From NCBI GenBank assembly GCA_902625215.1, contig CACOAO010000002.1, positions 62,001-126,000 of the forward strand: 64,000 nt of DNA. The letters run 5' to 3'. Under the pieces are notes generated by a model. That model was not told the origin of the DNA and made no database searches. It saw only the letters and a list, made by a program, of their open reading frames with translations. Position numbers and translations under genes: made by a program. This document shows positions 1 through 64,000 of the stretch, piece after piece (the first letter of the stretch is position 1; each line of letters starts with the position of its first letter). Origin of the DNA: an uncultured SAR116 cluster alpha proteobacterium. GTDB lineage: Bacteria > Pseudomonadota > Alphaproteobacteria > Puniceispirillales > Marisalimonadaceae.

Positions 1-1
1 G

Positions 2-901
2 CTAGGCGAAGAAGGTAGAGGCATTGAATATATGTTTATTATGATGAACAGAGCAAGATTTGATGTTGGACTTCAAGGAATGGCAATTTCAGAGGCTGCA
101 AGACAAAAAGCACTAGAGTACGCAACCACAAGAATTCAAGGAACTCCAATTAATAGAGAAAATGGCACACCAATAATAGGCCATGGTGATGTAAAAAGAC
201 TACTTTTATCAATGCGCAGTCTTACGGAGGCAATGCGTGCTCTAATTTTAGTTTCATCCGAAATTATGGAAAGAGCACATAACGGGGATGAAAAGTGCAA
301 ATTGAAAGAAGGTTTTTTAATTCCTATAATCAAAGGTTGGTCAACTGAATTAGCACAAGAAGTTACAAGTAATGGACTACAAATTCACGGAGGTATGGGA
401 TTTATTGAAGAAACTGGAGCTGCCCAGTTTATGAGAGATGCTAGAATTTTACCAATATATGAGGGAACCAACGCTATTCAAGCCAATGATTTTATGTTCC
501 GGAAAACTCTAAGAGATAGTGGAAAAACAGCTAAAGAATTTTTAAAAGAAATTAAAGTCGACTGCACGCAAAATCAAGAAATGTCAAATATGATAAACTT
601 AGCATCAAATACTTTAGATTTTATTTTAGAAAACAGAGATGATCCTGAAATGCTATCTTGCATTAGTTTTGATTACATGATGGGGTTCGGATATTTAGTT
701 GGTGGATGGCTCATGCATAAAGCAAAAGAAAAGGCTAATTTAAAATTGTCGAATGAAAATCAGAAAGAAAATTTTCTAAAAAGTAAAATCATTTCAGCTG
801 AATTTTATGATTTTCATATATTACCGAGAGTAGAATCTCATTTTAAAATTGTTGTTAAAGGGGCAACCGTAGTTAAATCAACAAACGATTCTTTTATTTA
901 A
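2..901 (+). CDS. Large acyl-CoA dehydrogenase (DmdC-like), C-terminal part
   Basis: The reading frame is open to the left window edge, so the 5' half of the gene is missing; about 300 C-terminal residues remain. The visible part begins in the conserved GEEGRGI segment followed by MMNRARFDVGLQG, the helical-domain signature of the roughly 600-residue acyl-CoA dehydrogenases that include 3-methylmercaptopropionyl-CoA dehydrogenase DmdC. The stretch IHGGMGFIEE and the catalytic-loop-like YEGTNAIQ lie about one third of the way in. The last 130 residues are the extra C-terminal helical domain typical of this subfamily. It is a soluble flavoenzyme that introduces a double bond into an acyl-CoA. 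The chain length or methylthio specificity cannot be told from this fragment. A 250-bp gap separates it from the next operon. Confidence 0.88.
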   Translation, partial: LGEEGRGIEYMFIMMNRARFDVGLQGMAISEAARQKALEYATTRIQGTPINRENGTPIIGHGDVKRLLLSMRSLTEAMRALILVSSEIMERAHNGDEKCKLKEGFLIPIIKGWSTELAQEVTSNGLQIHGGMGFIEETGAAQFMRDARILPIYEGTNAIQANDFMFRKTLRDSGKTAKEFLKEIKVDCTQNQEMSNMINLASNTLDFILENRDDPEMLSCISFDYMMGFGYLVGGWLMHKAKEKANLKLSNENQKENFLKSKIISAEFYDFHILPRVESHFKIVVKGATVVKSTNDSFI

Positions 902-1091
902 CAAGTAAATTAATTTAATTTTTTTAAAAAAATGTTGTTTTTTGTTAAATAAGTCATTGAAAATAAATATTATATTTTTTTTGATTTTTTATTTAAGTTT
1001 ATGTTGATTTTAATGTTTTTTTGGATAGCCTATAAATTATATGTGGGGGGTTACTTATTTCTAAGTTTGATCTCATCAATTTTTTTTACTG

Positions 1092-1122
1092 TGAGTAATT
1101 TACTAGTTTAGTAAAGCACTCA
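1092..1122. promoter_or_regulatory. Candidate operator: 31-bp dyad upstream of the acyl-CoA synthetase/liv operon
   Basis: A perfect 7-bp inverted repeat (TTTACTA and TAGTAAA, 3-nt spacer) is flanked symmetrically by TGAGT and ACTCA around the same centre at 1107, giving 12 of 14 matched positions. It ends 31 bp before the preferred ATG at 1154 and is not followed by a T tract, so an operator is likelier than a terminator. The regulator is not identified. Confidence 0.4.
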
Positions 1123-1153
1123 AACATTAATGAGGTTAAACTTAAAGGTAAAT

Positions 1154-3121
1154 ATGTCCAATTATCCAGATACAAATATTTTCGACACACTGCCAAAAAT
1201 CCTTATACACAGAGCAGAGACTATACCAGATACAGTTGCTTTGAGGGATAAAGACTTAGGTATATGGAATGAAATTACATGGAAAGAATACAATGACAAC
1301 GTCTCATATTTGGCACTTAGCCTTTCTAAGAGAGGTTTTAAGTCAGGTAATGTAATTGGTTTAATTGGTGATAATAAACCTTCTTGGTTGTTTTTTGAAC
1401 TCGCCGCTCAAGCAATAGGAGGAATGAGCTTAGGTATTTATAGAGATACTTTAGATGAAGAAGTTGGTTATTTAATAAATGCCGCAAAAGTAAATTTTGT
1501 ATATGCAGAAGATCAAGAACAAGTTGATAAAATTCTTACAATTAAAAGACCTAAAAATAATCAGATCAATATATTCTATGAGGATAGTCGTGGCCTTAAA
1601 GAATTAAATGATCCAAAAATCACTGATATGCTTTTATTAATAGAAGAGGGTAAAGAAATAGCTTCCAAAGACCCTAATAAATATAAGAAGATGATAGGGA
1701 AAGTCTCGGGAAATGAAAATGCTATTTTATGCACCACTTCTGGAACAACATCAAATCCTAAATTAGCGATGCTTCCAGGGGCAAAGTTTATTGAGCATGT
1801 AAAAAGATATTTAAAAGTTGATCCAAAATCAATTGAAGATGAATATGTTTCAGTACTTCCTTTTCCATGGATAATGGAACAAACTTATGGTGTAGGTTTT
1901 AATATTGTTGGAGGAATGAAGGTAAATTTTCCTGAAAGACCTGAAACTGCTATGGAAGACATGCGAGAAGTTGGCCCAACCTTTATGCTCGGAGCTCCAA
2001 GATTATGGGAACAAATTGCCGCTGATATGCGATCAAGAATTTTAGACGCACCTAAGATAACTCAGTGGTTATTTAATACTATGGTAGATAGAGGATTAAA
2101 AGCTGTTGATCAGGGAAAAAGAGATTTTCTTGCTGATAAACTATTATTTTCTTCATTGAAAGATAGACTAGGGTTTAGCAAGGTTAAATCTGCTGCTACT
2201 GGTGGATCGGCTATTGGACCTGAAACATTTAAGTTTTTTCTTGCTATGGGTATACCTCTGAGACAACTTTATGGTCAAACTGAACTTATGGGTGCTTATA
2301 CACTTCAAGATGTACCAGAAGGTACAATGGATTGCGAGACTGTTGGCATTCCTTTTCCAGATTGTGAAGTAAAAATTGTAGATCCAGATCCAAACGGCCT
2401 TGGTGAAATAATAACAAAACACCCGAGTATGTTTTCTGGTTACTATAATAATCAAAAAGCCTATAAAGACACTATCAAAAAAGGGTGGATGTACACTGGT
2501 GATGCTGGATTTTTTGACGAAAAAGGAAGGCTAAATGTTCTGGATCGAGTAAACGATATTGCCGTTAAATCAGACGGTGTGAAGTTTTCTCCTCAAAATA
2601 TAGAAAACAAACTAAAATTTTCTCCATATGTAGGCGAGGCCGTAGTTATTGGTTCTGAAAAACCTTACTTAACTGCGATTATTTGTATAAGATTTTCTAT
2701 TGTCTCGAAACTCGCTGAGAAATTACAATTACCTTTTACTTCATACACTGGACTAGCATCACATAAAGAAATCTACCAACTTATAGAAGATGAAATAAAA
2801 AAAGTTAATTTACAGCTACCTGAAAGTACTAAAATTGCAAAATTTTTATTATTATTTAAGGAGTTAGAGGCAGATGACGGTGAATTAACCAGAACAAGAA
2901 AAGTTAGAAGAAGCGTTATTAATAGTAGATACAAAGATATTATAAAAGATCTTTATCTTGATAAAAATACTGCAACAATTAATACAGAATTTACCTTAGA
3001 AGATGGAAGAAAAAGTAAAATAAGTGCGACTATGGAAATAAGACATCTAATTAAAACATCTAACATTAAAACAAAGAAACCTGCTTCTAAAAAACAGAAA
3101 TCAAGTAAAGGTAAAAAATAG
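1154..3121 (+). CDS. Long-chain-type acyl-CoA synthetase (AMP-forming)
   Basis: This ATP-dependent ligase activates a carboxylic acid to its acyl-CoA through an acyl-adenylate. The adenylate-forming core is visible: the P-loop CTTSGTTSNPK near residue 190, the YGQTE motif near 375, and YTGDAGFFDEKGRL near 450. Size (about 655 aa) and arrangement match the COG1022 long-chain acyl-CoA synthetases. The C-terminus is a lysine-rich tail. I prefer the ATG at 1154 over the one at 1130 because AAAGG sits 5 nt upstream of it. The stop codon directly abuts the ATG of the following ABC ATPase gene, so the two are translated from one message. This position, together with the PaaK-like ligase downstream, suggests it activates the imported substrate. 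That substrate is unknown; it could be a fatty, aromatic or cyclic acid. Confidence 0.9.
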   Translation: MSNYPDTNIFDTLPKILIHRAETIPDTVALRDKDLGIWNEITWKEYNDNVSYLALSLSKRGFKSGNVIGLIGDNKPSWLFFELAAQAIGGMSLGIYRDTLDEEVGYLINAAKVNFVYAEDQEQVDKILTIKRPKNNQINIFYEDSRGLKELNDPKITDMLLLIEEGKEIASKDPNKYKKMIGKVSGNENAILCTTSGTTSNPKLAMLPGAKFIEHVKRYLKVDPKSIEDEYVSVLPFPWIMEQTYGVGFNIVGGMKVNFPERPETAMEDMREVGPTFMLGAPRLWEQIAADMRSRILDAPKITQWLFNTMVDRGLKAVDQGKRDFLADKLLFSSLKDRLGFSKVKSAATGGSAIGPETFKFFLAMGIPLRQLYGQTELMGAYTLQDVPEGTMDCETVGIPFPDCEVKIVDPDPNGLGEIITKHPSMFSGYYNNQKAYKDTIKKGWMYTGDAGFFDEKGRLNVLDRVNDIAVKSDGVKFSPQNIENKLKFSPYVGEAVVIGSEKPYLTAIICIRFSIVSKLAEKLQLPFTSYTGLASHKEIYQLIEDEIKKVNLQLPESTKIAKFLLLFKELEADDGELTRTRKVRRSVINSRYKDIIKDLYLDKNTATINTEFTLEDGRKSKISATMEIRHLIKTSNIKTKKPASKKQKSSKGKK

Positions 3122-3925
3122 ATGAGCTTAACAGACTTAAAAAAAATACCTTATGGGAAAACAGCAATTGAACTTAAAAATATTAGCTTAGCTTTTGGAG
3201 GTGTTAAAGCTCTAACGGACGTATCCTTTGAAGTAAAAAAAGGTGAGGTTTTTGCAATTATAGGTCCTAATGGCGCAGGTAAATCTTCAATGCTAAATGT
3301 CATTAACGGGTTTTATAAGCCTACTAGCGGAACAATTAATTTTGCTGGAACAGACAGAAGTGAAATGGAACCTGAACTTGCAGCAAAAAGCGGCATAGCT
3401 AGGACATTTCAGAACATAGCATTATTTAAAGGAATGAGTACATTAGACAATCTTATGACTGGAAGATTGTTAAAACAAAAGAAAAATTTTTTAATGCAGG
3501 CACTCTATTTTGGTCCAGTAGCAAAAGAAGAAGAGGAGCATCGTGAAAAGGTTGAAAGAGTAATAGATTTTCTAGATCTTCAATCAATAAGACGGACACC
3601 TGTAGGATCGCTTCCATATGGTTTACAAAAAAGGGTTGAATTAGGTCGTGCATTGGCAATGGAACCAGAAATACTTCTACTAGATGAGCCTATGGCAGGT
3701 ATGAATGTAGAAGAAAAGCAAGATATGAGTAGGTTTGTTCTCACAGTCAATAATGAATTAAAGACCACAATAGTTTTAATAGAGCACGACATGGGTGTTG
3801 TGATGGATATTTCAGATAGGATAGTTGTATTAGACTATGGCAAAAAGATTGGATCTGGATTGCCTAAAGAAATTAGAAACAACAAGGCAGTTATAGACGC
3901 ATATCTTGGTGTATCTGATAATTAG
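3122..3925 (+). CDS. livG: Branched-chain/HAAT-family ABC transporter ATPase (LivG-like)
   Basis: This is one of two cytoplasmic ATPases of a hydrophobic amino acid/amide-type importer. Walker A (GPNGAGKSS) is near residue 50, the Q-loop (FQNIALF) near 97, a LivG-type signature (LPYGLQKRVELGRALA) near 165, Walker B (ILLLDEPMAG) near 187 and the switch histidine (IEHDMG) near 223. Length (267 aa) is normal for LivG. It begins on the base after the stop of the acyl-CoA synthetase gene and is followed 15 bp later by the permease gene. The transported compound need not be an amino acid; the family also carries amides, urea and carboxylates, and the flanking CoA ligases point to an organic acid. 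Confidence 0.93.
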   Translation: MSLTDLKKIPYGKTAIELKNISLAFGGVKALTDVSFEVKKGEVFAIIGPNGAGKSSMLNVINGFYKPTSGTINFAGTDRSEMEPELAAKSGIARTFQNIALFKGMSTLDNLMTGRLLKQKKNFLMQALYFGPVAKEEEEHREKVERVIDFLDLQSIRRTPVGSLPYGLQKRVELGRALAMEPEILLLDEPMAGMNVEEKQDMSRFVLTVNNELKTTIVLIEHDMGVVMDISDRIVVLDYGKKIGSGLPKEIRNNKAVIDAYLGVSDN

Positions 3926-3940
3926 TAAGGAAATTAATTT

Positions 3941-4945
3941 ATGAGTGTAGAATTACTTAATTTTATTGAAACCGTTTTAAATGGACTAATGTCCGGAGTG
4001 ATGTATTCACTTGTTGCTCTTGGCTTTGTTTTAATTTTTAAGGCATCTGGAGTATTTAACTTTGCTCAAGGAGTTTTTGCACTATTTGCTGCATTAACTC
4101 TAGTTGGTTATCAAACTGGTCAAGTTCCTTTTGCACATTTAATTAACGAACTTTTTGGCACTAATTACCATAATTGGTATGCATCGATGCCAAATTTTCT
4201 TGCTATCTTATTGACGATGGTGACCATGATTGCTCTTGCATGGATAATAGAACGACTAGTTCTAAAACATCTAGTTAATCAAGATCCAATAATCTTATTT
4301 ATGGCAACTATTGGTTTGGCGTTTGCACTAGAAGGTGTGGGTGATCTAATGTGGGGATCAGATGTTAAGGTATTAGACGTTGGTATTCCGAGTGGGGGAT
4401 CAGTCTGGTTAGAAGAAGCTACTATTGGACTAGCTGCTGAAGGAAGTGAATATTACGGAATGTATGTAGATGTTCTAAATATTTGGGCAACAGTAATTGC
4501 TGTCATTTTAGTTGTTTCTTTAGCTCTTTTCTCACAATATACAAAAACTGGAAGAGCATTAAGAGCTGTTGCTGACGATCATCAAGCTGCACTGTCTGTT
4601 GGTATTTCATTAAGAAGTATTTGGATACTTGTTTGGGCTATTTCTGGTTTTATTGCAATGGTAGCTGGAATTATGTGGGGGACCGAGTCAGGGGTTCAGT
4701 TTTCATTGTCATTAATAGCCTTAAAAGCGCTGCCTGTTCTTATACTAGGAGGTTTTACTTCTATACCTGGAGCTATTATTGGAGGACTTCTTATAGGTGT
4801 AGGTGAAAAGTTGGCTGAAATTTATATAGGTGGTTACTTTGAAACAGGTGCACTTGAAAATTGGTTTGCCTATGTCATGGCTTTAGTCTTTTTATTATTT
4901 CGTCCACAAGGTTTATTTGGCGATAAAATTATTGAAAGGGTTTAA
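3941..4945 (+). CDS. livH: HAAT-family ABC transporter permease (LivH-like)
   Basis: A 334-aa inner-membrane permease of the LivH type. It has multiple hydrophobic segments, the N-terminal stretch GLMSGVMYSLVALGFVLIFK with the following FNFAQG motif, and the cytoplasmic EAA-like loop TGRALRAVADD (about residues 203-213), which docks the ATPases. A ribosome-binding site AAGGAAA precedes the ATG. It is followed after 5 bp by the second permease gene. It presumably forms a heterodimer with that LivM-like protein. The central insert of about 30 residues between membrane segments (VWLEEATIGLAAEG) is somewhat longer than in E. coli LivH. Confidence 0.92.
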   Translation: MSVELLNFIETVLNGLMSGVMYSLVALGFVLIFKASGVFNFAQGVFALFAALTLVGYQTGQVPFAHLINELFGTNYHNWYASMPNFLAILLTMVTMIALAWIIERLVLKHLVNQDPIILFMATIGLAFALEGVGDLMWGSDVKVLDVGIPSGGSVWLEEATIGLAAEGSEYYGMYVDVLNIWATVIAVILVVSLALFSQYTKTGRALRAVADDHQAALSVGISLRSIWILVWAISGFIAMVAGIMWGTESGVQFSLSLIALKALPVLILGGFTSIPGAIIGGLLIGVGEKLAEIYIGGYFETGALENWFAYVMALVFLLFRPQGLFGDKIIERV

Positions 4946-4950
4946 ATTTA

Positions 4951-6030
4951 ATGATTTACAAAGAAACTGGTCAGTACAAATCTTCATACAAATCTGACCA
5001 CGCCATTTTTCCACTTTTACAGGATAAAATAGCATTTAGTACACTAATGTTTGTCGCTTTTTTAATAATTCCGTTTGTAATTAATAGTTACTGGGAAAAA
5101 GCTATTTTAGTTCCCTTTTTGATATTTTCGCTGGCTGCGATAGGATTGAATATTTTGACAGGTTATTGTGGTCAAGTTTCATTAGGAACTGGTGGATTTA
5201 TGGCAGTGGGAGCCTTTTCTACTTATAAGATTATGACGTATTTTCCAGACATGAATATAATGATTATTATACTCATTTCAGGACTGATTACTGCTGCTGT
5301 TGGTATAATTTTTGGTCTGCCATCTCTAAGAATTAAAGGATTTTATTTAGCCGTTGCTACACTTGCTTCTCAATTTTTTCTGGTTTGGCTTTTTAATAAA
5401 GTTCCATGGTTTTATAATTATTCTGATACAGGTCAAATCACTGTTTCAGAAAGGACGATGTTTGGTATTCCCGTTACAGGAGCGGAGGCTCCTTCATACG
5501 CAACTTATTTATTCTGTTTAGTACTAGTTGTGGTATTGAGTTTTGCAGCCAAAAATCTGATAAGAAGCAAAATGGGTCGCTCATGGATGGCTATTAGGGA
5601 TATGGATATTGCTGCAGAAATTATTGGTGTGCCACCTCTTAAGACAAAATTATCAGCATTTGCAATAAGCTCATTCTACATTGGTGTTGCTGGGGCATTG
5701 TACTTTGCTGTCTTTTTAGGTGCGATTGAAGTTACAGAATCATTTGATATTATGACAATTTCATTTCCAGTTTTATTTATGATTATTATTGGAGGACTAG
5801 GTTCAATGTTAGGCTCTTTTCTGGGGGCTGCATTTGTTGTAACCTTACCAATAGGCCTAAAATTTCTTATGGTTGATATGGTTGGTCTATCAGCTGTAAC
5901 AGCAAAACATTTTGAGATAACAATCTGGGGATTGTTGATGATAGTTTTTTTAATTGTAGAGCCTCATGGCCTTGCAAGACTTTGGTCCATCGCAAAAGAA
6001 AAGTTAAGAAGATGGCCTTTCCCCTACTAA
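4951..6030 (+). CDS. livM: HAAT-family ABC transporter permease (LivM-like)
   Basis: The second membrane subunit (359 aa) of the same importer. After a hydrophilic N-terminus of about 25 residues it shows the LivM landmarks: GLNILTGYCGQVSLGTGGFM near residue 67, PSLRIKGFYLAVATLA near 128, and the coupling loop RSKMGRSWMAIRDMDIAAE near 207. The C-terminus ends in an IVEPHGLARLW element like the FRPQGL end of its partner. Its stop codon lies inside a perfect inverted repeat that precedes the substrate-binding-protein gene. Confidence 0.92.
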   Translation: MIYKETGQYKSSYKSDHAIFPLLQDKIAFSTLMFVAFLIIPFVINSYWEKAILVPFLIFSLAAIGLNILTGYCGQVSLGTGGFMAVGAFSTYKIMTYFPDMNIMIIILISGLITAAVGIIFGLPSLRIKGFYLAVATLASQFFLVWLFNKVPWFYNYSDTGQITVSERTMFGIPVTGAEAPSYATYLFCLVLVVVLSFAAKNLIRSKMGRSWMAIRDMDIAAEIIGVPPLKTKLSAFAISSFYIGVAGALYFAVFLGAIEVTESFDIMTISFPVLFMIIIGGLGSMLGSFLGAAFVVTLPIGLKFLMVDMVGLSAVTAKHFEITIWGLLMIVFLIVEPHGLARLWSIAKEKLRRWPFPY

Positions 6031-6044
6031 ATTTGATTTAGTAG
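6024..6044 (+). repeat. Perfect hairpin at the livM / binding-protein junction
   Basis: CTACTAAAT and ATTTAGTAG are exact reverse complements separated by TTG, and the livM stop codon lies in the 5' arm. A T run begins about 10 nt after the stem, which is too far for a classical terminator. Such stems before binding-protein genes often stabilise or separate the downstream message; that role is inferred here. Confidence 0.5.
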
Positions 6045-6077
6045 ATAATGTTAATTTTTTCTCAAGAGGAGGATCTA

Positions 6078-7373
6078 ATGAGAATTAAACAACTTTTAAT
6101 AGGAATGACAGCCACTGTTATTGCTGTTTCTAGTTATGTAGAAATGGCTATTGCAGATTTGAAGTTTCCTATGTTGGTTTATCGAACCGGAGCTTATGCG
6201 CCTAACGGTATTCCAAACGCTGATGGTTTTGTAGATTATTACAAAATGATCAATGCCAGAGACGGCGGAATTGGTGGTGAAAAAATATTTCACCCTGAGT
6301 GTGAGACAGGATACAAAACACAAGTTGGTGTTGAGTGTTATGAAAAAAACAAAAAAGACGCTATGGTTTTCCAGCCAATGTCTACAGGTATCACTTATCA
6401 GTTAATTCCAAAAGCAACAGCTGACGGTGTGTCAATATACTCAACAGGTTACGGAAGAACATCTGCAGCCAATGGTAAAGTTTTTAAGTGGGTTTTTAAT
6501 GCTCCAGTTACATATTGGGACGGTGCATCTATTGCGGTAAGACATATACTTAAACAAAACCTTGGTAACATTAAAGGTAAAAAGATTGCACTTGTATACC
6601 ATAATTCTGCATATGGTAAGGAGCCAATCAGAACATTAGAAACACTTGCAAAAAAGCATGGTTATAAATTGATGTTATTACCAGTTGATCATCCAGGACA
6701 AGAGCAAAAAGCTACTTGGCTAAAAATACGTAAAGCTCGACCTAATTACGTTCTAATGTGGGGTTGGGGAGTTATGAACCAGGTTGCAATAAAATCTGCC
6801 GCATCTATTAAGTTTCCAATGGAAAACTTTATTGGAATTTGGTGGTCAGGTTCTGAAAACGATGTTTTACCAGCAGGTCAAGGAGCACATGGTTATAAGT
6901 CTCTAACTTTTAATGCGCCTGGTTCTAACTATCAAGTACATGCTGACATTAAGAAATATGTACACGACAAAGGTGAAGCTTCTGGTGACGGGTCTCATTT
7001 TGGAACAGTTCTTTATAACAGAGGTTTGTTCCAAGCAATGGTTCAAGTGGAAGCAGCTACAGTTGCACAGAAAATCCACGGTACGTCAAAAATCACTCCT
7101 GCCATGTATAGAGATGGTTTTGAAAATATTAACTTGACTGCAAAAAGGTTAGAAGAGCTAGGATTTAAAGACTTTGCTCCTCCATTCAAGATAACATGTG
7201 AAAATCACGGTGGTAGTGGGCTAGCTGCTGTTCAACAGTGGGACGCAAAAACTAAAAAGTGGAACATGATAACTGAGTATATGTATGGAGACTCTGATGT
7301 GGTTCAAAAGTTAATCGCAGAAGATTCATCAAAGTATGCTGCTGAGCAAAAAATTGCTGAGCGTTGTAACTAA
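6078..7373 (+). CDS. ABC transporter periplasmic substrate-binding protein (HAAT type)
   Basis: Periplasmic receptor of the importer, 431 aa, belonging to the type I fold family used by Liv/urea/amide transporters (Peripla_BP_6-like). The first 25 or so residues form a signal peptide (MRIKQLL, hydrophobic core, cut around AIA-DLK). The start at 6078 is chosen because AGAGGAGG lies just upstream; an in-frame ATG at 6048 would bury this signal in a longer leader. Four or more cysteines (ECETGYKTQVGVECYE region, CEN near 375, C-terminal CN) suggest disulfides. It lies between two hairpins and two gene groups for the same importer, consistent with higher expression than the membrane parts. The ligand is unknown. 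Confidence 0.9.
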   Translation: MRIKQLLIGMTATVIAVSSYVEMAIADLKFPMLVYRTGAYAPNGIPNADGFVDYYKMINARDGGIGGEKIFHPECETGYKTQVGVECYEKNKKDAMVFQPMSTGITYQLIPKATADGVSIYSTGYGRTSAANGKVFKWVFNAPVTYWDGASIAVRHILKQNLGNIKGKKIALVYHNSAYGKEPIRTLETLAKKHGYKLMLLPVDHPGQEQKATWLKIRKARPNYVLMWGWGVMNQVAIKSAASIKFPMENFIGIWWSGSENDVLPAGQGAHGYKSLTFNAPGSNYQVHADIKKYVHDKGEASGDGSHFGTVLYNRGLFQAMVQVEAATVAQKIHGTSKITPAMYRDGFENINLTAKRLEELGFKDFAPPFKITCENHGGSGLAAVQQWDAKTKKWNMITEYMYGDSDVVQKLIAEDSSKYAAEQKIAERCN

Positions 7374-7379
7374 AATATT

Positions 7380-7406
7380 GAGAGCCTATTTGTTTAGGCT
7401 CTCTTT
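7380..7406 (+). terminator. Intrinsic (partial) terminator after the binding-protein gene
   Basis: GAGAGCCTA and TAGGCTCTC form a perfect 9-bp stem with a 6-nt loop, followed by only TTT and then ACAC. It lies 7 nt after the binding-protein stop and 21 bp before the livF start codon. The short T tract suggests leaky termination or a 3' stabilising hairpin, allowing less livF than binding protein. Confidence 0.7.
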
Positions 7407-7426
7407 ACACACACAGGAATTATATA

Positions 7427-8266
7427 ATGGATGACATCAAGGTAACAAAAAATAATAAAAGTAATTCGTCTGAGAATGTTTTAATTGTAAATAACATAGA
7501 AGTTGTTTACAGCCATGTTATCCTAGTCTTAAAAGGGGTAAGTCTGAATGTAAAAAAAGGTGGCATTACTGCTTTACTTGGAGGTAATGGGGCTGGTAAG
7601 AGTACTACTTTAAAATCAATCAGTAATTTACTTGCATCTGAAAGAGGCGAAGTTACAAAAGGTTCAGTTACTTTTGGTAATGAGCAAATACATGACCTTG
7701 ACCCCTCACAATTAGTGAAAAAAGGTGTTATTCAAGTTATGGAAGGTAGACACTGCTTTGAACATTTAACTGTTGAAGAAAATCTACTGACAGGTGCCTA
7801 TACTAGAACTAATAATAAAGAAGTTAAAAATGACTTGGAGAGAGTTTACGAATATTTTCCTAGACTGCGCGACAGAAGAACGTCTTTAGCAGGCTATACT
7901 TCGGGTGGTGAACAACAAATGATTGCAATTGGAAGAGCTCTGATGGCTCATCCTACTATGATTTTACTTGATGAACCTTCTATGGGTCTTGCTCCACAGT
8001 TAGTTAAACAAATATTTGAAATAGTTGCTGAAATAAATAGAAAAGAGGGAGTAACAATTCTATTAGCTGAACAGAATACTAATATGGCACTTCAATATGC
8101 AGAGTATGCTTACATCTTGGAAAATGGTCGTGTAGTGATGGAAGGTACTGCTGAGTCTATGAGAGATAATGAGGATGTTAAAGAGTTTTATCTTGGAATT
8201 TCTGGAGAAGGTAGACAATCTTTTAAGGACGTGAAACAATATCGCAGACGTAAGAGATGGCTATAA
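7427..8266 (+). CDS. livF: HAAT-family ABC transporter ATPase (LivF-like)
   Basis: The second ATPase of the importer, 279 aa. It shows Walker A (GGNGAGKST) near residue 53, the LivF-type signature (TSGGEQQMIAIGRALM) near 161, Walker B (MILLDEPSMGLAP) near 182, and AEQN, the LivF variant of the switch-histidine region, near 215. An AGGA ribosome-binding site precedes the ATG. The N-terminal 20 residues are a polar extension beyond E. coli LivF (about 237 aa), and the C-terminus is also extended and basic (KQYRRRKRWL). It lies after the terminator-like hairpin but in the same orientation, so it is probably transcribed by read-through. Confidence 0.92.
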   Translation: MDDIKVTKNNKSNSSENVLIVNNIEVVYSHVILVLKGVSLNVKKGGITALLGGNGAGKSTTLKSISNLLASERGEVTKGSVTFGNEQIHDLDPSQLVKKGVIQVMEGRHCFEHLTVEENLLTGAYTRTNNKEVKNDLERVYEYFPRLRDRRTSLAGYTSGGEQQMIAIGRALMAHPTMILLDEPSMGLAPQLVKQIFEIVAEINRKEGVTILLAEQNTNMALQYAEYAYILENGRVVMEGTAESMRDNEDVKEFYLGISGEGRQSFKDVKQYRRRKRWL

Positions 8267-8272
8267 TTTTAA

Positions 8273-9517
8273 ATGTCGAATAATAAATTTTTTGATAATC
8301 TAGAGACACGTTCAATTGATGAAAGAAATGACGATCATTTAGAAAAATTAAATGATCTAGTTAAAATAGCTAAAGATAATAAAAATCAATCAGTAAGACT
8401 TGATAAATCCCTTAAGAACCTAACTGATTTAGCCTCAATTCCTTTATTGAGAAAATCAGACTTAATTAAAAAACAGTCTGACACTCCACCATTTGCAGAA
8501 TTAAATGTTTCTAAAATTAGAGATTTTGCTCACATATATAGATCTCCAGGACCAATATATGACTTAGATGGTCATTCAAAAGATTGGTGGAGGTTTGCCA
8601 GAGCATTACATGCTGCTGGTTTTGGTTATGGTGACATTGTACAAAACTGCTTTTCTTATCATTTTACTCCTGCAGGTGCCATGTTTGAAGAAGCAGCAAA
8701 AATACTAAAATGTACAGTGTTTCCAGCAGGTGGAGAAAATACTGATCTACAACTTGAGGTAATGAAAGATATTGGAACAACTGCTTATGTAGGTGTTCCA
8801 GATTTTTTAAAAATTATATTAGAGAAAGCCGACGAAAAAGATATATCACTTTCAAAATTGACAAAAGCTATGGTAACTGGAGGGCCTCTTTTCCCAGCAG
8901 TTGCCAAAAATTTTCAAGAAAGAAATATCCATGTAAGACAATGTTATGGAACAGCGGATTTAGGATTAGTTGCTTATGAAGCGGCAGATAACGATGGCAT
9001 GATTGTAGATGAAAATGTAATTTTAGAGATTGTTAAACCAGGAACTGGGAACCCAGTACAAGATGGTGAAGTAGGAGAAGTTGTAGTAACTGTTTTAAAT
9101 AATATTGAATTGCCAATTATTAGGTTCGCCACAGGTGATTTGTCAGCAATTTTGGAAGGAAACAGCAAAACTGGTAGGACTAATAAAAGAATAAAGGGTT
9201 GGATGGGTAGAGCAGACCAAACAACAAAAGTAAGAGGTATGTTTGTTCAACCGTCACAAGTTAATAAAATCTTGGAAAATCTTAAGATAAATAATTCAGC
9301 TAGAATGATTGTTAGCAGATCAAATGATAAAGATGAGCTACTACTCAAAGTTGAGTCTAATATTACAGATTCAGCTCAGATAGAAACTTTGCAGCAAAAA
9401 ATATCTGATCAAATAAAAAATGTTATTAATTTACGAGGAAATACTGAAATAGTTCCTATAAAAAGTTTACCAAATGATGGTAAAGTGATAGATGATGTAC
9501 GTGATTTTGGAGAATAA
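8273..9517 (+). CDS. Phenylacetate-CoA ligase (PaaK)-like adenylate-forming enzyme
   Basis: A 414-aa member of the PaaK-type branch of AMP-dependent CoA ligases. Recognisable parts are RSPGPIYDLDGHSKDWW near residue 88, FSYHFTPAGAMFEEAA near 128, VTGGPLFP near 202, YGTADLG near 225, and RFATGDLS near 285 with the C-terminal subdomain after GRADQTTKVRGMFVQP. The P-loop region departs from the usual PaaK SSGTTG (here YRSPGP), as in many PaaK paralogues. It follows livF by 6 bp and precedes the SDR gene by 2 bp, so it is part of the import operon and probably forms a CoA ester of an aromatic or other carboxylic acid. Substrate and division of labour with the upstream ligase are unknown. Confidence 0.85.
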   Translation: MSNNKFFDNLETRSIDERNDDHLEKLNDLVKIAKDNKNQSVRLDKSLKNLTDLASIPLLRKSDLIKKQSDTPPFAELNVSKIRDFAHIYRSPGPIYDLDGHSKDWWRFARALHAAGFGYGDIVQNCFSYHFTPAGAMFEEAAKILKCTVFPAGGENTDLQLEVMKDIGTTAYVGVPDFLKIILEKADEKDISLSKLTKAMVTGGPLFPAVAKNFQERNIHVRQCYGTADLGLVAYEAADNDGMIVDENVILEIVKPGTGNPVQDGEVGEVVVTVLNNIELPIIRFATGDLSAILEGNSKTGRTNKRIKGWMGRADQTTKVRGMFVQPSQVNKILENLKINNSARMIVSRSNDKDELLLKVESNITDSAQIETLQQKISDQIKNVINLRGNTEIVPIKSLPNDGKVIDDVRDFGE

Positions 9518-9519
9518 AA

Positions 9520-10269
9520 ATGAAAATTGAAAATGTAAAAGCCGTCATTACAGGTTCTGGAAGTGGTCTTGGAGAAGGAACTGCCCGATACCTTAAAAAC
9601 AAAGGTGCAGAAGTACTACTGATTGATTTAAATGCTGATGGTCTAAAGAAGGTTGCTGATGACATAGATTGTAAATATGTTGTTGGAGATGTTTCTAACG
9701 AAGCAGAAATGAAAAGAGCCATTGATGGTTTTAATGGGATAAATTGCTTAGTAAATTGTGCAGGCATTGCGGTTGGTGCTAAAGTTGTATCTAGCAGAGG
9801 GATGCATGATTTAGGATTGTTTGAAAAGGTTCTTAAAGTAAACTTAATTGGTAGCTTTAATATGCTCAGATTGTGTGCTGATAAAATGCAAGCCAATGAA
9901 CCTGATAAAGAAGGTGAAAAGGGAGTAATTATTAATACTGCTTCAGTGGCAGCTTATGATGGTCAGGTAGGACAGGCTGCTTATTCTGCTTCAAAAGGTG
10001 GTATTGTTGGAATGACTCTACCTATTGCTCGTGAACTTGCATCAAATGGTATAAGGGTGAATACTATTGCACCAGGGTTATTCGCTACAGCAATGCTTGC
10101 AGGTATGAGTGATGAAGTTCAAAAAAGCTTAATCGCTACTACTGTTTTTCCTAAACGTTTAGGAACACCTTTAGAGTACGCAATGTTAGTAGAGAGCATG
10201 GTGACTAATGTCTTATTAAATGGTGAAACTATTAGACTTGATGGTTCAGTTCGTTTAGCTCCTAGATAA
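9520..10269 (+). CDS. SDR-family 3-hydroxyacyl-CoA dehydrogenase (HSD10-like)
   Basis: A 249-aa short-chain dehydrogenase. It has the NAD-binding GSGSGLGEG motif near residue 12, DVSN near 59, NCAGIA near 80 and the catalytic YSASKGG near 155. The segment AYDGQVGQAAYSASKGGIVG and the following IARELASNGIRVNTIAPG resemble type-2 3-hydroxyacyl-CoA dehydrogenase (HSD17B10, 2-methyl-3-hydroxybutyryl-CoA dehydrogenase). An acidic residue (LLIDLN) at the end of the second strand favours NAD over NADP. With the MaoC hydratase downstream it would supply the hydration and oxidation steps of beta-oxidation for the compound activated by the operon's ligases. Confidence 0.85.
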   Translation: MKIENVKAVITGSGSGLGEGTARYLKNKGAEVLLIDLNADGLKKVADDIDCKYVVGDVSNEAEMKRAIDGFNGINCLVNCAGIAVGAKVVSSRGMHDLGLFEKVLKVNLIGSFNMLRLCADKMQANEPDKEGEKGVIINTASVAAYDGQVGQAAYSASKGGIVGMTLPIARELASNGIRVNTIAPGLFATAMLAGMSDEVQKSLIATTVFPKRLGTPLEYAMLVESMVTNVLLNGETIRLDGSVRLAPR

Positions 10270-10290
10270 TATACATAGTGTATTTTCATT

Positions 10291-10743
10291 ATGAAACTTA
10301 AACCAAAATATTTTGAAGATTTTGAGGTTGGATTAATTTTTGAATCTGAAACCACTCTTATAACTAAAGAAGAGATAATTGATTTTGCATCAAAATACGA
10401 TCCACAATCTTTTCACTTGGATGAAGAAGCAGCTAAAAATGGCCCATTTGGTCAGTTAACATCAAGTGGATTTATGACACTAGGTAAATCATTTACTCAA
10501 ATTTTCAAAACTGGTGTTTATGACGGAACAAGCATGGGTGCTTGGGGAATTGACGAGCTAAGATGGACTAAACCTGTGTATCCTGGTGATTTATTAAAAA
10601 CAAAAATAGAAGTTCTAGAAGCGAAAAAATCAGCAAAAAATCCTAGAAGAGGTACTGCAAGGTTAAAGCATACTGTAACAAATCAGAATAATGATATTGT
10701 TATGTCATGGATATCTAATCAAATGCTTAGGACAAAGTATTAA
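10291..10743 (+). CDS. MaoC-like (R)-specific enoyl-CoA hydratase
   Basis: A 150-aa single hotdog-fold protein. The hydratase-2 motif is visible as DFASKYDPQSFHLDEEAAKNGPFG (Asp and His near residues 38 and 43), followed by ASGFM-like SSGFMTLG and the GIDELRWTKPVYPGD strand. It hydrates trans-2-enoyl-CoA, usually to the (R)-3-hydroxyacyl-CoA. It is the last gene of the plus-strand operon. Its TAA shares the TTAA tetranucleotide with the stop of the convergent rhodanese gene, so there is no room for a terminator between them. Confidence 0.88.
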   Translation: MKLKPKYFEDFEVGLIFESETTLITKEEIIDFASKYDPQSFHLDEEAAKNGPFGQLTSSGFMTLGKSFTQIFKTGVYDGTSMGAWGIDELRWTKPVYPGDLLKTKIEVLEAKKSAKNPRRGTARLKHTVTNQNNDIVMSWISNQMLRTKY

Positions 10744-11039
10744 TTTTCATTAAGCCAACCTTCATATCCGTCATTCATACTAAATACATTTTTGAAACCA
10801 TGTTGACTAAAAAAATTGGCAACTGATTGACTTGAGTTGCCATGATAACAGTAAATTAAAATTGTATCGTTCTTATCTTTTTCTTGAAGAAAATTTTGAA
10901 TATTTAATTCTTCAACATGAATGGCATTATCAATATGCCCATTCTTGAAGGAATTGTAATCTCTTATGTCAATTAAGATTAGATCGTCTTTTGATAAAAG
11001 ATCCTTTGCGTCTTTAATTGAGATACGATTGAAAGACAT
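10740..11039 (-). CDS. glpE: GlpE-like single-domain rhodanese (thiosulfate sulfurtransferase)
   Basis: A 99-aa single rhodanese domain. The active-site loop is CYHGNSS with the catalytic cysteine near residue 65, which matches the GlpE type; the DIRDYNSFKNGHI segment near residues 24-36 and a C-terminal DGYEGW are also typical. It transfers sulfur from a donor such as thiosulfate to a thiophilic acceptor in the cytoplasm. It begins 6 bp after the stop of the thiolase gene on the same strand and is probably the last gene of that operon. Its role there is not evident. Confidence 0.88.
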   Translation of the reverse strand: MSFNRISIKDAKDLLSKDDLILIDIRDYNSFKNGHIDNAIHVEELNIQNFLQEKDKNDTILIYCYHGNSSQSVANFFSQHGFKNVFSMNDGYEGWLNEN

Positions 11040-11045
11040 TTTGTT

Positions 11046-12218
11046 TTATAAAGCTTCGATAATTACAGCTATTCCTTGTCCTCCACCAATACACATAGTA
11101 GCAAGACCATATTTACCTTTACGTTTCCTTAATTCATATACAAGTTTTGTCATAATAATTGCACCAGTAGCACCTACAGGATGACCTAATGCTATAGCCC
11201 CTCCATTAACGTTAACTATCTCAGGATTAAGACCCAATTGTTTATTAACGGCACATGCTTGAGCTGCAAAAGCTTCATTAGATTCAATTAAATCTAAATC
11301 TGAAACTTTTAATTTAGCTTTATTTAATGCCATTTTTGACGCAGGTACAGGCCCCATTCCCATTTCGTCTGGATCAACTCCACCAAACCCGTATGAAACT
11401 ATTCTTGCTAACGGCTTACCCTTTTTTGCTTTTTCTTCATTAGCTAGAATTAAAGCAGAAGCTCCATCATTAATTCCTGAAGCATTACCAGCTGTTACTA
11501 CACCATCTTTTTTAAAAGCAGTTCTAAGACCTGATAATGTCTCTATACTAGTGTCTGGTTTTGGATGCTCGTCTATTTCAAAAATCTCAATTCCCTTTCT
11601 TGTTTTTATTTCAATTGGAAGGATTTGATCTTTAAAATTACCATTTTCAATGGCCTCACTAGCCCTTTTTTGACTAGTTAATGCAAATTCATCCTGCATT
11701 TCTCGACTAATTTGATATCTACCAGAAATATTCTCAGCAGTTATGCCCATATGTCCATGACCAAAAGGATCATGGAGTGCACCTAACATCATATCATGAA
11801 CTTGTCCATCACCCATTCTAGAACCCCATCTAAATCCTTGAACAATGTGTGCACCATTTGACATAACTTCAACGCCTCCTGCAATTGCAATTGAAGCATC
11901 TCCAAGCATGATAATCTGAGAGGCACTTACAATTGCCTGAAGCCCAGAGCCACAAAGCCGATTAACAGTCAACGCAGCAGATGATTTGTCCATTCCAGCG
12001 TGTAGCGCAATAACTCTACTCACATACATATCTCTGGGTTCTGTGTGTATAACATTACCAAAAACAGCATGCTCAACTTCATTAGCTTCATATCCAGATC
12101 TTGCAATAGCTTCTTTTGCCACTAAAGTTCCTAGATCTACAGGACAATGATTTTTCAGAGTGCCTCCAAATCCTCCAATTGCAGATCTGTTTGCTGACAT
12201 AACATAAACACTGTTCAT
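11046..12218 (-). CDS. Acetyl-CoA acetyltransferase / 3-ketoacyl-CoA thiolase
   Basis: A thiolase of about 390 aa. The acylated cysteine lies in NRLCGSGLQAI near residue 89, SNEAFAAQ near 315, the catalytic histidine in GHPVGATGA near 345, and the second cysteine in CIGGGQG near 375. I prefer the ATG at 12218 (MNSVYVM) over 12236 because GGGAG precedes it, and thiolases normally begin just before this strand. It cleaves a 3-ketoacyl-CoA with CoA or condenses two acetyl-CoA. The neighbours HIBCH and acyl-CoA dehydrogenase place it in branched-chain acyl-CoA or short-chain beta-oxidation; chain length cannot be read from sequence alone. Confidence 0.92.
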   Translation of the reverse strand: MNSVYVMSANRSAIGGFGGTLKNHCPVDLGTLVAKEAIARSGYEANEVEHAVFGNVIHTEPRDMYVSRVIALHAGMDKSSAALTVNRLCGSGLQAIVSASQIIMLGDASIAIAGGVEVMSNGAHIVQGFRWGSRMGDGQVHDMMLGALHDPFGHGHMGITAENISGRYQISREMQDEFALTSQKRASEAIENGNFKDQILPIEIKTRKGIEIFEIDEHPKPDTSIETLSGLRTAFKKDGVVTAGNASGINDGASALILANEEKAKKGKPLARIVSYGFGGVDPDEMGMGPVPASKMALNKAKLKVSDLDLIESNEAFAAQACAVNKQLGLNPEIVNVNGGAIALGHPVGATGAIIMTKLVYELRKRKGKYGLATMCIGGGQGIAVIIEAL

Positions 12219-12249
12219 TTTAGTTTTCTCCCACAAAATAACTTTTGTT

Positions 12250-13329
12250 TTAATCAGTTAAAATTAATTCTAAATCTCCTAATTCTTCAAAAAACAGATT
12301 AACTCGAGTTTCATCAACATCTTGAATATTATTAGGTTTCCAATTTGGTTTTCTATCTTTATCTACAAGCATTGCTCTAACGCCTTCAAAAAAATCTCCA
12401 ATTTTTACACAACGTTGAACCATTCTGTACTCCATTATAAGTTCATCTTTTAAACTCATGTTACTAGCATTTCTGATTTGCTTTAAAGAGATTTTTAAGG
12501 AAGTTGGGGATTTATGTTTTAATTCTTCGTATTGAACCTTCAAAAATTCATTTTCATTTTCAACAAGTTTTTCACATACATCAAATATTTGTTCTATTGT
12601 ATCATAAGAGAAAGCTTCTTTTATCAATTCCTCATTATCTATCAATACACTTTCTTCAGTTTCTGGTTTTGATGAAAATTGATCAATAATATTGTTAACC
12701 TTTTGACTAGAATTTGGTGAAGAAGAAATAATTGAATTCTTTAAAATCTTAACTTTTTCTGAGGAAACATAATGAGTTACAAGCTTAAGCTTCAATAAAT
12801 CATAAGCTTTTATTCTTGCACCAACTAAAGACAACCAAGCTCCAATACCTTTATCTAACTGTCCAAGCAACCAACCACCACCAACGTCTGGGAATAATCC
12901 AATAGCTGTTTCCGGCATTGCGAACATTGTTTTTTCAGAGGCGACCACGTGACTACCATGCATTGATACACCAACACCTCCACCCATGGTAAATCCATTA
13001 ATTAGAGAAATGAAAGGTTTTTTATAATTACTAATTTTATAATTAAGGGTGTATTCATCATAAAAAAATGATTTAGATAAATTGGTTGGTGGTCCACCAT
13101 CTGCTAAAACTTCTTTTCTTAACTTAACAACGTCACCTCCAGCACAGAAAGAACGATCTCCAGCGCCCTCAATTATAATACAGTTTATATTATCGTTAAT
13201 TTCCCAAGAGTTGAGATTTTTGTTTATTTTTTGAACCATTGAATAAGTAAGTGCATTTAATCTGTCTGGCCTATTTAAAGTAATTACTCCTACGCCATTA
13301 TCTTCAGTAAATATAACTTCATCTTCCAT
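12250..13329 (-). CDS. 3-hydroxyisobutyryl-CoA hydrolase (HIBCH family)
   Basis: A 359-aa crotonase-superfamily protein with the longer C-terminal part characteristic of HIBCH. N-terminal NRPDRLNALTYSMV, oxyanion-hole GGGVGVSMHG (about residue 112) and PETAIGLFPDVGGG (about 140) are seen. The Glu and Asp of the last motif correspond to the hydrolase catalytic residues. It releases free 3-hydroxyisobutyrate from its CoA ester in valine degradation. It lies 21 bp from the acyl-CoA dehydrogenase gene upstream and 31 bp from the thiolase gene downstream, in one minus-strand operon. A 3-hydroxyisobutyrate dehydrogenase gene for the next step lies far away at 61.9 kb. Confidence 0.92.
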   Translation of the reverse strand: MEDEVIFTEDNGVGVITLNRPDRLNALTYSMVQKINKNLNSWEINDNINCIIIEGAGDRSFCAGGDVVKLRKEVLADGGPPTNLSKSFFYDEYTLNYKISNYKKPFISLINGFTMGGGVGVSMHGSHVVASEKTMFAMPETAIGLFPDVGGGWLLGQLDKGIGAWLSLVGARIKAYDLLKLKLVTHYVSSEKVKILKNSIISSSPNSSQKVNNIIDQFSSKPETEESVLIDNEELIKEAFSYDTIEQIFDVCEKLVENENEFLKVQYEELKHKSPTSLKISLKQIRNASNMSLKDELIMEYRMVQRCVKIGDFFEGVRAMLVDKDRKPNWKPNNIQDVDETRVNLFFEELGDLELILTD

Positions 13330-13350
13330 TATCGAATTATCCTTTAAAAT

Positions 13351-14493
13351 TTAATTAGCTTTTAAGTGTCTTGAAATAATAACTCTCATTATTTCATTAG
13401 TTCCCTCTAAGATTTGATGAACCCTTAAATCCCTTACAAGTCTTTCTAAGGGAAAGTCTTTTAAATATCCGTAACCACCATGAATTTGAAGAGCCATATT
13501 ACATATGTCAGAGCATACATCAGTTGCATATCTTTTAGCCATTGCACATAGCTTTGTAGCTTGTTTATCTGCAGTGTCTAATGCACAAGCAGCTCTTAAA
13601 ACCATAAGGCGAGAAGCCTCTAACTCAGTTGCCATATCGGCTAACTTAAATTGTGTGACTTGGAATTTGTCTAATGATTTGCCAAATTGTTTTCTTTCTG
13701 CAGAGTAACTTATAGATGCCTCTAAAGCTGCTCTTGCTCCACCTAAAGAACACGCGGCAATATTTACTCTTCCACCGTCAAGACCTTTCATTGCTATTTT
13801 AAATCCATCACCTTCATTTCCAACAAGATTATCTATTGGTATTTCACAATTATCAAAATTTACCATAGACGTGTGTTGACTATTCCAACCCATTTTTTTT
13901 TCTTGTTTTCCAAATGATAATCCCTTTGTTCCTTTTTCTACTAATAAACATGAAACACCACTAGCACCCTCTTCACCTGTTCGGCACATAACTGCAAAAA
14001 TATCACTTGTAGGTCCTCCAGATATAAAACTTTTTGACCCATTTAATACGTAATGACTATTACCTTTTTTTGTGGCTTTAGTTTTCAATGCCACGGCATC
14101 TGATCCAGAACCTGGTTCTGTAAGACAGTAGCTAGACATCATTTTCATAGTTGATAACTTTTTAATAAACCTTTTTTTTATATGATCTGATCCATGAGCA
14201 TCTATCATCCAAGTAACCATATTATGGATAGATATGTAAGCTGCAGTAGACACACATCCCCTAGAAAGTTCTTCAAAACAAATAGCAGCATCCAACCGAC
14301 TAAGACCTGAACCTCCATAAGTCTCATCTACATAAATAGCCGCCAGACCAAGTTCAGCTGCTTTTTTTAGGGTTTTAACCGGGAAAATCTCATTTTGATC
14401 CCATTCAGATGCAAAGGGCATGAGCTCGGTTTCAGCAAAATTTTTTGCCATTTCTTTTATATTTATCTGATCTTCGTTATATTCAAAGTTCAT
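13351..14493 (-). CDS. Acyl-CoA dehydrogenase, probably isobutyryl-CoA dehydrogenase
   Basis: A 380-aa flavoprotein with the usual three-domain layout. The FAD/substrate segment SYCLTEPGSGSDA is near residue 122, the beta domain contains GTKGLSFGKQEKKMGW, and the C-terminal catalytic loop is QILEGTNEIMR with Glu at about residue 365. Length and the DRQQFGKSL-like RKQFGKSL are typical of short/branched-chain enzymes. Placement directly upstream of the HIBCH gene suggests the valine step isobutyryl-CoA to methacrylyl-CoA (ACAD8-like). 2-methylbutyryl-CoA or butyryl-CoA activity cannot be excluded. Electrons would pass to ETF. Confidence 0.88.
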   Translation of the reverse strand: MNFEYNEDQINIKEMAKNFAETELMPFASEWDQNEIFPVKTLKKAAELGLAAIYVDETYGGSGLSRLDAAICFEELSRGCVSTAAYISIHNMVTWMIDAHGSDHIKKRFIKKLSTMKMMSSYCLTEPGSGSDAVALKTKATKKGNSHYVLNGSKSFISGGPTSDIFAVMCRTGEEGASGVSCLLVEKGTKGLSFGKQEKKMGWNSQHTSMVNFDNCEIPIDNLVGNEGDGFKIAMKGLDGGRVNIAACSLGGARAALEASISYSAERKQFGKSLDKFQVTQFKLADMATELEASRLMVLRAACALDTADKQATKLCAMAKRYATDVCSDICNMALQIHGGYGYLKDFPLERLVRDLRVHQILEGTNEIMRVIISRHLKAN

Positions 14494-14525
14494 TTTTTAC
14501 CTCTACATTACCTATTTCATACTTA

Positions 14526-16127
14526 CTAAATTTTATGTGACTGCAAAATCATCTCTGATGCCTTTTCAGCAATCATTAATGTCGGCGCATTCGTATTACC
14601 AGAAGTTATAGTAGGCATTACTGAGGCATCTGCAATCCTAAGCCCGTCAACTCCTCTTACTTTTAGATTACTATCTGTCACTGAGGTTTTATTTGAGCCC
14701 ATTGCACACGTTCCAACTGGGTGAAAAATAGTTGTGCCAATATCACCAGCAACTTTTTTAAGTTCATCTTCGGATTGAAACTGAATGCCTGGGGCAAATT
14801 CTTTTGGATTATATTTTTTCATTGAAGGTTGGGAAATTATTTTTCTAGCTAACTTTATAGATTGAGCAGCTACAATTTTATCTTTTTCTTCAGATAAATA
14901 ATTAGGGTCTATTGATGGAGCTGTCTTGTAATCTTTTGAAGTAATGTGAACATTGCCTCTACTTTGTGGGTTAAGGTTACAAACACTTGCTGTTAAACCT
15001 GGAAAATCATGCAACGGGTCTCCAAATTTATCTAGAGAAAGTGGTTGAACATGAAATTGAAGGTTTGGTGTTTCATAAGATTTATCAGACATTGCAAATA
15101 CGCCTAATTGACTTGGCGCCATTGACATTGGTCCTGTTCTTTTGAGAGCATATTCCAAACCAATAGCTATTTTCCCAAATAAAGAATTTGCTTTTTGATT
15201 TAGTGTTTTGGCATTTTCTAGTCTATAAATTACTCTCAATTGAAGATGATCTTGTAAATTTTCACCAACATTATCACTCTCGACTAACGTTTTAATGCCT
15301 AAATTTGAGAGTATTTTTGGATTACCAATACCAGATAATTCTAGTATTTTAGGTGATCCAATAGATCCAGCAGAAAGAATAACTTCTCTATGTGCAAAAA
15401 TTTCTTCTAACTTTCCATTCCTTACAACTTCTATACCTTTGCACTTTTTTTTGTTCAAAATTATTCTTTTAACTTCACATTTACTTATTATCTTAAGATT
15501 CTTTCTGTTTTGAATTGGTTTGATAAATGCTTTAACAGTATTCCACCTAAATCCAGAATTTTGGTTTACTTTAAAGTAAGAAACACCAAAATTATTTCCT
15601 TCATTAAAATCATCTATTTTAGGTATTCCAGCTTCTATGGTTGCATCTCTAAAACTATCTAAAATATCCCATGAAAGTCTTTGTTGATTAACTTTCCATT
15701 CGCCTCCAGAGCCGTGATACTTACTTTCACCTTCATAACTATCTTCCATATTTTTGAAATATGGTAAAACATCATCCCAACTCCAACCTTCATTACCCAT
15801 TTGTCTCCATTGGTCATAATCACCTGCTTGTCCTCGCATATAAATCATACCATTTATAGATGAGCAACCTCCCATGATTTTACCTCTTGGATAATTTAGA
15901 GATCTTCCATTTAATCCTTTTTGAGAAGTAGTTTTGTAAAGCCAGTCTGTTCTTTTGTTTCCCATACAATAAAGGTACCCTACCGGTATATGAACCCAGT
16001 GGTAATTGTCATTTCCTCCAGCTTCTATTAATGCTACAGAATACTTGTTGTTTGCTGATAATCTATTCGCTAAAAGACATCCAGCAGTTCCTGCACCAAC
16101 AACAATAAAATCATAGCTTTGTGTCAT
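14526..16127 (-). CDS. GMC-family FAD-dependent alcohol/choline dehydrogenase-like oxidoreductase
   Basis: A 533-aa glucose-methanol-choline oxidoreductase. The Rossmann motif VGAGTAGCLLANRLS is at the N-terminus, GMC signature 1 is PRGKIMGGCSSINGMIYMRG near residue 80, signature 2 is SAGSIGSPKILELSGIG near 255, and the C-terminal catalytic His lies in FHPVGTCAMG near 465 with NTNAP near 512. It resembles AlkJ/BetA-type membrane-associated alcohol dehydrogenases that oxidise a primary alcohol to an aldehyde. It lies 32 bp upstream of the acyl-CoA dehydrogenase gene on the same strand. The substrate is not known; choline is less likely because no other betaine gene is present. Confidence 0.9.
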   Translation of the reverse strand: MTQSYDFIVVGAGTAGCLLANRLSANNKYSVALIEAGGNDNYHWVHIPVGYLYCMGNKRTDWLYKTTSQKGLNGRSLNYPRGKIMGGCSSINGMIYMRGQAGDYDQWRQMGNEGWSWDDVLPYFKNMEDSYEGESKYHGSGGEWKVNQQRLSWDILDSFRDATIEAGIPKIDDFNEGNNFGVSYFKVNQNSGFRWNTVKAFIKPIQNRKNLKIISKCEVKRIILNKKKCKGIEVVRNGKLEEIFAHREVILSAGSIGSPKILELSGIGNPKILSNLGIKTLVESDNVGENLQDHLQLRVIYRLENAKTLNQKANSLFGKIAIGLEYALKRTGPMSMAPSQLGVFAMSDKSYETPNLQFHVQPLSLDKFGDPLHDFPGLTASVCNLNPQSRGNVHITSKDYKTAPSIDPNYLSEEKDKIVAAQSIKLARKIISQPSMKKYNPKEFAPGIQFQSEDELKKVAGDIGTTIFHPVGTCAMGSNKTSVTDSNLKVRGVDGLRIADASVMPTITSGNTNAPTLMIAEKASEMILQSHKI

Positions 16128-16255
16128 ACAGATAGCCTTTAATAATTATAAAAATAATAAAAAATTGATATCATAATATTTGATATATGAATAATTTTCT
16201 ATGTAAAAAAATTAAATCTATTCAGAGAGATAATATTTAAAACAACTTAATTCTT

Positions 16256-17035
16256 CTATTCATTCCAAGAAGGAGTTCTTTTGTCTAAGAAGGCACTAAT
16301 ACCCTCGTGCGCATCTATTTCCATCATGTTGATTGTCATTACTTTAGAAGTATAATGATAAGCCTCATCTAGTGACATTTCTACCTGTTTATAAAAAGCC
16401 TCCTTTCCAATCTTTACTGTAGAGGTTGGCTTTGAAGCTATCAATTTTGCTAGGTTTAGTGTATCAACACGAAGCCGTTCTAATGGCACGCATTTATTAA
16501 TAAGCCCAAACTGAACAGCTTCTTGTGCATTTAGTTTTTCTCCAGTTAAAAGCATTTCCATGATTTTTTTTCTGCTAATGTTTCGAGAGACCGCGACCAT
16601 GGGTGTTGAGCAAAAAAGACCTATATTTACGCCTGGAGTCATAAAAGAAGATTGTTCTGAAGCAACAGCTAAATCACAGCTTGCTACTAGTTGACAACCA
16701 GCAGCAGCGGCAATTCCACAAACCTCAGCTATAACTGGTTGTGGCAACTTTAATATGGTTTGCATTAAGATTGAACATTCATCAAATAAATTTTTAAAAA
16801 AAACTTTATTTTTCTTGTTTTGCCTTAGCTCTTCTAGATCGTGCCCAGCTGAGAAACCAGGTCCCTCAGAAGAAATAATTATTACTTTAATTTTAGATTG
16901 TGCAGAAACATCTTCTAGAGCTTTTGTAAGATCTTTTATTAATTGTAAAGATAATGGATTGTGTTTTTTACCGTTAGTTAATTCTATCCTAACTATGTTC
17001 TCAGTTTCATCTTTAATAGAAAAAAAATTATCCAT
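16256..17035 (-). CDS. Crotonase-superfamily protein, ECHDC3-like (catalytic glutamates missing)
   Basis: A 259-aa enoyl-CoA hydratase/isomerase-fold protein. The CoA/oxyanion region GFSAGHDLEEL is near residue 60 and ICAAAAGCQLVASCDLA-type segment near 108. The run SFMTPGVNIGLFCSTP resembles ECHDC3, a poorly characterised crotonase subgroup. In classical hydratase (rat crotonase Glu144 and Glu164) the two acid/base glutamates fall where this protein has Gln (GCQLV) and Gly (TPGVNIG). Simple hydratase activity is therefore doubtful. It lies 128 bp upstream of the GMC gene and divergent from an MFS gene. Confidence 0.85.
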   Translation of the reverse strand: MDNFFSIKDETENIVRIELTNGKKHNPLSLQLIKDLTKALEDVSAQSKIKVIIISSEGPGFSAGHDLEELRQNKKNKVFFKNLFDECSILMQTILKLPQPVIAEVCGIAAAAGCQLVASCDLAVASEQSSFMTPGVNIGLFCSTPMVAVSRNISRKKIMEMLLTGEKLNAQEAVQFGLINKCVPLERLRVDTLNLAKLIASKPTSTVKIGKEAFYKQVEMSLDEAYHYTSKVMTINMMEIDAHEGISAFLDKRTPSWNE

Positions 17036-17169
17036 TTTTTGATCATAAATTGTTTAAATAATCATTTGAAACATATTTTGAATTTTGGTCAATAAATAAT
17101 CTTATTTTATTGTTTGTTTTACTTAAAATTAAAATCACATTAAATTTGGTTAAAAAGAATTGTTATTAA

Positions 17170-18348
17170 ATGAAAAATTTTAATTATAAAGTTTTAATCT
17201 TAATTTTAACTGGAACTGCAGCTCTTGCTCTAGCAATAGGAATTGGTAGGTTTACTTATACTCCTATATTGCCCTTTATGTTAGAAGAGTTAAATATTAC
17301 TAAAACTGAAGGCGGTTTAATTGCCTCATGGAACTTTTTTGGGTACCTATGTGGTTCACTGTTATCAATTTCGTCAATTTTTAAACAAAGAATTAAGCTT
17401 GTTTTTTTTATTTCTATAGTTCTTTCAATATCAACTACATTTTTAATGAGCATAAATGATGAAGTAGTATTTTTTATTATTATTCGATTTATAAGTGGTT
17501 TATCCAGCGCTTTTGTTCTCATATTTGGGACGGCTTTAATTCTACCAAGCATTCAAGCATTTGGGAAAAAATCACTTAGCACTTCACACTTTATGGGTGT
17601 AGGTTTTGGAATAGTCATATCTTCCATTCTAGTTACATTTTTAGGAGAATTAGGTTTCCATTGGGATGACTTATGGATTGGTGTAGCAGTGTTATCAGTA
17701 ATTTTAGCTGTTCCAATTTTTATATATACTCCCAACGAAATTTTGCAGCATTCATATTTTCAAAATTCAAATTATAAGAATAATTTTAGTTTTTCTTTAA
17801 TTTCTATTTCATATGGTTTGTACGGTTTTGGATACGTAATTTTGGGGACTTTTATTTCAGCCATGGCTAGGGAAACATCTGGTCTAGAAACCACTGAAAT
17901 GTATGTTTGGTTGTTAGTAGGTTTAGCAGGCATACCTATGGTTATTTTTTGGCCATGGTTTGGTAAAAAAATCGGCAATGATTTAGCTCTTTTTTTTGCT
18001 TGTGCTATTATGGGATTAGGAGTTTTAATGCCCATGTTATTAGAAAATAAAGTTGGGATTACTTCTGCATCTATTTTACTTGGCTCAACGTTTATACCAA
18101 TAACTGCACTTGCATTATTAGAAGGTCAATCTAGATATAAAGGATCAATTAGAGTCTCTACTGCCATTTTAACTTCGTCATTTAGTGTTGGTCAAATGAT
18201 AGGACCATATTTTGGTGGAGTCATAATAGATTTATTTAATTCATATAGTATTGCATTAACTATATCTTCAATATCACTTTTCATTGCTTCTATATTAATG
18301 ATTAATCCTACAAGATTTATTAATAGAAAATTTAGAGATATTCTTTGA
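17170..18348 (+). CDS. MFS transporter, YbfB/YjiJ family
   Basis: A 392-aa inner-membrane carrier with about 12 hydrophobic segments. The N-terminal ALAIGIGRFTYTPILPFML is the fingerprint of the YbfB/YjiJ group of the major facilitator superfamily, and EGGLIASWNFFGYLCGSLL follows as the second helix. Substrates of this group are not well established. It is transcribed divergently from the ECHDC3-like gene. Its 3' end overlaps the end of the convergent kinase-like gene by 17 bp. No clear ribosome-binding site is seen before the ATG (TTGTTATTAA). Confidence 0.87.
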   Translation: MKNFNYKVLILILTGTAALALAIGIGRFTYTPILPFMLEELNITKTEGGLIASWNFFGYLCGSLLSISSIFKQRIKLVFFISIVLSISTTFLMSINDEVVFFIIIRFISGLSSAFVLIFGTALILPSIQAFGKKSLSTSHFMGVGFGIVISSILVTFLGELGFHWDDLWIGVAVLSVILAVPIFIYTPNEILQHSYFQNSNYKNNFSFSLISISYGLYGFGYVILGTFISAMARETSGLETTEMYVWLLVGLAGIPMVIFWPWFGKKIGNDLALFFACAIMGLGVLMPMLLENKVGITSASILLGSTFIPITALALLEGQSRYKGSIRVSTAILTSSFSVGQMIGPYFGGVIIDLFNSYSIALTISSISLFIASILMINPTRFINRKFRDIL

Positions 18349-19372
18349 GTATTTTTGAACCTAAATCTGCAACTGGTTCTGCTTGTTCTCCAACTTCATA
18401 AGCATTTTCGCCTGAGTTGTTCCCATTAATAACACGTTTTGCTATACCTTGAAGAATACCTGCAAATCTAAAACAATTAAATGCTAGCAAAAACTTCCAA
18501 TATTTTGGCTTATCAAAACTTGTTAAATTTAAATAACTTTCTAAAATTTTTTCTTCTGTTGGTATGCCAGAGTAAAAATTTTGATTATTAAGATCACTCA
18601 AACCGCCAATTGGCCATGTTTTTTCGAATTTAAGCATTAATACCCAGTATGATAAATCAATAAAAGGGGGTGATAGTGTTGACAATTCCCAATCTAACAA
18701 ACCAATTATCTTTGGGATAGATTTATTTTTTTCTAAAATCATATTATCTAAACGATAATCACCGTGTAAAAGACATGGTTTCAAATTATCTATTTCAGTT
18801 GGAATATACCTAGGTATAGTCTCAATCAAGTATTCCATACTTTTTATATGTTTTGTTTCAGAGTCTCTATACTGTTTTATCCATAATTTAATTTGTCTTT
18901 CAAGATAAGCATTAGGTTTACCAAAATTCTCTAACCCAATTTTTTTTAAATCTAACTTAACTAATTCAGCTAAAATTTTAATTTTGTGTTTGTAAATTTT
19001 CTCTCTTTGTTCGCTTGTATAATTTAATAGATCTGGATCAAACTCATGTGCCCCATCTATAAACTCCATAATATAAAATTCACTTCCAATTATATCTACA
19101 TCACTACAATATCCGTACATTTTAGGAATTGGAATTTTTGAATTTGATAAAGCACTCATCACTTTAAATTCTCTGTCAATTCGATGTGCACCTCTTAGCA
19201 GATTTCCCAATGGTTTAGACCTAAGCACAAAGTTTTTATTATAAGATTTCAAAAGAAATGTAGGGTTAGATTGGCCTGTCTCAAATTTTTTAATAGATAA
19301 AATTTGTTCATCGATTGATGTATTTTTTTTTACCCAAAGATTTATACTATTTATTTTATTTTTTACTGACAT
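18332..19372 (-). CDS. APH-fold kinase-like protein (ACAD10/11- and LvaA-like phosphotransferase)
   Basis: A 346-aa aminoglycoside-phosphotransferase-fold protein. Landmarks are the N-terminal FETGQSNPTFLL nucleotide-binding strand near residue 30, the catalytic HGDYRLDNM near 203, and the metal-binding GLLDWELS near 225. The wording HGDYRLDN and LDWELSTLSPP is that of the branch containing the kinase domains of ACAD10/ACAD11 and LvaA, rather than antibiotic-resistance enzymes. Known members phosphorylate the 4-hydroxyl of 4-hydroxyacyl-CoA. It is divergent, with only 64 bp between, from an SDR gene and a matching acyl-CoA dehydrogenase gene, which supports this role by context. Confidence 0.82.
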   Translation of the reverse strand: MSVKNKINSINLWVKKNTSIDEQILSIKKFETGQSNPTFLLKSYNKNFVLRSKPLGNLLRGAHRIDREFKVMSALSNSKIPIPKMYGYCSDVDIIGSEFYIMEFIDGAHEFDPDLLNYTSEQREKIYKHKIKILAELVKLDLKKIGLENFGKPNAYLERQIKLWIKQYRDSETKHIKSMEYLIETIPRYIPTEIDNLKPCLLHGDYRLDNMILEKNKSIPKIIGLLDWELSTLSPPFIDLSYWVLMLKFEKTWPIGGLSDLNNQNFYSGIPTEEKILESYLNLTSFDKPKYWKFLLAFNCFRFAGILQGIAKRVINGNNSGENAYEVGEQAEPVADLGSKILKEYL

Positions 19373-19436
19373 ATTTACATGACTAATTTATTCTAACTGA
19401 AATATCACATTCAAATTAAATTTAGGTATATGATCC

Positions 19437-20171
19437 ATGAGTAATCAATCTAACACTGTTTTAATAACAGGTGCAAGCAGAGGGTTAGGCGCAAATTTTT
19501 CCAAAACATTAGCACATGATGGTTTTAAAATTATTGGTGTTGGTCGTAATTTAAAAAATCTAAAATCAGTTATTTCTACTCTTCCTAACCAAGATCTAGG
19601 GCATTCATATTTAGAACTGGACATTACAGATGAGTCACAAGTGTTGGAGTTGTTAAAAGATTTAAATATTTATGCTTTAATTAATAATGCTGGTATTGCA
19701 AATACTAAGTTGTTACATGAAGAAACTTATTCTGACTTGACAAGAATATTTGATACTAATTTATTAGGTTCAATTAATGTATCAAATGCGTTAATTCCAA
19801 ATATGATTAAAAATAAAAATGGGAAAATTATTAACATTGCTTCCACTCTTGGTTACAGACCTTTATCATTTGTTGGAGCTTATTCTGCAACTAAAGCTGC
19901 TTTAATACAAATTACTAAATCTCAATCAATAGAACTAGCAAAACATAATATATGCGTTAATGCACTTGCACCAGGCTATATACTGACTGACATTAATAAA
20001 AAACAGTTAGAAGGTGAGGCAGGTGTTTTACTTAAAAAGAAAATACCTCTTAAAAGATTTGCTACTTTAGATGAACTCGATGTAATTATTTCTATGTTAG
20101 TAAATCCACTAAACACTTATATGACTGGCGCTACAATAGCTGTAGATGGTGGATTAAGTACAGGTCTTTAA
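19437..20171 (+). CDS. SDR-family oxidoreductase (LvaD-like position)
   Basis: A 244-aa short-chain dehydrogenase with cofactor motif TGASRGLGANF near residue 10, NNAGIA near 82, catalytic Ser near 137 and YSATKAA near 150, ending in the usual TGATIAVDGG. Arg after the glycine motif (GRN at the second strand) suggests NADP(H). It is 15 bp upstream of an ACAD10/11-like acyl-CoA dehydrogenase gene and divergent from the kinase gene. In the P. putida levulinate pathway an SDR (LvaD) reduces a 4-keto group before phosphorylation, so an analogous job is plausible. Generic 3-oxoacyl reductase activity cannot be excluded. Confidence 0.83.
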   Translation: MSNQSNTVLITGASRGLGANFSKTLAHDGFKIIGVGRNLKNLKSVISTLPNQDLGHSYLELDITDESQVLELLKDLNIYALINNAGIANTKLLHEETYSDLTRIFDTNLLGSINVSNALIPNMIKNKNGKIINIASTLGYRPLSFVGAYSATKAALIQITKSQSIELAKHNICVNALAPGYILTDINKKQLEGEAGVLLKKKIPLKRFATLDELDVIISMLVNPLNTYMTGATIAVDGGLSTGL

Positions 20172-20186
20172 CAAAAGGAGACATTT

Positions 20187-21386
20187 ATGGATTTTACACT
20201 TCCTGAACATATTGAAACACTCAGATTAAAAACAAGAGACTTTGTTAATCAAAATATTATTCCTTTAGAGTCAGAGATTTCGTCATATGATGAACATGAG
20301 AATATAAAAGAAGATCTGCTAAAGCAAATCCGCTTGGATGTTCAAGCCGCAGGACTTTGGTCACCGCAAATGCCTACATCCAGATCTGGTCTTGGGTTAG
20401 GTCCAATTGGTATGTCTGCACTATATGAGGAAATGAATAGATCAATTTTTGGACCTGTTTGTTTCAATTGTGCTGCTCCTGATGACGGTAATATGTACAT
20501 ACTTAATAAAATTGGAACTGAAGTACAAAAAGTTAAATGGCTTGATCCAATAATTAATGGTGATGTTCGTTCATCCCTTGCTATGACTGAACCAGCACCT
20601 GGCGGTGGTTCTGATCCATCTATGATTAAAACTGAAGCTGTTTATTCAAATGGTAAATGGATAATAAATGGTCTTAAATGGTATATTACTGGAGCTGCTG
20701 TTGCATCTCATTTTATTTTACTTGCCAAAACTAAAGATGGTTTAACGGCTTTCCTTTATCATAAAGATCAACCAGGTTGGAAAATTAAAAGACGTATTCC
20801 AATTATGGGTCCCGAAGAACATGGTGGACATTGTGAGATAGAATATAATGGCCTAGAAATCCCTGATGAAGATAGGTTAGGAGAAGTTGGTAAGGGTCTT
20901 AAAATTGTTCAAATACGTCTTGGACTTGCTCGTCTTACACATTGCATGAGGTGGATAGGACTTTCTAAAAGATGTTTAGAAATAGCTTTAGATTATGTTT
21001 CCACTAGAGAAGGTTTTGGTATTAAACTTTCTGACAGAGAATCAGTTCAAATAAAACTTGGCAAATCTGCAATGGACATTGACATTGCTCGTTTACTAGT
21101 GATGAGAGCTGCATGGAAAATTGAACATGGTAGTAAATCTCGGCAAGATGTTTCAATGGCGAAAATACATGTTGCTGATACCTTAAACAATGTTTCTGAT
21201 ACAGCCATTCAGTTGAATGGAGCTAAAGGTTACAGCAAAGATATTATTCTTGAATGGATTTATCGTTATGCACGTCAAGCAAAGTTAGTTGATGGAGCTT
21301 CTGAAGTTCATCAAATGATTATCAATAGATTTTTTAATAATTATAAAGCTAATTTTTGGCATTGGGGTATAGGGCACGATAATTAA
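20187..21386 (+). CDS. Acyl-CoA dehydrogenase of the ACAD10/11 (LvaC-like) type
   Basis: A 399-aa acyl-CoA dehydrogenase. The segments MTEPAPGGGSDPS near residue 130, IPIMGPEEHGGHCEIEYNG near 210, and the C-terminal VDGASEVHQMII near 375 are those of the ACAD10/11 subgroup. In that subgroup ASEVH or PDEVH replaces the standard EGTxEI. Characterised members act on 4-phosphoacyl-CoA esters made by the partner kinase, eliminating phosphate to give an enoyl-CoA. A strong AAAGGAG ribosome-binding site precedes the ATG. The stop codon shares TTAA with that of the convergent HAD gene. Confidence 0.88.
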   Translation: MDFTLPEHIETLRLKTRDFVNQNIIPLESEISSYDEHENIKEDLLKQIRLDVQAAGLWSPQMPTSRSGLGLGPIGMSALYEEMNRSIFGPVCFNCAAPDDGNMYILNKIGTEVQKVKWLDPIINGDVRSSLAMTEPAPGGGSDPSMIKTEAVYSNGKWIINGLKWYITGAAVASHFILLAKTKDGLTAFLYHKDQPGWKIKRRIPIMGPEEHGGHCEIEYNGLEIPDEDRLGEVGKGLKIVQIRLGLARLTHCMRWIGLSKRCLEIALDYVSTREGFGIKLSDRESVQIKLGKSAMDIDIARLLVMRAAWKIEHGSKSRQDVSMAKIHVADTLNNVSDTAIQLNGAKGYSKDIILEWIYRYARQAKLVDGASEVHQMIINRFFNNYKANFWHWGIGHDN

Positions 21387-22054
21387 TTTTTTAACAATTT
21401 TTCTATTTGTTCTAACGAATTTATTATTCTATCTGGTTTTCCTGGTAGTTTCTCCAATCTACTAAAAGATCTATTTACCCATATAGTTTTAAAACCATAA
21501 TTTGAAGCTGCATGCATGTCCCATGCATTACTTGAGAAAAATAATACGTTTTGTTTGTTTACACCCATTTTTTTTTCAACTAAGTCATATACATCACTTG
21601 AAGGTTTATATACTTTGCATTCATCTACAGATAAAACTTCATCAAGTAAATTTTTTATATTTGCATTTGTTACCGCGCTTTCTAACATTTTATTATTTCC
21701 ATTAGATAATATAGCAGTTTTAAACCCCATACTTTTTATATTTTCTAGAACGGATTTAACCTCAGGATAAGCTTCTAGCTTTAAATATAGTGACAATAAT
21801 TCATCTCTTAATTTAATATTTTCTATATTTAATGTTTCCAAAGCATAGTCTAAAGCATCAGATGTTATTTTCCAGAAATCAATATATTCCCTCATTGAAT
21901 TTCTTAACCATGTGTACTCTACTTGCCGTAATCTCCATAAACTTGAGAGTTCGTTCCATTTATCACCAACTTCTTTTGATAATTCTCGACATGCTGCATT
22001 TACATCAAATAATGTTCCGTATGCGTCAAAAACACATGCTGTAATTTTATCCAT
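21383..22054 (-). CDS. HAD hydrolase, 2-haloacid dehalogenase type II family
   Basis: A HAD-superfamily enzyme of about 223 aa. Motif I is VFDAYGTLFD with the nucleophilic Asp near residue 9, motif II is LSNGN near 117, a conserved Lys lies in VYKPSSDVYD near 148, and motif III is SSNAWDMHAASNYGF near 175 followed by WVNR. This set is characteristic of L-2-haloacid dehalogenase-like proteins, though many act as phosphatases. I prefer ATG 22054 with GAGG upstream over GTG 22066; it still overlaps the glycosyltransferase stop by 8 bp. It is tail-to-tail with the ACAD10/11-like gene. Human ACAD10 carries a HAD domain as well, but of a different HAD group. Confidence 0.85.
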   Translation of the reverse strand: MDKITACVFDAYGTLFDVNAACRELSKEVGDKWNELSSLWRLRQVEYTWLRNSMREYIDFWKITSDALDYALETLNIENIKLRDELLSLYLKLEAYPEVKSVLENIKSMGFKTAILSNGNNKMLESAVTNANIKNLLDEVLSVDECKVYKPSSDVYDLVEKKMGVNKQNVLFFSSNAWDMHAASNYGFKTIWVNRSFSRLEKLPGKPDRIINSLEQIEKLLKN

Positions 22055-22847
22055 TTTTTTCCTCACTTAGATATTCATAAAATCCTTTTTTATTTTTTTG
22101 TGCCCATTCCATATACTTCTTATTTTTAATGCGTCTTAATGCAAATATCTTTGCTACCCTTAAATTTTTCATTTTCAATGATTTTATCTGATAGTTTTTA
22201 TAGGCTTGATCAATTTTAATTGAAAATCCTTTTTCCTTAGTTACAGATTCCTTTTGAATATTTAACTTATAATAATCATTTTTTATCATCTCTACTTTGT
22301 TTTTATCACTTAGTAATATTGCTGTATTGTATACATCCTGACTTCTATTTTTCTCAAATTTTTTAATTAAGCTTTTTTTTACAAATGGATGAAAGCTACA
22401 AGGAATTTCTCCTATATCTTTAATACTTAAATAACTTTTCTCTTTTCCCTCGAATTTACCAATTAAAATATTATTTTTGTAAACTCTTGTCGGTGCAAAT
22501 GCTAATCCATTTTTTTTTACTAATTCATACATTTTTTCAAAATAATTTTCTGACCACTCATCATCGGCATCTAAAAACCCAATGAATTTTCCTTTTGCCT
22601 TTGCAAGCCCAACATTTCTTGCATTTCCGGGTCCAGTTTTTATGGCATCAGTTTTTAAAAACCTAACAGACATGTCTTTATTCATTTTAGGTACTATGTT
22701 TTTATAATTTTTTCCATCATCTATTATCAAAAGAATTTCAATTTTTTTCTTAGATTGAATTTTTTGATTATTTATTGAATCTAATGTTTTTTTCAGTGTA
22801 TTAACTGCTTTGTATACTGGTATTATTATTGAAACATTTATTTTCAT
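22047..22847 (-). CDS. Family 2 glycosyltransferase
   Basis: A 266-aa inverting GT-A glycosyltransferase. The N-terminal SIIPVYKAVNTLKKTLDSIN strand and the metal-binding acidic motif near residue 97 (GFLDADDEW) are clear. The C-terminal half is short, very basic and not assignable to a donor or acceptor. It is separated from the polysaccharide locus by 12 kb and overlaps the start of the HAD gene, so the two are probably co-transcribed. Whether it decorates the same surface glycan is unknown. Confidence 0.85.
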   Translation of the reverse strand: MKINVSIIIPVYKAVNTLKKTLDSINNQKIQSKKKIEILLIIDDGKNYKNIVPKMNKDMSVRFLKTDAIKTGPGNARNVGLAKAKGKFIGFLDADDEWSENYFEKMYELVKKNGLAFAPTRVYKNNILIGKFEGKEKSYLSIKDIGEIPCSFHPFVKKSLIKKFEKNRSQDVYNTAILLSDKNKVEMIKNDYYKLNIQKESVTKEKGFSIKIDQAYKNYQIKSLKMKNLRVAKIFALRRIKNKKYMEWAQKNKKGFYEYLSEEKNG

Positions 22848-22923
22848 TTAATTTCTTTTTTTTTCCTTTATATTGTCATTAGTTTTTAACTTTGCAAAAT
22901 TTTATTTGTAAGGAATTTTCCTA

Positions 22924-23832
22924 ATGAAGCCACTCCTTCTTCATCCTACTAATTGGAAAGACTATTCTTTAATTGATTCTGGCAATGGTAAAAAATTAGA
23001 ACGTTTCGGCAATTTCTTATTTAGCAGACCTGAACCACAAGCCCTATGGTCACCTAGATTATCTCTCAAAGAATGGGAAAAGTCTTCCGGGGTATTTCTA
23101 TCATCTTCAAATCCTCTAAACGAAGATGCTAATGGTAAATGGTCCTTTAAAGAACATTTACCACTCAAATGGGAAATGGAATATGGCAATATAAAATTTT
23201 TTGCAACTCCAACTCCTTTTAGGCATCTTGGTTTCTTTCCAGATCAATCCCCACATTGGCTTTGGGCTTCTAAAAAAATACAATCTTTGATAAAAATTCA
23301 TGATAAAAATTACTCCCCCAAAGTTCTTAACCTTTTTGCCTATTCAGGTCTCGCTTCTTTACACGCAGCGTATAATGGGGCTTCTGTAACACATGTTGAT
23401 GCTAGTAAAAAAGCAATAAACTTTGCTTTTGAAAATAGGAACTTGTCTTCATTTCAACACTTACCAATTAAATTTATCACTGACGATGCCATTAAATTTG
23501 TTAAGCGAGAAATTCGTCGAGAAAATAGATATGATGGTATAATTCTTGATCCACCTAAATATGGAAGAGGACCAAATGGTGAGATATGGGATTTTTTTAA
23601 TGATCTTCCAATTTTATTAAAATTAATTACTCAAATATTAACTCCTAAACCTATTTTTATTATTCTAAATAGCTATGCGATTAGATCTAGCCACTTATCT
23701 TTACATTTTGCATTAAATGAAACAATGAAAGGGTTTTCTGGTAAAGTTGAATCTGGTGAACTATCCATTGTTGAAGATCAGGAAGACCCAAGACAAATAA
23801 ACACAGCTATTTTCGCTAGATGGGAACAATAA
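22924..23832 (+). CDS. Class I SAM-dependent methyltransferase, RlmI/RlmK-like
   Basis: A 302-aa probable RNA methyltransferase. The AdoMet-binding motif VLNLFAYSGLASLHAAYNGA is near residue 137, VDASKKAINFAFENR near 158 and the catalytic-loop ILDPPKYGRG near 207. This pattern (LNLFAYTG, DxSK, DPPxxGRG) is that of the COG1092 23S rRNA cytosine-C5 methyltransferase-like group, here without a recognisable N-terminal PUA domain. The N-terminal 110 residues are rich in Trp and basic residues and probably bind RNA. AAGGAA precedes the ATG. It converges, 5 bp apart, with another RNA methyltransferase gene. Confidence 0.85.
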   Translation: MKPLLLHPTNWKDYSLIDSGNGKKLERFGNFLFSRPEPQALWSPRLSLKEWEKSSGVFLSSSNPLNEDANGKWSFKEHLPLKWEMEYGNIKFFATPTPFRHLGFFPDQSPHWLWASKKIQSLIKIHDKNYSPKVLNLFAYSGLASLHAAYNGASVTHVDASKKAINFAFENRNLSSFQHLPIKFITDDAIKFVKREIRRENRYDGIILDPPKYGRGPNGEIWDFFNDLPILLKLITQILTPKPIFIILNSYAIRSSHLSLHFALNETMKGFSGKVESGELSIVEDQEDPRQINTAIFARWEQ

Positions 23833-23837
23833 TTGAA

Positions 23838-24647
23838 TTAATTAGGATATTTCCTTATTGATTCATATAGAATAATTCCTGTAGACACCGCTAAGTTAAG
23901 ACTGTCTGATTTACCTAGCATTGGTATTTTTATCAATTGATCACAATTATTGATAAATTTATCTGACAAACCATTTTGCTCATTACCCATTGCTAAAACA
24001 AAAGGTGTTTTCCAATTAGCCTTGGTGTAGTTAGAGGCTTTCTTTAATGAGGTTCCAATCAAATTAATATTCTTATTAGACTTCCATTTTAAAAACTGTT
24101 CAAGATTTGAAGCTATAATGTTTATGTTAAAAATAGCTCCCATACTCGCCCTTACTGCTTCATATGAAAAAGGATCTGTGCATTCATTAAGTAGTACGCA
24201 GTCAGTAGCCCCCATACCATCCATAGTTCTTAGAATTGTGCCTAAATTACCGGGGTCCTTTACACTTTCAAGAGCAACAATGCGTTTTTTATCAACAGAA
24301 TTAGGAAGATGATGCCATTTTTGCATAAAAACACCTAATACATTCTGAGGGTTATTTTTATGCGACAATTTAGATAATATTTGAGAAGACACTGCTATTG
24401 TATCTGCACCTAATGAAGTTGTTTCATTCACTAATTCATGTATAGCTAAGTTAACTCTATTCTCTTTATTAAATAATAGATATTTAATTTCCCAATTATT
24501 CTCTAGAGCTTCTTTGCAAATTCTAACACCTTCTGCAACGAAAAGGTTCAAATCCTTTCTATATTTACGATGATATAAACTATTTATTAGTTTAACTTTA
24601 TTATTAGTTAAACTAGAAATTTCATACTGTTTTCCAGAAACAACCAA
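23838..24647 (-). CDS. TrmH/SpoU-family RNA 2'-O-methyltransferase
   Basis: A 269-aa SPOUT methyltransferase. The N-terminal part resembles the SpoU substrate-binding domain (FVAEGVRICKEAL near residue 37). The knotted domain shows motif 1 VKDPGNLGTILRTMDGMGA near 130, motif 2 LAMGNEQNGL near 218 and motif 3 IPMLGKSDSLNLAVSTGIIL near 240. It methylates a ribose in rRNA or tRNA; the exact site is unknown. The only possible start is TTG 24647, preceded by AGGA at good spacing. It lies 10 bp after the sufE stop on the same strand. Confidence 0.88.
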   Translation of the reverse strand: MVVSGKQYEISSLTNNKVKLINSLYHRKYRKDLNLFVAEGVRICKEALENNWEIKYLLFNKENRVNLAIHELVNETTSLGADTIAVSSQILSKLSHKNNPQNVLGVFMQKWHHLPNSVDKKRIVALESVKDPGNLGTILRTMDGMGATDCVLLNECTDPFSYEAVRASMGAIFNINIIASNLEQFLKWKSNKNINLIGTSLKKASNYTKANWKTPFVLAMGNEQNGLSDKFINNCDQLIKIPMLGKSDSLNLAVSTGIILYESIRKYPN

Positions 24648-24657
24648 ATTGTATTTC

Positions 24658-25074
24658 CTATGTTAACTTAACTTTAGCTGAATTTTTAATCGAGGAAACA
24701 AGAGAAGAAAGACCATTTTTTCTTGTAGGAGATAAATGATCATTCAATCCAATTTGTTCAAGAAAATTTATATTTGTGTCCAAAATTTCTTGAGGTTTTT
24801 TTCCTGAAAAAACTTTTAACATTAAAGCAATTAGGCCTTGAACTATGGCTGCATCACTATTCGCTAAAAAAGTAATAGTTCCATCTTCATTGTAATATTT
24901 ATAAAAATATACTACAGATTGGCAGCCTTTCATTTTATTATCTTCAGTTTTGAGCGCTTCATCCATTTGAGGAACATTTCTTCCCATATCGATTAGATAT
25001 TGATACTTATCTTCCCAAGAATCAAAAAAAGAAAAATCTTCTATTAGTTCATTTATTTCATTACTAAAATTCAT
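24658..25074 (-). CDS. sufE: Cysteine desulfuration protein SufE
   Basis: A 138-aa SufE-family protein. It has the N-terminal WEDKYQYLIDMGR segment near residue 20 and the persulfide-accepting cysteine in KMKGCQSVVY near 51. GLIALMLKVFSGKKPQEIL lies near 82, and the C-terminal LSPTRKNGL precedes the final helix. It accepts sulfur from the cysteine desulfurase SufS and passes it to SufBCD for Fe-S assembly in the cytoplasm. No other suf gene is in the window. The TrmH-family gene follows 10 bp downstream. Confidence 0.93.
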   Translation of the reverse strand: MNFSNEINELIEDFSFFDSWEDKYQYLIDMGRNVPQMDEALKTEDNKMKGCQSVVYFYKYYNEDGTITFLANSDAAIVQGLIALMLKVFSGKKPQEILDTNINFLEQIGLNDHLSPTRKNGLSSLVSSIKNSAKVKLT

Positions 25075-25227
25075 TTAAAACACTTTTTTGTTAAATTAAG
25101 CTATTAATTAAACTCAATTGTATAACAAATCAAGAAGGTACGCTTAATTTGTTTTTTAACTCCTAACTCACAATAATATTGTAATTTGGTTAATTATAGA
25201 ATATTTTGGAATTATCGGGAGAGTAGA

Positions 25228-26715
25228 ATGTTATCACTCCGTAACAAGAGAGAAAGCCTTACATTACTTAAAACTCCTGTAGTTTTTTTTATCTTAATAA
25301 CCATAACTATTTTAAGGATATATTCTTTATACCTATCCCCAATAGAATTATCTGTTGACGAAGCACAATATTGGCATTGGTCGAGGAATATAGACTTTGG
25401 CTATTTTACTAAGCCACCATTAATAGCATGGCTGATTGGATCTTCGACTTTTATTTTTGGAAATGAAGAATGGGCAGTTAGACTTTTTGCACCCATTACA
25501 CATTTATTTATTTCCTTAGTTTTATGGGGAACCGCGAAATATGCATTTGGAGCAAATTCTGGAAAAATTGCAGCTTTAATTTGGATATTCACACCAGCAG
25601 CTTCATTAGGTGGATTTATAATTTCAACAGATACTCCACTATTATTATTTTGGTCTTTATCTTTGTTATTTTTATTATTTTCGTTAAGACAAAATTCTAT
25701 CTTTACATCTTTATTTGTAGGTATTTTTCTAGGCTTCGCATTTTTATCTAAATATGCAGCTTTATATTTTTTGATTTTTTTCATTATTTGGTGGCTAATT
25801 TACGACCGGAATACATTTTTAAGTATTAAAAATATATTAATCATACTGTTTACAAGTTTTTTGATAGCAAGCACAAATTTATATTGGAATTATTTAAATG
25901 ATTTTGTAACTGTAAATCATACAATTTCAAACGCAAACCTTACAGTAATTACTCTCAACTATAATAATGTGATTGATTTTTTATCATCTCAATTTTTGGT
26001 GTTTGGGCCATTATTATTTTTATTATATCTTTTGGTAATAATGGATAGTTTTTTTAAAGACCGAGAAATAACTCTATTAACTCTGATTTCTTTTCCAATA
26101 ATTATTCTAATTGCAATTCAAAGTTTTTTAAAAATTGCAAATGCTAATTGGGCAGTTACCGCTTATGTAGGTGCAACTCTAATCATAAGTTACTATGTTA
26201 CCTTGACACGAAGTAATGCCTTTAAGATATTGTTTTATTTGGGACTTTTTTTAAATATTGCTATTTCAGTATATATATTAACAATTACAATCAATGGAAG
26301 TTTTTACCCATTAAATTTAAAATCTAATCCGTTAAGAAAAAATTTAGGATTCGAAAATTTAGCTTCAAAATTACATGACACATTTAAGGAAGAGAAAATA
26401 TCAAAAATAATTTTTGAAAAAAGAGGAGATATCTCAAGATTTAATTATTATCTTAATCGTGATGATAATGATTTGGAAAATAAAATTTATATCAAAACAA
26501 ATAGCTTAGTTCCTGGTAACTTTTACGAATTGAATTTTAATTACGATCTTATAAACAAAAGAAAAGGTGAAAAAATATTAATTGTAAAAAATGAGACTGA
26601 TGCGGTCTTTAAAAACTACGATCTTCATAAAATTAAATTACTGAAAACTATTACTACAAAAACAGTTAAAAATTTGAAAAGAACTTATTATCTGTATGTA
26701 GGGGAAAAAAGATAA
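25228..26715 (+). CDS. GT39/ArnT-like membrane glycosyltransferase
   Basis: An inner-membrane GT-C enzyme of about 495 aa with 10-12 hydrophobic segments. The first periplasmic loop holds the catalytic-type SVDEAQYWHWSRNIDFGY (near residue 40) followed by KPPLIAWLI. This is characteristic of the GT39/ArnT and Dol-P-Man transferase superfamily, which use polyprenyl-phosphate sugars. The C-terminal 120 residues form a soluble domain. I prefer ATG 25228, preceded by GGGAGAG, over TTG 25186. It may add a sugar to lipid A or to a surface glycan. Donor and acceptor are unknown. Confidence 0.82.
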   Translation: MLSLRNKRESLTLLKTPVVFFILITITILRIYSLYLSPIELSVDEAQYWHWSRNIDFGYFTKPPLIAWLIGSSTFIFGNEEWAVRLFAPITHLFISLVLWGTAKYAFGANSGKIAALIWIFTPAASLGGFIISTDTPLLLFWSLSLLFLLFSLRQNSIFTSLFVGIFLGFAFLSKYAALYFLIFFIIWWLIYDRNTFLSIKNILIILFTSFLIASTNLYWNYLNDFVTVNHTISNANLTVITLNYNNVIDFLSSQFLVFGPLLFLLYLLVIMDSFFKDREITLLTLISFPIIILIAIQSFLKIANANWAVTAYVGATLIISYYVTLTRSNAFKILFYLGLFLNIAISVYILTITINGSFYPLNLKSNPLRKNLGFENLASKLHDTFKEEKISKIIFEKRGDISRFNYYLNRDDNDLENKIYIKTNSLVPGNFYELNFNYDLINKRKGEKILIVKNETDAVFKNYDLHKIKLLKTITTKTVKNLKRTYYLYVGEKR

Positions 26716-26718
26716 GAT

Positions 26719-27132
26719 TTAAGTTTTGTTAAATTTTTCAAAAACACTTAAAGTCTCAGCACTAACGTGATGCTCTAAACCTTCAGCATCATTTTTAGCA
26801 ACCTCTTCATTAACACCAATTTTTATTAAAAAATTGAAAACAATTTCGTGTCTTTTTTTGCAGTAATCTGCCAACAGTTTTCCTTTTTCAGTCAAAAAAA
26901 TAGATCTATAAGGCTTACTTTCTACTAAACCTTCTCTCACTAAACGCCTAATAATACTATTAACGGTTGGACCAGTTACCCCAAAGTGTTTTGCTAAATC
27001 GACAGCTCTTGCTTCTCCGGTCTCTCTAATCAAATCTGCTATCATTTCAGTATAGTCTTCAGCTGTTTCTGTGTTTCTAGCATTTCTTACTTGAGCAAAC
27101 CTATCAGAGTTAATTTCAATATCATTAATCAT
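26719..27132 (-). CDS. mntR: Manganese-responsive transcriptional regulator MntR
   Basis: A 137-aa DtxR/MntR-family regulator. The winged helix occupies residues 25-90: AVDLAKHFGVTGPTVNSIIRRLVREGLVE, with the wing YRSIFLTEKGKLLA. The metal-binding and dimerisation helices include KRHEIVFNFL near residue 96 and AEGLEHHVSAETL near 120, the Glu/His pattern of gram-negative MntR. No SH3-like domain is present, as expected for MntR. It represses Mn2+ uptake genes when Mn is abundant. A short dyad lies 17 bp before its start codon and could be an autoregulatory site. No mntH or sit genes are nearby. Confidence 0.9.
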   Translation of the reverse strand: MINDIEINSDRFAQVRNARNTETAEDYTEMIADLIRETGEARAVDLAKHFGVTGPTVNSIIRRLVREGLVESKPYRSIFLTEKGKLLADYCKKRHEIVFNFLIKIGVNEEVAKNDAEGLEHHVSAETLSVFEKFNKT

Positions 27133-27148
27133 AACTAAACACCTAAAG

Positions 27149-27162
27149 TTAGCCTAAGCTAA
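27149..27162. promoter_or_regulatory. Candidate MntR operator
   Basis: TTAGC-CTAA-GCTAA is a 14-bp dyad with perfect 5-bp arms, placed 17 bp upstream of the mntR start and in the divergent promoter region with the DUF1244 gene. Its TAGC/GCTA core resembles the centre of enterobacterial MntR boxes (TAGC-N4-GCTA). A TATAAT hexamer overlaps the right edge on the plus strand. Binding is inferred. Confidence 0.42.
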
Positions 27163-27217
27163 TATAATTTTTAAAAGTTTACAATTTTTTTTAATTTATT
27201 TGTTTTTGATTTGAATT

Positions 27218-27236
27218 TAGATTAAAAAATAATCTA
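27218..27236. repeat. Short inverted repeat upstream of the DUF1244-gapR operon
   Basis: TAGATTA and TAATCTA form perfect 7-bp arms around AAAAA, ending 23 bp before the DUF1244 start codon. It may be an operator or an mRNA leader stem. In such AT-rich DNA a chance origin is also possible. Confidence 0.28.
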
Positions 27237-27259
27237 GAATCTTCAAATAAGGTAATATT

Positions 27260-27559
27260 ATGAATCCAGAACAAAAAACAAAAATTGAGTCTATTGTTTT
27301 TAACAAACTTTTAAAACATCTCCAAAATAGAACTGATGTTCAAAATATTGATCTTATGAATTTAAGTGGTTTTTGTAGAAATTGCTTATCAAGATGGTAT
27401 TCAGAGGCAGCCAAAGAAACTGGTTTGAAAATAGACAAAGACCATGCAAGAGAAATAGTGTATGGTATGCCACATTCAGTCTGGAAAGAAAAATACCAAA
27501 CTGATGCAAATAAAGATCAAAAAAGTAAATTTGAAACCTCTATTACTAATGATCACTAA
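27260..27559 (+). CDS. DUF1244 family protein
   Basis: A 99-aa small protein of the DUF1244 family, found mainly in proteobacteria. The conserved core is [17 protein letters not shown] (two cysteines at about residues 35 and 38) followed by [18 protein letters not shown]. The cysteine pair could bind a metal, but the molecular function is unknown. It has an AAGG ribosome-binding site (ATAAGGTAATATT). It is separated by one base from the gapR start codon, so the two are almost certainly co-translated. Confidence 0.9.
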
Positions 27560-27560
27560 C

Positions 27561-27827
27561 ATGAATGAAAAATCAAAAAACAACCAGCAAACAATTCAAA
27601 AAGGAGATGATAAACTTAAGAGTTTTATAGAGAGAATTGAAAGGCTGTACGAAGAAAAAAATAATATAAATTTTGATATTAAAGAAGTTTTTTCTGAAGC
27701 AAAGTCTATGGGTTATGACACTAAAATTATGAGAAAGATTATAGCCTTGCGAAAAATGGATATTGACGAAAGAATTGAACAAGAAGCATTATTAAATACT
27801 TATAGAAATTCATTGGGTATTTACTAA
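27561..27827 (+). CDS. gapR: Nucleoid-associated protein GapR (DUF2312)
   Basis: An 88-aa alphaproteobacterial GapR homologue. In Caulobacter it binds overtwisted AT-rich DNA ahead of polymerases and assists topoisomerases. The family core is present: [18 protein letters not shown] near residue 15, then [29 protein letters not shown], with the polar coiled-coil first helix and basic DNA-contacting residues. I choose ATG 27561, which gives the usual length of 88-89 aa. An ATG at 27549 overlapping the DUF1244 stop and a longer upstream frame are less likely. It is followed after 3 bp by pyrF. Confidence 0.9.
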
Positions 27828-27830
27828 TAG

Positions 27831-28739
27831 ATGATTGATCATTTTGGCGATAGACTTGTAGAAAAAATAAGGAGAACTAAATCTTTTTTATGCCTTGGCA
27901 TTGATCCTCATTTAGATTTAATTCCAGAAATCTTTTATGACAATAATCAAGCTAGGAGTACAAGTAAAATAGAAAAATTTTGTTTCTCCTTGTTAGAAAC
28001 GGTCATTGGGAAAATTCCAGCTATAAAACCACAAATTGCATTTTTTGAACAATTAGGCCCAGATGGAATGAAATTGTTATCATCTTTATGTAAATTTGCA
28101 CAGTCCAAAGATTTTCTAGTTATAATGGATGCAAAAAGAGGTGATATTGGCAGCACTAGCAAAGCATATGCAAGTGCATATCTTGGCAAAAACGCTCCAT
28201 TCCCTAGTGATGCATTAACTGTTAACCCATGGTTAGGGCTTGATAGTCTAGAACCTTTTTTTATCAAAGCACAGGAAACAGGATCAGGTTTATTTATTTT
28301 AGTTCATACTAGCAACAAAGGTTCACTTGATATTCAAGAGATTTTAATAAATAGAAATTTAAAATGTTATGAACACTTAGCCAATATTCTTAAACCCATT
28401 ATTGAAAAAAATAATGGTAAATCAGGATTATCCTCTATTGGCATAGTTTCAGGAGCCACTTATAAAGAACAGGCCTTATCTTTAAGAAAAATTCTTCCAA
28501 GCGCACCATTTTTAATTCCAGGATATGGAGCCCAAGGAGCCTCCGCTTCTGAAGCATGCGCTCCACTAATTACAGACCAAAGTTATAATGGTCTCAAAAA
28601 TTTTGGATTGATAAATGCGTCAAGAAGTCTGTTATTCCCAAAAAAATCATATTCAGTTAAAAGTATTGAAGAGTGGCAAGATATGATATTAACAGAGTTA
28701 GAAAAAACTAACAATATTCTTATTAATACACAAACGTAA
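27831..28739 (+). CDS. pyrF: Orotidine 5'-phosphate decarboxylase, PyrF type 2
   Basis: A 302-aa OMP decarboxylase of the longer bacterial/mycobacterial (subfamily 2) type, the last step of UMP synthesis. FLCLGIDPHLDLIPE is near residue 19, the catalytic Lys/Asp array VIMDAKRGDIGSTSKAYA near 97, VNPWLGLDSLEPF near 127, and the phosphate loop PGYGAQGA near 226. It is cotranscribed with gapR (3 bp) and queF (13 bp). The other pyrimidine gene in the window, pyrC, is 5 kb away and not in the same operon. Confidence 0.93.
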   Translation: MIDHFGDRLVEKIRRTKSFLCLGIDPHLDLIPEIFYDNNQARSTSKIEKFCFSLLETVIGKIPAIKPQIAFFEQLGPDGMKLLSSLCKFAQSKDFLVIMDAKRGDIGSTSKAYASAYLGKNAPFPSDALTVNPWLGLDSLEPFFIKAQETGSGLFILVHTSNKGSLDIQEILINRNLKCYEHLANILKPIIEKNNGKSGLSSIGIVSGATYKEQALSLRKILPSAPFLIPGYGAQGASASEACAPLITDQSYNGLKNFGLINASRSLLFPKKSYSVKSIEEWQDMILTELEKTNNILINTQT

Positions 28740-28752
28740 GAAAGTTTAATTA

Positions 28753-29211
28753 ATGACAAAACCTAATCAACTTGATGCACTGGGTAATAAAAATAATATT
28801 CCAAATTATCCTGACAAAAATATTCTTGAAAAAGTAAATAATCCAAAAAAAGATTTAGATTATTCTATTAGATTAACCTGTCCAGAGTTTACCTCTATAT
28901 GCCCAGTAACCTCTCAACCAGATTTTGCTTATATAATTTTAGATTATGTGCCAAATAAATTTATAGTAGAGAGCAAATCATTTAAATTATATCTATTAGG
29001 TTACAGGAATCATGGAGCATTTCATGAGGATTGTACAATATCACTTGCTCAAGATATAATTGACCTTTTATCGCCCAAATGGTTAAGAATAGCAGGTTAT
29101 TGGTATCCAAGAGGTGGCATTCCGATTGATATTTTTTGGCAAACTGGGGAAAAACCAGAACATCTATTTTTACCGGATCATAATGTTCCAAATTATAGAG
29201 GTAGAGGATAA
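28753..29211 (+). CDS. queF: NADPH-dependent 7-cyano-7-deazaguanine reductase QueF
   Basis: A 152-aa unimodular (type I) QueF. It reduces preQ0 to preQ1 in queuosine biosynthesis. The nitrile-attacking cysteine lies in [13 protein letters not shown] near residue 56, the QueF NADPH/substrate motif in [20 protein letters not shown] near 77, followed by the C-terminal [10 protein letters not shown]. The family member in B. subtilis is about 165 aa, so this is complete. No other queuosine gene is visible nearby. Confidence 0.94.
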
Positions 29212-29266
29212 AAAAGTTATTTTAATCTTAGATAAGGTAATATTAACAAATTTGTAAGGAAATGAA

Positions 29267-30481
29267 ATGTTATCAAAAAAAGTTGATTGGCAGTTAATCG
29301 TTTTAGTTTGCTCATTAATAATTATTATGATTATGGGAGTTCGTCAGTCTTTAGGTCTTTTTTTAGAACCTATTAGCCAGTTTATGAAAGACGGGAAAGA
29401 ATTTTTTTCTTTTGCAATAGGTTTTCAAGCAATAATATGGGGTGTTGTAACTTTTGGTTTGGGTATTTTAATTGATAAATTTGGACCACAAAAAGTTTTA
29501 GCTTTTGGAATCGTTTGTTTTGCATTTGGAATTTTTTTAATGAGCAACCCCAATAATCAACTAAAATTATTTTCAGCTACCTCATTAATGGGATTTGGAC
29601 TAGGTGGTGCTGGAATGGCCACAATGGTTAGTATTGCAGGTAAAGTCGCACCTCTAGAAAAGAGATCTTTTGCAATGGGTTTAATTGCAGCTGCTGCATC
29701 TTTTGGTCAATTCGCAGTCGTTCTGCCTACGATGTGGATGAATAAAATTTTTGGATGGGAAACAAGTCTAATTGTTTTATCTATAATAACAATCTCACTT
29801 TTATTATTATTACCCTTATTAAATAGTACAAATGAACAAAACAATAAAAACGACATCTTTAAAGATAGATTACAAAACACTTTAATTTTCTCATTGAAAG
29901 AGCGTAATTATCTTTTATTAATAATGGGATTTTTTGTATGTGGATTTCATGTAACGTTTATAGGATTACACCTCCCAACTGACTTGATGTTTAAAGGTAT
30001 TTCAGCTGAAGTTGCTGGTTGGTCTCTAGCGATAATTGGTGTTACTAACATTCTGGGTACGCTTGGATTTGGATGGCTAGGAACAAAAACTAAAAAACCT
30101 ATACCTTTGGCCTTTATATATTTAATGAGGTCAGTTACTATAACTATATTTGTTTTATCTCCGCCATCTGCAACTGTGGCTATTTTGTTTGGCGCTGTAA
30201 TAGGTGTTTTATGGTTGGCAACTGTCCCAATGACAAACGCTATAATATTATCATTTATTGGGCCAAAATACTTAGCAACATTGTCTGGTATATGTTTCAT
30301 TTGCCATCAATTTGGTGCTGTCTTAGGTGCTTGGCTTGGTGGACGATTCTTTGATTTTTATGGAAGTTATGAAAATATGTGGTGGCTAAGTGTAGCTCTT
30401 GGGATTGTAGCTTTCTTATTAACAATTACTGTTAAAGAAGAACCATTTTTAGTTAATTCAGAAGTTAAACAAACGGGTTAA
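29267..30481 (+). CDS. MFS transporter, monocarboxylate-transporter-like
   Basis: A 404-aa 12-helix carrier. GVRQSLGLFLEPI in the first segment, GILIDKFGPQKVLAFG between helices 2 and 3, and SLMGFGLGGAGMATMVSIAGK in helix 4 are typical of the bacterial monocarboxylate/oxalate-formate-type MFS groups. AAGGAAATGAA precedes the ATG. It is tail-to-tail with acetoacetyl-CoA ligase, sharing a TTAA double stop. A link to short-chain keto-acid uptake is only suggestive. Confidence 0.85.
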   Translation: MLSKKVDWQLIVLVCSLIIIMIMGVRQSLGLFLEPISQFMKDGKEFFSFAIGFQAIIWGVVTFGLGILIDKFGPQKVLAFGIVCFAFGIFLMSNPNNQLKLFSATSLMGFGLGGAGMATMVSIAGKVAPLEKRSFAMGLIAAAASFGQFAVVLPTMWMNKIFGWETSLIVLSIITISLLLLLPLLNSTNEQNNKNDIFKDRLQNTLIFSLKERNYLLLIMGFFVCGFHVTFIGLHLPTDLMFKGISAEVAGWSLAIIGVTNILGTLGFGWLGTKTKKPIPLAFIYLMRSVTITIFVLSPPSATVAILFGAVIGVLWLATVPMTNAIILSFIGPKYLATLSGICFICHQFGAVLGAWLGGRFFDFYGSYENMWWLSVALGIVAFLLTITVKEEPFLVNSEVKQTG

Positions 30482-32445
30482 GCATCTAATTCTTTAATAT
30501 TCTTATATTCTTCTAAACATTCAGGGTTAGCTAATGCAGTGATATTATTTATTGCTTTGTTATGAATTAAGTCTCTTACTGCAAGTTCTGCTATCTTACC
30601 TGACTTTGTTCTTGGAATGTCATGAACTGATATTATCTTTGCTGGCACATGTTTTGGGGAGGCTCCTGTCTTAATTTTGTTTTTAATTTTACCCACTAAT
30701 TCTTTAGTCAAAGTAGAATTTTCATTAAGCCTTACAAAAAGCACAACCCTAGTGTCACCTTTCCAGATCTGGCCTACAACCAAACCCTCCATAACCTCTT
30801 CAATTTGTTCAACTTGCCTGTAAATTTCAGCTGTGCCAATACGAACTCCTCCAGGATTAAGGGTAGCATCTGATCTACCAAATATTATGAACCCATTATT
30901 TTCAGTCTTTAAGATGTAATCACCATGACACCACACATTCGTATATTTATTAAAATATGCATCATGATATTTTTCATTATTGTTATCATTCCAAAAGTAT
31001 AATGGCATACTGGGAAAACTTTTAATACAGACTAATTCTCCTTTTTCATTTTTTAAAGAGTTTGCATTTTCGTCATATACATGTACATCCATTCCTAAAA
31101 TTGGACCTTGAATTTCTCCTCTTCTAACCACTGACATTGGATTGCCACCTATAAAACATCCAACTATGTCAGTTCCACCAGATAAGCTTGCAACCGAAAC
31201 GTCTTTTTTGATACTATTATAAATATAATCAAAACTCTCATGGATTAATGGGGAGCCAGTTGAGCCTATAATCTCTAAATTTTTTAATTCATATTTGTCA
31301 ATCACATTGATGTTTTCCTTACTTAAAGCATCAATATATTTTGCTGACACACCCATATAATTTATTTTTTCACTATCAACAAAATTCCAAAGAACTTCTG
31401 GGTTTGGATAGAAAGGTGAGCCGTCATATAAATAAATTGTAGACTTTAACAAGAGACCAGACACAAGCCAATTCCACATCATCCATCCACAAGTAGTAAA
31501 ATAAAACACTCTACTTTCTTTTTTTGCATTTGAATGCAACCCCATTTCAACTAAATGTTTTAGAAGAATTCCACCATTAGAATGAACTATGCATTTTGGT
31601 TTTCCAGTAGTGCCACTTGAGAACATTATATACAAAGGATCACTTAAAGCGAGAGGTTCAAAAAGTATTTCGTTAGTTTTATATTGATTTTGAATATCAT
31701 TATAATTTATAAATTTTTCGTTGTTATAATCAATTTTTATTCCCAAAAGAGGCGCAATCATAACTTTTTGTAAAGAAGGCAAAGCTTTAACAACATTTAA
31801 AACTTTATTGGTAATATTAATTTCTTTACCATTGTACCAATACCCATCAGTAGTAAGTAAAACTTTTGGTTCAATTTGACCAAATCTATCTAAAACTCCT
31901 TCTACTCCAAAATCTGGGGACGCAGACGAAAAAATTGCTCCTATTGACGAAGTTGCCAACATCATTATTACTGTTTCAATCATATTTGGCATGTAAGCAG
32001 CAACCCTATCACCTTTAGTAACGCCCAGTATTTTTAAAAAATTTGCTAATGCTGCCACTTGAACCTTTAACTCTTTCCAAGATACCTCTTTTCTGATTTT
32101 ATTTTCAGATTTAAATACAATAGCAGAACCTGTAACATCGCCAGAAAGCATATTTTGAGCATAATTAACTTTTCCATTGGGGAAAAACTTACTTCCAGGC
32201 ATTTGATTTATTGGATCAACATAAGGCTCCATCCCCTTAGATCCAATGACACCAAAAAAATCCCAAATGGATGACCAAAAGTTAGACTTATTCTCTATTG
32301 ACCAAGTATGTAAATCAGTAAAATTTTCAATATTTATATTATTTTTTTCGTTAATAATTTTTAAAAATTTATACATCTGGGAAGACCTGACTCGTTCACC
32401 TGATGGAGACCATAAGACAGGATTGGAAAATATCTCTTTTTTCAT
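30478..32445 (-). CDS. aacS: Acetoacetyl-CoA synthetase (acetoacetate-CoA ligase)
   Basis: An adenylate-forming enzyme of about 655 aa. It ligates acetoacetate to CoA with ATP. The N-terminal LWSPSGERVRSSQMYKF is specific for acetoacetyl-CoA synthetases. The P-loop FSSGTTGKPKCIVHSNGG is near residue 270, TCGWMMWNWLVSGLL near 310, and the C-terminal catalytic-type lysine in IPRTKSGKIAELAVRDL near 620. The start is ATG 32445; a TTG at 32451 is in frame but less likely. It lies 17 bp after the phhB stop, and the two could be co-transcribed. It allows ketone bodies or acetoacetate from leucine/PHB metabolism to enter the acetyl-CoA pool. Confidence 0.93.
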   Translation of the reverse strand: MKKEIFSNPVLWSPSGERVRSSQMYKFLKIINEKNNINIENFTDLHTWSIENKSNFWSSIWDFFGVIGSKGMEPYVDPINQMPGSKFFPNGKVNYAQNMLSGDVTGSAIVFKSENKIRKEVSWKELKVQVAALANFLKILGVTKGDRVAAYMPNMIETVIMMLATSSIGAIFSSASPDFGVEGVLDRFGQIEPKVLLTTDGYWYNGKEINITNKVLNVVKALPSLQKVMIAPLLGIKIDYNNEKFINYNDIQNQYKTNEILFEPLALSDPLYIMFSSGTTGKPKCIVHSNGGILLKHLVEMGLHSNAKKESRVFYFTTCGWMMWNWLVSGLLLKSTIYLYDGSPFYPNPEVLWNFVDSEKINYMGVSAKYIDALSKENINVIDKYELKNLEIIGSTGSPLIHESFDYIYNSIKKDVSVASLSGGTDIVGCFIGGNPMSVVRRGEIQGPILGMDVHVYDENANSLKNEKGELVCIKSFPSMPLYFWNDNNNEKYHDAYFNKYTNVWCHGDYILKTENNGFIIFGRSDATLNPGGVRIGTAEIYRQVEQIEEVMEGLVVGQIWKGDTRVVLFVRLNENSTLTKELVGKIKNKIKTGASPKHVPAKIISVHDIPRTKSGKIAELAVRDLIHNKAINNITALANPECLEEYKNIKELDA

Positions 32446-32462
32446 AATCAATTCACTAAAAA

Positions 32463-32753
32463 TTAAATATAATTTTTAAAACAACTTTCTGCAAAAAGTG
32501 CCATGTCATAATCTAATTCTGTAATTCCACCTTTATCATGAGTAGTAAGGGTTATTGTTACTTTATTATAAACATTTTCCCATTCAGGATGATGATTTAT
32601 TTGCTCAGCTTTCATTGCTACAGACGTCATAAAAGAAAAGGCTTGTTTAAAATCAGAGAATTTAAAGAGCTTTGTGAAAGCTTCTCTTCCATCAGATGTT
32701 TTTTCCCACCCATCAATTTCTCTAAACTTGTGATTTAGATTTTTACATTCCAT
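32463..32753 (-). CDS. phhB: 4a-hydroxytetrahydrobiopterin dehydratase (PCD/DCoH)
   Basis: A 96-aa pterin-4a-carbinolamine dehydratase. The active-site motif is the [20 protein letters not shown] segment (His-His-Pro-Glu-Trp and the later His). The enzyme recycles the tetrahydropterin cofactor of phenylalanine hydroxylase. I choose ATG 32753, with AAGGA eight bases upstream; a TTG at 32759 is in frame. It overlaps the end of the FMN reductase gene by 11 bp. No phhA is visible, so the partner hydroxylase would lie elsewhere or the protein may serve molybdopterin-related or other roles. Confidence 0.92.
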
Positions 32754-33342
32754 TTCCAAAATCCTTTCTGTTTATTATTTTTCTGAGTGGGCTCATATAA
32801 TGAGTATACGATAAGAATAAATTCAAAACATAATCAATTCTGTTATCAAGCCAATCAGGAATGTTATTTCCATGATTCCCAGGGTTAAACTCTTCAACAT
32901 TTCTAATTATTATGTTTTCTGGTATCCACATTATATGAGTATTCTTATATGAGGATGACCTTAATTCAGATACCGGATAAGAACCACCATTGCCACTACT
33001 TACAGAAACTATTAAGCCAGGCTTATGAGCAAATTCACCATTACCACATAACAAAAATATATTTTTAGCAGCTGGTGTTGCCATGCCACCATACTCAGGC
33101 ACAACTAAAATAAAACCGTCTGAATTATCAAGATTTTTCGAAATTGAATTCCATGTATCTCCCCATACACCTTCTCCAGTTTTTTTATTAGTTGACCATA
33201 GTGGTAATGACACTTCTGCTAAATCTAAAGAAAAAATATCTAAATTCGAATTCATCTTTAACAAGTCACATTGAATAAAATCAGAAATTTTTTTTGATTG
33301 GGAGTTCTTTCTGTGACTAGAAGAAATAATTGAAATTTTCAT
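32743..33342 (-). CDS. NADPH-dependent FMN reductase family flavoprotein
   Basis: A flavodoxin-fold protein of about 199 aa. The FMN phosphate-binding loop [13 protein letters not shown] is at the N-terminus and [14 protein letters not shown] near residue 87 is the equivalent of the family's PEYNGS flavin loop. The annotated frame can be extended upstream to 33399, but ATG 33342 (MKISIISSS) fits the family start. The enzyme reduces FMN or quinone/azo substrates with NAD(P)H; the actual substrate is unknown. It is divergent from pyrC and overlaps phhB. Confidence 0.87.
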
Positions 33343-33432
33343 AATTAATTTTCCAAAACTTAATGAACAATTATATAAAATTGTGTATGTTATTAACATA
33401 TCAAATTACATTTTAAAAGTTTAGAAAATATT

Positions 33433-34470
33433 ATGAATGAAATTGAAATAATTAAACCTGATGACTGGCACGTCCATTTTAGGGACGGTGAAATTTTAAA
33501 AGCAGTCGTGCCAGAAACTTCAAGAGATTTTTCTCGAGCAATAGTAATGCCAAACCTGATCCCGCCGGTTTTAAATGAAAAAGACGCAATTGAATATAAA
33601 AAAAGAATCTTAAAAGCAGTTCCTTATAAGGATAATTTTACTCCTTTTATGACTCTATATTTAACTGAACATACAAACAAAAATGATTTAAAAGAAGCCT
33701 ATTTAAATCAATCCGTTTTTGCTGCTAAACTCTATCCGGCAGGGGCAACAACAAATTCAAGTTCAGGCGTAAAAGATATTAAGAGAATAATGCCTATACT
33801 AGAAACAATGACTGAAATTGGAATGCCTCTTTTAATTCATGGAGAAGTCACAAATAAATCTATTGATATTTTTGATAGAGAAAAAGTATTTATAGATACA
33901 GTTTTAGACTTTATTTGCAGAAAACTTCCTAACCTTAAAATTACCCTTGAACACATTACTACAAAGGAAGCAGTTTTATATATAAAACAGGGAAATAAAA
34001 GTTTAGCAGCATCTATTACTCCTCATCATTTAGCTTTAAATAGAAATGCTCTTTTTGATGGTGGTATAAGGCCGCACAATTATTGTTTACCTATTTTAAA
34101 GAGAGAAAAACATAGGGAAGCTCTTATAAAAGTAGCCACAAGCGGAAACGAAAAGTTTTTTTTGGGGTCTGATACAGCTCCTCATTTAATAGCTGATAAA
34201 GAAAACTCATGTGGCTGTGCAGGTGTTTTTAACGCAACTTATTGCTTATCTGTTTTAACACAGATATTTGAAAATGAAAAAAAATTACCATATCTGGAAA
34301 AGTTTATTAGCATAAATGGTTCTAAACATTACAATTTAAAAACGAATAAACTAAAAATTAAATTAGTAAAAACAAGCAAGCCATTAACTTTTCAGAAAAA
34401 ATTGAATGTAAATAATCAGAATATACAAATTTTTAACCCAGATTTCCCAATTTTTTGGAAAGTTTCATAA
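33433..34470 (+). CDS. pyrC: Dihydroorotase (class II)
   Basis: A 345-aa dihydroorotase closing the dihydroorotate ring in pyrimidine synthesis. The zinc motif DWHVHFRDGE is at residues 11-20, the carboxylated lysine lies in AAKLYPAGATTNS near 100, further ligand histidines in LIHGEV near 137 and LEHITT near 175, and the catalytic Asp in GSDTAPH near 247. Length is as in E. coli PyrC (348 aa). It is divergently oriented to the FMN reductase gene and is followed 33 bp later by the first polysaccharide gene. Confidence 0.94.
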   Translation: MNEIEIIKPDDWHVHFRDGEILKAVVPETSRDFSRAIVMPNLIPPVLNEKDAIEYKKRILKAVPYKDNFTPFMTLYLTEHTNKNDLKEAYLNQSVFAAKLYPAGATTNSSSGVKDIKRIMPILETMTEIGMPLLIHGEVTNKSIDIFDREKVFIDTVLDFICRKLPNLKITLEHITTKEAVLYIKQGNKSLAASITPHHLALNRNALFDGGIRPHNYCLPILKREKHREALIKVATSGNEKFFLGSDTAPHLIADKENSCGCAGVFNATYCLSVLTQIFENEKKLPYLEKFISINGSKHYNLKTNKLKIKLVKTSKPLTFQKKLNVNNQNIQIFNPDFPIFWKVS

Positions 34471-34503
34471 TACTATAAATTAGCTTTGGATTAAGTAAAC
34501 ATA

Positions 34504-35778
34504 ATGATTAAAATGAAAGACATAAAACCAGCTGTAATTGGATTAGGTTATGTTGGATTACCACTTGCAGTTGAAATTTCTAAAAAGTACAATGTTTTAG
34601 GTTTTGATATTAGTCAACAGCGAATAAAAGATCTAAAAAAAAATGTTGATGCTACTAGACAAGTTTCGTCAACTGAACTGTCAACGGCTAGAAATTTATC
34701 TCTCACTTCAACTTCTAAAGACTTATATGAAAGAAATTTTTTTATTGTTACTGTTCCAACTCCTATTGATTCTGCTAATTCTCCAAATTTACAACATCTT
34801 CTAGAAGCTTCTAATTTAGTTGGAAACTCAATGACTAAAGATAATATTGTAATTTATGAATCTACTGTATATCCAGGTGCAACCGAAGAAATATGTATTC
34901 CAATTCTTGAAAAAAACTCAGGTCTAAAGTTAAATGTCGATTTTTTTGTAGGATATTCTCCTGAAAGGATGAACCCTGGTGACAAAGTTTATGGTGTTTC
35001 AAACATAATAAAAGTTACAAGTGGCAGCTCTAAAGAAAGTGCTAAATTAATTGATTTATTTTATAAATCTAACATTTCTGCAGGAACATATTTAGCACCT
35101 TCAATTAAAGTTGCCGAAGCAGCAAAAATTATTGAAAACACTCAACGTGACGTAAATATTGCTCTAATTAATGAACTGTCTATGTTGTTTGATAAGCTTA
35201 ATATTGACACTCATTCTGTATTAGAAGCTGCAAATACAAAGTGGAACTTTCTCCCTTTTGTGCCAGGACTTGTTGGTGGACACTGTATCGGAGTTGACCC
35301 ATATTATCTTACGTTTAAAGCCCAACAAGTTGGACATCATCCTGAATTAATTTCTGCAGGTAGAAGAGTAAATGACTCTATGCCAAAATTTATAGCTGAA
35401 AAATTATTATTAAAATTAATTAAATCTAAAACTGATCTTCAAAAAGCGAGAGTGGCTATCTTTGGCATTACGTTTAAAGAAAATTGTCCTGATATACGTA
35501 ATTCGAAAACATGTGAATTAGTAAGAATACTACAAACTTATGGGGTGGATGTTGATATTATAGATCCACATGCTAACGCATCAGAGCTATATTTTGAGTA
35601 TGGATTAGAATTAAAAGACAAACTTCAAGGAAAATATGAAGGAATCGTATTAGCGGTGAAACATAATGAGTTCGAAAAAATATCCGTGAGTAAATTACGA
35701 TTAAACTTGATTAGTAATGGCGTATTATTTGATCTTAAAAACTGTCTACCAAAAACTGAAGTGGATTTAAGATTGTGA
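34504..35778 (+). CDS. UDP-N-acetylhexosamine 6-dehydrogenase (TviB/WbpA-like)
   Basis: A 424-aa nucleotide-sugar dehydrogenase. NAD motif GLGYVGLPLAVEISKKY lies near residue 13, YESTVYPGATEE near 117, and the catalytic cysteine in GGHCIGVDPYYLT near 258, wording typical of UDP-GlcNAc/GalNAc dehydrogenases such as TviB. It oxidises C6 of the sugar nucleotide to a uronate. It is the first gene of the glycan locus, and its TGA overlaps the GTG start of the epimerase gene. With that epimerase it probably yields UDP-GlcNAcA and UDP-GalNAcA (a Vi-like precursor). UDP-glucose specificity is less likely. Confidence 0.88.
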   Translation: MIKMKDIKPAVIGLGYVGLPLAVEISKKYNVLGFDISQQRIKDLKKNVDATRQVSSTELSTARNLSLTSTSKDLYERNFFIVTVPTPIDSANSPNLQHLLEASNLVGNSMTKDNIVIYESTVYPGATEEICIPILEKNSGLKLNVDFFVGYSPERMNPGDKVYGVSNIIKVTSGSSKESAKLIDLFYKSNISAGTYLAPSIKVAEAAKIIENTQRDVNIALINELSMLFDKLNIDTHSVLEAANTKWNFLPFVPGLVGGHCIGVDPYYLTFKAQQVGHHPELISAGRRVNDSMPKFIAEKLLLKLIKSKTDLQKARVAIFGITFKENCPDIRNSKTCELVRILQTYGVDVDIIDPHANASELYFEYGLELKDKLQGKYEGIVLAVKHNEFEKISVSKLRLNLISNGVLFDLKNCLPKTEVDLRL

Positions 35779-36797
35779 TTAATAAAGTTTTAGTTACAGG
35801 AAGTGCAGGCTTTATAGGATTTCATCTTAGCCAGCACCTATTATCAAAAGGGTATTCAGTGTTAGGCATTGATGCATTAACAGAATATTATGATATAAAC
35901 CTTAAATTAAACCGTTTAAAGTTATTAGAAAAAAATTCAAATTTTACCCACAAAAATATACGAATTGAAGAAAGTAGAGATGTAAGTGAAATATTTAAAT
36001 CTTTTTTACCTAATTTTGTAGTTCATCTAGCTGCCCAAGCAGGTGTTAGATATTCTATTGACCATCCTGACGAGTATATAAAAACAAATATATTAGGTAC
36101 GTTTACTATTTTAGAAGTTTGTAGAAAATTAAATATTCAGCATTTGTTAATGGCTTCTACTTCATCAATATATGGAGCAAACAAAGACCTTCCCTTTAAA
36201 GAGCTACAAAAAACAGAAACTCCAATGTCATTTTATGCTGCCACTAAAAAAAGTAATGAATTGATGGCTCATAGCTATTCACATGTTTTTAATTTACCTA
36301 TAACCATACTAAGATTTTTTACAGTTTATGGCCCCTGGGGACGTCCAGATATGGCTTTATTTAAATTTGTCAAAGCTATTACTAATAATGAAGAAATAGA
36401 AATATATAATTATGGAAACATGAAGCGCGATTTCACATATGTTTCAGATTTGGTATTTTCAATTGAAAAACTTCTTAATTGTATTCCATTGGACATAAGT
36501 AAGCGAAATCCAAATTCTACCATTAAATTTGATAGTCTATCTGAAGTTGCACCATACAGGCATATTAATATTGGCAATTCAAAACCAATTGAATTAATGT
36601 CTTATATTCATGCTCTTGAAAATGCCCTTGGTTTAGAAGCAAAAAAGTCATATAAACCAATACAGTTAGGAGATGTTCCTGAAACTTGGGCAGATACGAG
36701 GCTATTAAAAGAATTAATTGGATATACCCCCTCCACTTCAGTCGAAATTGGTGTAAAAAATTTTGTTGAATGGTATTTATCCTATATAAATAAATAA
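35775..36797 (+). CDS. NAD-dependent nucleotide-sugar epimerase (UDP-glucuronate 4-epimerase-like)
   Basis: A 340-aa extended SDR. GSAGFIGFHL near residue 9 binds NAD, LAAQAGVRYSIDHP near 86 is the signature of the UDP-glucuronate 4-epimerase group, the catalytic YAATKKSNE is near 154, and FFTVYGPWGRPDMA near 186 is also group-specific. The GTG start overlaps the upstream TGA, indicating translational coupling. It inverts C4 of a UDP-uronate; together with the TviB-like enzyme the natural substrate may be the N-acetylated uronate. Confidence 0.88.
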   Translation: MINKVLVTGSAGFIGFHLSQHLLSKGYSVLGIDALTEYYDINLKLNRLKLLEKNSNFTHKNIRIEESRDVSEIFKSFLPNFVVHLAAQAGVRYSIDHPDEYIKTNILGTFTILEVCRKLNIQHLLMASTSSIYGANKDLPFKELQKTETPMSFYAATKKSNELMAHSYSHVFNLPITILRFFTVYGPWGRPDMALFKFVKAITNNEEIEIYNYGNMKRDFTYVSDLVFSIEKLLNCIPLDISKRNPNSTIKFDSLSEVAPYRHINIGNSKPIELMSYIHALENALGLEAKKSYKPIQLGDVPETWADTRLLKELIGYTPSTSVEIGVKNFVEWYLSYINK

Positions 36798-36821
36798 GAT
36801 AAAAATTTTTAATGAGATAAT

Positions 36822-37868
36822 ATGAAAAATTTAGATCTTTTTAAAAGAGTTCTTAATAAGAAAACAGAAGAACCCTTTATTATAGCTGAAGTCGGGCAGG
36901 CTCACGAAGGAAGTCTTGGGCAAGCATTAAGTTTTATTGATGTTGCTGCTGATGCGGGAGCAAATGCTATAAAATTTCAAACTCATTTTGCTTCGGAAGA
37001 AAGTTCTAAATTCGATGATTTTCGTATAAATGCTTTTCCTCAAGATAAAAACCGTACAGATTACTGGAAAAGAATGGAATTTATTCCAGAACAATGGAAA
37101 CTTTTAGCAAAGCGGGCAAAAGAACGTAATATTGTATTTTTAAGCTCACCATTTTCAAACTTAGCTGTAGAAACATTATTAAATTGCGATATTGAAGCTT
37201 GGAAAATTGCTTCAGGTGAATTACAAAATTATCCAATGATTGATAAAATAATAAATACTAATAAGCCGGTGTTAATATCAACAGGAATGTCTAGTTGGCT
37301 TGAAATAGACGAAATATATAAATATACGCATGGAAGAAGCCGAGTATTGTTTCAATGCACCTCATCTTATCCTTCTCAACCAGAAAATATTGGATTAAAT
37401 AATATAGAGCTAATGAAAAAGCGTTATAAAGATTGTGTGATAGGCTTATCAGATCATAGTGGCGATATTTATGCATCAATGTCAGCTTACATGCTAGGAG
37501 CTAGAGTTTTTGAAGTTCATGTAACTTGGTCAAAAAATATGTTTGGACCTGATACAACCTCGTCTTTAACAATGCAAGAATTAGCTTCATTGGTGAATTA
37601 TCTTCAATTACAAAATCGTTTAATTTCTTCACCTACAGACAAAGACGTTTTAAGTAAAAATAAAACTGAGCTAGCTAAGCTTTTTGGAAGAAGTATTTAT
37701 GCAAGAAAAAATATATTAATGGGTCAAAAAATCAGGGAGAAAGATTTAGCTTATTTAAAACCTTCTAAAGGTATTAATGCAAAATTTTATAAATCAGTAA
37801 TAAATAAATATGCAAAAAAAAATATTACTGCCGGAAATGCAATATTTGAAAGTGACTTAGAAAAATGA
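36822..37868 (+). CDS. neuB: NeuB-family nonulosonic acid (sialic acid) synthase
   Basis: A 348-aa NeuB-type PEP aldolase. The TIM-barrel domain has IIAEVGQAHEGSLGQAL near residue 20, IKFQTH near 50, WKIASGELQNYP near 130, and GLSDHSGDIYAS followed by EVHVTWSKNMFGPDTTSSL near 225. The C-terminal 60 residues form a SAF/antifreeze-like domain (ARKNILMGQKI). It condenses PEP with ManNAc or a related 6-carbon sugar to a 9-carbon acid. The ATG of neuC overlaps its TGA. No LegC/PseC-type aminotransferase is nearby, which favours a Neu5Ac-like over a legionaminic or pseudaminic product, but the unusual neighbours leave this open. Confidence 0.9.
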   Translation: MKNLDLFKRVLNKKTEEPFIIAEVGQAHEGSLGQALSFIDVAADAGANAIKFQTHFASEESSKFDDFRINAFPQDKNRTDYWKRMEFIPEQWKLLAKRAKERNIVFLSSPFSNLAVETLLNCDIEAWKIASGELQNYPMIDKIINTNKPVLISTGMSSWLEIDEIYKYTHGRSRVLFQCTSSYPSQPENIGLNNIELMKKRYKDCVIGLSDHSGDIYASMSAYMLGARVFEVHVTWSKNMFGPDTTSSLTMQELASLVNYLQLQNRLISSPTDKDVLSKNKTELAKLFGRSIYARKNILMGQKIREKDLAYLKPSKGINAKFYKSVINKYAKKNITAGNAIFESDLEK

Positions 37869-39016
37869 AAAAACGTAGAATTGCAGTAATGGTTGCAAGT
37901 CGTGCTAATTATGGACGTGTTCGCTCAGTACTACGTGCAATAAATTCACATTCAAAATTAGAATTAGTTCTTATTGTTGGGGCATCTGCACTTCTATATA
38001 GATTTGGTAGTGTAGTAGATTTAATTGAAGAAGATGGTTTTGAAATAGCTTCAAAAATTTATACTGTAGTGGAAGGAGAGAATCCAACTACTATGGCAAA
38101 GTCTGTAGGCTTATCAATAATTGAATTAACTACTCAACTTGAAAACTTGTGCCCAGATATACTATTAACAGTTGCAGATCGTTATGAAACAATGGCAACT
38201 GCAATTGCGGCTTCATATATGAATATTCCAGTTGCTCATACGCAAGGTGGCGAATTAACTGGTTCAATAGACGAGAGTGTTCGTCATGCAATTACAAAGT
38301 TAGCACATATACATTTTCCGGCGACAAAACTTTCAAAAGATAGGCTTATAAGAATGGGCGAAGATGCACGTTTTGTGTTTAACCTAGGTTGTCCTGCAAT
38401 TGACGAAATAGCTAATATTAACCTTAATCTAGAAAAAAACTTTTTTTTAAACGTTGGAGGAAGTGGTGATAATATTAATCAATATGAAGACTATCTTGTC
38501 GTGTTACAACATCCAGTAACGACAGAGTATGGGCAAGATAGTGCTCATATAATCGAAACAATAGAGTCAATTAAAAAATTAGCAATGCAGACTGTGTGGT
38601 TGTGGCCAAACGTAGACGCAGGTTCGGACGATATTTCAAAGCAACTTAGACAATTTGTAAATTCACAAAGAGATTTTTCATTAAGATTATATCGAAATTT
38701 TAGTGTGCAAGATTATGCTAAACTAATATATAATTGCAAGTGTTTAGTAGGAAATTCTTCTAGTGGAATTAGAGAAGCAGCTTTTCTAGGTGTCCCATCA
38801 GTAAATATAGGTAATAGACAATTAGGAAGAGAAAGAGGCTCAAATGTTTTAGATGTTAATAATGATAGAGCTAAAATTTTTCATGCAATAAAAAAACAAA
38901 TGTCCCGTCAAGCAATTAAAAGGGATTATAGATTTGGCAATGGTACAGCTGGAAAAAAAATTGCGGAAATCTTAGCAACAGTTACTCCTGAAATTCAAAA
39001 AAAAATGGCGTACTAA
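37865..39016 (+). CDS. neuC: UDP-GlcNAc 2-epimerase, hydrolysing (NeuC family)
   Basis: A 383-aa GT-B-fold enzyme releasing ManNAc (or its 4-amino-6-deoxy analogue) from a UDP sugar. SRANYGRVRSVLRAI near residue 12, VADRYETMATAIAA near 100, AHTQGGELTGSIDESVRHAITKLAHIHF-type segment near 120-146, and the UDP-binding VGNSSSGIREAAFLGVP near 297 are characteristic. It is translationally coupled to neuB (ATGA) and separated by 3 bp from the methyltransferase gene. It would supply the substrate of NeuB. Confidence 0.9.
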   Translation: MKKRRIAVMVASRANYGRVRSVLRAINSHSKLELVLIVGASALLYRFGSVVDLIEEDGFEIASKIYTVVEGENPTTMAKSVGLSIIELTTQLENLCPDILLTVADRYETMATAIAASYMNIPVAHTQGGELTGSIDESVRHAITKLAHIHFPATKLSKDRLIRMGEDARFVFNLGCPAIDEIANINLNLEKNFFLNVGGSGDNINQYEDYLVVLQHPVTTEYGQDSAHIIETIESIKKLAMQTVWLWPNVDAGSDDISKQLRQFVNSQRDFSLRLYRNFSVQDYAKLIYNCKCLVGNSSSGIREAAFLGVPSVNIGNRQLGRERGSNVLDVNNDRAKIFHAIKKQMSRQAIKRDYRFGNGTAGKKIAEILATVTPEIQKKMAY

Positions 39017-39019
39017 TTT

Positions 39020-39880
39020 ATGCACAATCTTAAAAAAAAAGGGGACCCTGATGCATTTGATGAAAACTGGAAATCTCGTGAAGAAACCTATTATAATCAC
39101 TTTACCGAGGGTGAGCCTAAAAATCAAATTCAACTAGCTTTTCAATCTCATTTTGAAGTTTTTAATGAAATATTATCCAAATATCCAACAATAGGAAAAA
39201 GTTTCTTAGAAACAGGTTGCGGCAGAGGTACATTATCGAATTATTTTGCAAAAAATCATTGGGATGTTACCCTTTTAGATTATAACGATAGCGTTCTTAA
39301 AGTGGCTAAAAAAATATTTAGAGCTCAAAATTTAAAAGTAAAAATCAAACAAGGTAATGCGCTTCATTTGGACTTTCCTGATAATTCATACGACATAGTT
39401 GCTAATATTGGTTTACTGGAACACTTTGAAGACATACAAAAATTAATGGATGAACAATTTAGAATTCTTAAGCCTTGTGGTTGGTGTTTCAGTTATGTTG
39501 TACCGGAGCGACACGACAATATACAACGCTACTTTAGATGGATAAATATATTACTAAATTTTTTAACTTTTAGTTGGATATTAAACAAAAAAAAAGAAAA
39601 GCCTGAGGTTTACAGAAGTGATAATTTTTCGGAAAGATATTTAAATTGTTTGGAAATGAATAAAGTGTCAAAAGTAATAACTCATGGAATGTATCCACTC
39701 CCAATGATTAGTCATAGTCCAGAATTTCCATTTTCTCTTTTACCAAAACCTATTGAACTATTACTTACAATTGTTTTTAAAATTACATTAAAAATCAGAA
39801 AAAAAATTTTTGGTAGACATGGATGGATTTGTAATGAAAAATTTGGTCAAGCTTTCTTGGTGGCCTTTCAAAAAAAATGA
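39020..39880 (+). CDS. SAM-dependent methyltransferase
   Basis: A 286-aa class I methyltransferase. Motif I is FLETGCGRGTLSNYFA near residue 62, the acidic post-I residue lies in LLDYND near 85, and motif II-IV GNALHLDFPDNSYDIVANIGLLEHF follows near 110-135 (the His-Phe end is Methyltransf_11-like). The C-terminal 100 residues are hydrophobic and basic. Position between neuC and the hydroxyacid dehydrogenase gene, with ATGA overlap to the latter, suggests O- or N-methylation of the sugar acid or its amide substituent. The acceptor is unknown. Confidence 0.83.
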   Translation: MHNLKKKGDPDAFDENWKSREETYYNHFTEGEPKNQIQLAFQSHFEVFNEILSKYPTIGKSFLETGCGRGTLSNYFAKNHWDVTLLDYNDSVLKVAKKIFRAQNLKVKIKQGNALHLDFPDNSYDIVANIGLLEHFEDIQKLMDEQFRILKPCGWCFSYVVPERHDNIQRYFRWINILLNFLTFSWILNKKKEKPEVYRSDNFSERYLNCLEMNKVSKVITHGMYPLPMISHSPEFPFSLLPKPIELLLTIVFKITLKIRKKIFGRHGWICNEKFGQAFLVAFQKK

Positions 39881-40806
39881 CTAAAATTTGCCTTATAAAT
39901 GAAATGAATCAATTTTCAAAAAATGCTTTGAAGGTTCTTAAACAAAGTTATAAAATCAAGGTGTTTGATGAACTTGAAGAAGATGAATTTAAATTTGTGA
40001 CTGTTTTATTTGTTCGTCTAAGATATTTTATAAATAAAAAATATCTTTCAAAGTTTCCTAAATTAAAATATTTATGCTCACCAACTACTGGTTTAAATCA
40101 CATTGATAAAGAGTATTGCAAAAATAAAAACATAACAATAATTAGTCTTAAAAATGAAAAAGAATTTCTATCCAAAAATATATCTGCAACTGCCGAGTAT
40201 ACCTGGGCTCTTTTTTTATGCGCTTGGCGAAAAATAATTTATGCTTACCAAGATGTCCTAGATAAAAATTGGGACAGAGATAAATTTAGAAGTTCACAAC
40301 TTGCTGGTCAAACATTAGGTATTATTGGACTTGGCAGGATAGGAAAAAAAATATATCAATATGCAGAAACCTTTAACATGACAGCAAAGTATTATGATCC
40401 ATACATTTTTGATAGCGATGGAAAAATAGATAATTTATTTGAATTAGTTTCAAAAACAAAAATACTATTCATCTGTTGTGAATATACGAACAAAACACAT
40501 CACATGATAAATAATGAATTAATTTCAAATATGAAAAACGAAAGTTTAATAATTAACACAGCTAGAGGAGAAATTATAGACGAAACTGTATTACTTGATA
40601 ACATAATTAAAAAAAACTTATTTTACGCTGCTGACGTTGTTAATGACGAACACTTAATTTTTAAAAACGGAGCTGTACCAAATTTATTACATCCAAAATA
40701 CCAAAGAAATGTTATTATAACTCCACATATTGCTGGTGCGTGTAATGACTCTATGCATTTAACTGAAGAATATATAACAAAAAAACTTACGGAGATCACA
40801 TGCTGA
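39877..40806 (+). CDS. D-isomer 2-hydroxyacid dehydrogenase family protein
   Basis: A 309-aa NAD-dependent oxidoreductase of the 2-hydroxyacid dehydrogenase family. The NAD motif GIIGLGRIGKKIYQYA is near residue 147, the substrate Arg in INTARGEIIDE near 227, the catalytic Glu in VVNDEH near 250 and the His in TPHIAGA near 285. The N-terminal catalytic part contains PTTGLNHID near 69. It interconverts a 2-keto and a 2-hydroxy acid. In this operon, next to a pyruvate-aldolase-family gene, it may reduce or oxidise a sugar-derived acid. It overlaps its upstream neighbour by 4 bp and its downstream one by 7 bp. Confidence 0.87.
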   Translation: MTKICLINEMNQFSKNALKVLKQSYKIKVFDELEEDEFKFVTVLFVRLRYFINKKYLSKFPKLKYLCSPTTGLNHIDKEYCKNKNITIISLKNEKEFLSKNISATAEYTWALFLCAWRKIIYAYQDVLDKNWDRDKFRSSQLAGQTLGIIGLGRIGKKIYQYAETFNMTAKYYDPYIFDSDGKIDNLFELVSKTKILFICCEYTNKTHHMINNELISNMKNESLIINTARGEIIDETVLLDNIIKKNLFYAADVVNDEHLIFKNGAVPNLLHPKYQRNVIITPHIAGACNDSMHLTEEYITKKLTEITC

Positions 40807-41687
40807 AAGGATTAATACCAGTTTTATTAACGCCAATGCTAAAAGATCATAAAGTTGACCCTAATGGGATGAAAAAATTAATCAACTATCTAGCCTCTCA
40901 TAATTTAGACGGTCTATGGGCACTAGGTTCAGCTAGTGAAGAAATAAATATTGGGTTTTCACAAAAGATTAAAGTGGCCAAACTTATAAATAAGTTTAAC
41001 AAGAATAAAATGAAAATTATTATGGGCTCAGGATGTGTAAGTTTAGATGATCATTATAGGTTTATTGATGAAACAGCAGAATGTAAATTTTATGGCTTAC
41101 ATATTCTACCGTATGATCTAAAAATGGGAAAATCTCGAACAATTAATTTATTTGAAAAAATAGCAGAAAGATCTCCTTGGCCAGTTTGGATGTATCACAA
41201 TCCTAAAAGAGGTAGAGCTTTTGAGTTAGAAACCATTAGAGAGATATCCCAACACCACAACGTTGGAGGTATAAAAATTGGAGGCTATAATTTAACTGAT
41301 ATATCAAAATGCTTTATGTTAAAATCAAGTGAATTTGACGTTGTTGCTGCGGGAAGTGGACAACTTTATGCATGTTTAGCATTAGGAGCTGAAGCTCATA
41401 CTACTAGTGAAGGATCTGTATATCCTCAAATTTTTAAAAAAATTTTTGAATTATTTCAATCTAACCACTTAGATGAAGCATTATCGCTACAAAGAAAGTG
41501 GATGTTATTAAATGCAAAAGTTCCAAGAACATCTAATGGAGAACATTGTGCTGAAGAAAAATATTTTTTACATAAGTTAGAGATTTGTCAGCGCTGGGTA
41601 AACGAAAACTATGAAATTCACACTGAAGAAGAAACTGTTAAATTAGATAAAATCCACAGTGAGATTATGTTATTGTGCGCGTCTTAA
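40800..41687 (+). CDS. DapA/NanA-superfamily pyruvate aldolase
   Basis: A 295-aa (beta/alpha)8 class I aldolase. It has the N-terminal GLIPVLLTPM strand, the GTTGE-equivalent LGSASEEINIGF near residue 41, the catalytic Tyr in MYHNPKRGRAFEL near 130, and the Schiff-base Lys in VGGIKIGGYN near 158. DapA itself normally reads GTTGE and YNVP, so this is a divergent family member rather than lysine biosynthesis. The location inside a neuB-neuC-neuA operon suggests it condenses pyruvate with, or cleaves, a sugar aldehyde, perhaps making a further 2-keto-3-deoxy acid. N-acetylneuraminate lyase activity is an alternative but would be counterproductive here. Confidence 0.82.
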   Translation: MLKGLIPVLLTPMLKDHKVDPNGMKKLINYLASHNLDGLWALGSASEEINIGFSQKIKVAKLINKFNKNKMKIIMGSGCVSLDDHYRFIDETAECKFYGLHILPYDLKMGKSRTINLFEKIAERSPWPVWMYHNPKRGRAFELETIREISQHHNVGGIKIGGYNLTDISKCFMLKSSEFDVVAAGSGQLYACLALGAEAHTTSEGSVYPQIFKKIFELFQSNHLDEALSLQRKWMLLNAKVPRTSNGEHCAEEKYFLHKLEICQRWVNENYEIHTEEETVKLDKIHSEIMLLCAS

Positions 41688-42274
41688 ACTATATACCTTG
41701 TAAATCTGTTTCTAAAAGAATTTTTAAAAAAAATACTAAGTTATATGGGCATAAACGTTTAATAGATTATAGTGTTGATTTTGCAAAATATACTCAAAAC
41801 GAAATATTAGTATCCAGTGACTCAAAAGAAATATTAAATAGTCTAAATGTAAATTATAAGCACTTAAGAGATAAGAGAACAAATAATATAGAAAAAACAA
41901 ACTTGTCTATAATGCAAACATTATATGATGACAAATATTTTGAGAAATTTGACTTAATTTGTTTACTTCAACCAACACATCCACTTAGACGAATTAGTGA
42001 TTATGAAGCACTAATAAATTATTCTAAAGAACATAAAAATCATATTATTGTTTCTTCAATTCTTAATAATGAAAATAAACAAATTCGTGAAGGAAGCTTT
42101 TACTTATTCCCTAAATCATATTTCATTTCAATGGAAAGAAAAGTTGAATATAAATTCGTATCAATTGGTATTTCTGTCAAATTGAACATTGATGATGTGT
42201 CAGACGAGATATATTTTCATAAGTTACTTAATAATATTGAAGAATTAAGATCTAATGGGGTTTATTTCAAATGA
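41675..42274 (+). CDS. neuA: Acylneuraminate cytidylyltransferase-like protein (NeuA family)
   Basis: A 199-aa CMP-nonulosonate synthetase-like nucleotidyltransferase. The N-terminal nucleotide loop is IPCKSVSKRIFKKN (residues 7-20), a variant of the usual ARxGSKxxxxKN. VSSDSKEIL follows near 47, LLQPTHPLR near 95, and an acidic metal-binding end INIDDVSDE-like element near 172. It is shorter than E. coli-type NeuA and somewhat divergent but contains all core elements. The GTG start overlaps the aldolase stop by 13 bp, and its stop overlaps the next ATG. It would activate the nine-carbon acid with CTP for transfer. Confidence 0.8.
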   Translation: MRVLNYIPCKSVSKRIFKKNTKLYGHKRLIDYSVDFAKYTQNEILVSSDSKEILNSLNVNYKHLRDKRTNNIEKTNLSIMQTLYDDKYFEKFDLICLLQPTHPLRRISDYEALINYSKEHKNHIIVSSILNNENKQIREGSFYLFPKSYFISMERKVEYKFVSIGISVKLNIDDVSDEIYFHKLLNNIEELRSNGVYFK

Positions 42275-43725
42275 GAAAAATATTTGCAACTACCCAAGGA
42301 AAATTTCTTTTACTACTTGATAATATTGTAAAAGATATACCTAACATAGAAGCATTCATTATCACATCAGATTCCCGTGAATATTTTAAAAACAAACATA
42401 AACTTAATTCTTTAGAGAAAAATTATAATAAAATTGTATTTGAGTGGGAAATCTTTCAATCTAATATTTCCAATCTAGAAAAAAAAAGGGTAAATGATTT
42501 TGAAAAAACAGAGCTTAAAGGTAGTCTATACAAGTCTATAATTGCAGATAGACGATTTCTATATGGAAAAAAATGTAAATCTAAACAACATTATTCTCCA
42601 AGATTTTCAATTGATGAGACAGAAGAACGTTTAGTAAAGATGGCTGCTGTTATCTTAAAAGAATTTGATAATAATCCACCTGATTTATGTTTATCCTTTG
42701 GAATAACTACTATACAAGATTATTTGGTTTACAAAATTGCACAGATTCGAAAAATTAAATTTAAACAGTTGAGATCTCTTAAAATTGAAAACTTAGTTTG
42801 TGCTTTTGAAAGTCTAGAAGGTATAAAATTTGACAAAGTTAGCTATATCAAACCCATTTTTAAATCAAAAGCAAAAGATTTTATAAATAGAAAGATCAAT
42901 GATAACAATCTAATTTATGAAGGGTCTATTAAAAAGACTCATATAATGCCATATCGATCTCTAATATCATTTTTAAAAGGAGTTAGAGCTGATTTTGAAA
43001 AATTTTTTAATTCTATTTACAGAACTGACAATCATGTTGAATGGTTAAGTATTCATAATTTTCGAAACGAATTTTTAAATAAATTAGTTTGGTCTTATCA
43101 AAGAAGAAAATTCTTTAATTTTAGATTTCAAAATAAAGATGAAAAGTTATTTCTCTATCCATTACATTTCGAACCAGAATTTTCAATACAATTCTATGGT
43201 GTCCCATATTTAAATCAAATAGAACTCATTAGGAACATAGCTGCTTCTTTACCTATAAGATCAAAACTTGTTGTAAAAGAACACCCTAGGTCATACGGCG
43301 TAAGAAAATCGTCTTTTTACAATAAATTATTAAAAATTCATCGTGTAAAGTTACTACAAACAGAAATCAGAATGTCTACAGCAATTAAAAATACTATGGG
43401 GGTGTTTACAATATCTGGGAGTGCAGGATTAGACGCAGCAATTAATAAAAAACCTTGTTGGGTATTTGGTGATACGTATTATTCTAAATTTGATTCAAAA
43501 ATGATTTGTCATGTTAAAGAAATTTCTAAACTTGATGAAGAAGTAGCTTCATTGCTTGAAAATTTTAAATACAACAAACAATCATTAGTTAATAATTTGG
43601 CTTATTTGATTGGAAATTCTGTAAACTTTGATCTTTACACTGGTTTTCTTAAAAAGTCTGGAAGACATGGCTCTTCAAATGATTTTAAAAATTATAAAGC
43701 TCTAGCTGATATTTTGATTAAATAA
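42271..43725 (+). CDS. GT-B-type capsule/CMP-sugar transferase-like protein
   Basis: A 484-aa protein without a signal peptide. The C-terminal half resembles capsule-synthesis (PF05159-like) and CMP-sugar transferases. It shows FLYPLHFEPEFSIQFYG near residue 292, an HP motif in LVVKEHPRSYG near 332, and a serine/glycine motif FTISGSAGLDAAINKKP near 377. HP plus Ser motifs are shared by bacterial sialyl/polysialyl and Kdo transferases. The N-terminal 200 residues are not assignable. ATGA overlap with the NeuA-like gene makes transfer of the CMP-activated sugar a reasonable inference. Exact family membership is unproven. Confidence 0.65.
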   Translation: MRKIFATTQGKFLLLLDNIVKDIPNIEAFIITSDSREYFKNKHKLNSLEKNYNKIVFEWEIFQSNISNLEKKRVNDFEKTELKGSLYKSIIADRRFLYGKKCKSKQHYSPRFSIDETEERLVKMAAVILKEFDNNPPDLCLSFGITTIQDYLVYKIAQIRKIKFKQLRSLKIENLVCAFESLEGIKFDKVSYIKPIFKSKAKDFINRKINDNNLIYEGSIKKTHIMPYRSLISFLKGVRADFEKFFNSIYRTDNHVEWLSIHNFRNEFLNKLVWSYQRRKFFNFRFQNKDEKLFLYPLHFEPEFSIQFYGVPYLNQIELIRNIAASLPIRSKLVVKEHPRSYGVRKSSFYNKLLKIHRVKLLQTEIRMSTAIKNTMGVFTISGSAGLDAAINKKPCWVFGDTYYSKFDSKMICHVKEISKLDEEVASLLENFKYNKQSLVNNLAYLIGNSVNFDLYTGFLKKSGRHGSSNDFKNYKALADILIK

Positions 43726-43824
43726 AAAGCTATACTATGCCAAAAAGAAAGAACTAAAATAATTTAATTTGGATTATATATGTCAAATCTTCTAAATAAG
43801 AAAAATTATCATTAGGATCAATTA

Positions 43825-45222
43825 ATGTTACTGAAAAATATTTATATAGGTACATTAATGAAAGTTCTTACCATGTTCGCTCCATTTCTTCTGTTTGGAA
43901 TTCTTGATCGTCAATTAGATGCAAAAAATTTTGCACTTTGGTTATTGATTTTTCAATATATGAGATCTTTTCAACAAGTAGATTTAGGTACTACAGGAGT
44001 GGCTATTCGCCTACTCACTCCATATAGAAACATTGGATTTAATTTTCTAAATGTTGCAAAAACTTATTTTAAGTATGTACTCGCTTTTTTGTTATCATTT
44101 GGATTATTAAGTGGCCTTGTAGCTACGTTTTTTTTATTAAGTACTCCTATAATTTCAATTGTCTTATATTACGCGGCATTTCATTTATTACTTACATTTC
44201 TTCTAAAAATTTCACCAATTATTTTAGGTTGTACAAATAAATACTATTTCAATGATGGAATTATTACCATAAAAGGTTATTTGTCTTTATTGATGGTTTT
44301 TATCATAGAACCAAATACTTGGAATAACGTTTATTATGTTTATTTCGTTACCATTTTAATTTGCGATTTTATAATTAGTTTAAAAATAATTTCGATGCTA
44401 GAATTTGATAATAATAACTTAAAAAAAATTAAGCCAATTGAGTTAAATTTCTTATTTAATGCATTTGGTGTTGGGATTATTATTGCTGCCTCTGCGCTTA
44501 CTCAAAAATTGTTTTTAACCTATGTACAAAGTAATTATTTAGAAATAAGTATGATTGTGACAGTAGCAATTCCTCTAATGTTGTTTAATTCATTAAATAG
44601 CCTTAGTAATTATCCTGCAAGATGGTCCAATAGTTTATTTTCAAAAATGACCAATAAAGAGTTCTTTTCATTTGGTAATAAAAAATTAACTTATTTAGTA
44701 GATTTTATTTTTATGAATGGGTTGATAATTTACTTATTAATATCAAGTTTTCTAGATACAATTTTAAATTTTTGGCTACCTAATCTTTTGTCAGAACAAA
44801 TGATTTATATTTCTATATATACATCTTATTTAATTATAATATTATCTTTTTCTAATGCTAGTAATCTGTTTAGAAATTGTCTTCAAGCTAGAGGAAAATT
44901 TCAATTTGTATGGATTGTGGAATCAACATCAATATTGATACCTATCTCAGTTTTATTTATATTTGAGTTATATCAACCTATAGAAATTATTTCTTCTATA
45001 GTAATTATTAATATCCTAAGATTAATTTCACACAGTATTGTAATAAAAATATTTTTGAATGAGTTAACTATCTTCAAAAATGTAAGTAAATTAATTTTTC
45101 TAGTTTTTTTTCTTATTTTTCTTGAGTATTATCAAAATGTAATATTTGAAATGATTATACTTTTTTCTATCATCCCACTTTTTATTTTCTTTTCTATCAA
45201 AAAACAAAACGAAATTTTTTGA
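43825..45222 (+). CDS. Wzx-like polysaccharide flippase
   Basis: A 465-aa integral membrane protein with about 12 hydrophobic segments of the polysaccharide-transport/MATE-like (MOP) superfamily. The N-terminus (LKNIYIGTLMKVLTMFAPFL) and the arrangement of paired helices with short loops are typical of O-unit flippases, which are poorly conserved in sequence. It lies 99 bp after the CMP-sugar transferase-like gene and before a second group of transfer genes. It would move the undecaprenyl-linked unit across the inner membrane. Confidence 0.8.
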   Translation: MLLKNIYIGTLMKVLTMFAPFLLFGILDRQLDAKNFALWLLIFQYMRSFQQVDLGTTGVAIRLLTPYRNIGFNFLNVAKTYFKYVLAFLLSFGLLSGLVATFFLLSTPIISIVLYYAAFHLLLTFLLKISPIILGCTNKYYFNDGIITIKGYLSLLMVFIIEPNTWNNVYYVYFVTILICDFIISLKIISMLEFDNNNLKKIKPIELNFLFNAFGVGIIIAASALTQKLFLTYVQSNYLEISMIVTVAIPLMLFNSLNSLSNYPARWSNSLFSKMTNKEFFSFGNKKLTYLVDFIFMNGLIIYLLISSFLDTILNFWLPNLLSEQMIYISIYTSYLIIILSFSNASNLFRNCLQARGKFQFVWIVESTSILIPISVLFIFELYQPIEIISSIVIINILRLISHSIVIKIFLNELTIFKNVSKLIFLVFFLIFLEYYQNVIFEMIILFSIIPLFIFFSIKKQNEIF

Positions 45223-45358
45223 TCCAAATTTTTTTCCAATTATAAAATTTTAAAAATCATTAATATTAAAATTATCTTTAAATTCTTATTTATAATCACT
45301 AATATCGAATACAAACTTAAAAGTGTTTTTATAATTTCATTGTGGATTGGTTAATTAA

Positions 45359-45916
45359 GTGAAAGATGACATTTATTTCTCTTATTTAAATAAAATTAGT
45401 TGGAGAAGCTATTTATATCGTTTCTATTTTGTATATCCAATAATTAAGAGATTTTGCAAAAAAAAAGTTTTAGACGTTGGGTGTGGGACTGGATTGTTTC
45501 TTAAATATTATCCAAATGCAGTTGGGGTAGATGTAAATAAATTTTGCGTAGCTCATTGTAAGTCGCTAGGTCTTAATGCAAAAAATATGAATTATGATGA
45601 GCTACCTTTTGATAATTCAAGTTATCAATCGATTATATTGGATAACGTAATTGAACATATTGAAAATCCAAAACCACTATTGAAAGAATGTCACCGTGTA
45701 TTAGAATTTGGCGGAACTATAATAGTTCTTGTGCCAGGTAAAAAAGGTTATTTGAAAGATTACGATCACAAAGTTTACTATAATAGATTAAGTTTAAAAG
45801 ATGTTTTAAAGAAAAATAATTTTTCCATATTGAAGGAAAAATCACTTCCATTTTTAGGTTTAGAAAATTACTTAAATGCCTTTTGTTTTATGACTGTAGG
45901 GATAAAACATGCATAA
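45359..45916 (+). CDS. SAM-dependent methyltransferase (small)
   Basis: A 185-aa class I methyltransferase. Motif I VLDVGCGTGLFLKYYP is near residue 38, the post-I acidic residue is in VGVDVN near 57, and the ILDNVIEHIENPKPLLKECHRVL segment near 97-119 matches Methyltransf_11-type proteins. The start is GTG, without an obvious ribosome-binding site. It is preceded by a 136-bp AT-rich gap and overlaps the next gene by 8 bp. It probably methylates a sugar residue of the glycan; the target is unknown. Confidence 0.82.
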   Translation: MKDDIYFSYLNKISWRSYLYRFYFVYPIIKRFCKKKVLDVGCGTGLFLKYYPNAVGVDVNKFCVAHCKSLGLNAKNMNYDELPFDNSSYQSIILDNVIEHIENPKPLLKECHRVLEFGGTIIVLVPGKKGYLKDYDHKVYYNRLSLKDVLKKNNFSILKEKSLPFLGLENYLNAFCFMTVGIKHA

Positions 45917-47021
45917 AATCAAAGAGTTTCTAATTAAAATTACAAGGCTTATTGGCTGGATTTTTTTATCTCTAAAAAAAAAGAAAGAAAATGAAGTACT
46001 CATTTTGTCAAATAAGAAAAAACATTGGTTTCTTGGTTATTATGACGTATTACTAAAAAGAAATAGTGAATTGTTTTTTCATGAGGTTGATATTAAAGAA
46101 AAAAAAATTCCATCTAAGTGCAAAATAATGTCCATAAATTTGCAAACCATGAAGACACATAAAATAGCCAATTCGCAAGCTGTAAATTGGCAGTTGGGTA
46201 GTAGACTTCAAATTCATGGTAACGATTTAGTATTCAATGATTGTGTGTCAAATAAACTTTGTCATTATATATATAATCTTAATAAAAAAGATTATATTTT
46301 TTGTGATACACCATTTTGGTCAAAAAATATAAAATTAAATTTAACATTTACCTTAGACTTTGGTCGACTATTTCAGGAACGCCCTGGTTACGGATATCGT
46401 GGTCAGATGAGAAGCGATTTAAGGGATACATTAGCTATATTAAATTATGATTGTAGTGAAGTATTATATCTATTTCATATTAATCAAATTTGTAGCGAAC
46501 TTTCTCTTCCAAAGAATGGTTATTTAAACCACATAATAACAAATAATGATTGTAGTAAAATTATAACAACTTATAACATAAACAAAAACGGTAAAAGAAT
46601 AGTTTTCCCAATTTTATTATCTATTTCCGACTTGTCTCTTTCGACATTTGATGCAGGTTCAACCTTTAGCCACCCTACCTTTATTAACCAAAATAAGATT
46701 TTTTTCTTTGACGGGAAAGGTTATGTTATAATTGACTTAACAAATCAAATTAAGAAATATTTATACAAAACTAAGAAAGATGGTCATCCTACATATATTG
46801 GTAAAAAGCATTTTATAACTGATACGTATCCAGACAAATTTTCTAAAATGAGTATATATGAATATAAAAATGGGAAAATAAAAAATATCTTTGATCATTT
46901 GAACCCTCCAAATTACTATGGAGACAATCGCTGTGATTTTCATCCAAGAGTTTATAAAAACTCTATTATATTAGATTTACCTTACTTTTCAGGCAGGGCT
47001 ATCGGAGTTAAAAGCTTTTAG
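45909..47021 (+). CDS. Uncharacterised, probably beta-propeller protein in glycan locus
   Basis: A 370-aa protein of unknown function. After a basic, partly hydrophobic N-terminus (residues 1-25), it has repeated beta-rich segments. Conserved-looking C-terminal blocks are TKKDGHPTYI with HFITDTYPD near residue 300, and NRCDFHPRVYKNSIILDL near 345. This pattern (D-HP, TDTYP, RCDxHPR) recalls oligogalacturonate-lyase-like seven-bladed propellers, whose His residues bind a metal. I do not recognise a characterised homologue. It sits between a methyltransferase and an acetyltransferase gene, overlapping the first by 8 bp and abutting the second. A lyase, epimerase or binding role on uronate-containing glycan is possible. 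Confidence 0.6.
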   Translation: MHKIKEFLIKITRLIGWIFLSLKKKKENEVLILSNKKKHWFLGYYDVLLKRNSELFFHEVDIKEKKIPSKCKIMSINLQTMKTHKIANSQAVNWQLGSRLQIHGNDLVFNDCVSNKLCHYIYNLNKKDYIFCDTPFWSKNIKLNLTFTLDFGRLFQERPGYGYRGQMRSDLRDTLAILNYDCSEVLYLFHINQICSELSLPKNGYLNHIITNNDCSKIITTYNINKNGKRIVFPILLSISDLSLSTFDAGSTFSHPTFINQNKIFFFDGKGYVIIDLTNQIKKYLYKTKKDGHPTYIGKKHFITDTYPDKFSKMSIYEYKNGKIKNIFDHLNPPNYYGDNRCDFHPRVYKNSIILDLPYFSGRAIGVKSF

Positions 47022-47558
47022 ATGTTAAGGTTGTGGAACCTAATGTTTGATATTTTATATCGTTTGTCAAATGGCTTGAGTCTAAGATTCTTAAAAATAG
47101 GGAAATTGTCTTATTTATTTGAAAATCTTAGAACACTAATATTACGTAATGCAGGAGCAAATATAAAGATCAATGCTATTGTAAGATCAAATGTGTTTAT
47201 AGCTAACCCCCAAAACTTACATTTAGGAAAAAGTTCAAAAATTGGAGAATTTTCTAAAATATATAATTTTGATAATGTGTTTATTTCAGACTATGTAGAA
47301 ATAGGAAATGGCTTTCTAGCCTACACAAATAAACATATTATTTCTGGACCAGGTCCTCTTTCTAAACAAGGCTCTAAAATGGCCCCTGTTATAATTGAAA
47401 GTGACTGCTATATTGGAGCAAATGTTACAGTATTAGGAGGTGTAACTATTGAGTCAAGATGTGTGGTAGGGGCTTGTTCTTTAGTAATTTCCAATTTGAA
47501 GTCAGGATATTTATATGCCGGTGTACCTGCTAAGAGGATAAAAAAGATTAATGGGTAA
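47022..47558 (+). CDS. Hexapeptide-repeat acetyltransferase
   Basis: A 178-aa left-handed beta-helix acyltransferase of the WcaF/maltose-acetyltransferase group. Hexapeptide repeats run from about residue 60 to 165, with the catalytic-type His in TNKHIISGPG near 108 and DCYIGANVTVLGGVTIESRCVVGA-type repeats near 128. The C-terminal YAGVPAKRIKKI is the usual end of such enzymes. It transfers an acetyl group from acetyl-CoA to a sugar. The ATG directly follows the upstream stop and the gene overlaps the following GT4 gene by 8 bp. Confidence 0.88.
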   Translation: MLRLWNLMFDILYRLSNGLSLRFLKIGKLSYLFENLRTLILRNAGANIKINAIVRSNVFIANPQNLHLGKSSKIGEFSKIYNFDNVFISDYVEIGNGFLAYTNKHIISGPGPLSKQGSKMAPVIIESDCYIGANVTVLGGVTIESRCVVGACSLVISNLKSGYLYAGVPAKRIKKING

Positions 47559-48660
47559 AATAGTTCAATACATATCACCATCCATAATTCCCTCAAGGTC
47601 TGCAAATTCTGTACATGTATTAAATCAGTGCAATTCACTAGCCAAAAAATGTCGTTCAGTTAAATTATTTTTTGCAACTGATATTTTTAATATAACTCCC
47701 CAAAAAATAAATGAATTTTATGGTATAAAGTTAGAAAGTAATGTTTGTCTTAAACAAACAACAGTGAATAAAAAGTTCAGTATGCAAATAAGAATAGCAT
47801 TTAACGCATTAATGAAAATTAACCTCACGTCAAAAAATCAAATTATAATTTCTAGAAATTTATATTTTTCCTTCTTGGTAACATTGTTAAAAAAATCTCA
47901 TATCTACGAGGCACATGGTTTAGAATTTTCTAAATTAAAAAAAAGAATGCAAAATTTTATACTATCTCGAAATAAAAAGACTATTGCTATATCAGTTAAA
48001 TTAACTGAAATGTTAAGAAAACAATGCCCTATATCAGAAAATATAATGATACTTCATGACGCTGCATCAATAGTAAAAAAAGAAAATGTTACTTCCTTTA
48101 TTAAAAATCGTAAGAGATTTAAAGTAGGATATTTTGGGCACTTATATAGCGGTCGAGGTATCAGTGTTATAAAAACTCTTGCAAAAAAAATGATTGATGT
48201 TGATTTTTATGTTGTAGGAGGCGACGAAGAAAATATCAACAAGTTAAAGCTTATTAATATAAATCGTTTACATATCCTCGGATTTCTAAAAAACCTTATT
48301 GCCCGATCATTGATGAGTGAAATGGATTTGTTATTAATGCCATATCAAAGAAAAGTAAGTATTGGAATTGACAAATCTGACACTTCAAAATGGATGTCTC
48401 CACTTAAAATGTTTGAATATATGAGTTCTAAAACACCCTTAATTTCATCTAATTTGCCTGTATTAAGGGAAGTTTTAGAGCATGAGAAAAATTGTCTTTT
48501 AGTAGATCCAGATAATATTTATCAATGGCATGAAGCAATTATGAGGATAAAAGAAAATCCTCAATTAGGTAAAAAAATTGCAATCCAAGCACATAAAGAT
48601 TTTATTACCAAGTATACTTGGGATGCAAGAGCTGAGAAATTACTAGATTATGGATCGTAA
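47551..48660 (+). CDS. Family 4 glycosyltransferase
   Basis: A 369-aa retaining GT-B glycosyltransferase. The N-terminal domain begins IVQYISPSIIPSRSANSVHV, and the C-terminal domain has VGYFGHLYSGRGISVIKTL near residue 192 and the donor-binding LKMFEYMSSKTPLISSNLP near 285. The usual EX7E motif is reduced here to an FEYMSSK-type segment. It is embedded in the coupled gene chain (overlaps of 8 and 11 bp). Donor and acceptor sugars are unknown. Confidence 0.86.
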   Translation: MGKIVQYISPSIIPSRSANSVHVLNQCNSLAKKCRSVKLFFATDIFNITPQKINEFYGIKLESNVCLKQTTVNKKFSMQIRIAFNALMKINLTSKNQIIISRNLYFSFLVTLLKKSHIYEAHGLEFSKLKKRMQNFILSRNKKTIAISVKLTEMLRKQCPISENIMILHDAASIVKKENVTSFIKNRKRFKVGYFGHLYSGRGISVIKTLAKKMIDVDFYVVGGDEENINKLKLININRLHILGFLKNLIARSLMSEMDLLLMPYQRKVSIGIDKSDTSKWMSPLKMFEYMSSKTPLISSNLPVLREVLEHEKNCLLVDPDNIYQWHEAIMRIKENPQLGKKIAIQAHKDFITKYTWDARAEKLLDYGS

Positions 48661-49699
48661 AATAATAATTTTAGTGCCACGATTAGATTTTTCAGGACCT
48701 GTTCGAGGAGCTATTGCATTGTTAAATGGTTTTTTGCACTTAGGTAGGGACGCTCAAATTATTCCTGTTTATGAGGGCAAGAAAAAAATATTTACAAAAT
48801 ATAATAATTTTTTAACTAAGGAAAAAAATTTTATAAAAAAAGTGTATTTACTCAAGAATTTTTGTAATTCAGAAGTAAATAAGTCTGAAAGAAAGTTGGT
48901 AATTATTACTTTCTGTTTTATTGCTGATTTTATTTCTTGGATTTCTGGATTTGGCAATCAAACTATTAGTAGTGTCAGAGGTGACCTTTATAAAAATTAC
49001 AAGGATGATTATGGTATAAAAGGAGTGTTTTTAGCTTGGTTACATTACAAAATACTCTCAAAACTTAAAGTTTTAACTGCTTTAAATGAGCCTATGACTT
49101 TATATTTAAAAAATTATTCTTCTAATGTTTTCAAAATTCCAAACTTTTTAGACGAGAAAAATATTCAATGTGAGTATAAAAAACTATCTGGTGCGTTTAG
49201 ATTTGTTTTTGTAGGAAAATTAAGCAAGAGAAAAGCTGTTTTAGAAACTTTAGATGCATTTTATAAAGTATTGAATTTTTTCCCAGATTGTCAGTTACAT
49301 ATTCTTGGAGAGGGTGCGATCAAAAAAACTGTTTTAAAAAAAATAAAAGATTTAAATCTAAATTCTAAAGTTAAGTTTCACGGATTTATTGAAGATCCAT
49401 TAAAAATAGTATCAAATTGTGATGTTTTTGTTTTGCCATCTTACTCAGAAGGGATTTCCAGAGCTGCTATGGAAGCTTTGTTTTTGGGTAAACGCTGCAT
49501 TATGCAAAATGTTGATGGAAATAATGAATTAATATCAAGCAATCTTCAAGGAGTATTGATTAATCAAATGTTAGATTTATCTGATGAAATGATAAAAATG
49601 TTAAAGAGAGGCAGAATTGATGACAAAATGCGTTTACCTAAAAATTTTCGTCAATACAATTGTGTTAAGCAATATATTGATCTAACAGCAAAATTTTAA
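48650..49699 (+). CDS. Family 4 glycosyltransferase
   Basis: A 349-aa GT-B glycosyltransferase. VFVGKLSKRKAVLETLDAF near residue 184 starts the donor domain, the phosphate-binding region follows, and VLPSYSEGISRAAMEALFLGK near 255 holds the EX7E motif. The N-terminal domain begins ILVPRLDFSGPVRGAIALL. It is the last member of the overlapping chain that started with the small methyltransferase gene. The specific linkage cannot be predicted. Confidence 0.87.
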   Translation: MDRKIIILVPRLDFSGPVRGAIALLNGFLHLGRDAQIIPVYEGKKKIFTKYNNFLTKEKNFIKKVYLLKNFCNSEVNKSERKLVIITFCFIADFISWISGFGNQTISSVRGDLYKNYKDDYGIKGVFLAWLHYKILSKLKVLTALNEPMTLYLKNYSSNVFKIPNFLDEKNIQCEYKKLSGAFRFVFVGKLSKRKAVLETLDAFYKVLNFFPDCQLHILGEGAIKKTVLKKIKDLNLNSKVKFHGFIEDPLKIVSNCDVFVLPSYSEGISRAAMEALFLGKRCIMQNVDGNNELISSNLQGVLINQMLDLSDEMIKMLKRGRIDDKMRLPKNFRQYNCVKQYIDLTAKF

Positions 49700-49812
49700 G
49701 GAAGTAACTAATTATAATTTCTTAATAAAAGAAATGGGTATATTAAAAATTAAAATATAAATTGAAGATATAAAAAGATTAAATGAAATATTAACAAAAA
49801 ATAACGAAGATT

Positions 49813-50514
49813 ATGAAAATAACATTGTCAGTAGTTTCACATGGTCAAATAGATTTAGTACAACAACTATTAAGTTCTATAGACAAATATTTAATTTGTG
49901 AAAAACATGAAATAAATCTAATTGTTACTCAAAACTTCCCTGAATATAATGATTTAATTTCAAAGCTTTCTATAACTATAAAAACAAATTTAAACCAAAG
50001 AGGATTTGGGGCAAATCATAACTCAATATTCGAAAGCGAAAATCCAGATATATTTATAATTATAAATCCAGATATAAAATTAATTGAGAAACTTGATTTA
50101 GATCAAATTATTACTAAAGTTAAATCAAACAGAATTTCTATTACTTCTCCAATAATTGTCGATAAAAATAGTAATGTTGATGATTATAAAAGATCAAATT
50201 TAACACCAATTAATTTGATTAAAAGAAAGATCTTTAAAAAAAAAGATACAAAATTTGACTGGTATGCTGGAATGTTTTTAATTGTCACTGGTGAAAGCTT
50301 TAAAAAATTAAATGGTTTTGATGAGAGATTTTTTATGTATTTAGAAGATTGTGACTTGTGCGTTCGTGCTCAAAAATTAGGATTAAGTGTTCAAGATATA
50401 ACAAATGCAAAAGTTTTACATGATGCTAGGCGATTAAGTAGAAAATCATTTCGTTATTTTCAATTACATGTAAAAAGTTTAATAAAATATTGGTGGAAAA
50501 TATTTATTGAGTAA
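49813..50514 (+). CDS. Family 2 glycosyltransferase, rhamnosyltransferase-like
   Basis: A 233-aa GT-A glycosyltransferase. VVSHGQIDLVQQLLSS is at the N-terminus, the DxD-like FIIINPDIKL near residue 78, the acceptor loop WYAGMFLIV near 152, and DERFFMYLEDCDLCVRAQ near 170. The C-terminus DARRLSRKSFRYFQLHVKS resembles WbbL-type rhamnosyltransferases. The dTDP-rhamnose genes 3 kb downstream support rhamnose as donor. A 113-bp AT-rich gap precedes the gene, containing a weak inverted repeat at 49717-49735. Confidence 0.85.
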   Translation: MKITLSVVSHGQIDLVQQLLSSIDKYLICEKHEINLIVTQNFPEYNDLISKLSITIKTNLNQRGFGANHNSIFESENPDIFIIINPDIKLIEKLDLDQIITKVKSNRISITSPIIVDKNSNVDDYKRSNLTPINLIKRKIFKKKDTKFDWYAGMFLIVTGESFKKLNGFDERFFMYLEDCDLCVRAQKLGLSVQDITNAKVLHDARRLSRKSFRYFQLHVKSLIKYWWKIFIE

Positions 50515-50538
50515 TTAATAAGGAAAAATTTTATAAAT

Positions 50539-51624
50539 TTATATTCCACTGATATTATACATTTTGATCCTTTGAAAAATTCTATAATATAAAATTTCAT
50601 AAATTATTATAAAACTGATTATACCAATTTGTATCATTCTCTCATTTTGGTAAAAATTTATGATAAAACAACAATTGATAAATTGTAATAAAATTATTGT
50701 GCAAGAAGCATAAGTATTAGAAAAAATCTTGGATTTAGATTTTATTAATAAAAAATGTAAATAAAATATACTATGCAAGTGCTTCAAATCAGGCTGTGAT
50801 ATGTCTGTCTTATCAAAAAAAAATCTTCTTATAGTTGACCTAAGTAACTCATATGATGGATAAATTATAATTTGAGCAATCACAAATGGTGATATAGTTT
50901 TATTATTATTAACAAATATTATTAGTATTGCAGATAAAATTAGACCTATCAAATATGCGCCACTATCACCAAGAAAAATTTTACTATACGGGAAATTATA
51001 CATTAAAATTCCAACTAATATTGATATTAAAGAAATTGAAACATTAAGTATTTCAAAATCATCTTGAAGTTGGGCAATTAGACTAATTGTAGATAAGCTT
51101 AGGATACAAGTAATCAAACTTAAACCATTTAAACCGTCTATAATGTTGAAAGATTGGGTTAAATAGGTAATACAAAACACTGTAAACATAAATCCAATTA
51201 ATTTGAAACTTAATAGTTCGTCAATTATAGATATTCCAATTTTAGAAACAAAATTTTGAAAAATTAAGATAAATAAAAGTGAACTTAGCACTGAACCTAT
51301 TAGCCTTAAGCTAGGAGAAATTGATTGTGTAATATCCTCTAAAAATCCAAATAAAAAAACAGGTGTAGAGATAATTATTAATAATATAAATACATTTTTA
51401 TAATTCTCTGTATGTAAGTAAGAAATAATGGCGAGAATACAAAACGTTATATATAATGACAACCCCCCCATTCTTGGAGTGTTATTGACATGAATATTTT
51501 GAGGACGTTTAGAATTTAAGGTAACTTTTTCAAATTTTCTATATATAAATTTATATGCCAAAAAAGTACTCAATGAAGAAACACAGAAATATGTCAACAT
51601 TTTGAATAGACTTATATCGTACAT
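50539..51624 (-). CDS. Polyprenyl-phosphate GlcNAc-1-phosphate transferase (WecA/MraY family)
   Basis: A 361-aa polytopic membrane enzyme with about 10-11 hydrophobic segments. Family motifs are NTPRMGGLSLYI near residue 48, FGFLEDI near 93 (Glu-Asp where Asp-Asp is usual), FNIIDGLNGL near 163, FLGDSGAYLIG near 220, and the cytoplasmic DLKHLHS loop near 283. It loads GlcNAc-1-P or a similar sugar-1-P on undecaprenyl phosphate, starting glycan assembly. MraY itself is unlikely because no mur/ddl genes surround it. It lies downstream of murQ on the same strand with a 169-bp gap in which I see no further gene. Confidence 0.87.
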   Translation of the reverse strand: MYDISLFKMLTYFCVSSLSTFLAYKFIYRKFEKVTLNSKRPQNIHVNNTPRMGGLSLYITFCILAIISYLHTENYKNVFILLIIISTPVFLFGFLEDITQSISPSLRLIGSVLSSLLFILIFQNFVSKIGISIIDELLSFKLIGFMFTVFCITYLTQSFNIIDGLNGLSLITCILSLSTISLIAQLQDDFEILNVSISLISILVGILMYNFPYSKIFLGDSGAYLIGLILSAILIIFVNNNKTISPFVIAQIIIYPSYELLRSTIRRFFFDKTDISQPDLKHLHSIFYLHFLLIKSKSKIFSNTYASCTIILLQFINCCFIINFYQNERMIQIGIISFIIIYEILYYRIFQRIKMYNISGI

Positions 51625-51793
51625 CTAACTGTTCACCAATCTAGTCCTTAAAATTAATTTTATTAGTGTGATTGTCTTCATGTATTTTCTAAAAATTAAT
51701 ATAATTAGATAAGAGTAATAAATTTGAATTGTGTTAATAAATAGTTTATTTAATATTATAAAGTTAAAGCTAAAATTTACTAGTTATAGATCT

Positions 51794-52555
51794 TCAAAAT
51801 ATACTTGTGTCAATCATATTTTTTCTTTTTCGAAGTTTTTCGTTCGAAGGAACAACATTATTCATTAATCCATTTTTTACTCTTCCCAATTTTACCATTA
51901 CCATTGAAGAAATTATATTTAAACAAATTTTTTGTGCTGTACCTGCTTTTAACCTAGTTGAACCAGCTATAACTTCTTCTTTTGTATTTAGTATGATTTT
52001 AACTTTACCAAATTCGAGTAAATTTCCTTTTGGATTATTACTTAAAACAATAGTAAGTGCTTTTTTAGCTTTAGCTTCTTCAGTCACTTTACAAGTAAAA
52101 GGAGTGTTACCACTAGCTGCTATGCCAATCACAACATCGTGATAGTTTATTAACTTTGATTTTACCGCCTCTTCAGCAGCATGTATGTCATCTTCAGAAT
52201 TTTCAACAGATTTCAATACCGCTTGATCTCCACCAGCTATTATGAAATCTAGACGATCATCAGGCCAGTTAAACGTTGGTAAAAGTTCAACCCCATCTTG
52301 TATGCCGATTCTACCTGACGTACCTGCGCCCACATAAATCAATCTTCCTCTTTTGCTTAACGTTAAATGTTCATATATAGAATTTACTGCTAACTCAATT
52401 GCTTCAGATGATTCATAAACAGCTAAAGCAGCTTTCTGATGTTCATTAATCATTAAATTGATACCATCTATTATCTTTAATTGATCAATTGGTTTACTAT
52501 TATTAAATGGAAGCTCAGTTTTTGGTAAATTATTTTTTATATATATTTCTTTCAT
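51794..52555 (-). CDS. murQ: N-acetylmuramic acid 6-phosphate etherase
   Basis: A 253-aa SIS-fold lyase that cleaves the lactyl ether of MurNAc-6-P to give GlcNAc-6-P in cell-wall recycling. The SIS motif VGAGTSGRIGIQDGVELLPTF (about residues 75-95) contains the first catalytic Glu, and VENSEDD near 113 holds the second. IAASGNTPFT near 148 and the substrate loop AGSTRLKAGTAQK near 198 are intact. At about 253 residues it is shorter than the usual 295-305; the sequence stops after PSNEKLRKR where other MurQ proteins continue for about 40 more residues. No continuation is visible in other frames downstream. It is divergent from rfbD. Confidence 0.9.
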   Translation of the reverse strand: MKEIYIKNNLPKTELPFNNSKPIDQLKIIDGINLMINEHQKAALAVYESSEAIELAVNSIYEHLTLSKRGRLIYVGAGTSGRIGIQDGVELLPTFNWPDDRLDFIIAGGDQAVLKSVENSEDDIHAAEEAVKSKLINYHDVVIGIAASGNTPFTCKVTEEAKAKKALTIVLSNNPKGNLLEFGKVKIILNTKEEVIAGSTRLKAGTAQKICLNIISSMVMVKLGRVKNGLMNNVVPSNEKLRKRKNMIDTSIF

Positions 52556-52701
52556 TTTATATTATACCTAATATTAAAATTGTATTGTACTTAAATAAAT
52601 GAATACCACTCAAACACTAGTTTATTCTATGCAATTAATTTATGTTAAGTGATAATTTGTAAAATTTAAATTTTTCCGTTTGATTAATGAAATTATAATC
52701 A

Positions 52702-53607
52702 ATGAATTATTTTAGCGAAATTTTAAATGAAAGAAACAAAATATTAATTTTTGGACTTAATGGCCAACTTGGTCAAACCTTTAATTATTTTTTTGAAAAA
52801 AGTGAAAACATTCTTCAGTTAAGTAGTAAAGATGTGAATTTTTTGGAGCCTAATTTAATCTCAAATGTAATAAATGATTTCAAACCAAATTATATAATTA
52901 ATACTTCAGCATATACTGACGTAAACATGGCAGAAAGCAATTCTTATGAAGCTTTTAAGGTTAATGGAGAAGCATTAAAATTTATGGCTGAAGCAGCAAA
53001 AAATAATAAATCACTTCTAATTCATTATTCTACTGATTATGTTTTCGATGGACAAAATAGTATAAGATACAAACCTACTGACATACCTAATCCAATTAAT
53101 ATTTATGGTAAAAGCAAACAAACTGGGGAACAAAACATATTAAAAAGTGGTTGTGATTTTGTTATCTTCCGAATTAGTTGGTTAGTATCTGAATTTGGTA
53201 ATAACTTTATTAAAACAATTATTTCTAAATTAGAAAATGATAAAGAGTTATTTATTGTGAATGATCAAATAGGAACTCCTATTTCATCTAAATTGGTAGC
53301 TAATATTACTGCTAAGACTATATTACTTAATACACATCAACACTCTAATCATATTTTTCATCTCAGTACAAAAGGCAAAGTTTCTTGGTATGATTTGGCC
53401 AAATATATATATAATTTTTTAGAAAAAAAATACAAAAATAGAAAAATTACTCCTATTTTGTCCAAAAAATACCCTACAAATGTAATCAGGCCACAAAATT
53501 CTCTTTTTAATCATTCTGATATTGAAAATTACTTAAATATGAAGTTACCATCTTGGCAAGAAGATACTAAACATATAATAAATAATTTATGTAAAAAACT
53601 TATTTGA
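52702..53607 (+). CDS. rfbD: dTDP-4-dehydrorhamnose reductase
   Basis: A 301-aa extended SDR reducing dTDP-4-keto-L-rhamnose to dTDP-L-rhamnose. The nucleotide motif FGLNGQLGQTF is near residue 18, NTSAYTDVNMAES near 73 with the family Thr/Asp, HYSTDYVFDG near 110 and the catalytic YGKSKQTGE near 134. It is the first of the rhamnose genes and is transcribed divergently from murQ. It is separated from rfbB and rfbA by the inverted rfbC. Confidence 0.93.
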   Translation: MNYFSEILNERNKILIFGLNGQLGQTFNYFFEKSENILQLSSKDVNFLEPNLISNVINDFKPNYIINTSAYTDVNMAESNSYEAFKVNGEALKFMAEAAKNNKSLLIHYSTDYVFDGQNSIRYKPTDIPNPINIYGKSKQTGEQNILKSGCDFVIFRISWLVSEFGNNFIKTIISKLENDKELFIVNDQIGTPISSKLVANITAKTILLNTHQHSNHIFHLSTKGKVSWYDLAKYIYNFLEKKYKNRKITPILSKKYPTNVIRPQNSLFNHSDIENYLNMKLPSWQEDTKHIINNLCKKLI

Positions 53608-53626
53608 GAATTAAAAGAATTATATA

Positions 53627-54193
53627 TTAATGTAAAAATAGGTTATTAATTTCGTAATTTTTTTTAAAAGTGAGTGCAAGTTTATCTTTAGATGATAGTA
53701 AAGGTTTTGTACAATTCCAATTTATAGAAAGATCCTTATCATTCCATATTATTGAACATTCAGAAAATTTGTTGTAGGGTTTATTAACCTTGTATGAAAT
53801 TTTGGTTGATTTACTCATTGATAAAAATCCATGAGCAAATCCTTCAGGTATGTAAATACTTTCATTATTTACATCATCAAGTTTATAACTTAGCCATTTA
53901 CCAAAATTTTTAGAACTTTTTCTGATATCAACTACTATATCTAGAATGCTTCCTTTAATTACATTTATTAACTTACTTTGTGCATGCTTCCCCTTTTGAA
54001 AATGGAGACCTCTTATTACATTTTTTTTTGACAAAGAAATGTTTTCTTGCATCACATCGAATGAAATACCAGTATTCTTTTTGAATTTTTTATAATTGAA
54101 GTTTTCAAAAAACTCTCCTCTTAAATCACTAAATTTTTTTGGCTTGAAAACTATAACTTCCGGGAAGACTAATTTTTTGTATTGCTTATCCAT
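53627..54193 (-). CDS. rfbC: dTDP-4-dehydrorhamnose 3,5-epimerase
   Basis: A 188-aa cupin-fold epimerase. The segment RGEFFENFNY near residue 24, QENISLSKKNVIRGLHFQKG near 48 with the catalytic His, and IYIPEGFAHGFLSM near 117 are family hallmarks. It converts dTDP-4-keto-6-deoxyglucose to the L-rhamno form. It is transcribed opposite to rfbD, rfbB and rfbA, which lie on either side. It therefore has its own promoter in the 96-bp gap shared with rfbB. Confidence 0.93.
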   Translation of the reverse strand: MDKQYKKLVFPEVIVFKPKKFSDLRGEFFENFNYKKFKKNTGISFDVMQENISLSKKNVIRGLHFQKGKHAQSKLINVIKGSILDIVVDIRKSSKNFGKWLSYKLDDVNNESIYIPEGFAHGFLSMSKSTKISYKVNKPYNKFSECSIIWNDKDLSINWNCTKPLLSSKDKLALTFKKNYEINNLFLH

Positions 54194-54289
54194 TAAAAAT
54201 TAGCCTCCTACTTTTCTAAAATTTTTGTTTTCATTTTAAAAATTTGTTTATACCTGTTATAAGAACATTAATAATTTAAGAGGTATATT

Positions 54290-55294
54290 TTGTCAAAAAA
54301 ATATAGTGTTTTAGTTACTGGTGGGGCGGGATTTATTGGCTCTGCATTATGCCAAAAAATAGTAAAAAAAAGCAATTTTAATTTGATAATTTTAGATAAA
54401 TTAACTTATGCAAGTAATTGGAATAAAATTAAAAATATTATTAATAATGAAGATGTATTTTTTTATAAAGGTTCTATTGGAAACCAAAAAATTTTAAACG
54501 AAATATTAATAAAATTTAAACCAATTTATATTTTTAATTTAGCCGCTGAGACACATGTAGATAATTCAATATTGAATCCATCAAAATTTATAAAAACAAA
54601 TATATTAGATACGCATAATTTTTTGAGGGTTCTTTTAAAGTATTATAAAAACCTTAACAAAAAAGAAGCTAATAAATTCAAATTTTTACAAATCTCAACT
54701 GATGAGGTTTACGGCGATATTGAATTAATAGAAAAACCTGTAAACGAATTAAAAAGCTATAATCCAAGTTCACCTTATTCAGCATCAAAGGCCGCTGGAG
54801 ATCATTTGGTAAAAGCATACTTTAGAACTTTTGATTTTCCAGGCTTAGTGTCAAATTGTTGTAATAATTTTGGCCCATTTCAACATCATGAAAAATTTAT
54901 TCCAGTAATTATTAAAAGTTTACTAGAGAATAAGAAAATACCTGTTTATGGAAATGGCCTACAAATTAGAGAATGGATTTATATTGATGATCATTGTAAT
55001 GCTTTATTGAAATTAATAGAATCAGGTAAAATAGGCGAAAGTTATAATATTGGAACTGGTTTTGAATTAACAAACTTCCAAATGATAGAAAGAATATTCA
55101 ATTGCATGAGGGATTTATCTTTAATAAAAAATGTTTCAATCAAAGAATGTATAAATTTCATTGAAGATAGACCAGGGCACGATAAGAGATATTCATTGAA
55201 TAGTTCAAAAATTAATAAACTTTGTGGCTGGAAACCATTAAAAGATTTTAATGAAGGATTGAAAGAAACAATTTATTCATTTGTTAAAAAATAA
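54290..55294 (+). CDS. rfbB: dTDP-glucose 4,6-dehydratase
   Basis: A 334-aa SDR dehydratase. GGAGFIGSALC near residue 11, NLAAETHVDNSI near 83, the catalytic STDEVYGDI near 137 (Thr-Asp-Glu), and YSASKAAGDH near 163 are all as in RmlB. The start codon is TTG, well supported by AAGAGG six bases upstream and by the family N-terminus; there is no alternative ATG in the first 80 codons. It is 33 bp upstream of rfbA in the same operon. Confidence 0.94.
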   Translation: MSKKYSVLVTGGAGFIGSALCQKIVKKSNFNLIILDKLTYASNWNKIKNIINNEDVFFYKGSIGNQKILNEILIKFKPIYIFNLAAETHVDNSILNPSKFIKTNILDTHNFLRVLLKYYKNLNKKEANKFKFLQISTDEVYGDIELIEKPVNELKSYNPSSPYSASKAAGDHLVKAYFRTFDFPGLVSNCCNNFGPFQHHEKFIPVIIKSLLENKKIPVYGNGLQIREWIYIDDHCNALLKLIESGKIGESYNIGTGFELTNFQMIERIFNCMRDLSLIKNVSIKECINFIEDRPGHDKRYSLNSSKINKLCGWKPLKDFNEGLKETIYSFVKK

Positions 55295-55327
55295 AATATA
55301 TACTTAACAATAATTTTGGAGTTTTTG

Positions 55328-56203
55328 ATGACTAAAGGGATAATACTAGCTGGAGGATCAGGTTCTAGATTATTTCCATTAACTTTTTCAGTTACAAAAC
55401 AATTATTACCTATCTACGACAAACCAATGATTTATTATCCATTATCGAATTTGCTAGAACTAGGTATTGACAATATTTTAATAATAAGTACAGATCATGA
55501 CAAACCACTTTTTGAAAAACTTCTTGGTGATGGGAGTGATTTAGGAGTAAAAATTTCATATAAAACCCAGAATAAGCCAAATGGTATAGCAGAAGGATTA
55601 ATAATTGGTGAAAAATTTATAGATGGTGATCCTTTTGTATTTATTTTAGGTGATAACTTGTTTGTAGGATCTTTTGCTAAAAAATTGTTTAAAAAAAGAT
55701 TATTTTGCAAAAGTGGAGCTACAATTTTTACATATAGCGTTAAAGACCCAGAAAGGTACGGCGTAATAACGTTAGACGATGATGACAACCCAGTAGAAAT
55801 CGTTGAAAAACCAAAATTTTCACTATCAAATCATGCTATTACAGGATTATACTTTTATGACGCTTCTGCTTGCGAAATTGCTAAAAATTTAATGCCTTCT
55901 AGTAGAAACGAACTAGAAATTACAGACGTTAATAAATTTTATTTAAAGAAGAATATGTTGTCAGTGATCCAATTAAATGATGAATTGACATGGCTAGATG
56001 CTGGCACTGTTAGTGCTTTATACGAAGCATCTAACTTTATTGCTGCATTAGAAATAAGAACTGGGAGTAAAATAGGTTGCATTGAAGAAATAGCCTATTC
56101 CAAAAACAAAATTAATCTTAAAGAATTGACATTAACTAGAAAAAAATATGGATCTAGCGAGTACGGTTTGTATTTACAAAAACTTATTAATTCTATTAGT
56201 TAA
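55328..56203 (+). CDS. rfbA: Glucose-1-phosphate thymidylyltransferase
   Basis: A nucleotidyltransferase of about 291 aa making dTDP-glucose. KGIILAGGSGSRLFPLT at the N-terminus is the nucleotide-binding loop with the catalytic Arg, PIYDKPMIYYPLS follows near 30, FILGDNLFVG near 108, and YGVITLDDD and VEKPK near 145-160. I use ATG 55328 because GGAG precedes it; a TTG at 55316 is in frame. Its stop shares TTAA with that of the convergent NlpC/P60 gene. Confidence 0.94.
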   Translation: MTKGIILAGGSGSRLFPLTFSVTKQLLPIYDKPMIYYPLSNLLELGIDNILIISTDHDKPLFEKLLGDGSDLGVKISYKTQNKPNGIAEGLIIGEKFIDGDPFVFILGDNLFVGSFAKKLFKKRLFCKSGATIFTYSVKDPERYGVITLDDDDNPVEIVEKPKFSLSNHAITGLYFYDASACEIAKNLMPSSRNELEITDVNKFYLKKNMLSVIQLNDELTWLDAGTVSALYEASNFIAALEIRTGSKIGCIEEIAYSKNKINLKELTLTRKKYGSSEYGLYLQKLINSIS

Positions 56204-56982
56204 ATATCTTCTCTAATTAATTGATAATTTTTACTAAGACGTTCCAAAGTTTTATTAATTTTTTCTACAACTACTCTACCATGATGAGCACTTGCATGTA
56301 TTAATTCGTTTTTATTCAAAATGATTGCTACATGACCATGCCAAAATATAATGTTACCTCGAAAAAAGTCTTTTTCGTGATAATTTTTAAGAACAATATA
56401 GTTTTTATTTTTCTTAAAATATTTGAGTTGATCTGAACTATCTCTTGGTATTTTTTCTCCATTAAATGCTTTGGATAATTGTAATAAGGAAGAGCAATCA
56501 AGCCCTATGCTATCCCTGCCACCCCAACGATATGGAACTGAAGTTAACTTTTCAGCATATTTAACCCAATTTGATTTAATATGTGAATCTTTTAAAATGT
56601 TTGATTTTAAAATATAACCATATTTAAAACGATTTTTGATAGGAAGTCTTATTTTTGCCCAATCATCTTTTATTTTGATCACATTTATTTTTGATCTCAT
56701 AGGTAAAAAAAAAATAAATTCTGACTTAACGTTAGGTTCTGCCATAACACAAGTTCTTATCGAAGATACTACATAATTTGTATTAGACACTAAATTTAGA
56801 GAGTTTGATTTTATCCAACCTTCATATTTATCTTCATATGAAATTCCATATGAGTACAAACCTTCTGTATAATAAATTTTAAATTTTTCACCATAAAGGC
56901 ATTCCGTATCAATAGTTTTATTTTTTTTATATTTTTTTAGAGGGGCAGACGGCAGGATAATTTGATGTAAATCAGCACTCAC
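56200..56982 (-). CDS. NlpC/P60 cysteine peptidase with SH3-like N-terminus (YkfC-like)
   Basis: A 260-aa protein with no signal peptide. Residues 1-130 form two SH3b-like beta segments, and residues 140-255 the NlpC/P60 domain. The catalytic Cys is in RWGGRDSIGLDCSSLLQ near 162 and the His in IFWHGHVAII near 215, with IHASAHHGRVV after. This architecture matches cytoplasmic gamma-D-glutamyl-meso-diaminopimelate peptidases (YkfC, dipeptidyl-peptidase VI) that trim recycled muropeptides. It overlaps the amidase gene by 4 bp and is probably co-transcribed with it and manC. Confidence 0.86.
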   Translation of the reverse strand: MSADLHQIILPSAPLKKYKKNKTIDTECLYGEKFKIYYTEGLYSYGISYEDKYEGWIKSNSLNLVSNTNYVVSSIRTCVMAEPNVKSEFIFFLPMRSKINVIKIKDDWAKIRLPIKNRFKYGYILKSNILKDSHIKSNWVKYAEKLTSVPYRWGGRDSIGLDCSSLLQLSKAFNGEKIPRDSSDQLKYFKKNKNYIVLKNYHEKDFFRGNIIFWHGHVAIILNKNELIHASAHHGRVVVEKINKTLERLSKNYQLIREDI

Positions 56983-57386
56983 TTTAAACCTCTTTCTTTA
57001 CACCATTTTTTTACATCAAAATTTGGACATGTTTTGTGAGTAACAATCGCATCGCAATGACCTATAATTTTTGCATGAGGGTAATTTTTTTTCCAATTTA
57101 TTAAAGTTGTTTCTAGTGCATTAAACTGTAATTCCGTAAAAGATTTTCTACCTATTAAACAAACACCAAGCGATATTTCATTTTTTCCAAAAACATGCGC
57201 CCCTTTCCAATATTCTGGCCTACCATTTTCAATAGTACCATTTCTAGTTATTACCTTATGATATCCAATTCCATCCCAACCAAATTCTAAGTGCATTTTA
57301 TGAATATCTATTGAGGTTAAATTTTTATTATCATCAGTATCAGAACAATGTATTACTAGATTTCTAATATTTTTTTTATATAACAT
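56979..57386 (-). CDS. Zinc-dependent N-acetylmuramoyl-L-alanine amidase (Amidase_2/AmpD-like)
   Basis: An amidase of about 135 aa with no signal peptide. The zinc ligands are recognisable as His in LVIHCSDTDD near residue 11, His in IGHCDAI near 107 and Cys in KTCPNFDVKKW near 118, and GYHKVITRNG supplies the neighbouring catalytic Tyr/His. Compact size resembles the T7-lysozyme subgroup, but no phage genes are nearby. It splits the lactyl-L-alanine bond of muropeptides, probably in the cytoplasm like AmpD. I prefer ATG 57386, just after the manC stop and preceded by AGAG, over the longer 57410 start. Confidence 0.85.
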   Translation of the reverse strand: MLYKKNIRNLVIHCSDTDDNKNLTSIDIHKMHLEFGWDGIGYHKVITRNGTIENGRPEYWKGAHVFGKNEISLGVCLIGRKSFTELQFNALETTLINWKKNYPHAKIIGHCDAIVTHKTCPNFDVKKWCKERGLK

Positions 57387-57387
57387 A

Positions 57388-58815
57388 CTATTCTCTATTA
57401 TAAGGGTCATCTAATCTGATAATATCATCTTCACCAAAATAATCACCTAATTGAATTTCAATAATTATTAGATCTTGATGATATGTATTTGCTAGATAAT
57501 GTTTGCTACCCCTTTTTACATCAGTTGACTCCCCAGCTTTTAATGAAAATTCTTTACCATCAATGTGAATATCAGCTATGCCTGAAACTATAAACCAATG
57601 TTCACTCCTCCTTTTATGATATTGCAATGATAATCTTTTGCCAGAAAATACAACTATTTTTTTTACTTTACAAAATTTACTATCAAACAAAATTTCGAAA
57701 CTTCCCCATGGTCTCTCTTCATAGAAAATATTTTCAACATAGGGTGAGGTCTTCTTTACAAGTGTTTCAACCAGTTTTTTTAAATTTTTGGAGTTATTTT
57801 TTTTTGTAATTAATGTTGTGTCTTGAGTATCAATAACTAATAAATTATCTACACCAACTGTTGCTATCATTCGATCACGTGAAGTAAGAACTTTATTCTG
57901 ACCATCTATTTCTACAGAATTAACATTTTTATTAAATTTACCATTTATTATTTCAAAATAACTATCCCAAGAGCCTATGTCATCCCAACTTGTATTAAAT
58001 AAGGAGCATAAAATATTATTTTCCTTTTCAATAACTGCTTTATCTATCGATATAGAGGGTATTTTCTTGAAAGCACATGTTTCCAAAGATATAGATTTTT
58101 CTAATATTTTTGGTTCAAGTGATTTAAGAACATCTTCACATGTAAGATAGAGATCTTTTGCATAAAATTTTATAGAACTAAGGGCCTTTTCTCTATTTAC
58201 TAAAAAAATGCCTGAGTTGAATAGAAATTTTTTTGAGAGGTAATACTTTTTTGCAACTGCCAAATTTGGTTTTTCAACAAATTTATCAATCTTGTAAATT
58301 ATGTTTTCATTATCCTTTTTTATAATCTTATTATAATCAATTTTTATATGACCATAATCTTCAGAAGGCTTTTTTGGTTTTACACCGAAAATCATCCAGT
58401 TATCTTTGTTAATTTGTTTTAAAGAAAAATTAATTATTTTTTTAAACTTACTTACATCTGGAATAAAGTGATCAGATGGCATTATAAGTAAAAAATCATT
58501 ATCTTTACTTAAGTAAGAACTAAAAAATATAGCAGCACCAGTATTTTTTGCAATTGGCTCAAAGATTAACTTTGCTTTAATATTTTTTTTTAATAATATA
58601 TCTTCAATTTTAAATTTATACTTTTTTGAAGAAATAATAATTGGTTCGCGACAGTTATTTAAATGTTTTAACCTATCCAATGTTAATTCAAAAAGAGATT
58701 TCCCATCAATAATTTTTAAAAATTGTTTAGGTAAGCTTTTTTTACTTAATGGCCATAACCTTGAACCAAAGCCACCACATAATATAATTGGCTGTAATAA
58801 AATTTCATTTTTCAT
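57388..58815 (-). CDS. manC: Mannose-1-phosphate guanylyltransferase / mannose-6-phosphate isomerase
   Basis: A 475-aa bifunctional type II enzyme. The guanylyltransferase domain starts PIILCGGFGSRLWPLSKK, with FVEKPNLAVAKKYY near residue 172 and NSGIFLV near 195. The C-terminal cupin PMI domain has the metal-binding QYHKRRSEHW near 405 and the preceding RPWGSFE near 372. It makes GDP-mannose, and fructose-6-P may be its entry. No manB, gmd or fcl gene is present in the window, so GDP-mannose may be used directly. It is the first gene of the minus-strand group with the amidase and peptidase genes. Confidence 0.93.
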   Translation of the reverse strand: MKNEILLQPIILCGGFGSRLWPLSKKSLPKQFLKIIDGKSLFELTLDRLKHLNNCREPIIISSKKYKFKIEDILLKKNIKAKLIFEPIAKNTGAAIFFSSYLSKDNDFLLIMPSDHFIPDVSKFKKIINFSLKQINKDNWMIFGVKPKKPSEDYGHIKIDYNKIIKKDNENIIYKIDKFVEKPNLAVAKKYYLSKKFLFNSGIFLVNREKALSSIKFYAKDLYLTCEDVLKSLEPKILEKSISLETCAFKKIPSISIDKAVIEKENNILCSLFNTSWDDIGSWDSYFEIINGKFNKNVNSVEIDGQNKVLTSRDRMIATVGVDNLLVIDTQDTTLITKKNNSKNLKKLVETLVKKTSPYVENIFYEERPWGSFEILFDSKFCKVKKIVVFSGKRLSLQYHKRRSEHWFIVSGIADIHIDGKEFSLKAGESTDVKRGSKHYLANTYHQDLIIIEIQLGDYFGEDDIIRLDDPYNRE

Positions 58816-58906
58816 ATGATAACTTATCAGTTTTTCGATTTATTTTAAATAATTTATATTAAAAATTCATTTGTTGAAAATATATATTTCATTATATAAT
58901 TTAATT

Positions 58907-58935
58907 TTGAATTAATTCTAAATATGTCTTACATT
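58907..58935 (+). promoter_or_regulatory. Candidate sigma-70-type promoter for anmK
   Basis: TTGAAT and TACATT lie exactly 17 bp apart, ending 25 bp before the anmK ATG in the 145-bp divergent region with manC. AT-rich DNA makes chance matches common, so this is tentative. Confidence 0.3.
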
Positions 58936-58960
58936 TATAACTTATAATTCACTATAAAAA

Positions 58961-60064
58961 ATGATGTCTTATCCTATAATTGGACTTATGTCCGGAACTA
59001 GCAATGATGGTATAGATGCTAGTCTTGTCTATACTAATGGTGAAAAAATTTCACGAACTAATTTCAAATCCATAACAGCATATTCAAAAAAAACAAAGGC
59101 TCTATTAGACATAGCTATTAAAAACCCCTTAGCATTTATAAATAATGAAAAAAATTATAAACAATTGTCGTACTTAATTACTCTTGAGCATGCCAAAGCA
59201 GTTAAAGAAATAATTAGAATATCAAAAGTTAAACCTTTTTTAGTAGGATTTCATGGACAAACTATTTTTCATAATCCTGTAAATAAAAAATCATACCAAT
59301 TAGGAGATGGTAAACTTTTGTCAAAATTATTAGAAACTAATGTCGTTTATAATTTTAGATCAAATGATCTAAAAAATGGAGGACAAGGAGCTCCAATTGC
59401 TCCTATTTATCATCGTGAAATTTTAAGAAATTTAAAATTTGAATTGCCTTCTACTATTGTAAATATTGGAGGTATAACAAATCTTACGTATTGGGATGGG
59501 AAGGAACTTATTGGTTTTGATACAGGGCCTGGAAACAATTTAATGGATTATTGTATGAAAAAAAAATTTAATAAAGATTTTGATGATAAAGGTAAGCAGG
59601 CGTCTAAAGGAAAAACTAATTTCAATTTGATCTCAAAATATTTAATGGATACTTATTTTACTAAAAAGCCTCCTAAATCACTTGAACGTCAAAATATATT
59701 TCAAAATAAATATCTAGAAGAAATACTTCTGCTTAATAAATATGATAGTTTATCTACATTATGTGCTTTGACATCCAAGACCTTGGAGCTTGGGTTTAAT
59801 CTTCTAAAGATCAAACCTCATAATACAATCATTGTTGGTGGAGGACAAAACAATAAACATTTAATCAAGCTTATCAAAAAAACACATATTTCTGGTAATA
59901 TATATACTGGCAATGAAATTGGTTTAGACAGCGATTATATAGAAGCAGAATTAATTGCCTATTTAGCTGCTAGAAAATTCTATCATTTGCCATCTTCATT
60001 CCCAAGTACTACTGGCGTTAAAGAAAATACTATTTTAGGTGATTTAATAAAACTTAAAGACTAA
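58961..60064 (+). CDS. anmK: Anhydro-N-acetylmuramic acid kinase
   Basis: A 367-aa ASKHA-fold kinase. It opens the 1,6-anhydro ring of anhMurNAc and phosphorylates it to MurNAc-6-P, the substrate of MurQ. The phosphate loop GLMSGTSNDGIDASLV is at residues 8-23, GFHGQTIFHNP near 91, NIGGITNLTYW near 167 followed by FDTGPGNNLMD near 184 with the catalytic Asp, and TIIVGGGQNNKHL near 290. Length matches E. coli AnmK (369 aa). It is divergent from manC and shares a CTAA double stop with the convergent PIG-L gene. Confidence 0.94.
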   Translation: MMSYPIIGLMSGTSNDGIDASLVYTNGEKISRTNFKSITAYSKKTKALLDIAIKNPLAFINNEKNYKQLSYLITLEHAKAVKEIIRISKVKPFLVGFHGQTIFHNPVNKKSYQLGDGKLLSKLLETNVVYNFRSNDLKNGGQGAPIAPIYHREILRNLKFELPSTIVNIGGITNLTYWDGKELIGFDTGPGNNLMDYCMKKKFNKDFDDKGKQASKGKTNFNLISKYLMDTYFTKKPPKSLERQNIFQNKYLEEILLLNKYDSLSTLCALTSKTLELGFNLLKIKPHNTIIVGGGQNNKHLIKLIKKTHISGNIYTGNEIGLDSDYIEAELIAYLAARKFYHLPSSFPSTTGVKENTILGDLIKLKD

Positions 60065-60750
60065 ACCATTGATTTTGATGATGACTTATAGAATGAATTA
60101 ATACCAGGAGATGAGGGTAATAATTCTCTTATATCAGCAAAAGGGAATGTTTTTTCATGCCTATATGCTTCAGCATAATTTTCTGTTGGTGCATTACATT
60201 GAGCAGATCTAAATCTATTTAATAATTTTGTAGCCTCCAAGAATTTACTTGGATTTTGGCTTTCATGTTTTAAAATCGCCCTAGCTTTCTGATCAAAATG
60301 AAGTGTAATGTCTATATAAAAATCTGGAATAAAGTTTATTCCCATTAGTGTGTCAGCGTATATAATAGGACATTTAAAACCAACAGCTTGTTTCATTATA
60401 TATGATAATGCTCTATGATCTGGATGATAATCTTCTGGGGCATGGGTGAGAATTATATCAGGTGATATACTTTGAGTATATTCTTTAATTTTACCAACTA
60501 CATCTCTAGAGACAATCAATTCACCATCAGGAAAATTGAAAAAAAAAGGATCTGCAATAAAATTTAGAGCTTTTTGTGCTTCGTTCTTTCGAACATTAGT
60601 TAGATTACTATACCCTAAAACATCTCCACTTGCTCCATCTGTAGCAATAGCTAAATGTATCTGATGACCTTGATCTTTATAACACAAAATTAGTCCTAAC
60701 ATAAAAATTTCTATGTCATCAGGATGTGCGCCTATAGCAAGTACTTTCAT
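60061..60750 (-). CDS. PIG-L (LmbE) family N-acetylglucosamine deacetylase
   Basis: A 229-aa zinc deacetylase. The metal/catalytic motif AIGAHPDDIE is at residues 5-14, ATDGASGDV near 35, and the second zinc His in THAPEDYHPDHRALS near 107. The family removes acetyl from GlcNAc-containing small molecules (for example GlcNAc-malate or GlcNAc-phosphatidylinositol). Position between anmK and the GH84-like gene suggests a free or phosphorylated amino sugar from cell-wall recycling as substrate. Bacillithiol-type BshB activity is an alternative, but no other bsh gene is seen. It is divergent from the GH84 gene, 45 bp apart. Confidence 0.85.
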   Translation of the reverse strand: MKVLAIGAHPDDIEIFMLGLILCYKDQGHQIHLAIATDGASGDVLGYSNLTNVRKNEAQKALNFIADPFFFNFPDGELIVSRDVVGKIKEYTQSISPDIILTHAPEDYHPDHRALSYIMKQAVGFKCPIIYADTLMGINFIPDFYIDITLHFDQKARAILKHESQNPSKFLEATKLLNRFRSAQCNAPTENYAEAYRHEKTFPFADIRELLPSSPGINSFYKSSSKSMV

Positions 60751-60795
60751 TAATTAGTTTCTTAATATAATAATATAATTTTAATAAGTTATAAT

Positions 60796-61932
60796 ATGAT
60801 GATGACAAAACTTACAATAAATGTAAATGGATATATAGAAGGTTTTTATGGCCGATTATTGAAATGGTCTGAAAGACATATTCTCCTTAAAAAATTAAGT
60901 TCTTGTAACTTTAATACCTATTTTTATTGCCCAAAAGAAGATTTGAAACACAGACTAAAATGGAGAGAGGCGTATACAAATAAATGGCTACTTGCTTTCA
61001 AGAACTTTTGTGAAACTGCAAAAACTCATAAAGTAAACATTATTATTGGTATTTCACCTGGGTTGGATTTTAATTTTAAAGAAAATAGTCCTGATTTTAA
61101 TACACTAGTTAAAAAGGCAAAAATATTAAAGTCAAAAGGAGCAACAAGTATTGTATTAATGTTTGACGATATTGAACCTTACGCAATTAATGGTAACGTA
61201 TCAGAGGGTCTTTTGCACGCTAAACTTGCAAATTATCTATCAAAAAAATTGAATGAAGAGATACTTGTTGTGCCGAGAGTATATTGCGACGAATTAATTG
61301 TAAATGGAAGTTCTTACTTGGATGATTTCAATAAAAATTTAAATAAGGATATAACAATATTTTACTGCGGGAAAAAAATCATATCAGATACTAATAAAAA
61401 AAGAGAATTAAATACAATTCGAAAAACAAGTTCTAATAAAATAATCTTTTGGGATAATTTGTATGCAAATGATTATTGCCCAAAAAAAATCTTTCTAGGT
61501 CCATACTTTGGTAGATCAAATTTTAATAATACAATGGTTAACTTAACTGGACTTATTAAAACAGATTTATTTATCCTTGATTTGATAAAACTAACTTTTG
61601 AGCACGAAAATATAGAAGCTGGTTGGATAAATGTCTTACAAAAATATAATATTCCAAAACAGTTTAACATAATTTGTAATTATTTTTTTCCAATTAACTC
61701 TAAACAAAAAAATAAAATTAGACTTAACAGTTATCAACAAGAAACTGAAGCACTTGATTTTTTACTGTGGAAGTGGAAAATTCCTCTTTCTAGAGAATGG
61801 TATCAGTATATGTTAATATTAAAACAAGATTTACAACTTTTAAATGAAAATTTAAAAGATAATCGTATAGAAAAAATCTTTCCAGCACCCTTGAAAGAAG
61901 CTTTATTCAAATTGAAATGGAGAAACAAATGA
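60796..61932 (+). CDS. GH84-like beta-N-acetylglucosaminidase, cytoplasmic
   Basis: A 378-aa protein matching the catalytic barrel of glycoside hydrolase family 84 (O-GlcNAcase/hyaluronidase-like). GYIEGFYGRLLKWSER near residue 11, FNTYFYCPKEDLKHRLKWREAY near 37-58, and GISPGLDF near 80 are family landmarks. The adjacent catalytic aspartates appear in VLMFDDIEP near 122, and FWDNLYANDY near 220 corresponds to the sugar-binding WDN. There is no signal peptide and no extra domain. GH84 enzymes hydrolyse terminal beta-GlcNAc by substrate-assisted catalysis. Between anmK and murQ-type genes, removal of GlcNAc from imported GlcNAc-anhMurNAc is a reasonable hypothesis. The TGA overlaps the mmsB ATG. 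Confidence 0.82.
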   Translation: MMMTKLTINVNGYIEGFYGRLLKWSERHILLKKLSSCNFNTYFYCPKEDLKHRLKWREAYTNKWLLAFKNFCETAKTHKVNIIIGISPGLDFNFKENSPDFNTLVKKAKILKSKGATSIVLMFDDIEPYAINGNVSEGLLHAKLANYLSKKLNEEILVVPRVYCDELIVNGSSYLDDFNKNLNKDITIFYCGKKIISDTNKKRELNTIRKTSSNKIIFWDNLYANDYCPKKIFLGPYFGRSNFNNTMVNLTGLIKTDLFILDLIKLTFEHENIEAGWINVLQKYNIPKQFNIICNYFFPINSKQKNKIRLNSYQQETEALDFLLWKWKIPLSREWYQYMLILKQDLQLLNENLKDNRIEKIFPAPLKEALFKLKWRNK

Positions 61933-62801
61933 AAAAAATTGGTTTTATTGGATTAGGAAATATGGGTTTTTTTATGTCAAAAAATCTCTCTACTAATAAT
62001 TACATTGTAAATGGATATGACGTTAACCAAGAAGTATTTGTAGAATTAAAAGCTTATGGCGTTAATCAAAAATCATCTATTGAGGAAGTTAGTCAAGAAA
62101 ATGAGATTATAATAACCATGCTTCCAAATGGAAAAATAGTTGAGGAAGTATGGACATTATTAATGAAAGATATAAAACCAAAAACATTAATTGTTGATTG
62201 TTCTACGATTGACATTGAAACAACAAAAAAATTACATAACTTAGCAGAGGGTAAAAAAATCCTATCATTAGACGCTCCTGTTTCAGGGGGTACTATTGGG
62301 GCTAATAATGGCTCTTTAACTTTTATGGTTGGAGGTAAAGTTGAAGCATACAAAAAAATGTTGCCACTATTTGAAATCATGGGAAAAAAGTCAATTTTAT
62401 GTGGTGAAGCTGGATTAGGACAAGCCACTAAAATGTGTAATAATTTGTTGTTAGCAATAACTATGTCTGGTTTAGGTGAAGCAATCAAATTAGCAAATTC
62501 ACAACATTTAGATATGAATAAATTCTATGATGTTTTATCAACTTCAACAGGATCTTGTTGGGCTTTAAACAATTACTCACCAATAAAAGGAGTTGGACCT
62601 AACAGTCCTGCAGATAATGATTTTAAGCCAGGCTTTTCTTCTCAACTTATGTTTAAAGATTTAACTTTAGCTTTATCTGCTGCTGTTGATGCAAATATTA
62701 ATTTAGAAATCGGAAAAAAAGTTTTAACTAATTATGAAGAATTAGTAAATAAAAATAAAGGAAATTTAGATTTTTCAAGCATAGTAAATTTAGAAAAATA
62801 A
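61929..62801 (+). CDS. mmsB: 3-hydroxyisobutyrate dehydrogenase
   Basis: A beta-hydroxyacid dehydrogenase of about 290 aa. The NAD motif FIGLGNMGFFMSKNL is at residues 5-19, substrate-binding DAPVSGGTIGANNGSLTFM near 117, and the catalytic Lys in GLGQATKMCNNLLL near 163. It oxidises 3-hydroxyisobutyrate to methylmalonate semialdehyde in valine degradation, following the HIBCH-type hydrolase at 12.3-13.3 kb. I choose ATG 61929, preceded by GGAG, forming an ATGA overlap with the GH84 stop; the ATG at 61917 is in frame but itself contains this GGAG. Tartronate-semialdehyde reductase is a less likely alternative. Confidence 0.9.
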   Translation: MKKIGFIGLGNMGFFMSKNLSTNNYIVNGYDVNQEVFVELKAYGVNQKSSIEEVSQENEIIITMLPNGKIVEEVWTLLMKDIKPKTLIVDCSTIDIETTKKLHNLAEGKKILSLDAPVSGGTIGANNGSLTFMVGGKVEAYKKMLPLFEIMGKKSILCGEAGLGQATKMCNNLLLAITMSGLGEAIKLANSQHLDMNKFYDVLSTSTGSCWALNNYSPIKGVGPNSPADNDFKPGFSSQLMFKDLTLALSAAVDANINLEIGKKVLTNYEELVNKNKGNLDFSSIVNLEK

Positions 62802-62828
62802 CATTGATTTAAAATATTTTATAATCCT

Positions 62829-62846
62829 AAGATTTTTATCTTTTTT
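62829..62846 (+). terminator. Weak hairpin with T run after mmsB
   Basis: AAGAT and ATCTT enclose TTTT and are followed by further T residues, 28 bp after the mmsB stop. The stem is only 5 bp and AT-rich, so termination would be inefficient. The remaining 140 bp up to the hppA stop contain nothing I can assign. Confidence 0.3.
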
Positions 62847-62989
62847 GAATGTTTTTTATTAAGAATTATTCAAGTTCACCATTAAGTTAAAATTTGTAAC
62901 AAAAAAAGTATGTAATTATGTTTTAACAATTATTGACCCGATTACTTAAATGATATCAATTAATATTAAATAGAATCCAATTAGACTTT

Positions 62990-64000
62990 TTATAATAATG
63001 GAGCTATTACCAAACTAACAATAGCCATTACATTAATTAAAATATTCATTGATGGTCCAGAAGTGTCTTTTAATGGATCTCCAACTGTGTCTCCTACAAC
63101 AGCTGCTTTATGAATCTCAGAACCTTTACCACCAAAATTTCCTTTTTCAACAAACTTCTTTGCATTATCCCAAGCACCACCGGCATTGGACATCATTAAA
63201 GCCATCATTACACAACATATAAGTGCACCACCTAACATTCCCCCTAATGCTTTTGGACCTAATAAAAATCCAACTACGACAGGTGATAGTACCGCTAAAG
63301 CTCCAGGTAAAATCATTTTTCGCAGCGCAGCTCTTGTTGCAATGTCTACACATCTGGCAGTATCAGGCTTTGCTTTGCCTTCTAACAAGCCTGGAATTTC
63401 TTTGAATTGTCTTCTAATTTCTTTAATCATATCAAAAGCAGCATCCCCTACTGCGGTCATCGTCAATGAACTAACAATAAATGGAAAAATCCCACCTAAA
63501 AACATTCCACATAAAACTAAGGGATCATTAATAGCTAAAACGAAAGTTGAATCTTTTGCTGAAATTTTCTCAATATAGGCACTTATTAGGGCTAATGCAG
63601 CTAAAGCTGCTGCACTTATAGCAAACCCCTTACCAATGGCTGCTGTTGTGTTCCCAACCTCGTCAAGTGAGTCTGTAATATCTCTAGTTTCCTTACCCAT
63701 TTCAGACATTTCCGCAATACCACCGGCATTATCAGCAACTGGACCATATGCATCTATAGCCATTGTAATACCAACAGTACTTAACATACCTACAGCAGCA
63801 ATACCTACACCATAAAGACCTGCATAAATATTGGATATAAAAATAATACAAACAATTGTTAAAACAGGTATAGCGACGGATTGCATGCCTGTAGCCAAAC
63901 CAGAAATTAGGACAGTTGCTGAACCTGTTTCTCCATCTTTAGCAATTTTTTTAACAGGGCTTCCACCTGTATAATATTCAGTTACTAACCCTACTATAAT
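62990..64000 (-). CDS. hppA: Membrane-bound pyrophosphatase (HppA), C-terminal part
   Basis: The frame runs off the right window edge, so the N-terminal half is missing; about 336 residues remain. At the edge the coded segment reads [14 protein letters not shown], followed by [27 protein letters not shown], the cofactor region [13 protein letters not shown] and the C-terminal catalytic loop [11 protein letters not shown]. It is a polytopic ion pump driven by PPi hydrolysis. The residues after GNTT are Ala-Ala, with Gly-Lys following, the pattern of K+-dependent enzymes, where K+-independent pumps have Lys. H+ or Na+ transport cannot be decided from this part. Confidence 0.92.

Follow-up and report, generated by a model that had tools for sequence, protein, structure and literature searches.

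A SAR116 peptidoglycan-recycling locus in which a GH84 enzyme probably acts in the role of NagZ

Results

The window analyzed here, i.e., the whole stretch of 64,000 nt from which all coordinates are counted, derives from an uncultured SAR116 cluster alpha proteobacterium (assembly GCA_902625215.1, contig CACOAO010000002.1, positions 62,001-126,000). An earlier note on this DNA had described a set of six cell-wall recycling genes, and all six were found as open frames where it had placed them, each above its Pfam cut-off. The murQ gene (51794..52555, minus strand) encodes a short form (253 aa) of MurNAc-6-phosphate etherase with GKRP_SIS_N and SIS matches; it scored 273.5 bits against NCBIfam PRK05441 (cut-off 168) and 210.4 bits against TIGR00274, which is below the cut-off of 302. 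On the same strand lie genes for an SH3 plus NlpC/P60 peptidase (56200..56982; PF00877, 51.4 bits; PF18348, 36.1 bits) and an Amidase_2 enzyme (56979..57410; PF01510, 47.9 bits). The latter had been called AmpD-like; the Amidase_2 assignment holds, but the likeness needed correction, since the nearest solved structure is T7 lysozyme (4.5e-22) and the AmpD model gave 22 bits against a cut-off of 143. The anmK gene, for anhydro-N-acetylmuramic acid kinase (58961..60064, plus strand; PF03702, 240 bits), completes the profile matches that place both AnmK and MurQ of the recycling pathway in the window. It is followed by a gene for a PIG-L family deacetylase (60061..60750, minus strand; PF02585, 96.6 bits), which separates it from the gene for a GH84 glycosidase of 378 aa (60796..61932, plus strand; PF07555 (NAGidase), 175.4 bits, cut-off 25). 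Interspersed with this set are sugar-nucleotide genes (rml-type, and one GMP/PMI gene).

Downstream of GH84 are a HIBADH-type dehydrogenase gene (61917..62801, plus strand), a neighbor conserved among the same family of genomes, and a membrane pyrophosphatase gene (62990..64000, minus strand, continuing beyond the window end), a conserved neighbor between GH84 and ykuD/ampG; we give neither of these two a step in the recycling route. The locus extends 3 kb beyond the window, to a YkuD gene (C2:127077-127613, window-equivalent 65077-65613, minus strand) and the gene for an AmpG-family permease (C2:127707-129077, window-equivalent 65707-67077, plus strand). This last gene, 3.8 kb past GH84, provides the AmpG that the earlier note had suggested looking for; its product scored 364 bits against TIGR00901 (cut-off 350) and matched a solved muropeptide transporter at 1.9e-45. 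For the YkuD protein, no solved relative was found at E 0.1. As had been claimed, none of the six proteins in the window has a signal-like N-terminus, as judged by a simple hydrophobicity sum; the sole hydrophobic N-terminal stretch in the set is in PIG-L, directly behind an AHPDD motif that starts at residue 8.

The GH84 protein comprises an OGA-like barrel (about residues 1-252) followed by C-terminal helices. Its AF2 model (pLDDT 91.4) shows a TIM-barrel catalytic domain, and the best Foldseek matches were OgOGA (E 1.8e-22; PDB 2xsa/7khs) and human OGA, with which it shares the catalytic barrel and the Asp-Asp pair; the DD aligns with FDDID of the human enzyme. Identity to these two proteins is about 20-22% in the best full-length Foldseek alignments, and the window protein differs from both in being shorter and encoded within a recycling locus. 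Residues D124, D125, K47, Y163, W219, N221, D226 and N249 were invariant in 65 sequences, and we take their catalytic and pocket roles from general knowledge of the family. NagJ of Clostridium perfringens and BT_4395 belong to the same catalytic family. These two enzymes are secreted, and chains of their type run to about 580-740 residues, with the match beginning near residue 130-150, so the window protein lacks the region that precedes their barrel. All 80 of the GH84 relatives contained the DD motif and had no signal-like N-terminus (by hydrophobicity only), which suggests that the enzyme is cytoplasmic, like NagZ. Its closest homologues of solved structure are O-GlcNAcases and further members of GH84, of which none is, to our knowledge, known to act on muropeptides. 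The window glycosidase matched NAGidase only and not GH3; it may resemble NagZ in the work it does, but is not a NagZ.

The earlier note had also asked whether the GH84-anmK neighborhood recurs. Both genes occurred in 80 genomes of the SAR116 order, on one contig in 73 of these (median gap 786 bp) and within 1 kb of each other in 61. Among the 43 good genomes, 30 contained both, 2 a single one and 11 neither (Fisher test, 2.4e-8), although the counts are phylogenetically dependent, so that Fisher values overstate the association. The same loci across relatives carry the AmpG family, YkuD, amidase, NlpC/P60, MurQ and M19; in one of them (L072) there were two frames (204 and 255 aa) without any Pfam match. 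In relatives, a HAD gene lies close to the amidase; we rejected it as a MupP candidate, since it scored only 45 bits (cut-off 359).

A profile search for GH3 found no match in the host genome, which is 88.8% complete. Most of the genomes are drafts or come from single cells, and absence from any one of them means little by itself. However, GH3 was not found in 134 of the 136 genomes of the order (found in 2), nor in any of the 43 good ones, including the single-contig G077, G082, G124 and G135, whereas the same search found it in 304 of 363 genomes of the class outside the order. For GH84, the corresponding figures were 85 of 136 versus 6 of 363. The combination that would have spoken against the earlier proposal, i.e., a clear nagZ elsewhere together with no conserved neighborhood, was not found, and both computational checks support a NagZ role for GH84, with presumed activity on GlcNAc-anhMurNAc. 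GH20, an alternative family for the splitting enzyme, was rejected, with no match in the 36 genomes searched. In G097 (95% complete, 7% contamination), a genome without GH84, a NagZ-like fragment lies next to a ScpA-like frame, and G120 contained GH84 plus a GH3 fragment. Outside the order, 17 of 281 AnmK-positive genomes lacked GH3 and none of the 17 had GH84 (tables read by hand), showing that lack of NagZ does not alone call for GH84.

GH84 was also found beside recycling genes in 19 loci of a gammaproteobacterial family, the Granulosicoccaceae. It lay less than 600 bp from a recycling gene in all 19, and less than 310 bp from AnmK or AmpG in 16. Because the gene grouping recurs across the SAR116 order and in this second class, it exceeds what would be expected by chance. 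Some GH3 match was present in 8 of the 19 genomes; besides a weak fragment (G515) and an additional weak match at a second place in G508, there were seven genes, and these were read. Six had the KHFPGHG motif; of these NagZ relatives, five were lipoprotein-like and one (L168) was signal-bearing. The seventh (L162) was an 807-aa frame with no NagZ motif and no visible signal. A cytoplasmic NagZ of the GH3 family was therefore rejected for the genes read.

The deacetylase next to GH84 has diacetylchitobiose deacetylase as its nearest solved relative; a role as BshB1 (bacillithiol) was rejected, the TIGR04001 score of 81 bits being below the cut-off of 182.5. In the host genome, the best match to the NagA model TIGR00221 was 21.1 bits (cut-off 225.65). 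PIG-L/LmbE zinc deacetylases are unrelated to amidohydrolases such as NagA, the GlcNAc-6-phosphate deacetylase that occupies the pathway position proposed here for PIG-L. Among 34 cluster genomes, PIG-L lay beside the cluster in 23, NagA was present in 7 (0.3-0.5 kb from anmK in G114, G117 and G119), both in none, and neither NagA nor a cluster-adjacent PIG-L in 4 (G124, G132, G134 and G135). The exchange was seen even inside genus g6 (G063 against G066-G068) and apparently in g8, with PIG-L in G074/L125 and NagA in G072 (the NagA search left out G074). Because the two are mutually exclusive, PIG-L probably replaces NagA as GlcNAc-6-phosphate deacetylase.

Discussion

We infer the following route, in its substrates as well as in the order of its steps. 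Anhydro-muropeptides would enter through the AmpG-family permease, and in the cytoplasm the YkuD protein, a candidate for the LdcA carboxypeptidase step, may cut off the D-amino acid at the end of the peptide. In an AmpD-type step, the Amidase_2 enzyme would take off the peptide, and the SH3-NlpC/P60 enzyme, joined in some relatives by an M19 dipeptidase, would break it down by YkfC-type removal of L-Ala-D-Glu. GH84 would then cleave the β-1,4 bond of GlcNAc-anhMurNAc in place of GH3 NagZ, by substrate-assisted catalysis via Asp124/Asp125; its substrate, unlike those of OgOGA and human O-GlcNAcase, would presumably be a muropeptide disaccharide. AnmK and MurQ would turn anhMurNAc into GlcNAc-6-phosphate, which PIG-L, instead of NagA, would most likely deacetylate to GlcN-6-phosphate. 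That this is a SAR116 peptidoglycan-recycling locus with GH84 in the NagZ role and PIG-L most likely in the NagA role has, judged from sequence, a probability of about 0.87. The wider proposal, which adds a GH84 of the same kind in Granulosicoccaceae and YkuD perhaps for LdcA, we favor by a little.

Could GH84 instead be a cytoplasmic O-GlcNAcase that acts on the cell's own glycoproteins and stands beside anmK by accident? Its nearest solved relatives in sequence and fold, human O-GlcNAcase (itself intracellular) and OgOGA, would fit this. However, the OGT family PF13844 had no match in the host genome or in 30 of 34 cluster genomes searched (it occurred in 5 of 36 overall, one of which, G012, lacks the cluster), the linkage to recycling genes is kept in two classes, and most genomes have either both GH84 and AnmK or neither of them; we rejected O-GlcNAc cycling as the main reading and consider it very improbable. 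Degradation of imported chito-oligosaccharides or GlcNAc glycans, with GlcNAc-anhMurNAc handled by an unrecognized enzyme or left unsplit, is also improbable. Marine bacteria do encounter chitin, and the PIG-L neighbor is nearest to a diacetylchitobiose deacetylase, but the recurring neighbors of GH84 are AmpG, amidase, NlpC/P60, AnmK and MurQ. Moreover, AnmK needs free anhMurNAc, so a splitting step is required; GH3 turned up in 2/136 genomes and GH20 in 0/36. That a NagZ was overlooked in draft genomes, GH84 being an extra enzyme, is scarcely credible: many genomes are incomplete, and G097 and G120 do yield GH3 matches, but none came from the 43 good genomes, single-contig ones among them, in a search that recovered GH3 from most genomes (304/363) outside the order.

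It is doubtful, though a reading to be taken seriously, that PIG-L does not act on GlcNAc-6-phosphate but deacetylates a thiol precursor, GlcNAc-anhMurNAc or free GlcNAc. Its relatives among models and solved structures, which act on GlcNAc-malate and diacetylchitobiose, point that way, while its exchange with NagA, also within g6 and apparently g8, argues for GlcNAc-6-phosphate. In addition, GH84 requires the acetyl group of its substrate, so deacetylation ahead of GH84 would block it.

NagZ is regarded as the standard enzyme for splitting GlcNAc-anhMurNAc, and it has drawn study as a target for inhibitors. PMC9790009 places it as the cytoplasmic step between AmpG/AmpD and AnmK, cleaving GlcNAc from anhMurNAc, PMC13046382 lists it for Caulobacter, and PMC3920638 concerns inhibitor selectivity between NagZ and O-GlcNAcase. 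The step proposed for the window GH84 is the same as in the GH3 NagZ pathway of E. coli, Caulobacter and Agrobacterium, whereas the enzyme family and catalytic residues differ, GH84 being present and GH3 not found. Replaced recycling parts have precedents in the YejBEF-YepA transporter and LdcA analogues (PMC9790009); these replace a transporter or an LD-carboxypeptidase, while the SAR116 proposal concerns NagZ and NagA. In the literature searched, with most subscription papers outside its scope, we found no description of GH84 as a NagZ substitute in recycling, and no paper on GH84 with AnmK, SAR116 peptidoglycan recycling, Granulosicoccus GH84, or a PIG-L GlcNAc-6-phosphate deacetylase; PMC3551598 was the match for family 84, bacterial O-GlcNAcase and muropeptide.

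An ocean bacterial order and a gammaproteobacterial family thus appear to use an O-GlcNAcase-family enzyme for the NagZ step. If so, two classes have an OGA-like enzyme serving as muropeptide glucosaminidase, bacterial cytoplasmic GH84 gains a concrete physiological role with a testable natural substrate, and the pathway would exemplify the exchange of enzymes one by one with the chemistry unchanged. The proposal also supplies a specific hypothesis for the substrate of the PIG-L deacetylase. Among the relatives, fusions were found of the NlpC/P60 peptidase to the amidase (L061) and of GH84 to M19 (L140).

A Cell-Wall Recycling Locus with Its Own Importer

The six genes named in the earlier note, murQ (51794-52555), an NlpC/P60 gene (56200-56982), an Amidase_2 gene (56979-57410), anmK (58961-60064), a PIG-L gene (60061-60750), and a GH84 gene (60796-61932), are all present as open frames with family matches, and their placement was right. 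Four frames that we take to be dTDP-rhamnose genes from reading the sequence (rmlD, 52702-53607; rmlC, 53627-54193; rmlB, 54290-55294; rmlA, 55316-56203), together with a GMP/PMI gene matched by a family model (57388-58815), separate murQ from anmK in this genome. Of 47 named loci that carry the pair, 44 have the two genes no more than 600 bp apart.

The genes to the right of GH84 code for a dehydrogenase of the 3-hydroxyisobutyrate type and a membrane pyrophosphatase, the latter gene crossing the end of the window. When the contig was followed 14 kb beyond it, the pyrophosphatase was succeeded by a 178-aa YkuD protein and then a divergent 456-aa MFS protein. The latter scores 364 bits on TIGR00901, the AmpG-family model, whose cut-off is 350, and matches solved muropeptide transporters (1.9e-45), so that the importer, for which the earlier note had proposed a search, belongs to this locus. 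A short YkuD gene whose product has no signal peptide adjoins ampG in relatives also (e.g., locus L081, 3077-3613), and is a candidate for a cytoplasmic LD-carboxypeptidase replacing LdcA.

GH84 Accompanies AnmK in Genomes without GH3 NagZ

The host assembly (2.0 Mb, 66 contigs, 88.8% complete) contains no match to GH3 (PF00933), the NagZ family. By taxonomy the SAR116 cluster is the order Puniceispirillales of the Alphaproteobacteria, and within it GH3 was found in 2 of 136 genomes, mostly drafts, and in none of the 43 that reached 90% completeness with contamination of 5% or less. By the same search, 304 of 363 genomes of the class outside the order had GH3 (the class sample was 367 genomes, four of them within the order; all 304 finds were outside it). 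AnmK occurs in 85 of 136 order genomes versus 281 of 363 outside; from tables read by hand and then recounted, GH3 was missing from 83 of the 85 AnmK-positive genomes in the order versus 17 of the 281 outside. The exceptions are G097, with 7% contamination, in which a NagZ-like piece adjoins an ScpA-like frame and GH84 is absent, and G120, which has GH84 together with a GH3 fragment lacking the NagZ motif. GH20, the other common exo-hexosaminidase family, was found in none of 36 genomes.

The distribution of GH84 (PF07555) is 85 of 136 order genomes versus 6 of 363 outside. All six of the latter carry GH3, and three carry AnmK, listed on a different contig from GH84. The order divides into 80 genomes with GH84 and AnmK together, 5 with GH84 alone, 5 with AnmK alone, and 46 with neither. 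The two share a contig in 73 of the 80, never more than 6.6 kb apart and within 1 kb in 61, a recurrence for which the earlier note had proposed a test; in the other 7 they are on separate contigs. Among the 43 good genomes, sorted by hand, the corresponding numbers are 30, 1, 1, and 11 (Fisher test, 2.4e-8, ignoring kinship). In one genome (G030, contig C25) both genes are fragmented on a common contig, some pieces with stop codons, which fits decay of the two together.

These genomic results support well the proposal that GH84 substitutes for NagZ in recycling in the SAR116 group: the gene set was observed directly, and the role of GH84, which the earlier note had suggested, holds as a predicted function. 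The 17 AnmK-positive genomes outside the order that lack GH3 also lack GH84, implying other solutions or gaps. Four of the 34 cluster genomes (G015, G046, G094, and G124) have OGT-family proteins, and in those four an O-GlcNAc role for GH84 is possible.

The Predicted GH84 Enzyme

The 378-aa GH84 protein has no signal-like N terminus, and nor do any of 80 relatives, as judged by hydrophobicity with start codons picked by script; the highest 12-residue mean was 1.14, compared with 2.0-2.3 in two lipoprotein-like GH3 proteins. An alignment of 65 sequences shows no variation at D124, D125, K47, Y163, W219, N221, D226, and N249, presumably the catalytic and pocket residues of the family, and human OGA has its own DD pair at the matching position. 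An AlphaFold2 model (pLDDT 91.4, pTM 0.91) has a barrel and a C-terminal helical part; its top solved matches are OgOGA (E = 1.8e-22, TM 0.79) and human OGA (E = 2.9e-22, TM 0.77; TM by query).

The closest sequences to the window GH84 are from SAR116, at 66% at best, and we assign the host to that group. The 87-row tree places a long branch with full support between the recycling type and the six other alphaproteobacterial GH84 proteins. A supported group of 47, with no supported inner order, unites Granulosicoccaceae, a gammaproteobacterial family by taxonomy, with 28 rows from Puniceispirillum and other alphaproteobacterial MAGs. The GH84 genes of both classes may have a single origin, with transfer between classes in either direction.

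A PIG-L Protein May Stand in for NagA

MurQ yields GlcNAc-6-phosphate, which NagA deacetylates. We sought NagA (TIGR00221) and PIG-L (PF02585) in 36 genomes, 34 of which have GH84 and/or AnmK. In those 34, PIG-L adjoins anmK or GH84 in 23, NagA exceeds its cut-off in 7, none has both, and four have neither (Fisher test for mutual exclusion, 6e-5, ignoring kinship). Both states occur in genus g6 (PIG-L in G063; NagA in G066, G067, and G068) and apparently in g8 (PIG-L in G074, locus L125, seen on the PIG-L side only; NagA in G072). NagA lies 0.3-0.5 kb from anmK in G114, G117, and G119. As complications, these three carry a far larger PIG-L frame (809-859 aa) elsewhere, and a further NagA-like match falls barely below the cut-off in G114 and G117. 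Weak NagA matches only (at most 33 bits) in 17 further genomes were taken as other amidohydrolases.

Given these steps, the simplest reading is that the PIG-L protein beside the locus deacetylates GlcNAc-6-phosphate in place of NagA. The closest solved relatives of the window protein are diacetylchitobiose deacetylases; as a BshB1 it fell below the cut-off. The system reads as a known pathway with one enzyme replaced, and probably two; the literature searched gave no account of it.

Neighborhoods in Two Classes

ORFs were clustered for 21 loci (the window, a locus with AnmK only, and 19 GH84-bearing neighborhoods from the order). With cluster identities resting on one to three members each, AnmK was found in 21, GH84 in 20, the AmpG family in 17, NlpC/P60 and PIG-L in 14 each, YkuD in 13, an M19 dipeptidase in 10, and a separate Amidase_2 in 8. 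MurQ fell within a 15-member cluster that wrongly included the window rmlD, and its HMM was made from 13 proteins.

A search of the genome collection with the GH84 alignment retrieved 305 relatives, and the best 80 of these comprise 61 loci not labeled Granulosicoccaceae or Granulosicoccus and 19 Granulosicoccaceae loci. By custom HMMs, the 61 have AnmK in 54, AmpG in 51, YkuD in 49, PIG-L in 48, MurQ in 44, NlpC in 35, amidase in 34, and M19 in 16. A recycling gene is within 600 bp of GH84 in 57 and within 2.5 kb in 60; in the remaining locus (L146), GH84 begins 300 bp from the contig start. The 19 have amidase in 15, AmpG and NlpC in 14 each, AnmK in 8, MurQ in 5, and M19 in 2, with no PIG-L or YkuD of the SAR116-locus kind. 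A recycling gene lies within 600 bp of GH84 in all 19, and AnmK or AmpG within 310 bp in 16.

GH3 was sought in 22 genomes, the 19 Granulosicoccaceae and three other MAGs, and matched in 8, all Granulosicoccaceae. Sequences were inspected for seven; the matches outside these are a weak fragment in G515 and a further weak one in G508. The motif KHFPGHG follows a lipoprotein-like N terminus in five and a signal-like one in L168; the match in L162, an 807-aa frame, has neither the motif nor a visible signal. From these N termini, the proteins with the NagZ motif (L163-L168) look like exported NagZ relatives. Granulosicoccaceae with GH84 also seem to lack a cytoplasmic NagZ, as judged from 19 genomes that are MAGs of unstated completeness.

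In locus L140 (7926-9983), Pfam places GH84 and an M19 dipeptidase in a single 685-aa frame, a fusion that ties GH84 to peptide breakdown. A 692-aa frame at the GH84 of G125 (contig C15, ~27069) suggests an M19 fusion from its length only. In locus L061 (711-1988), Amidase_2, SH3, and NlpC/P60 form one 425-aa protein.
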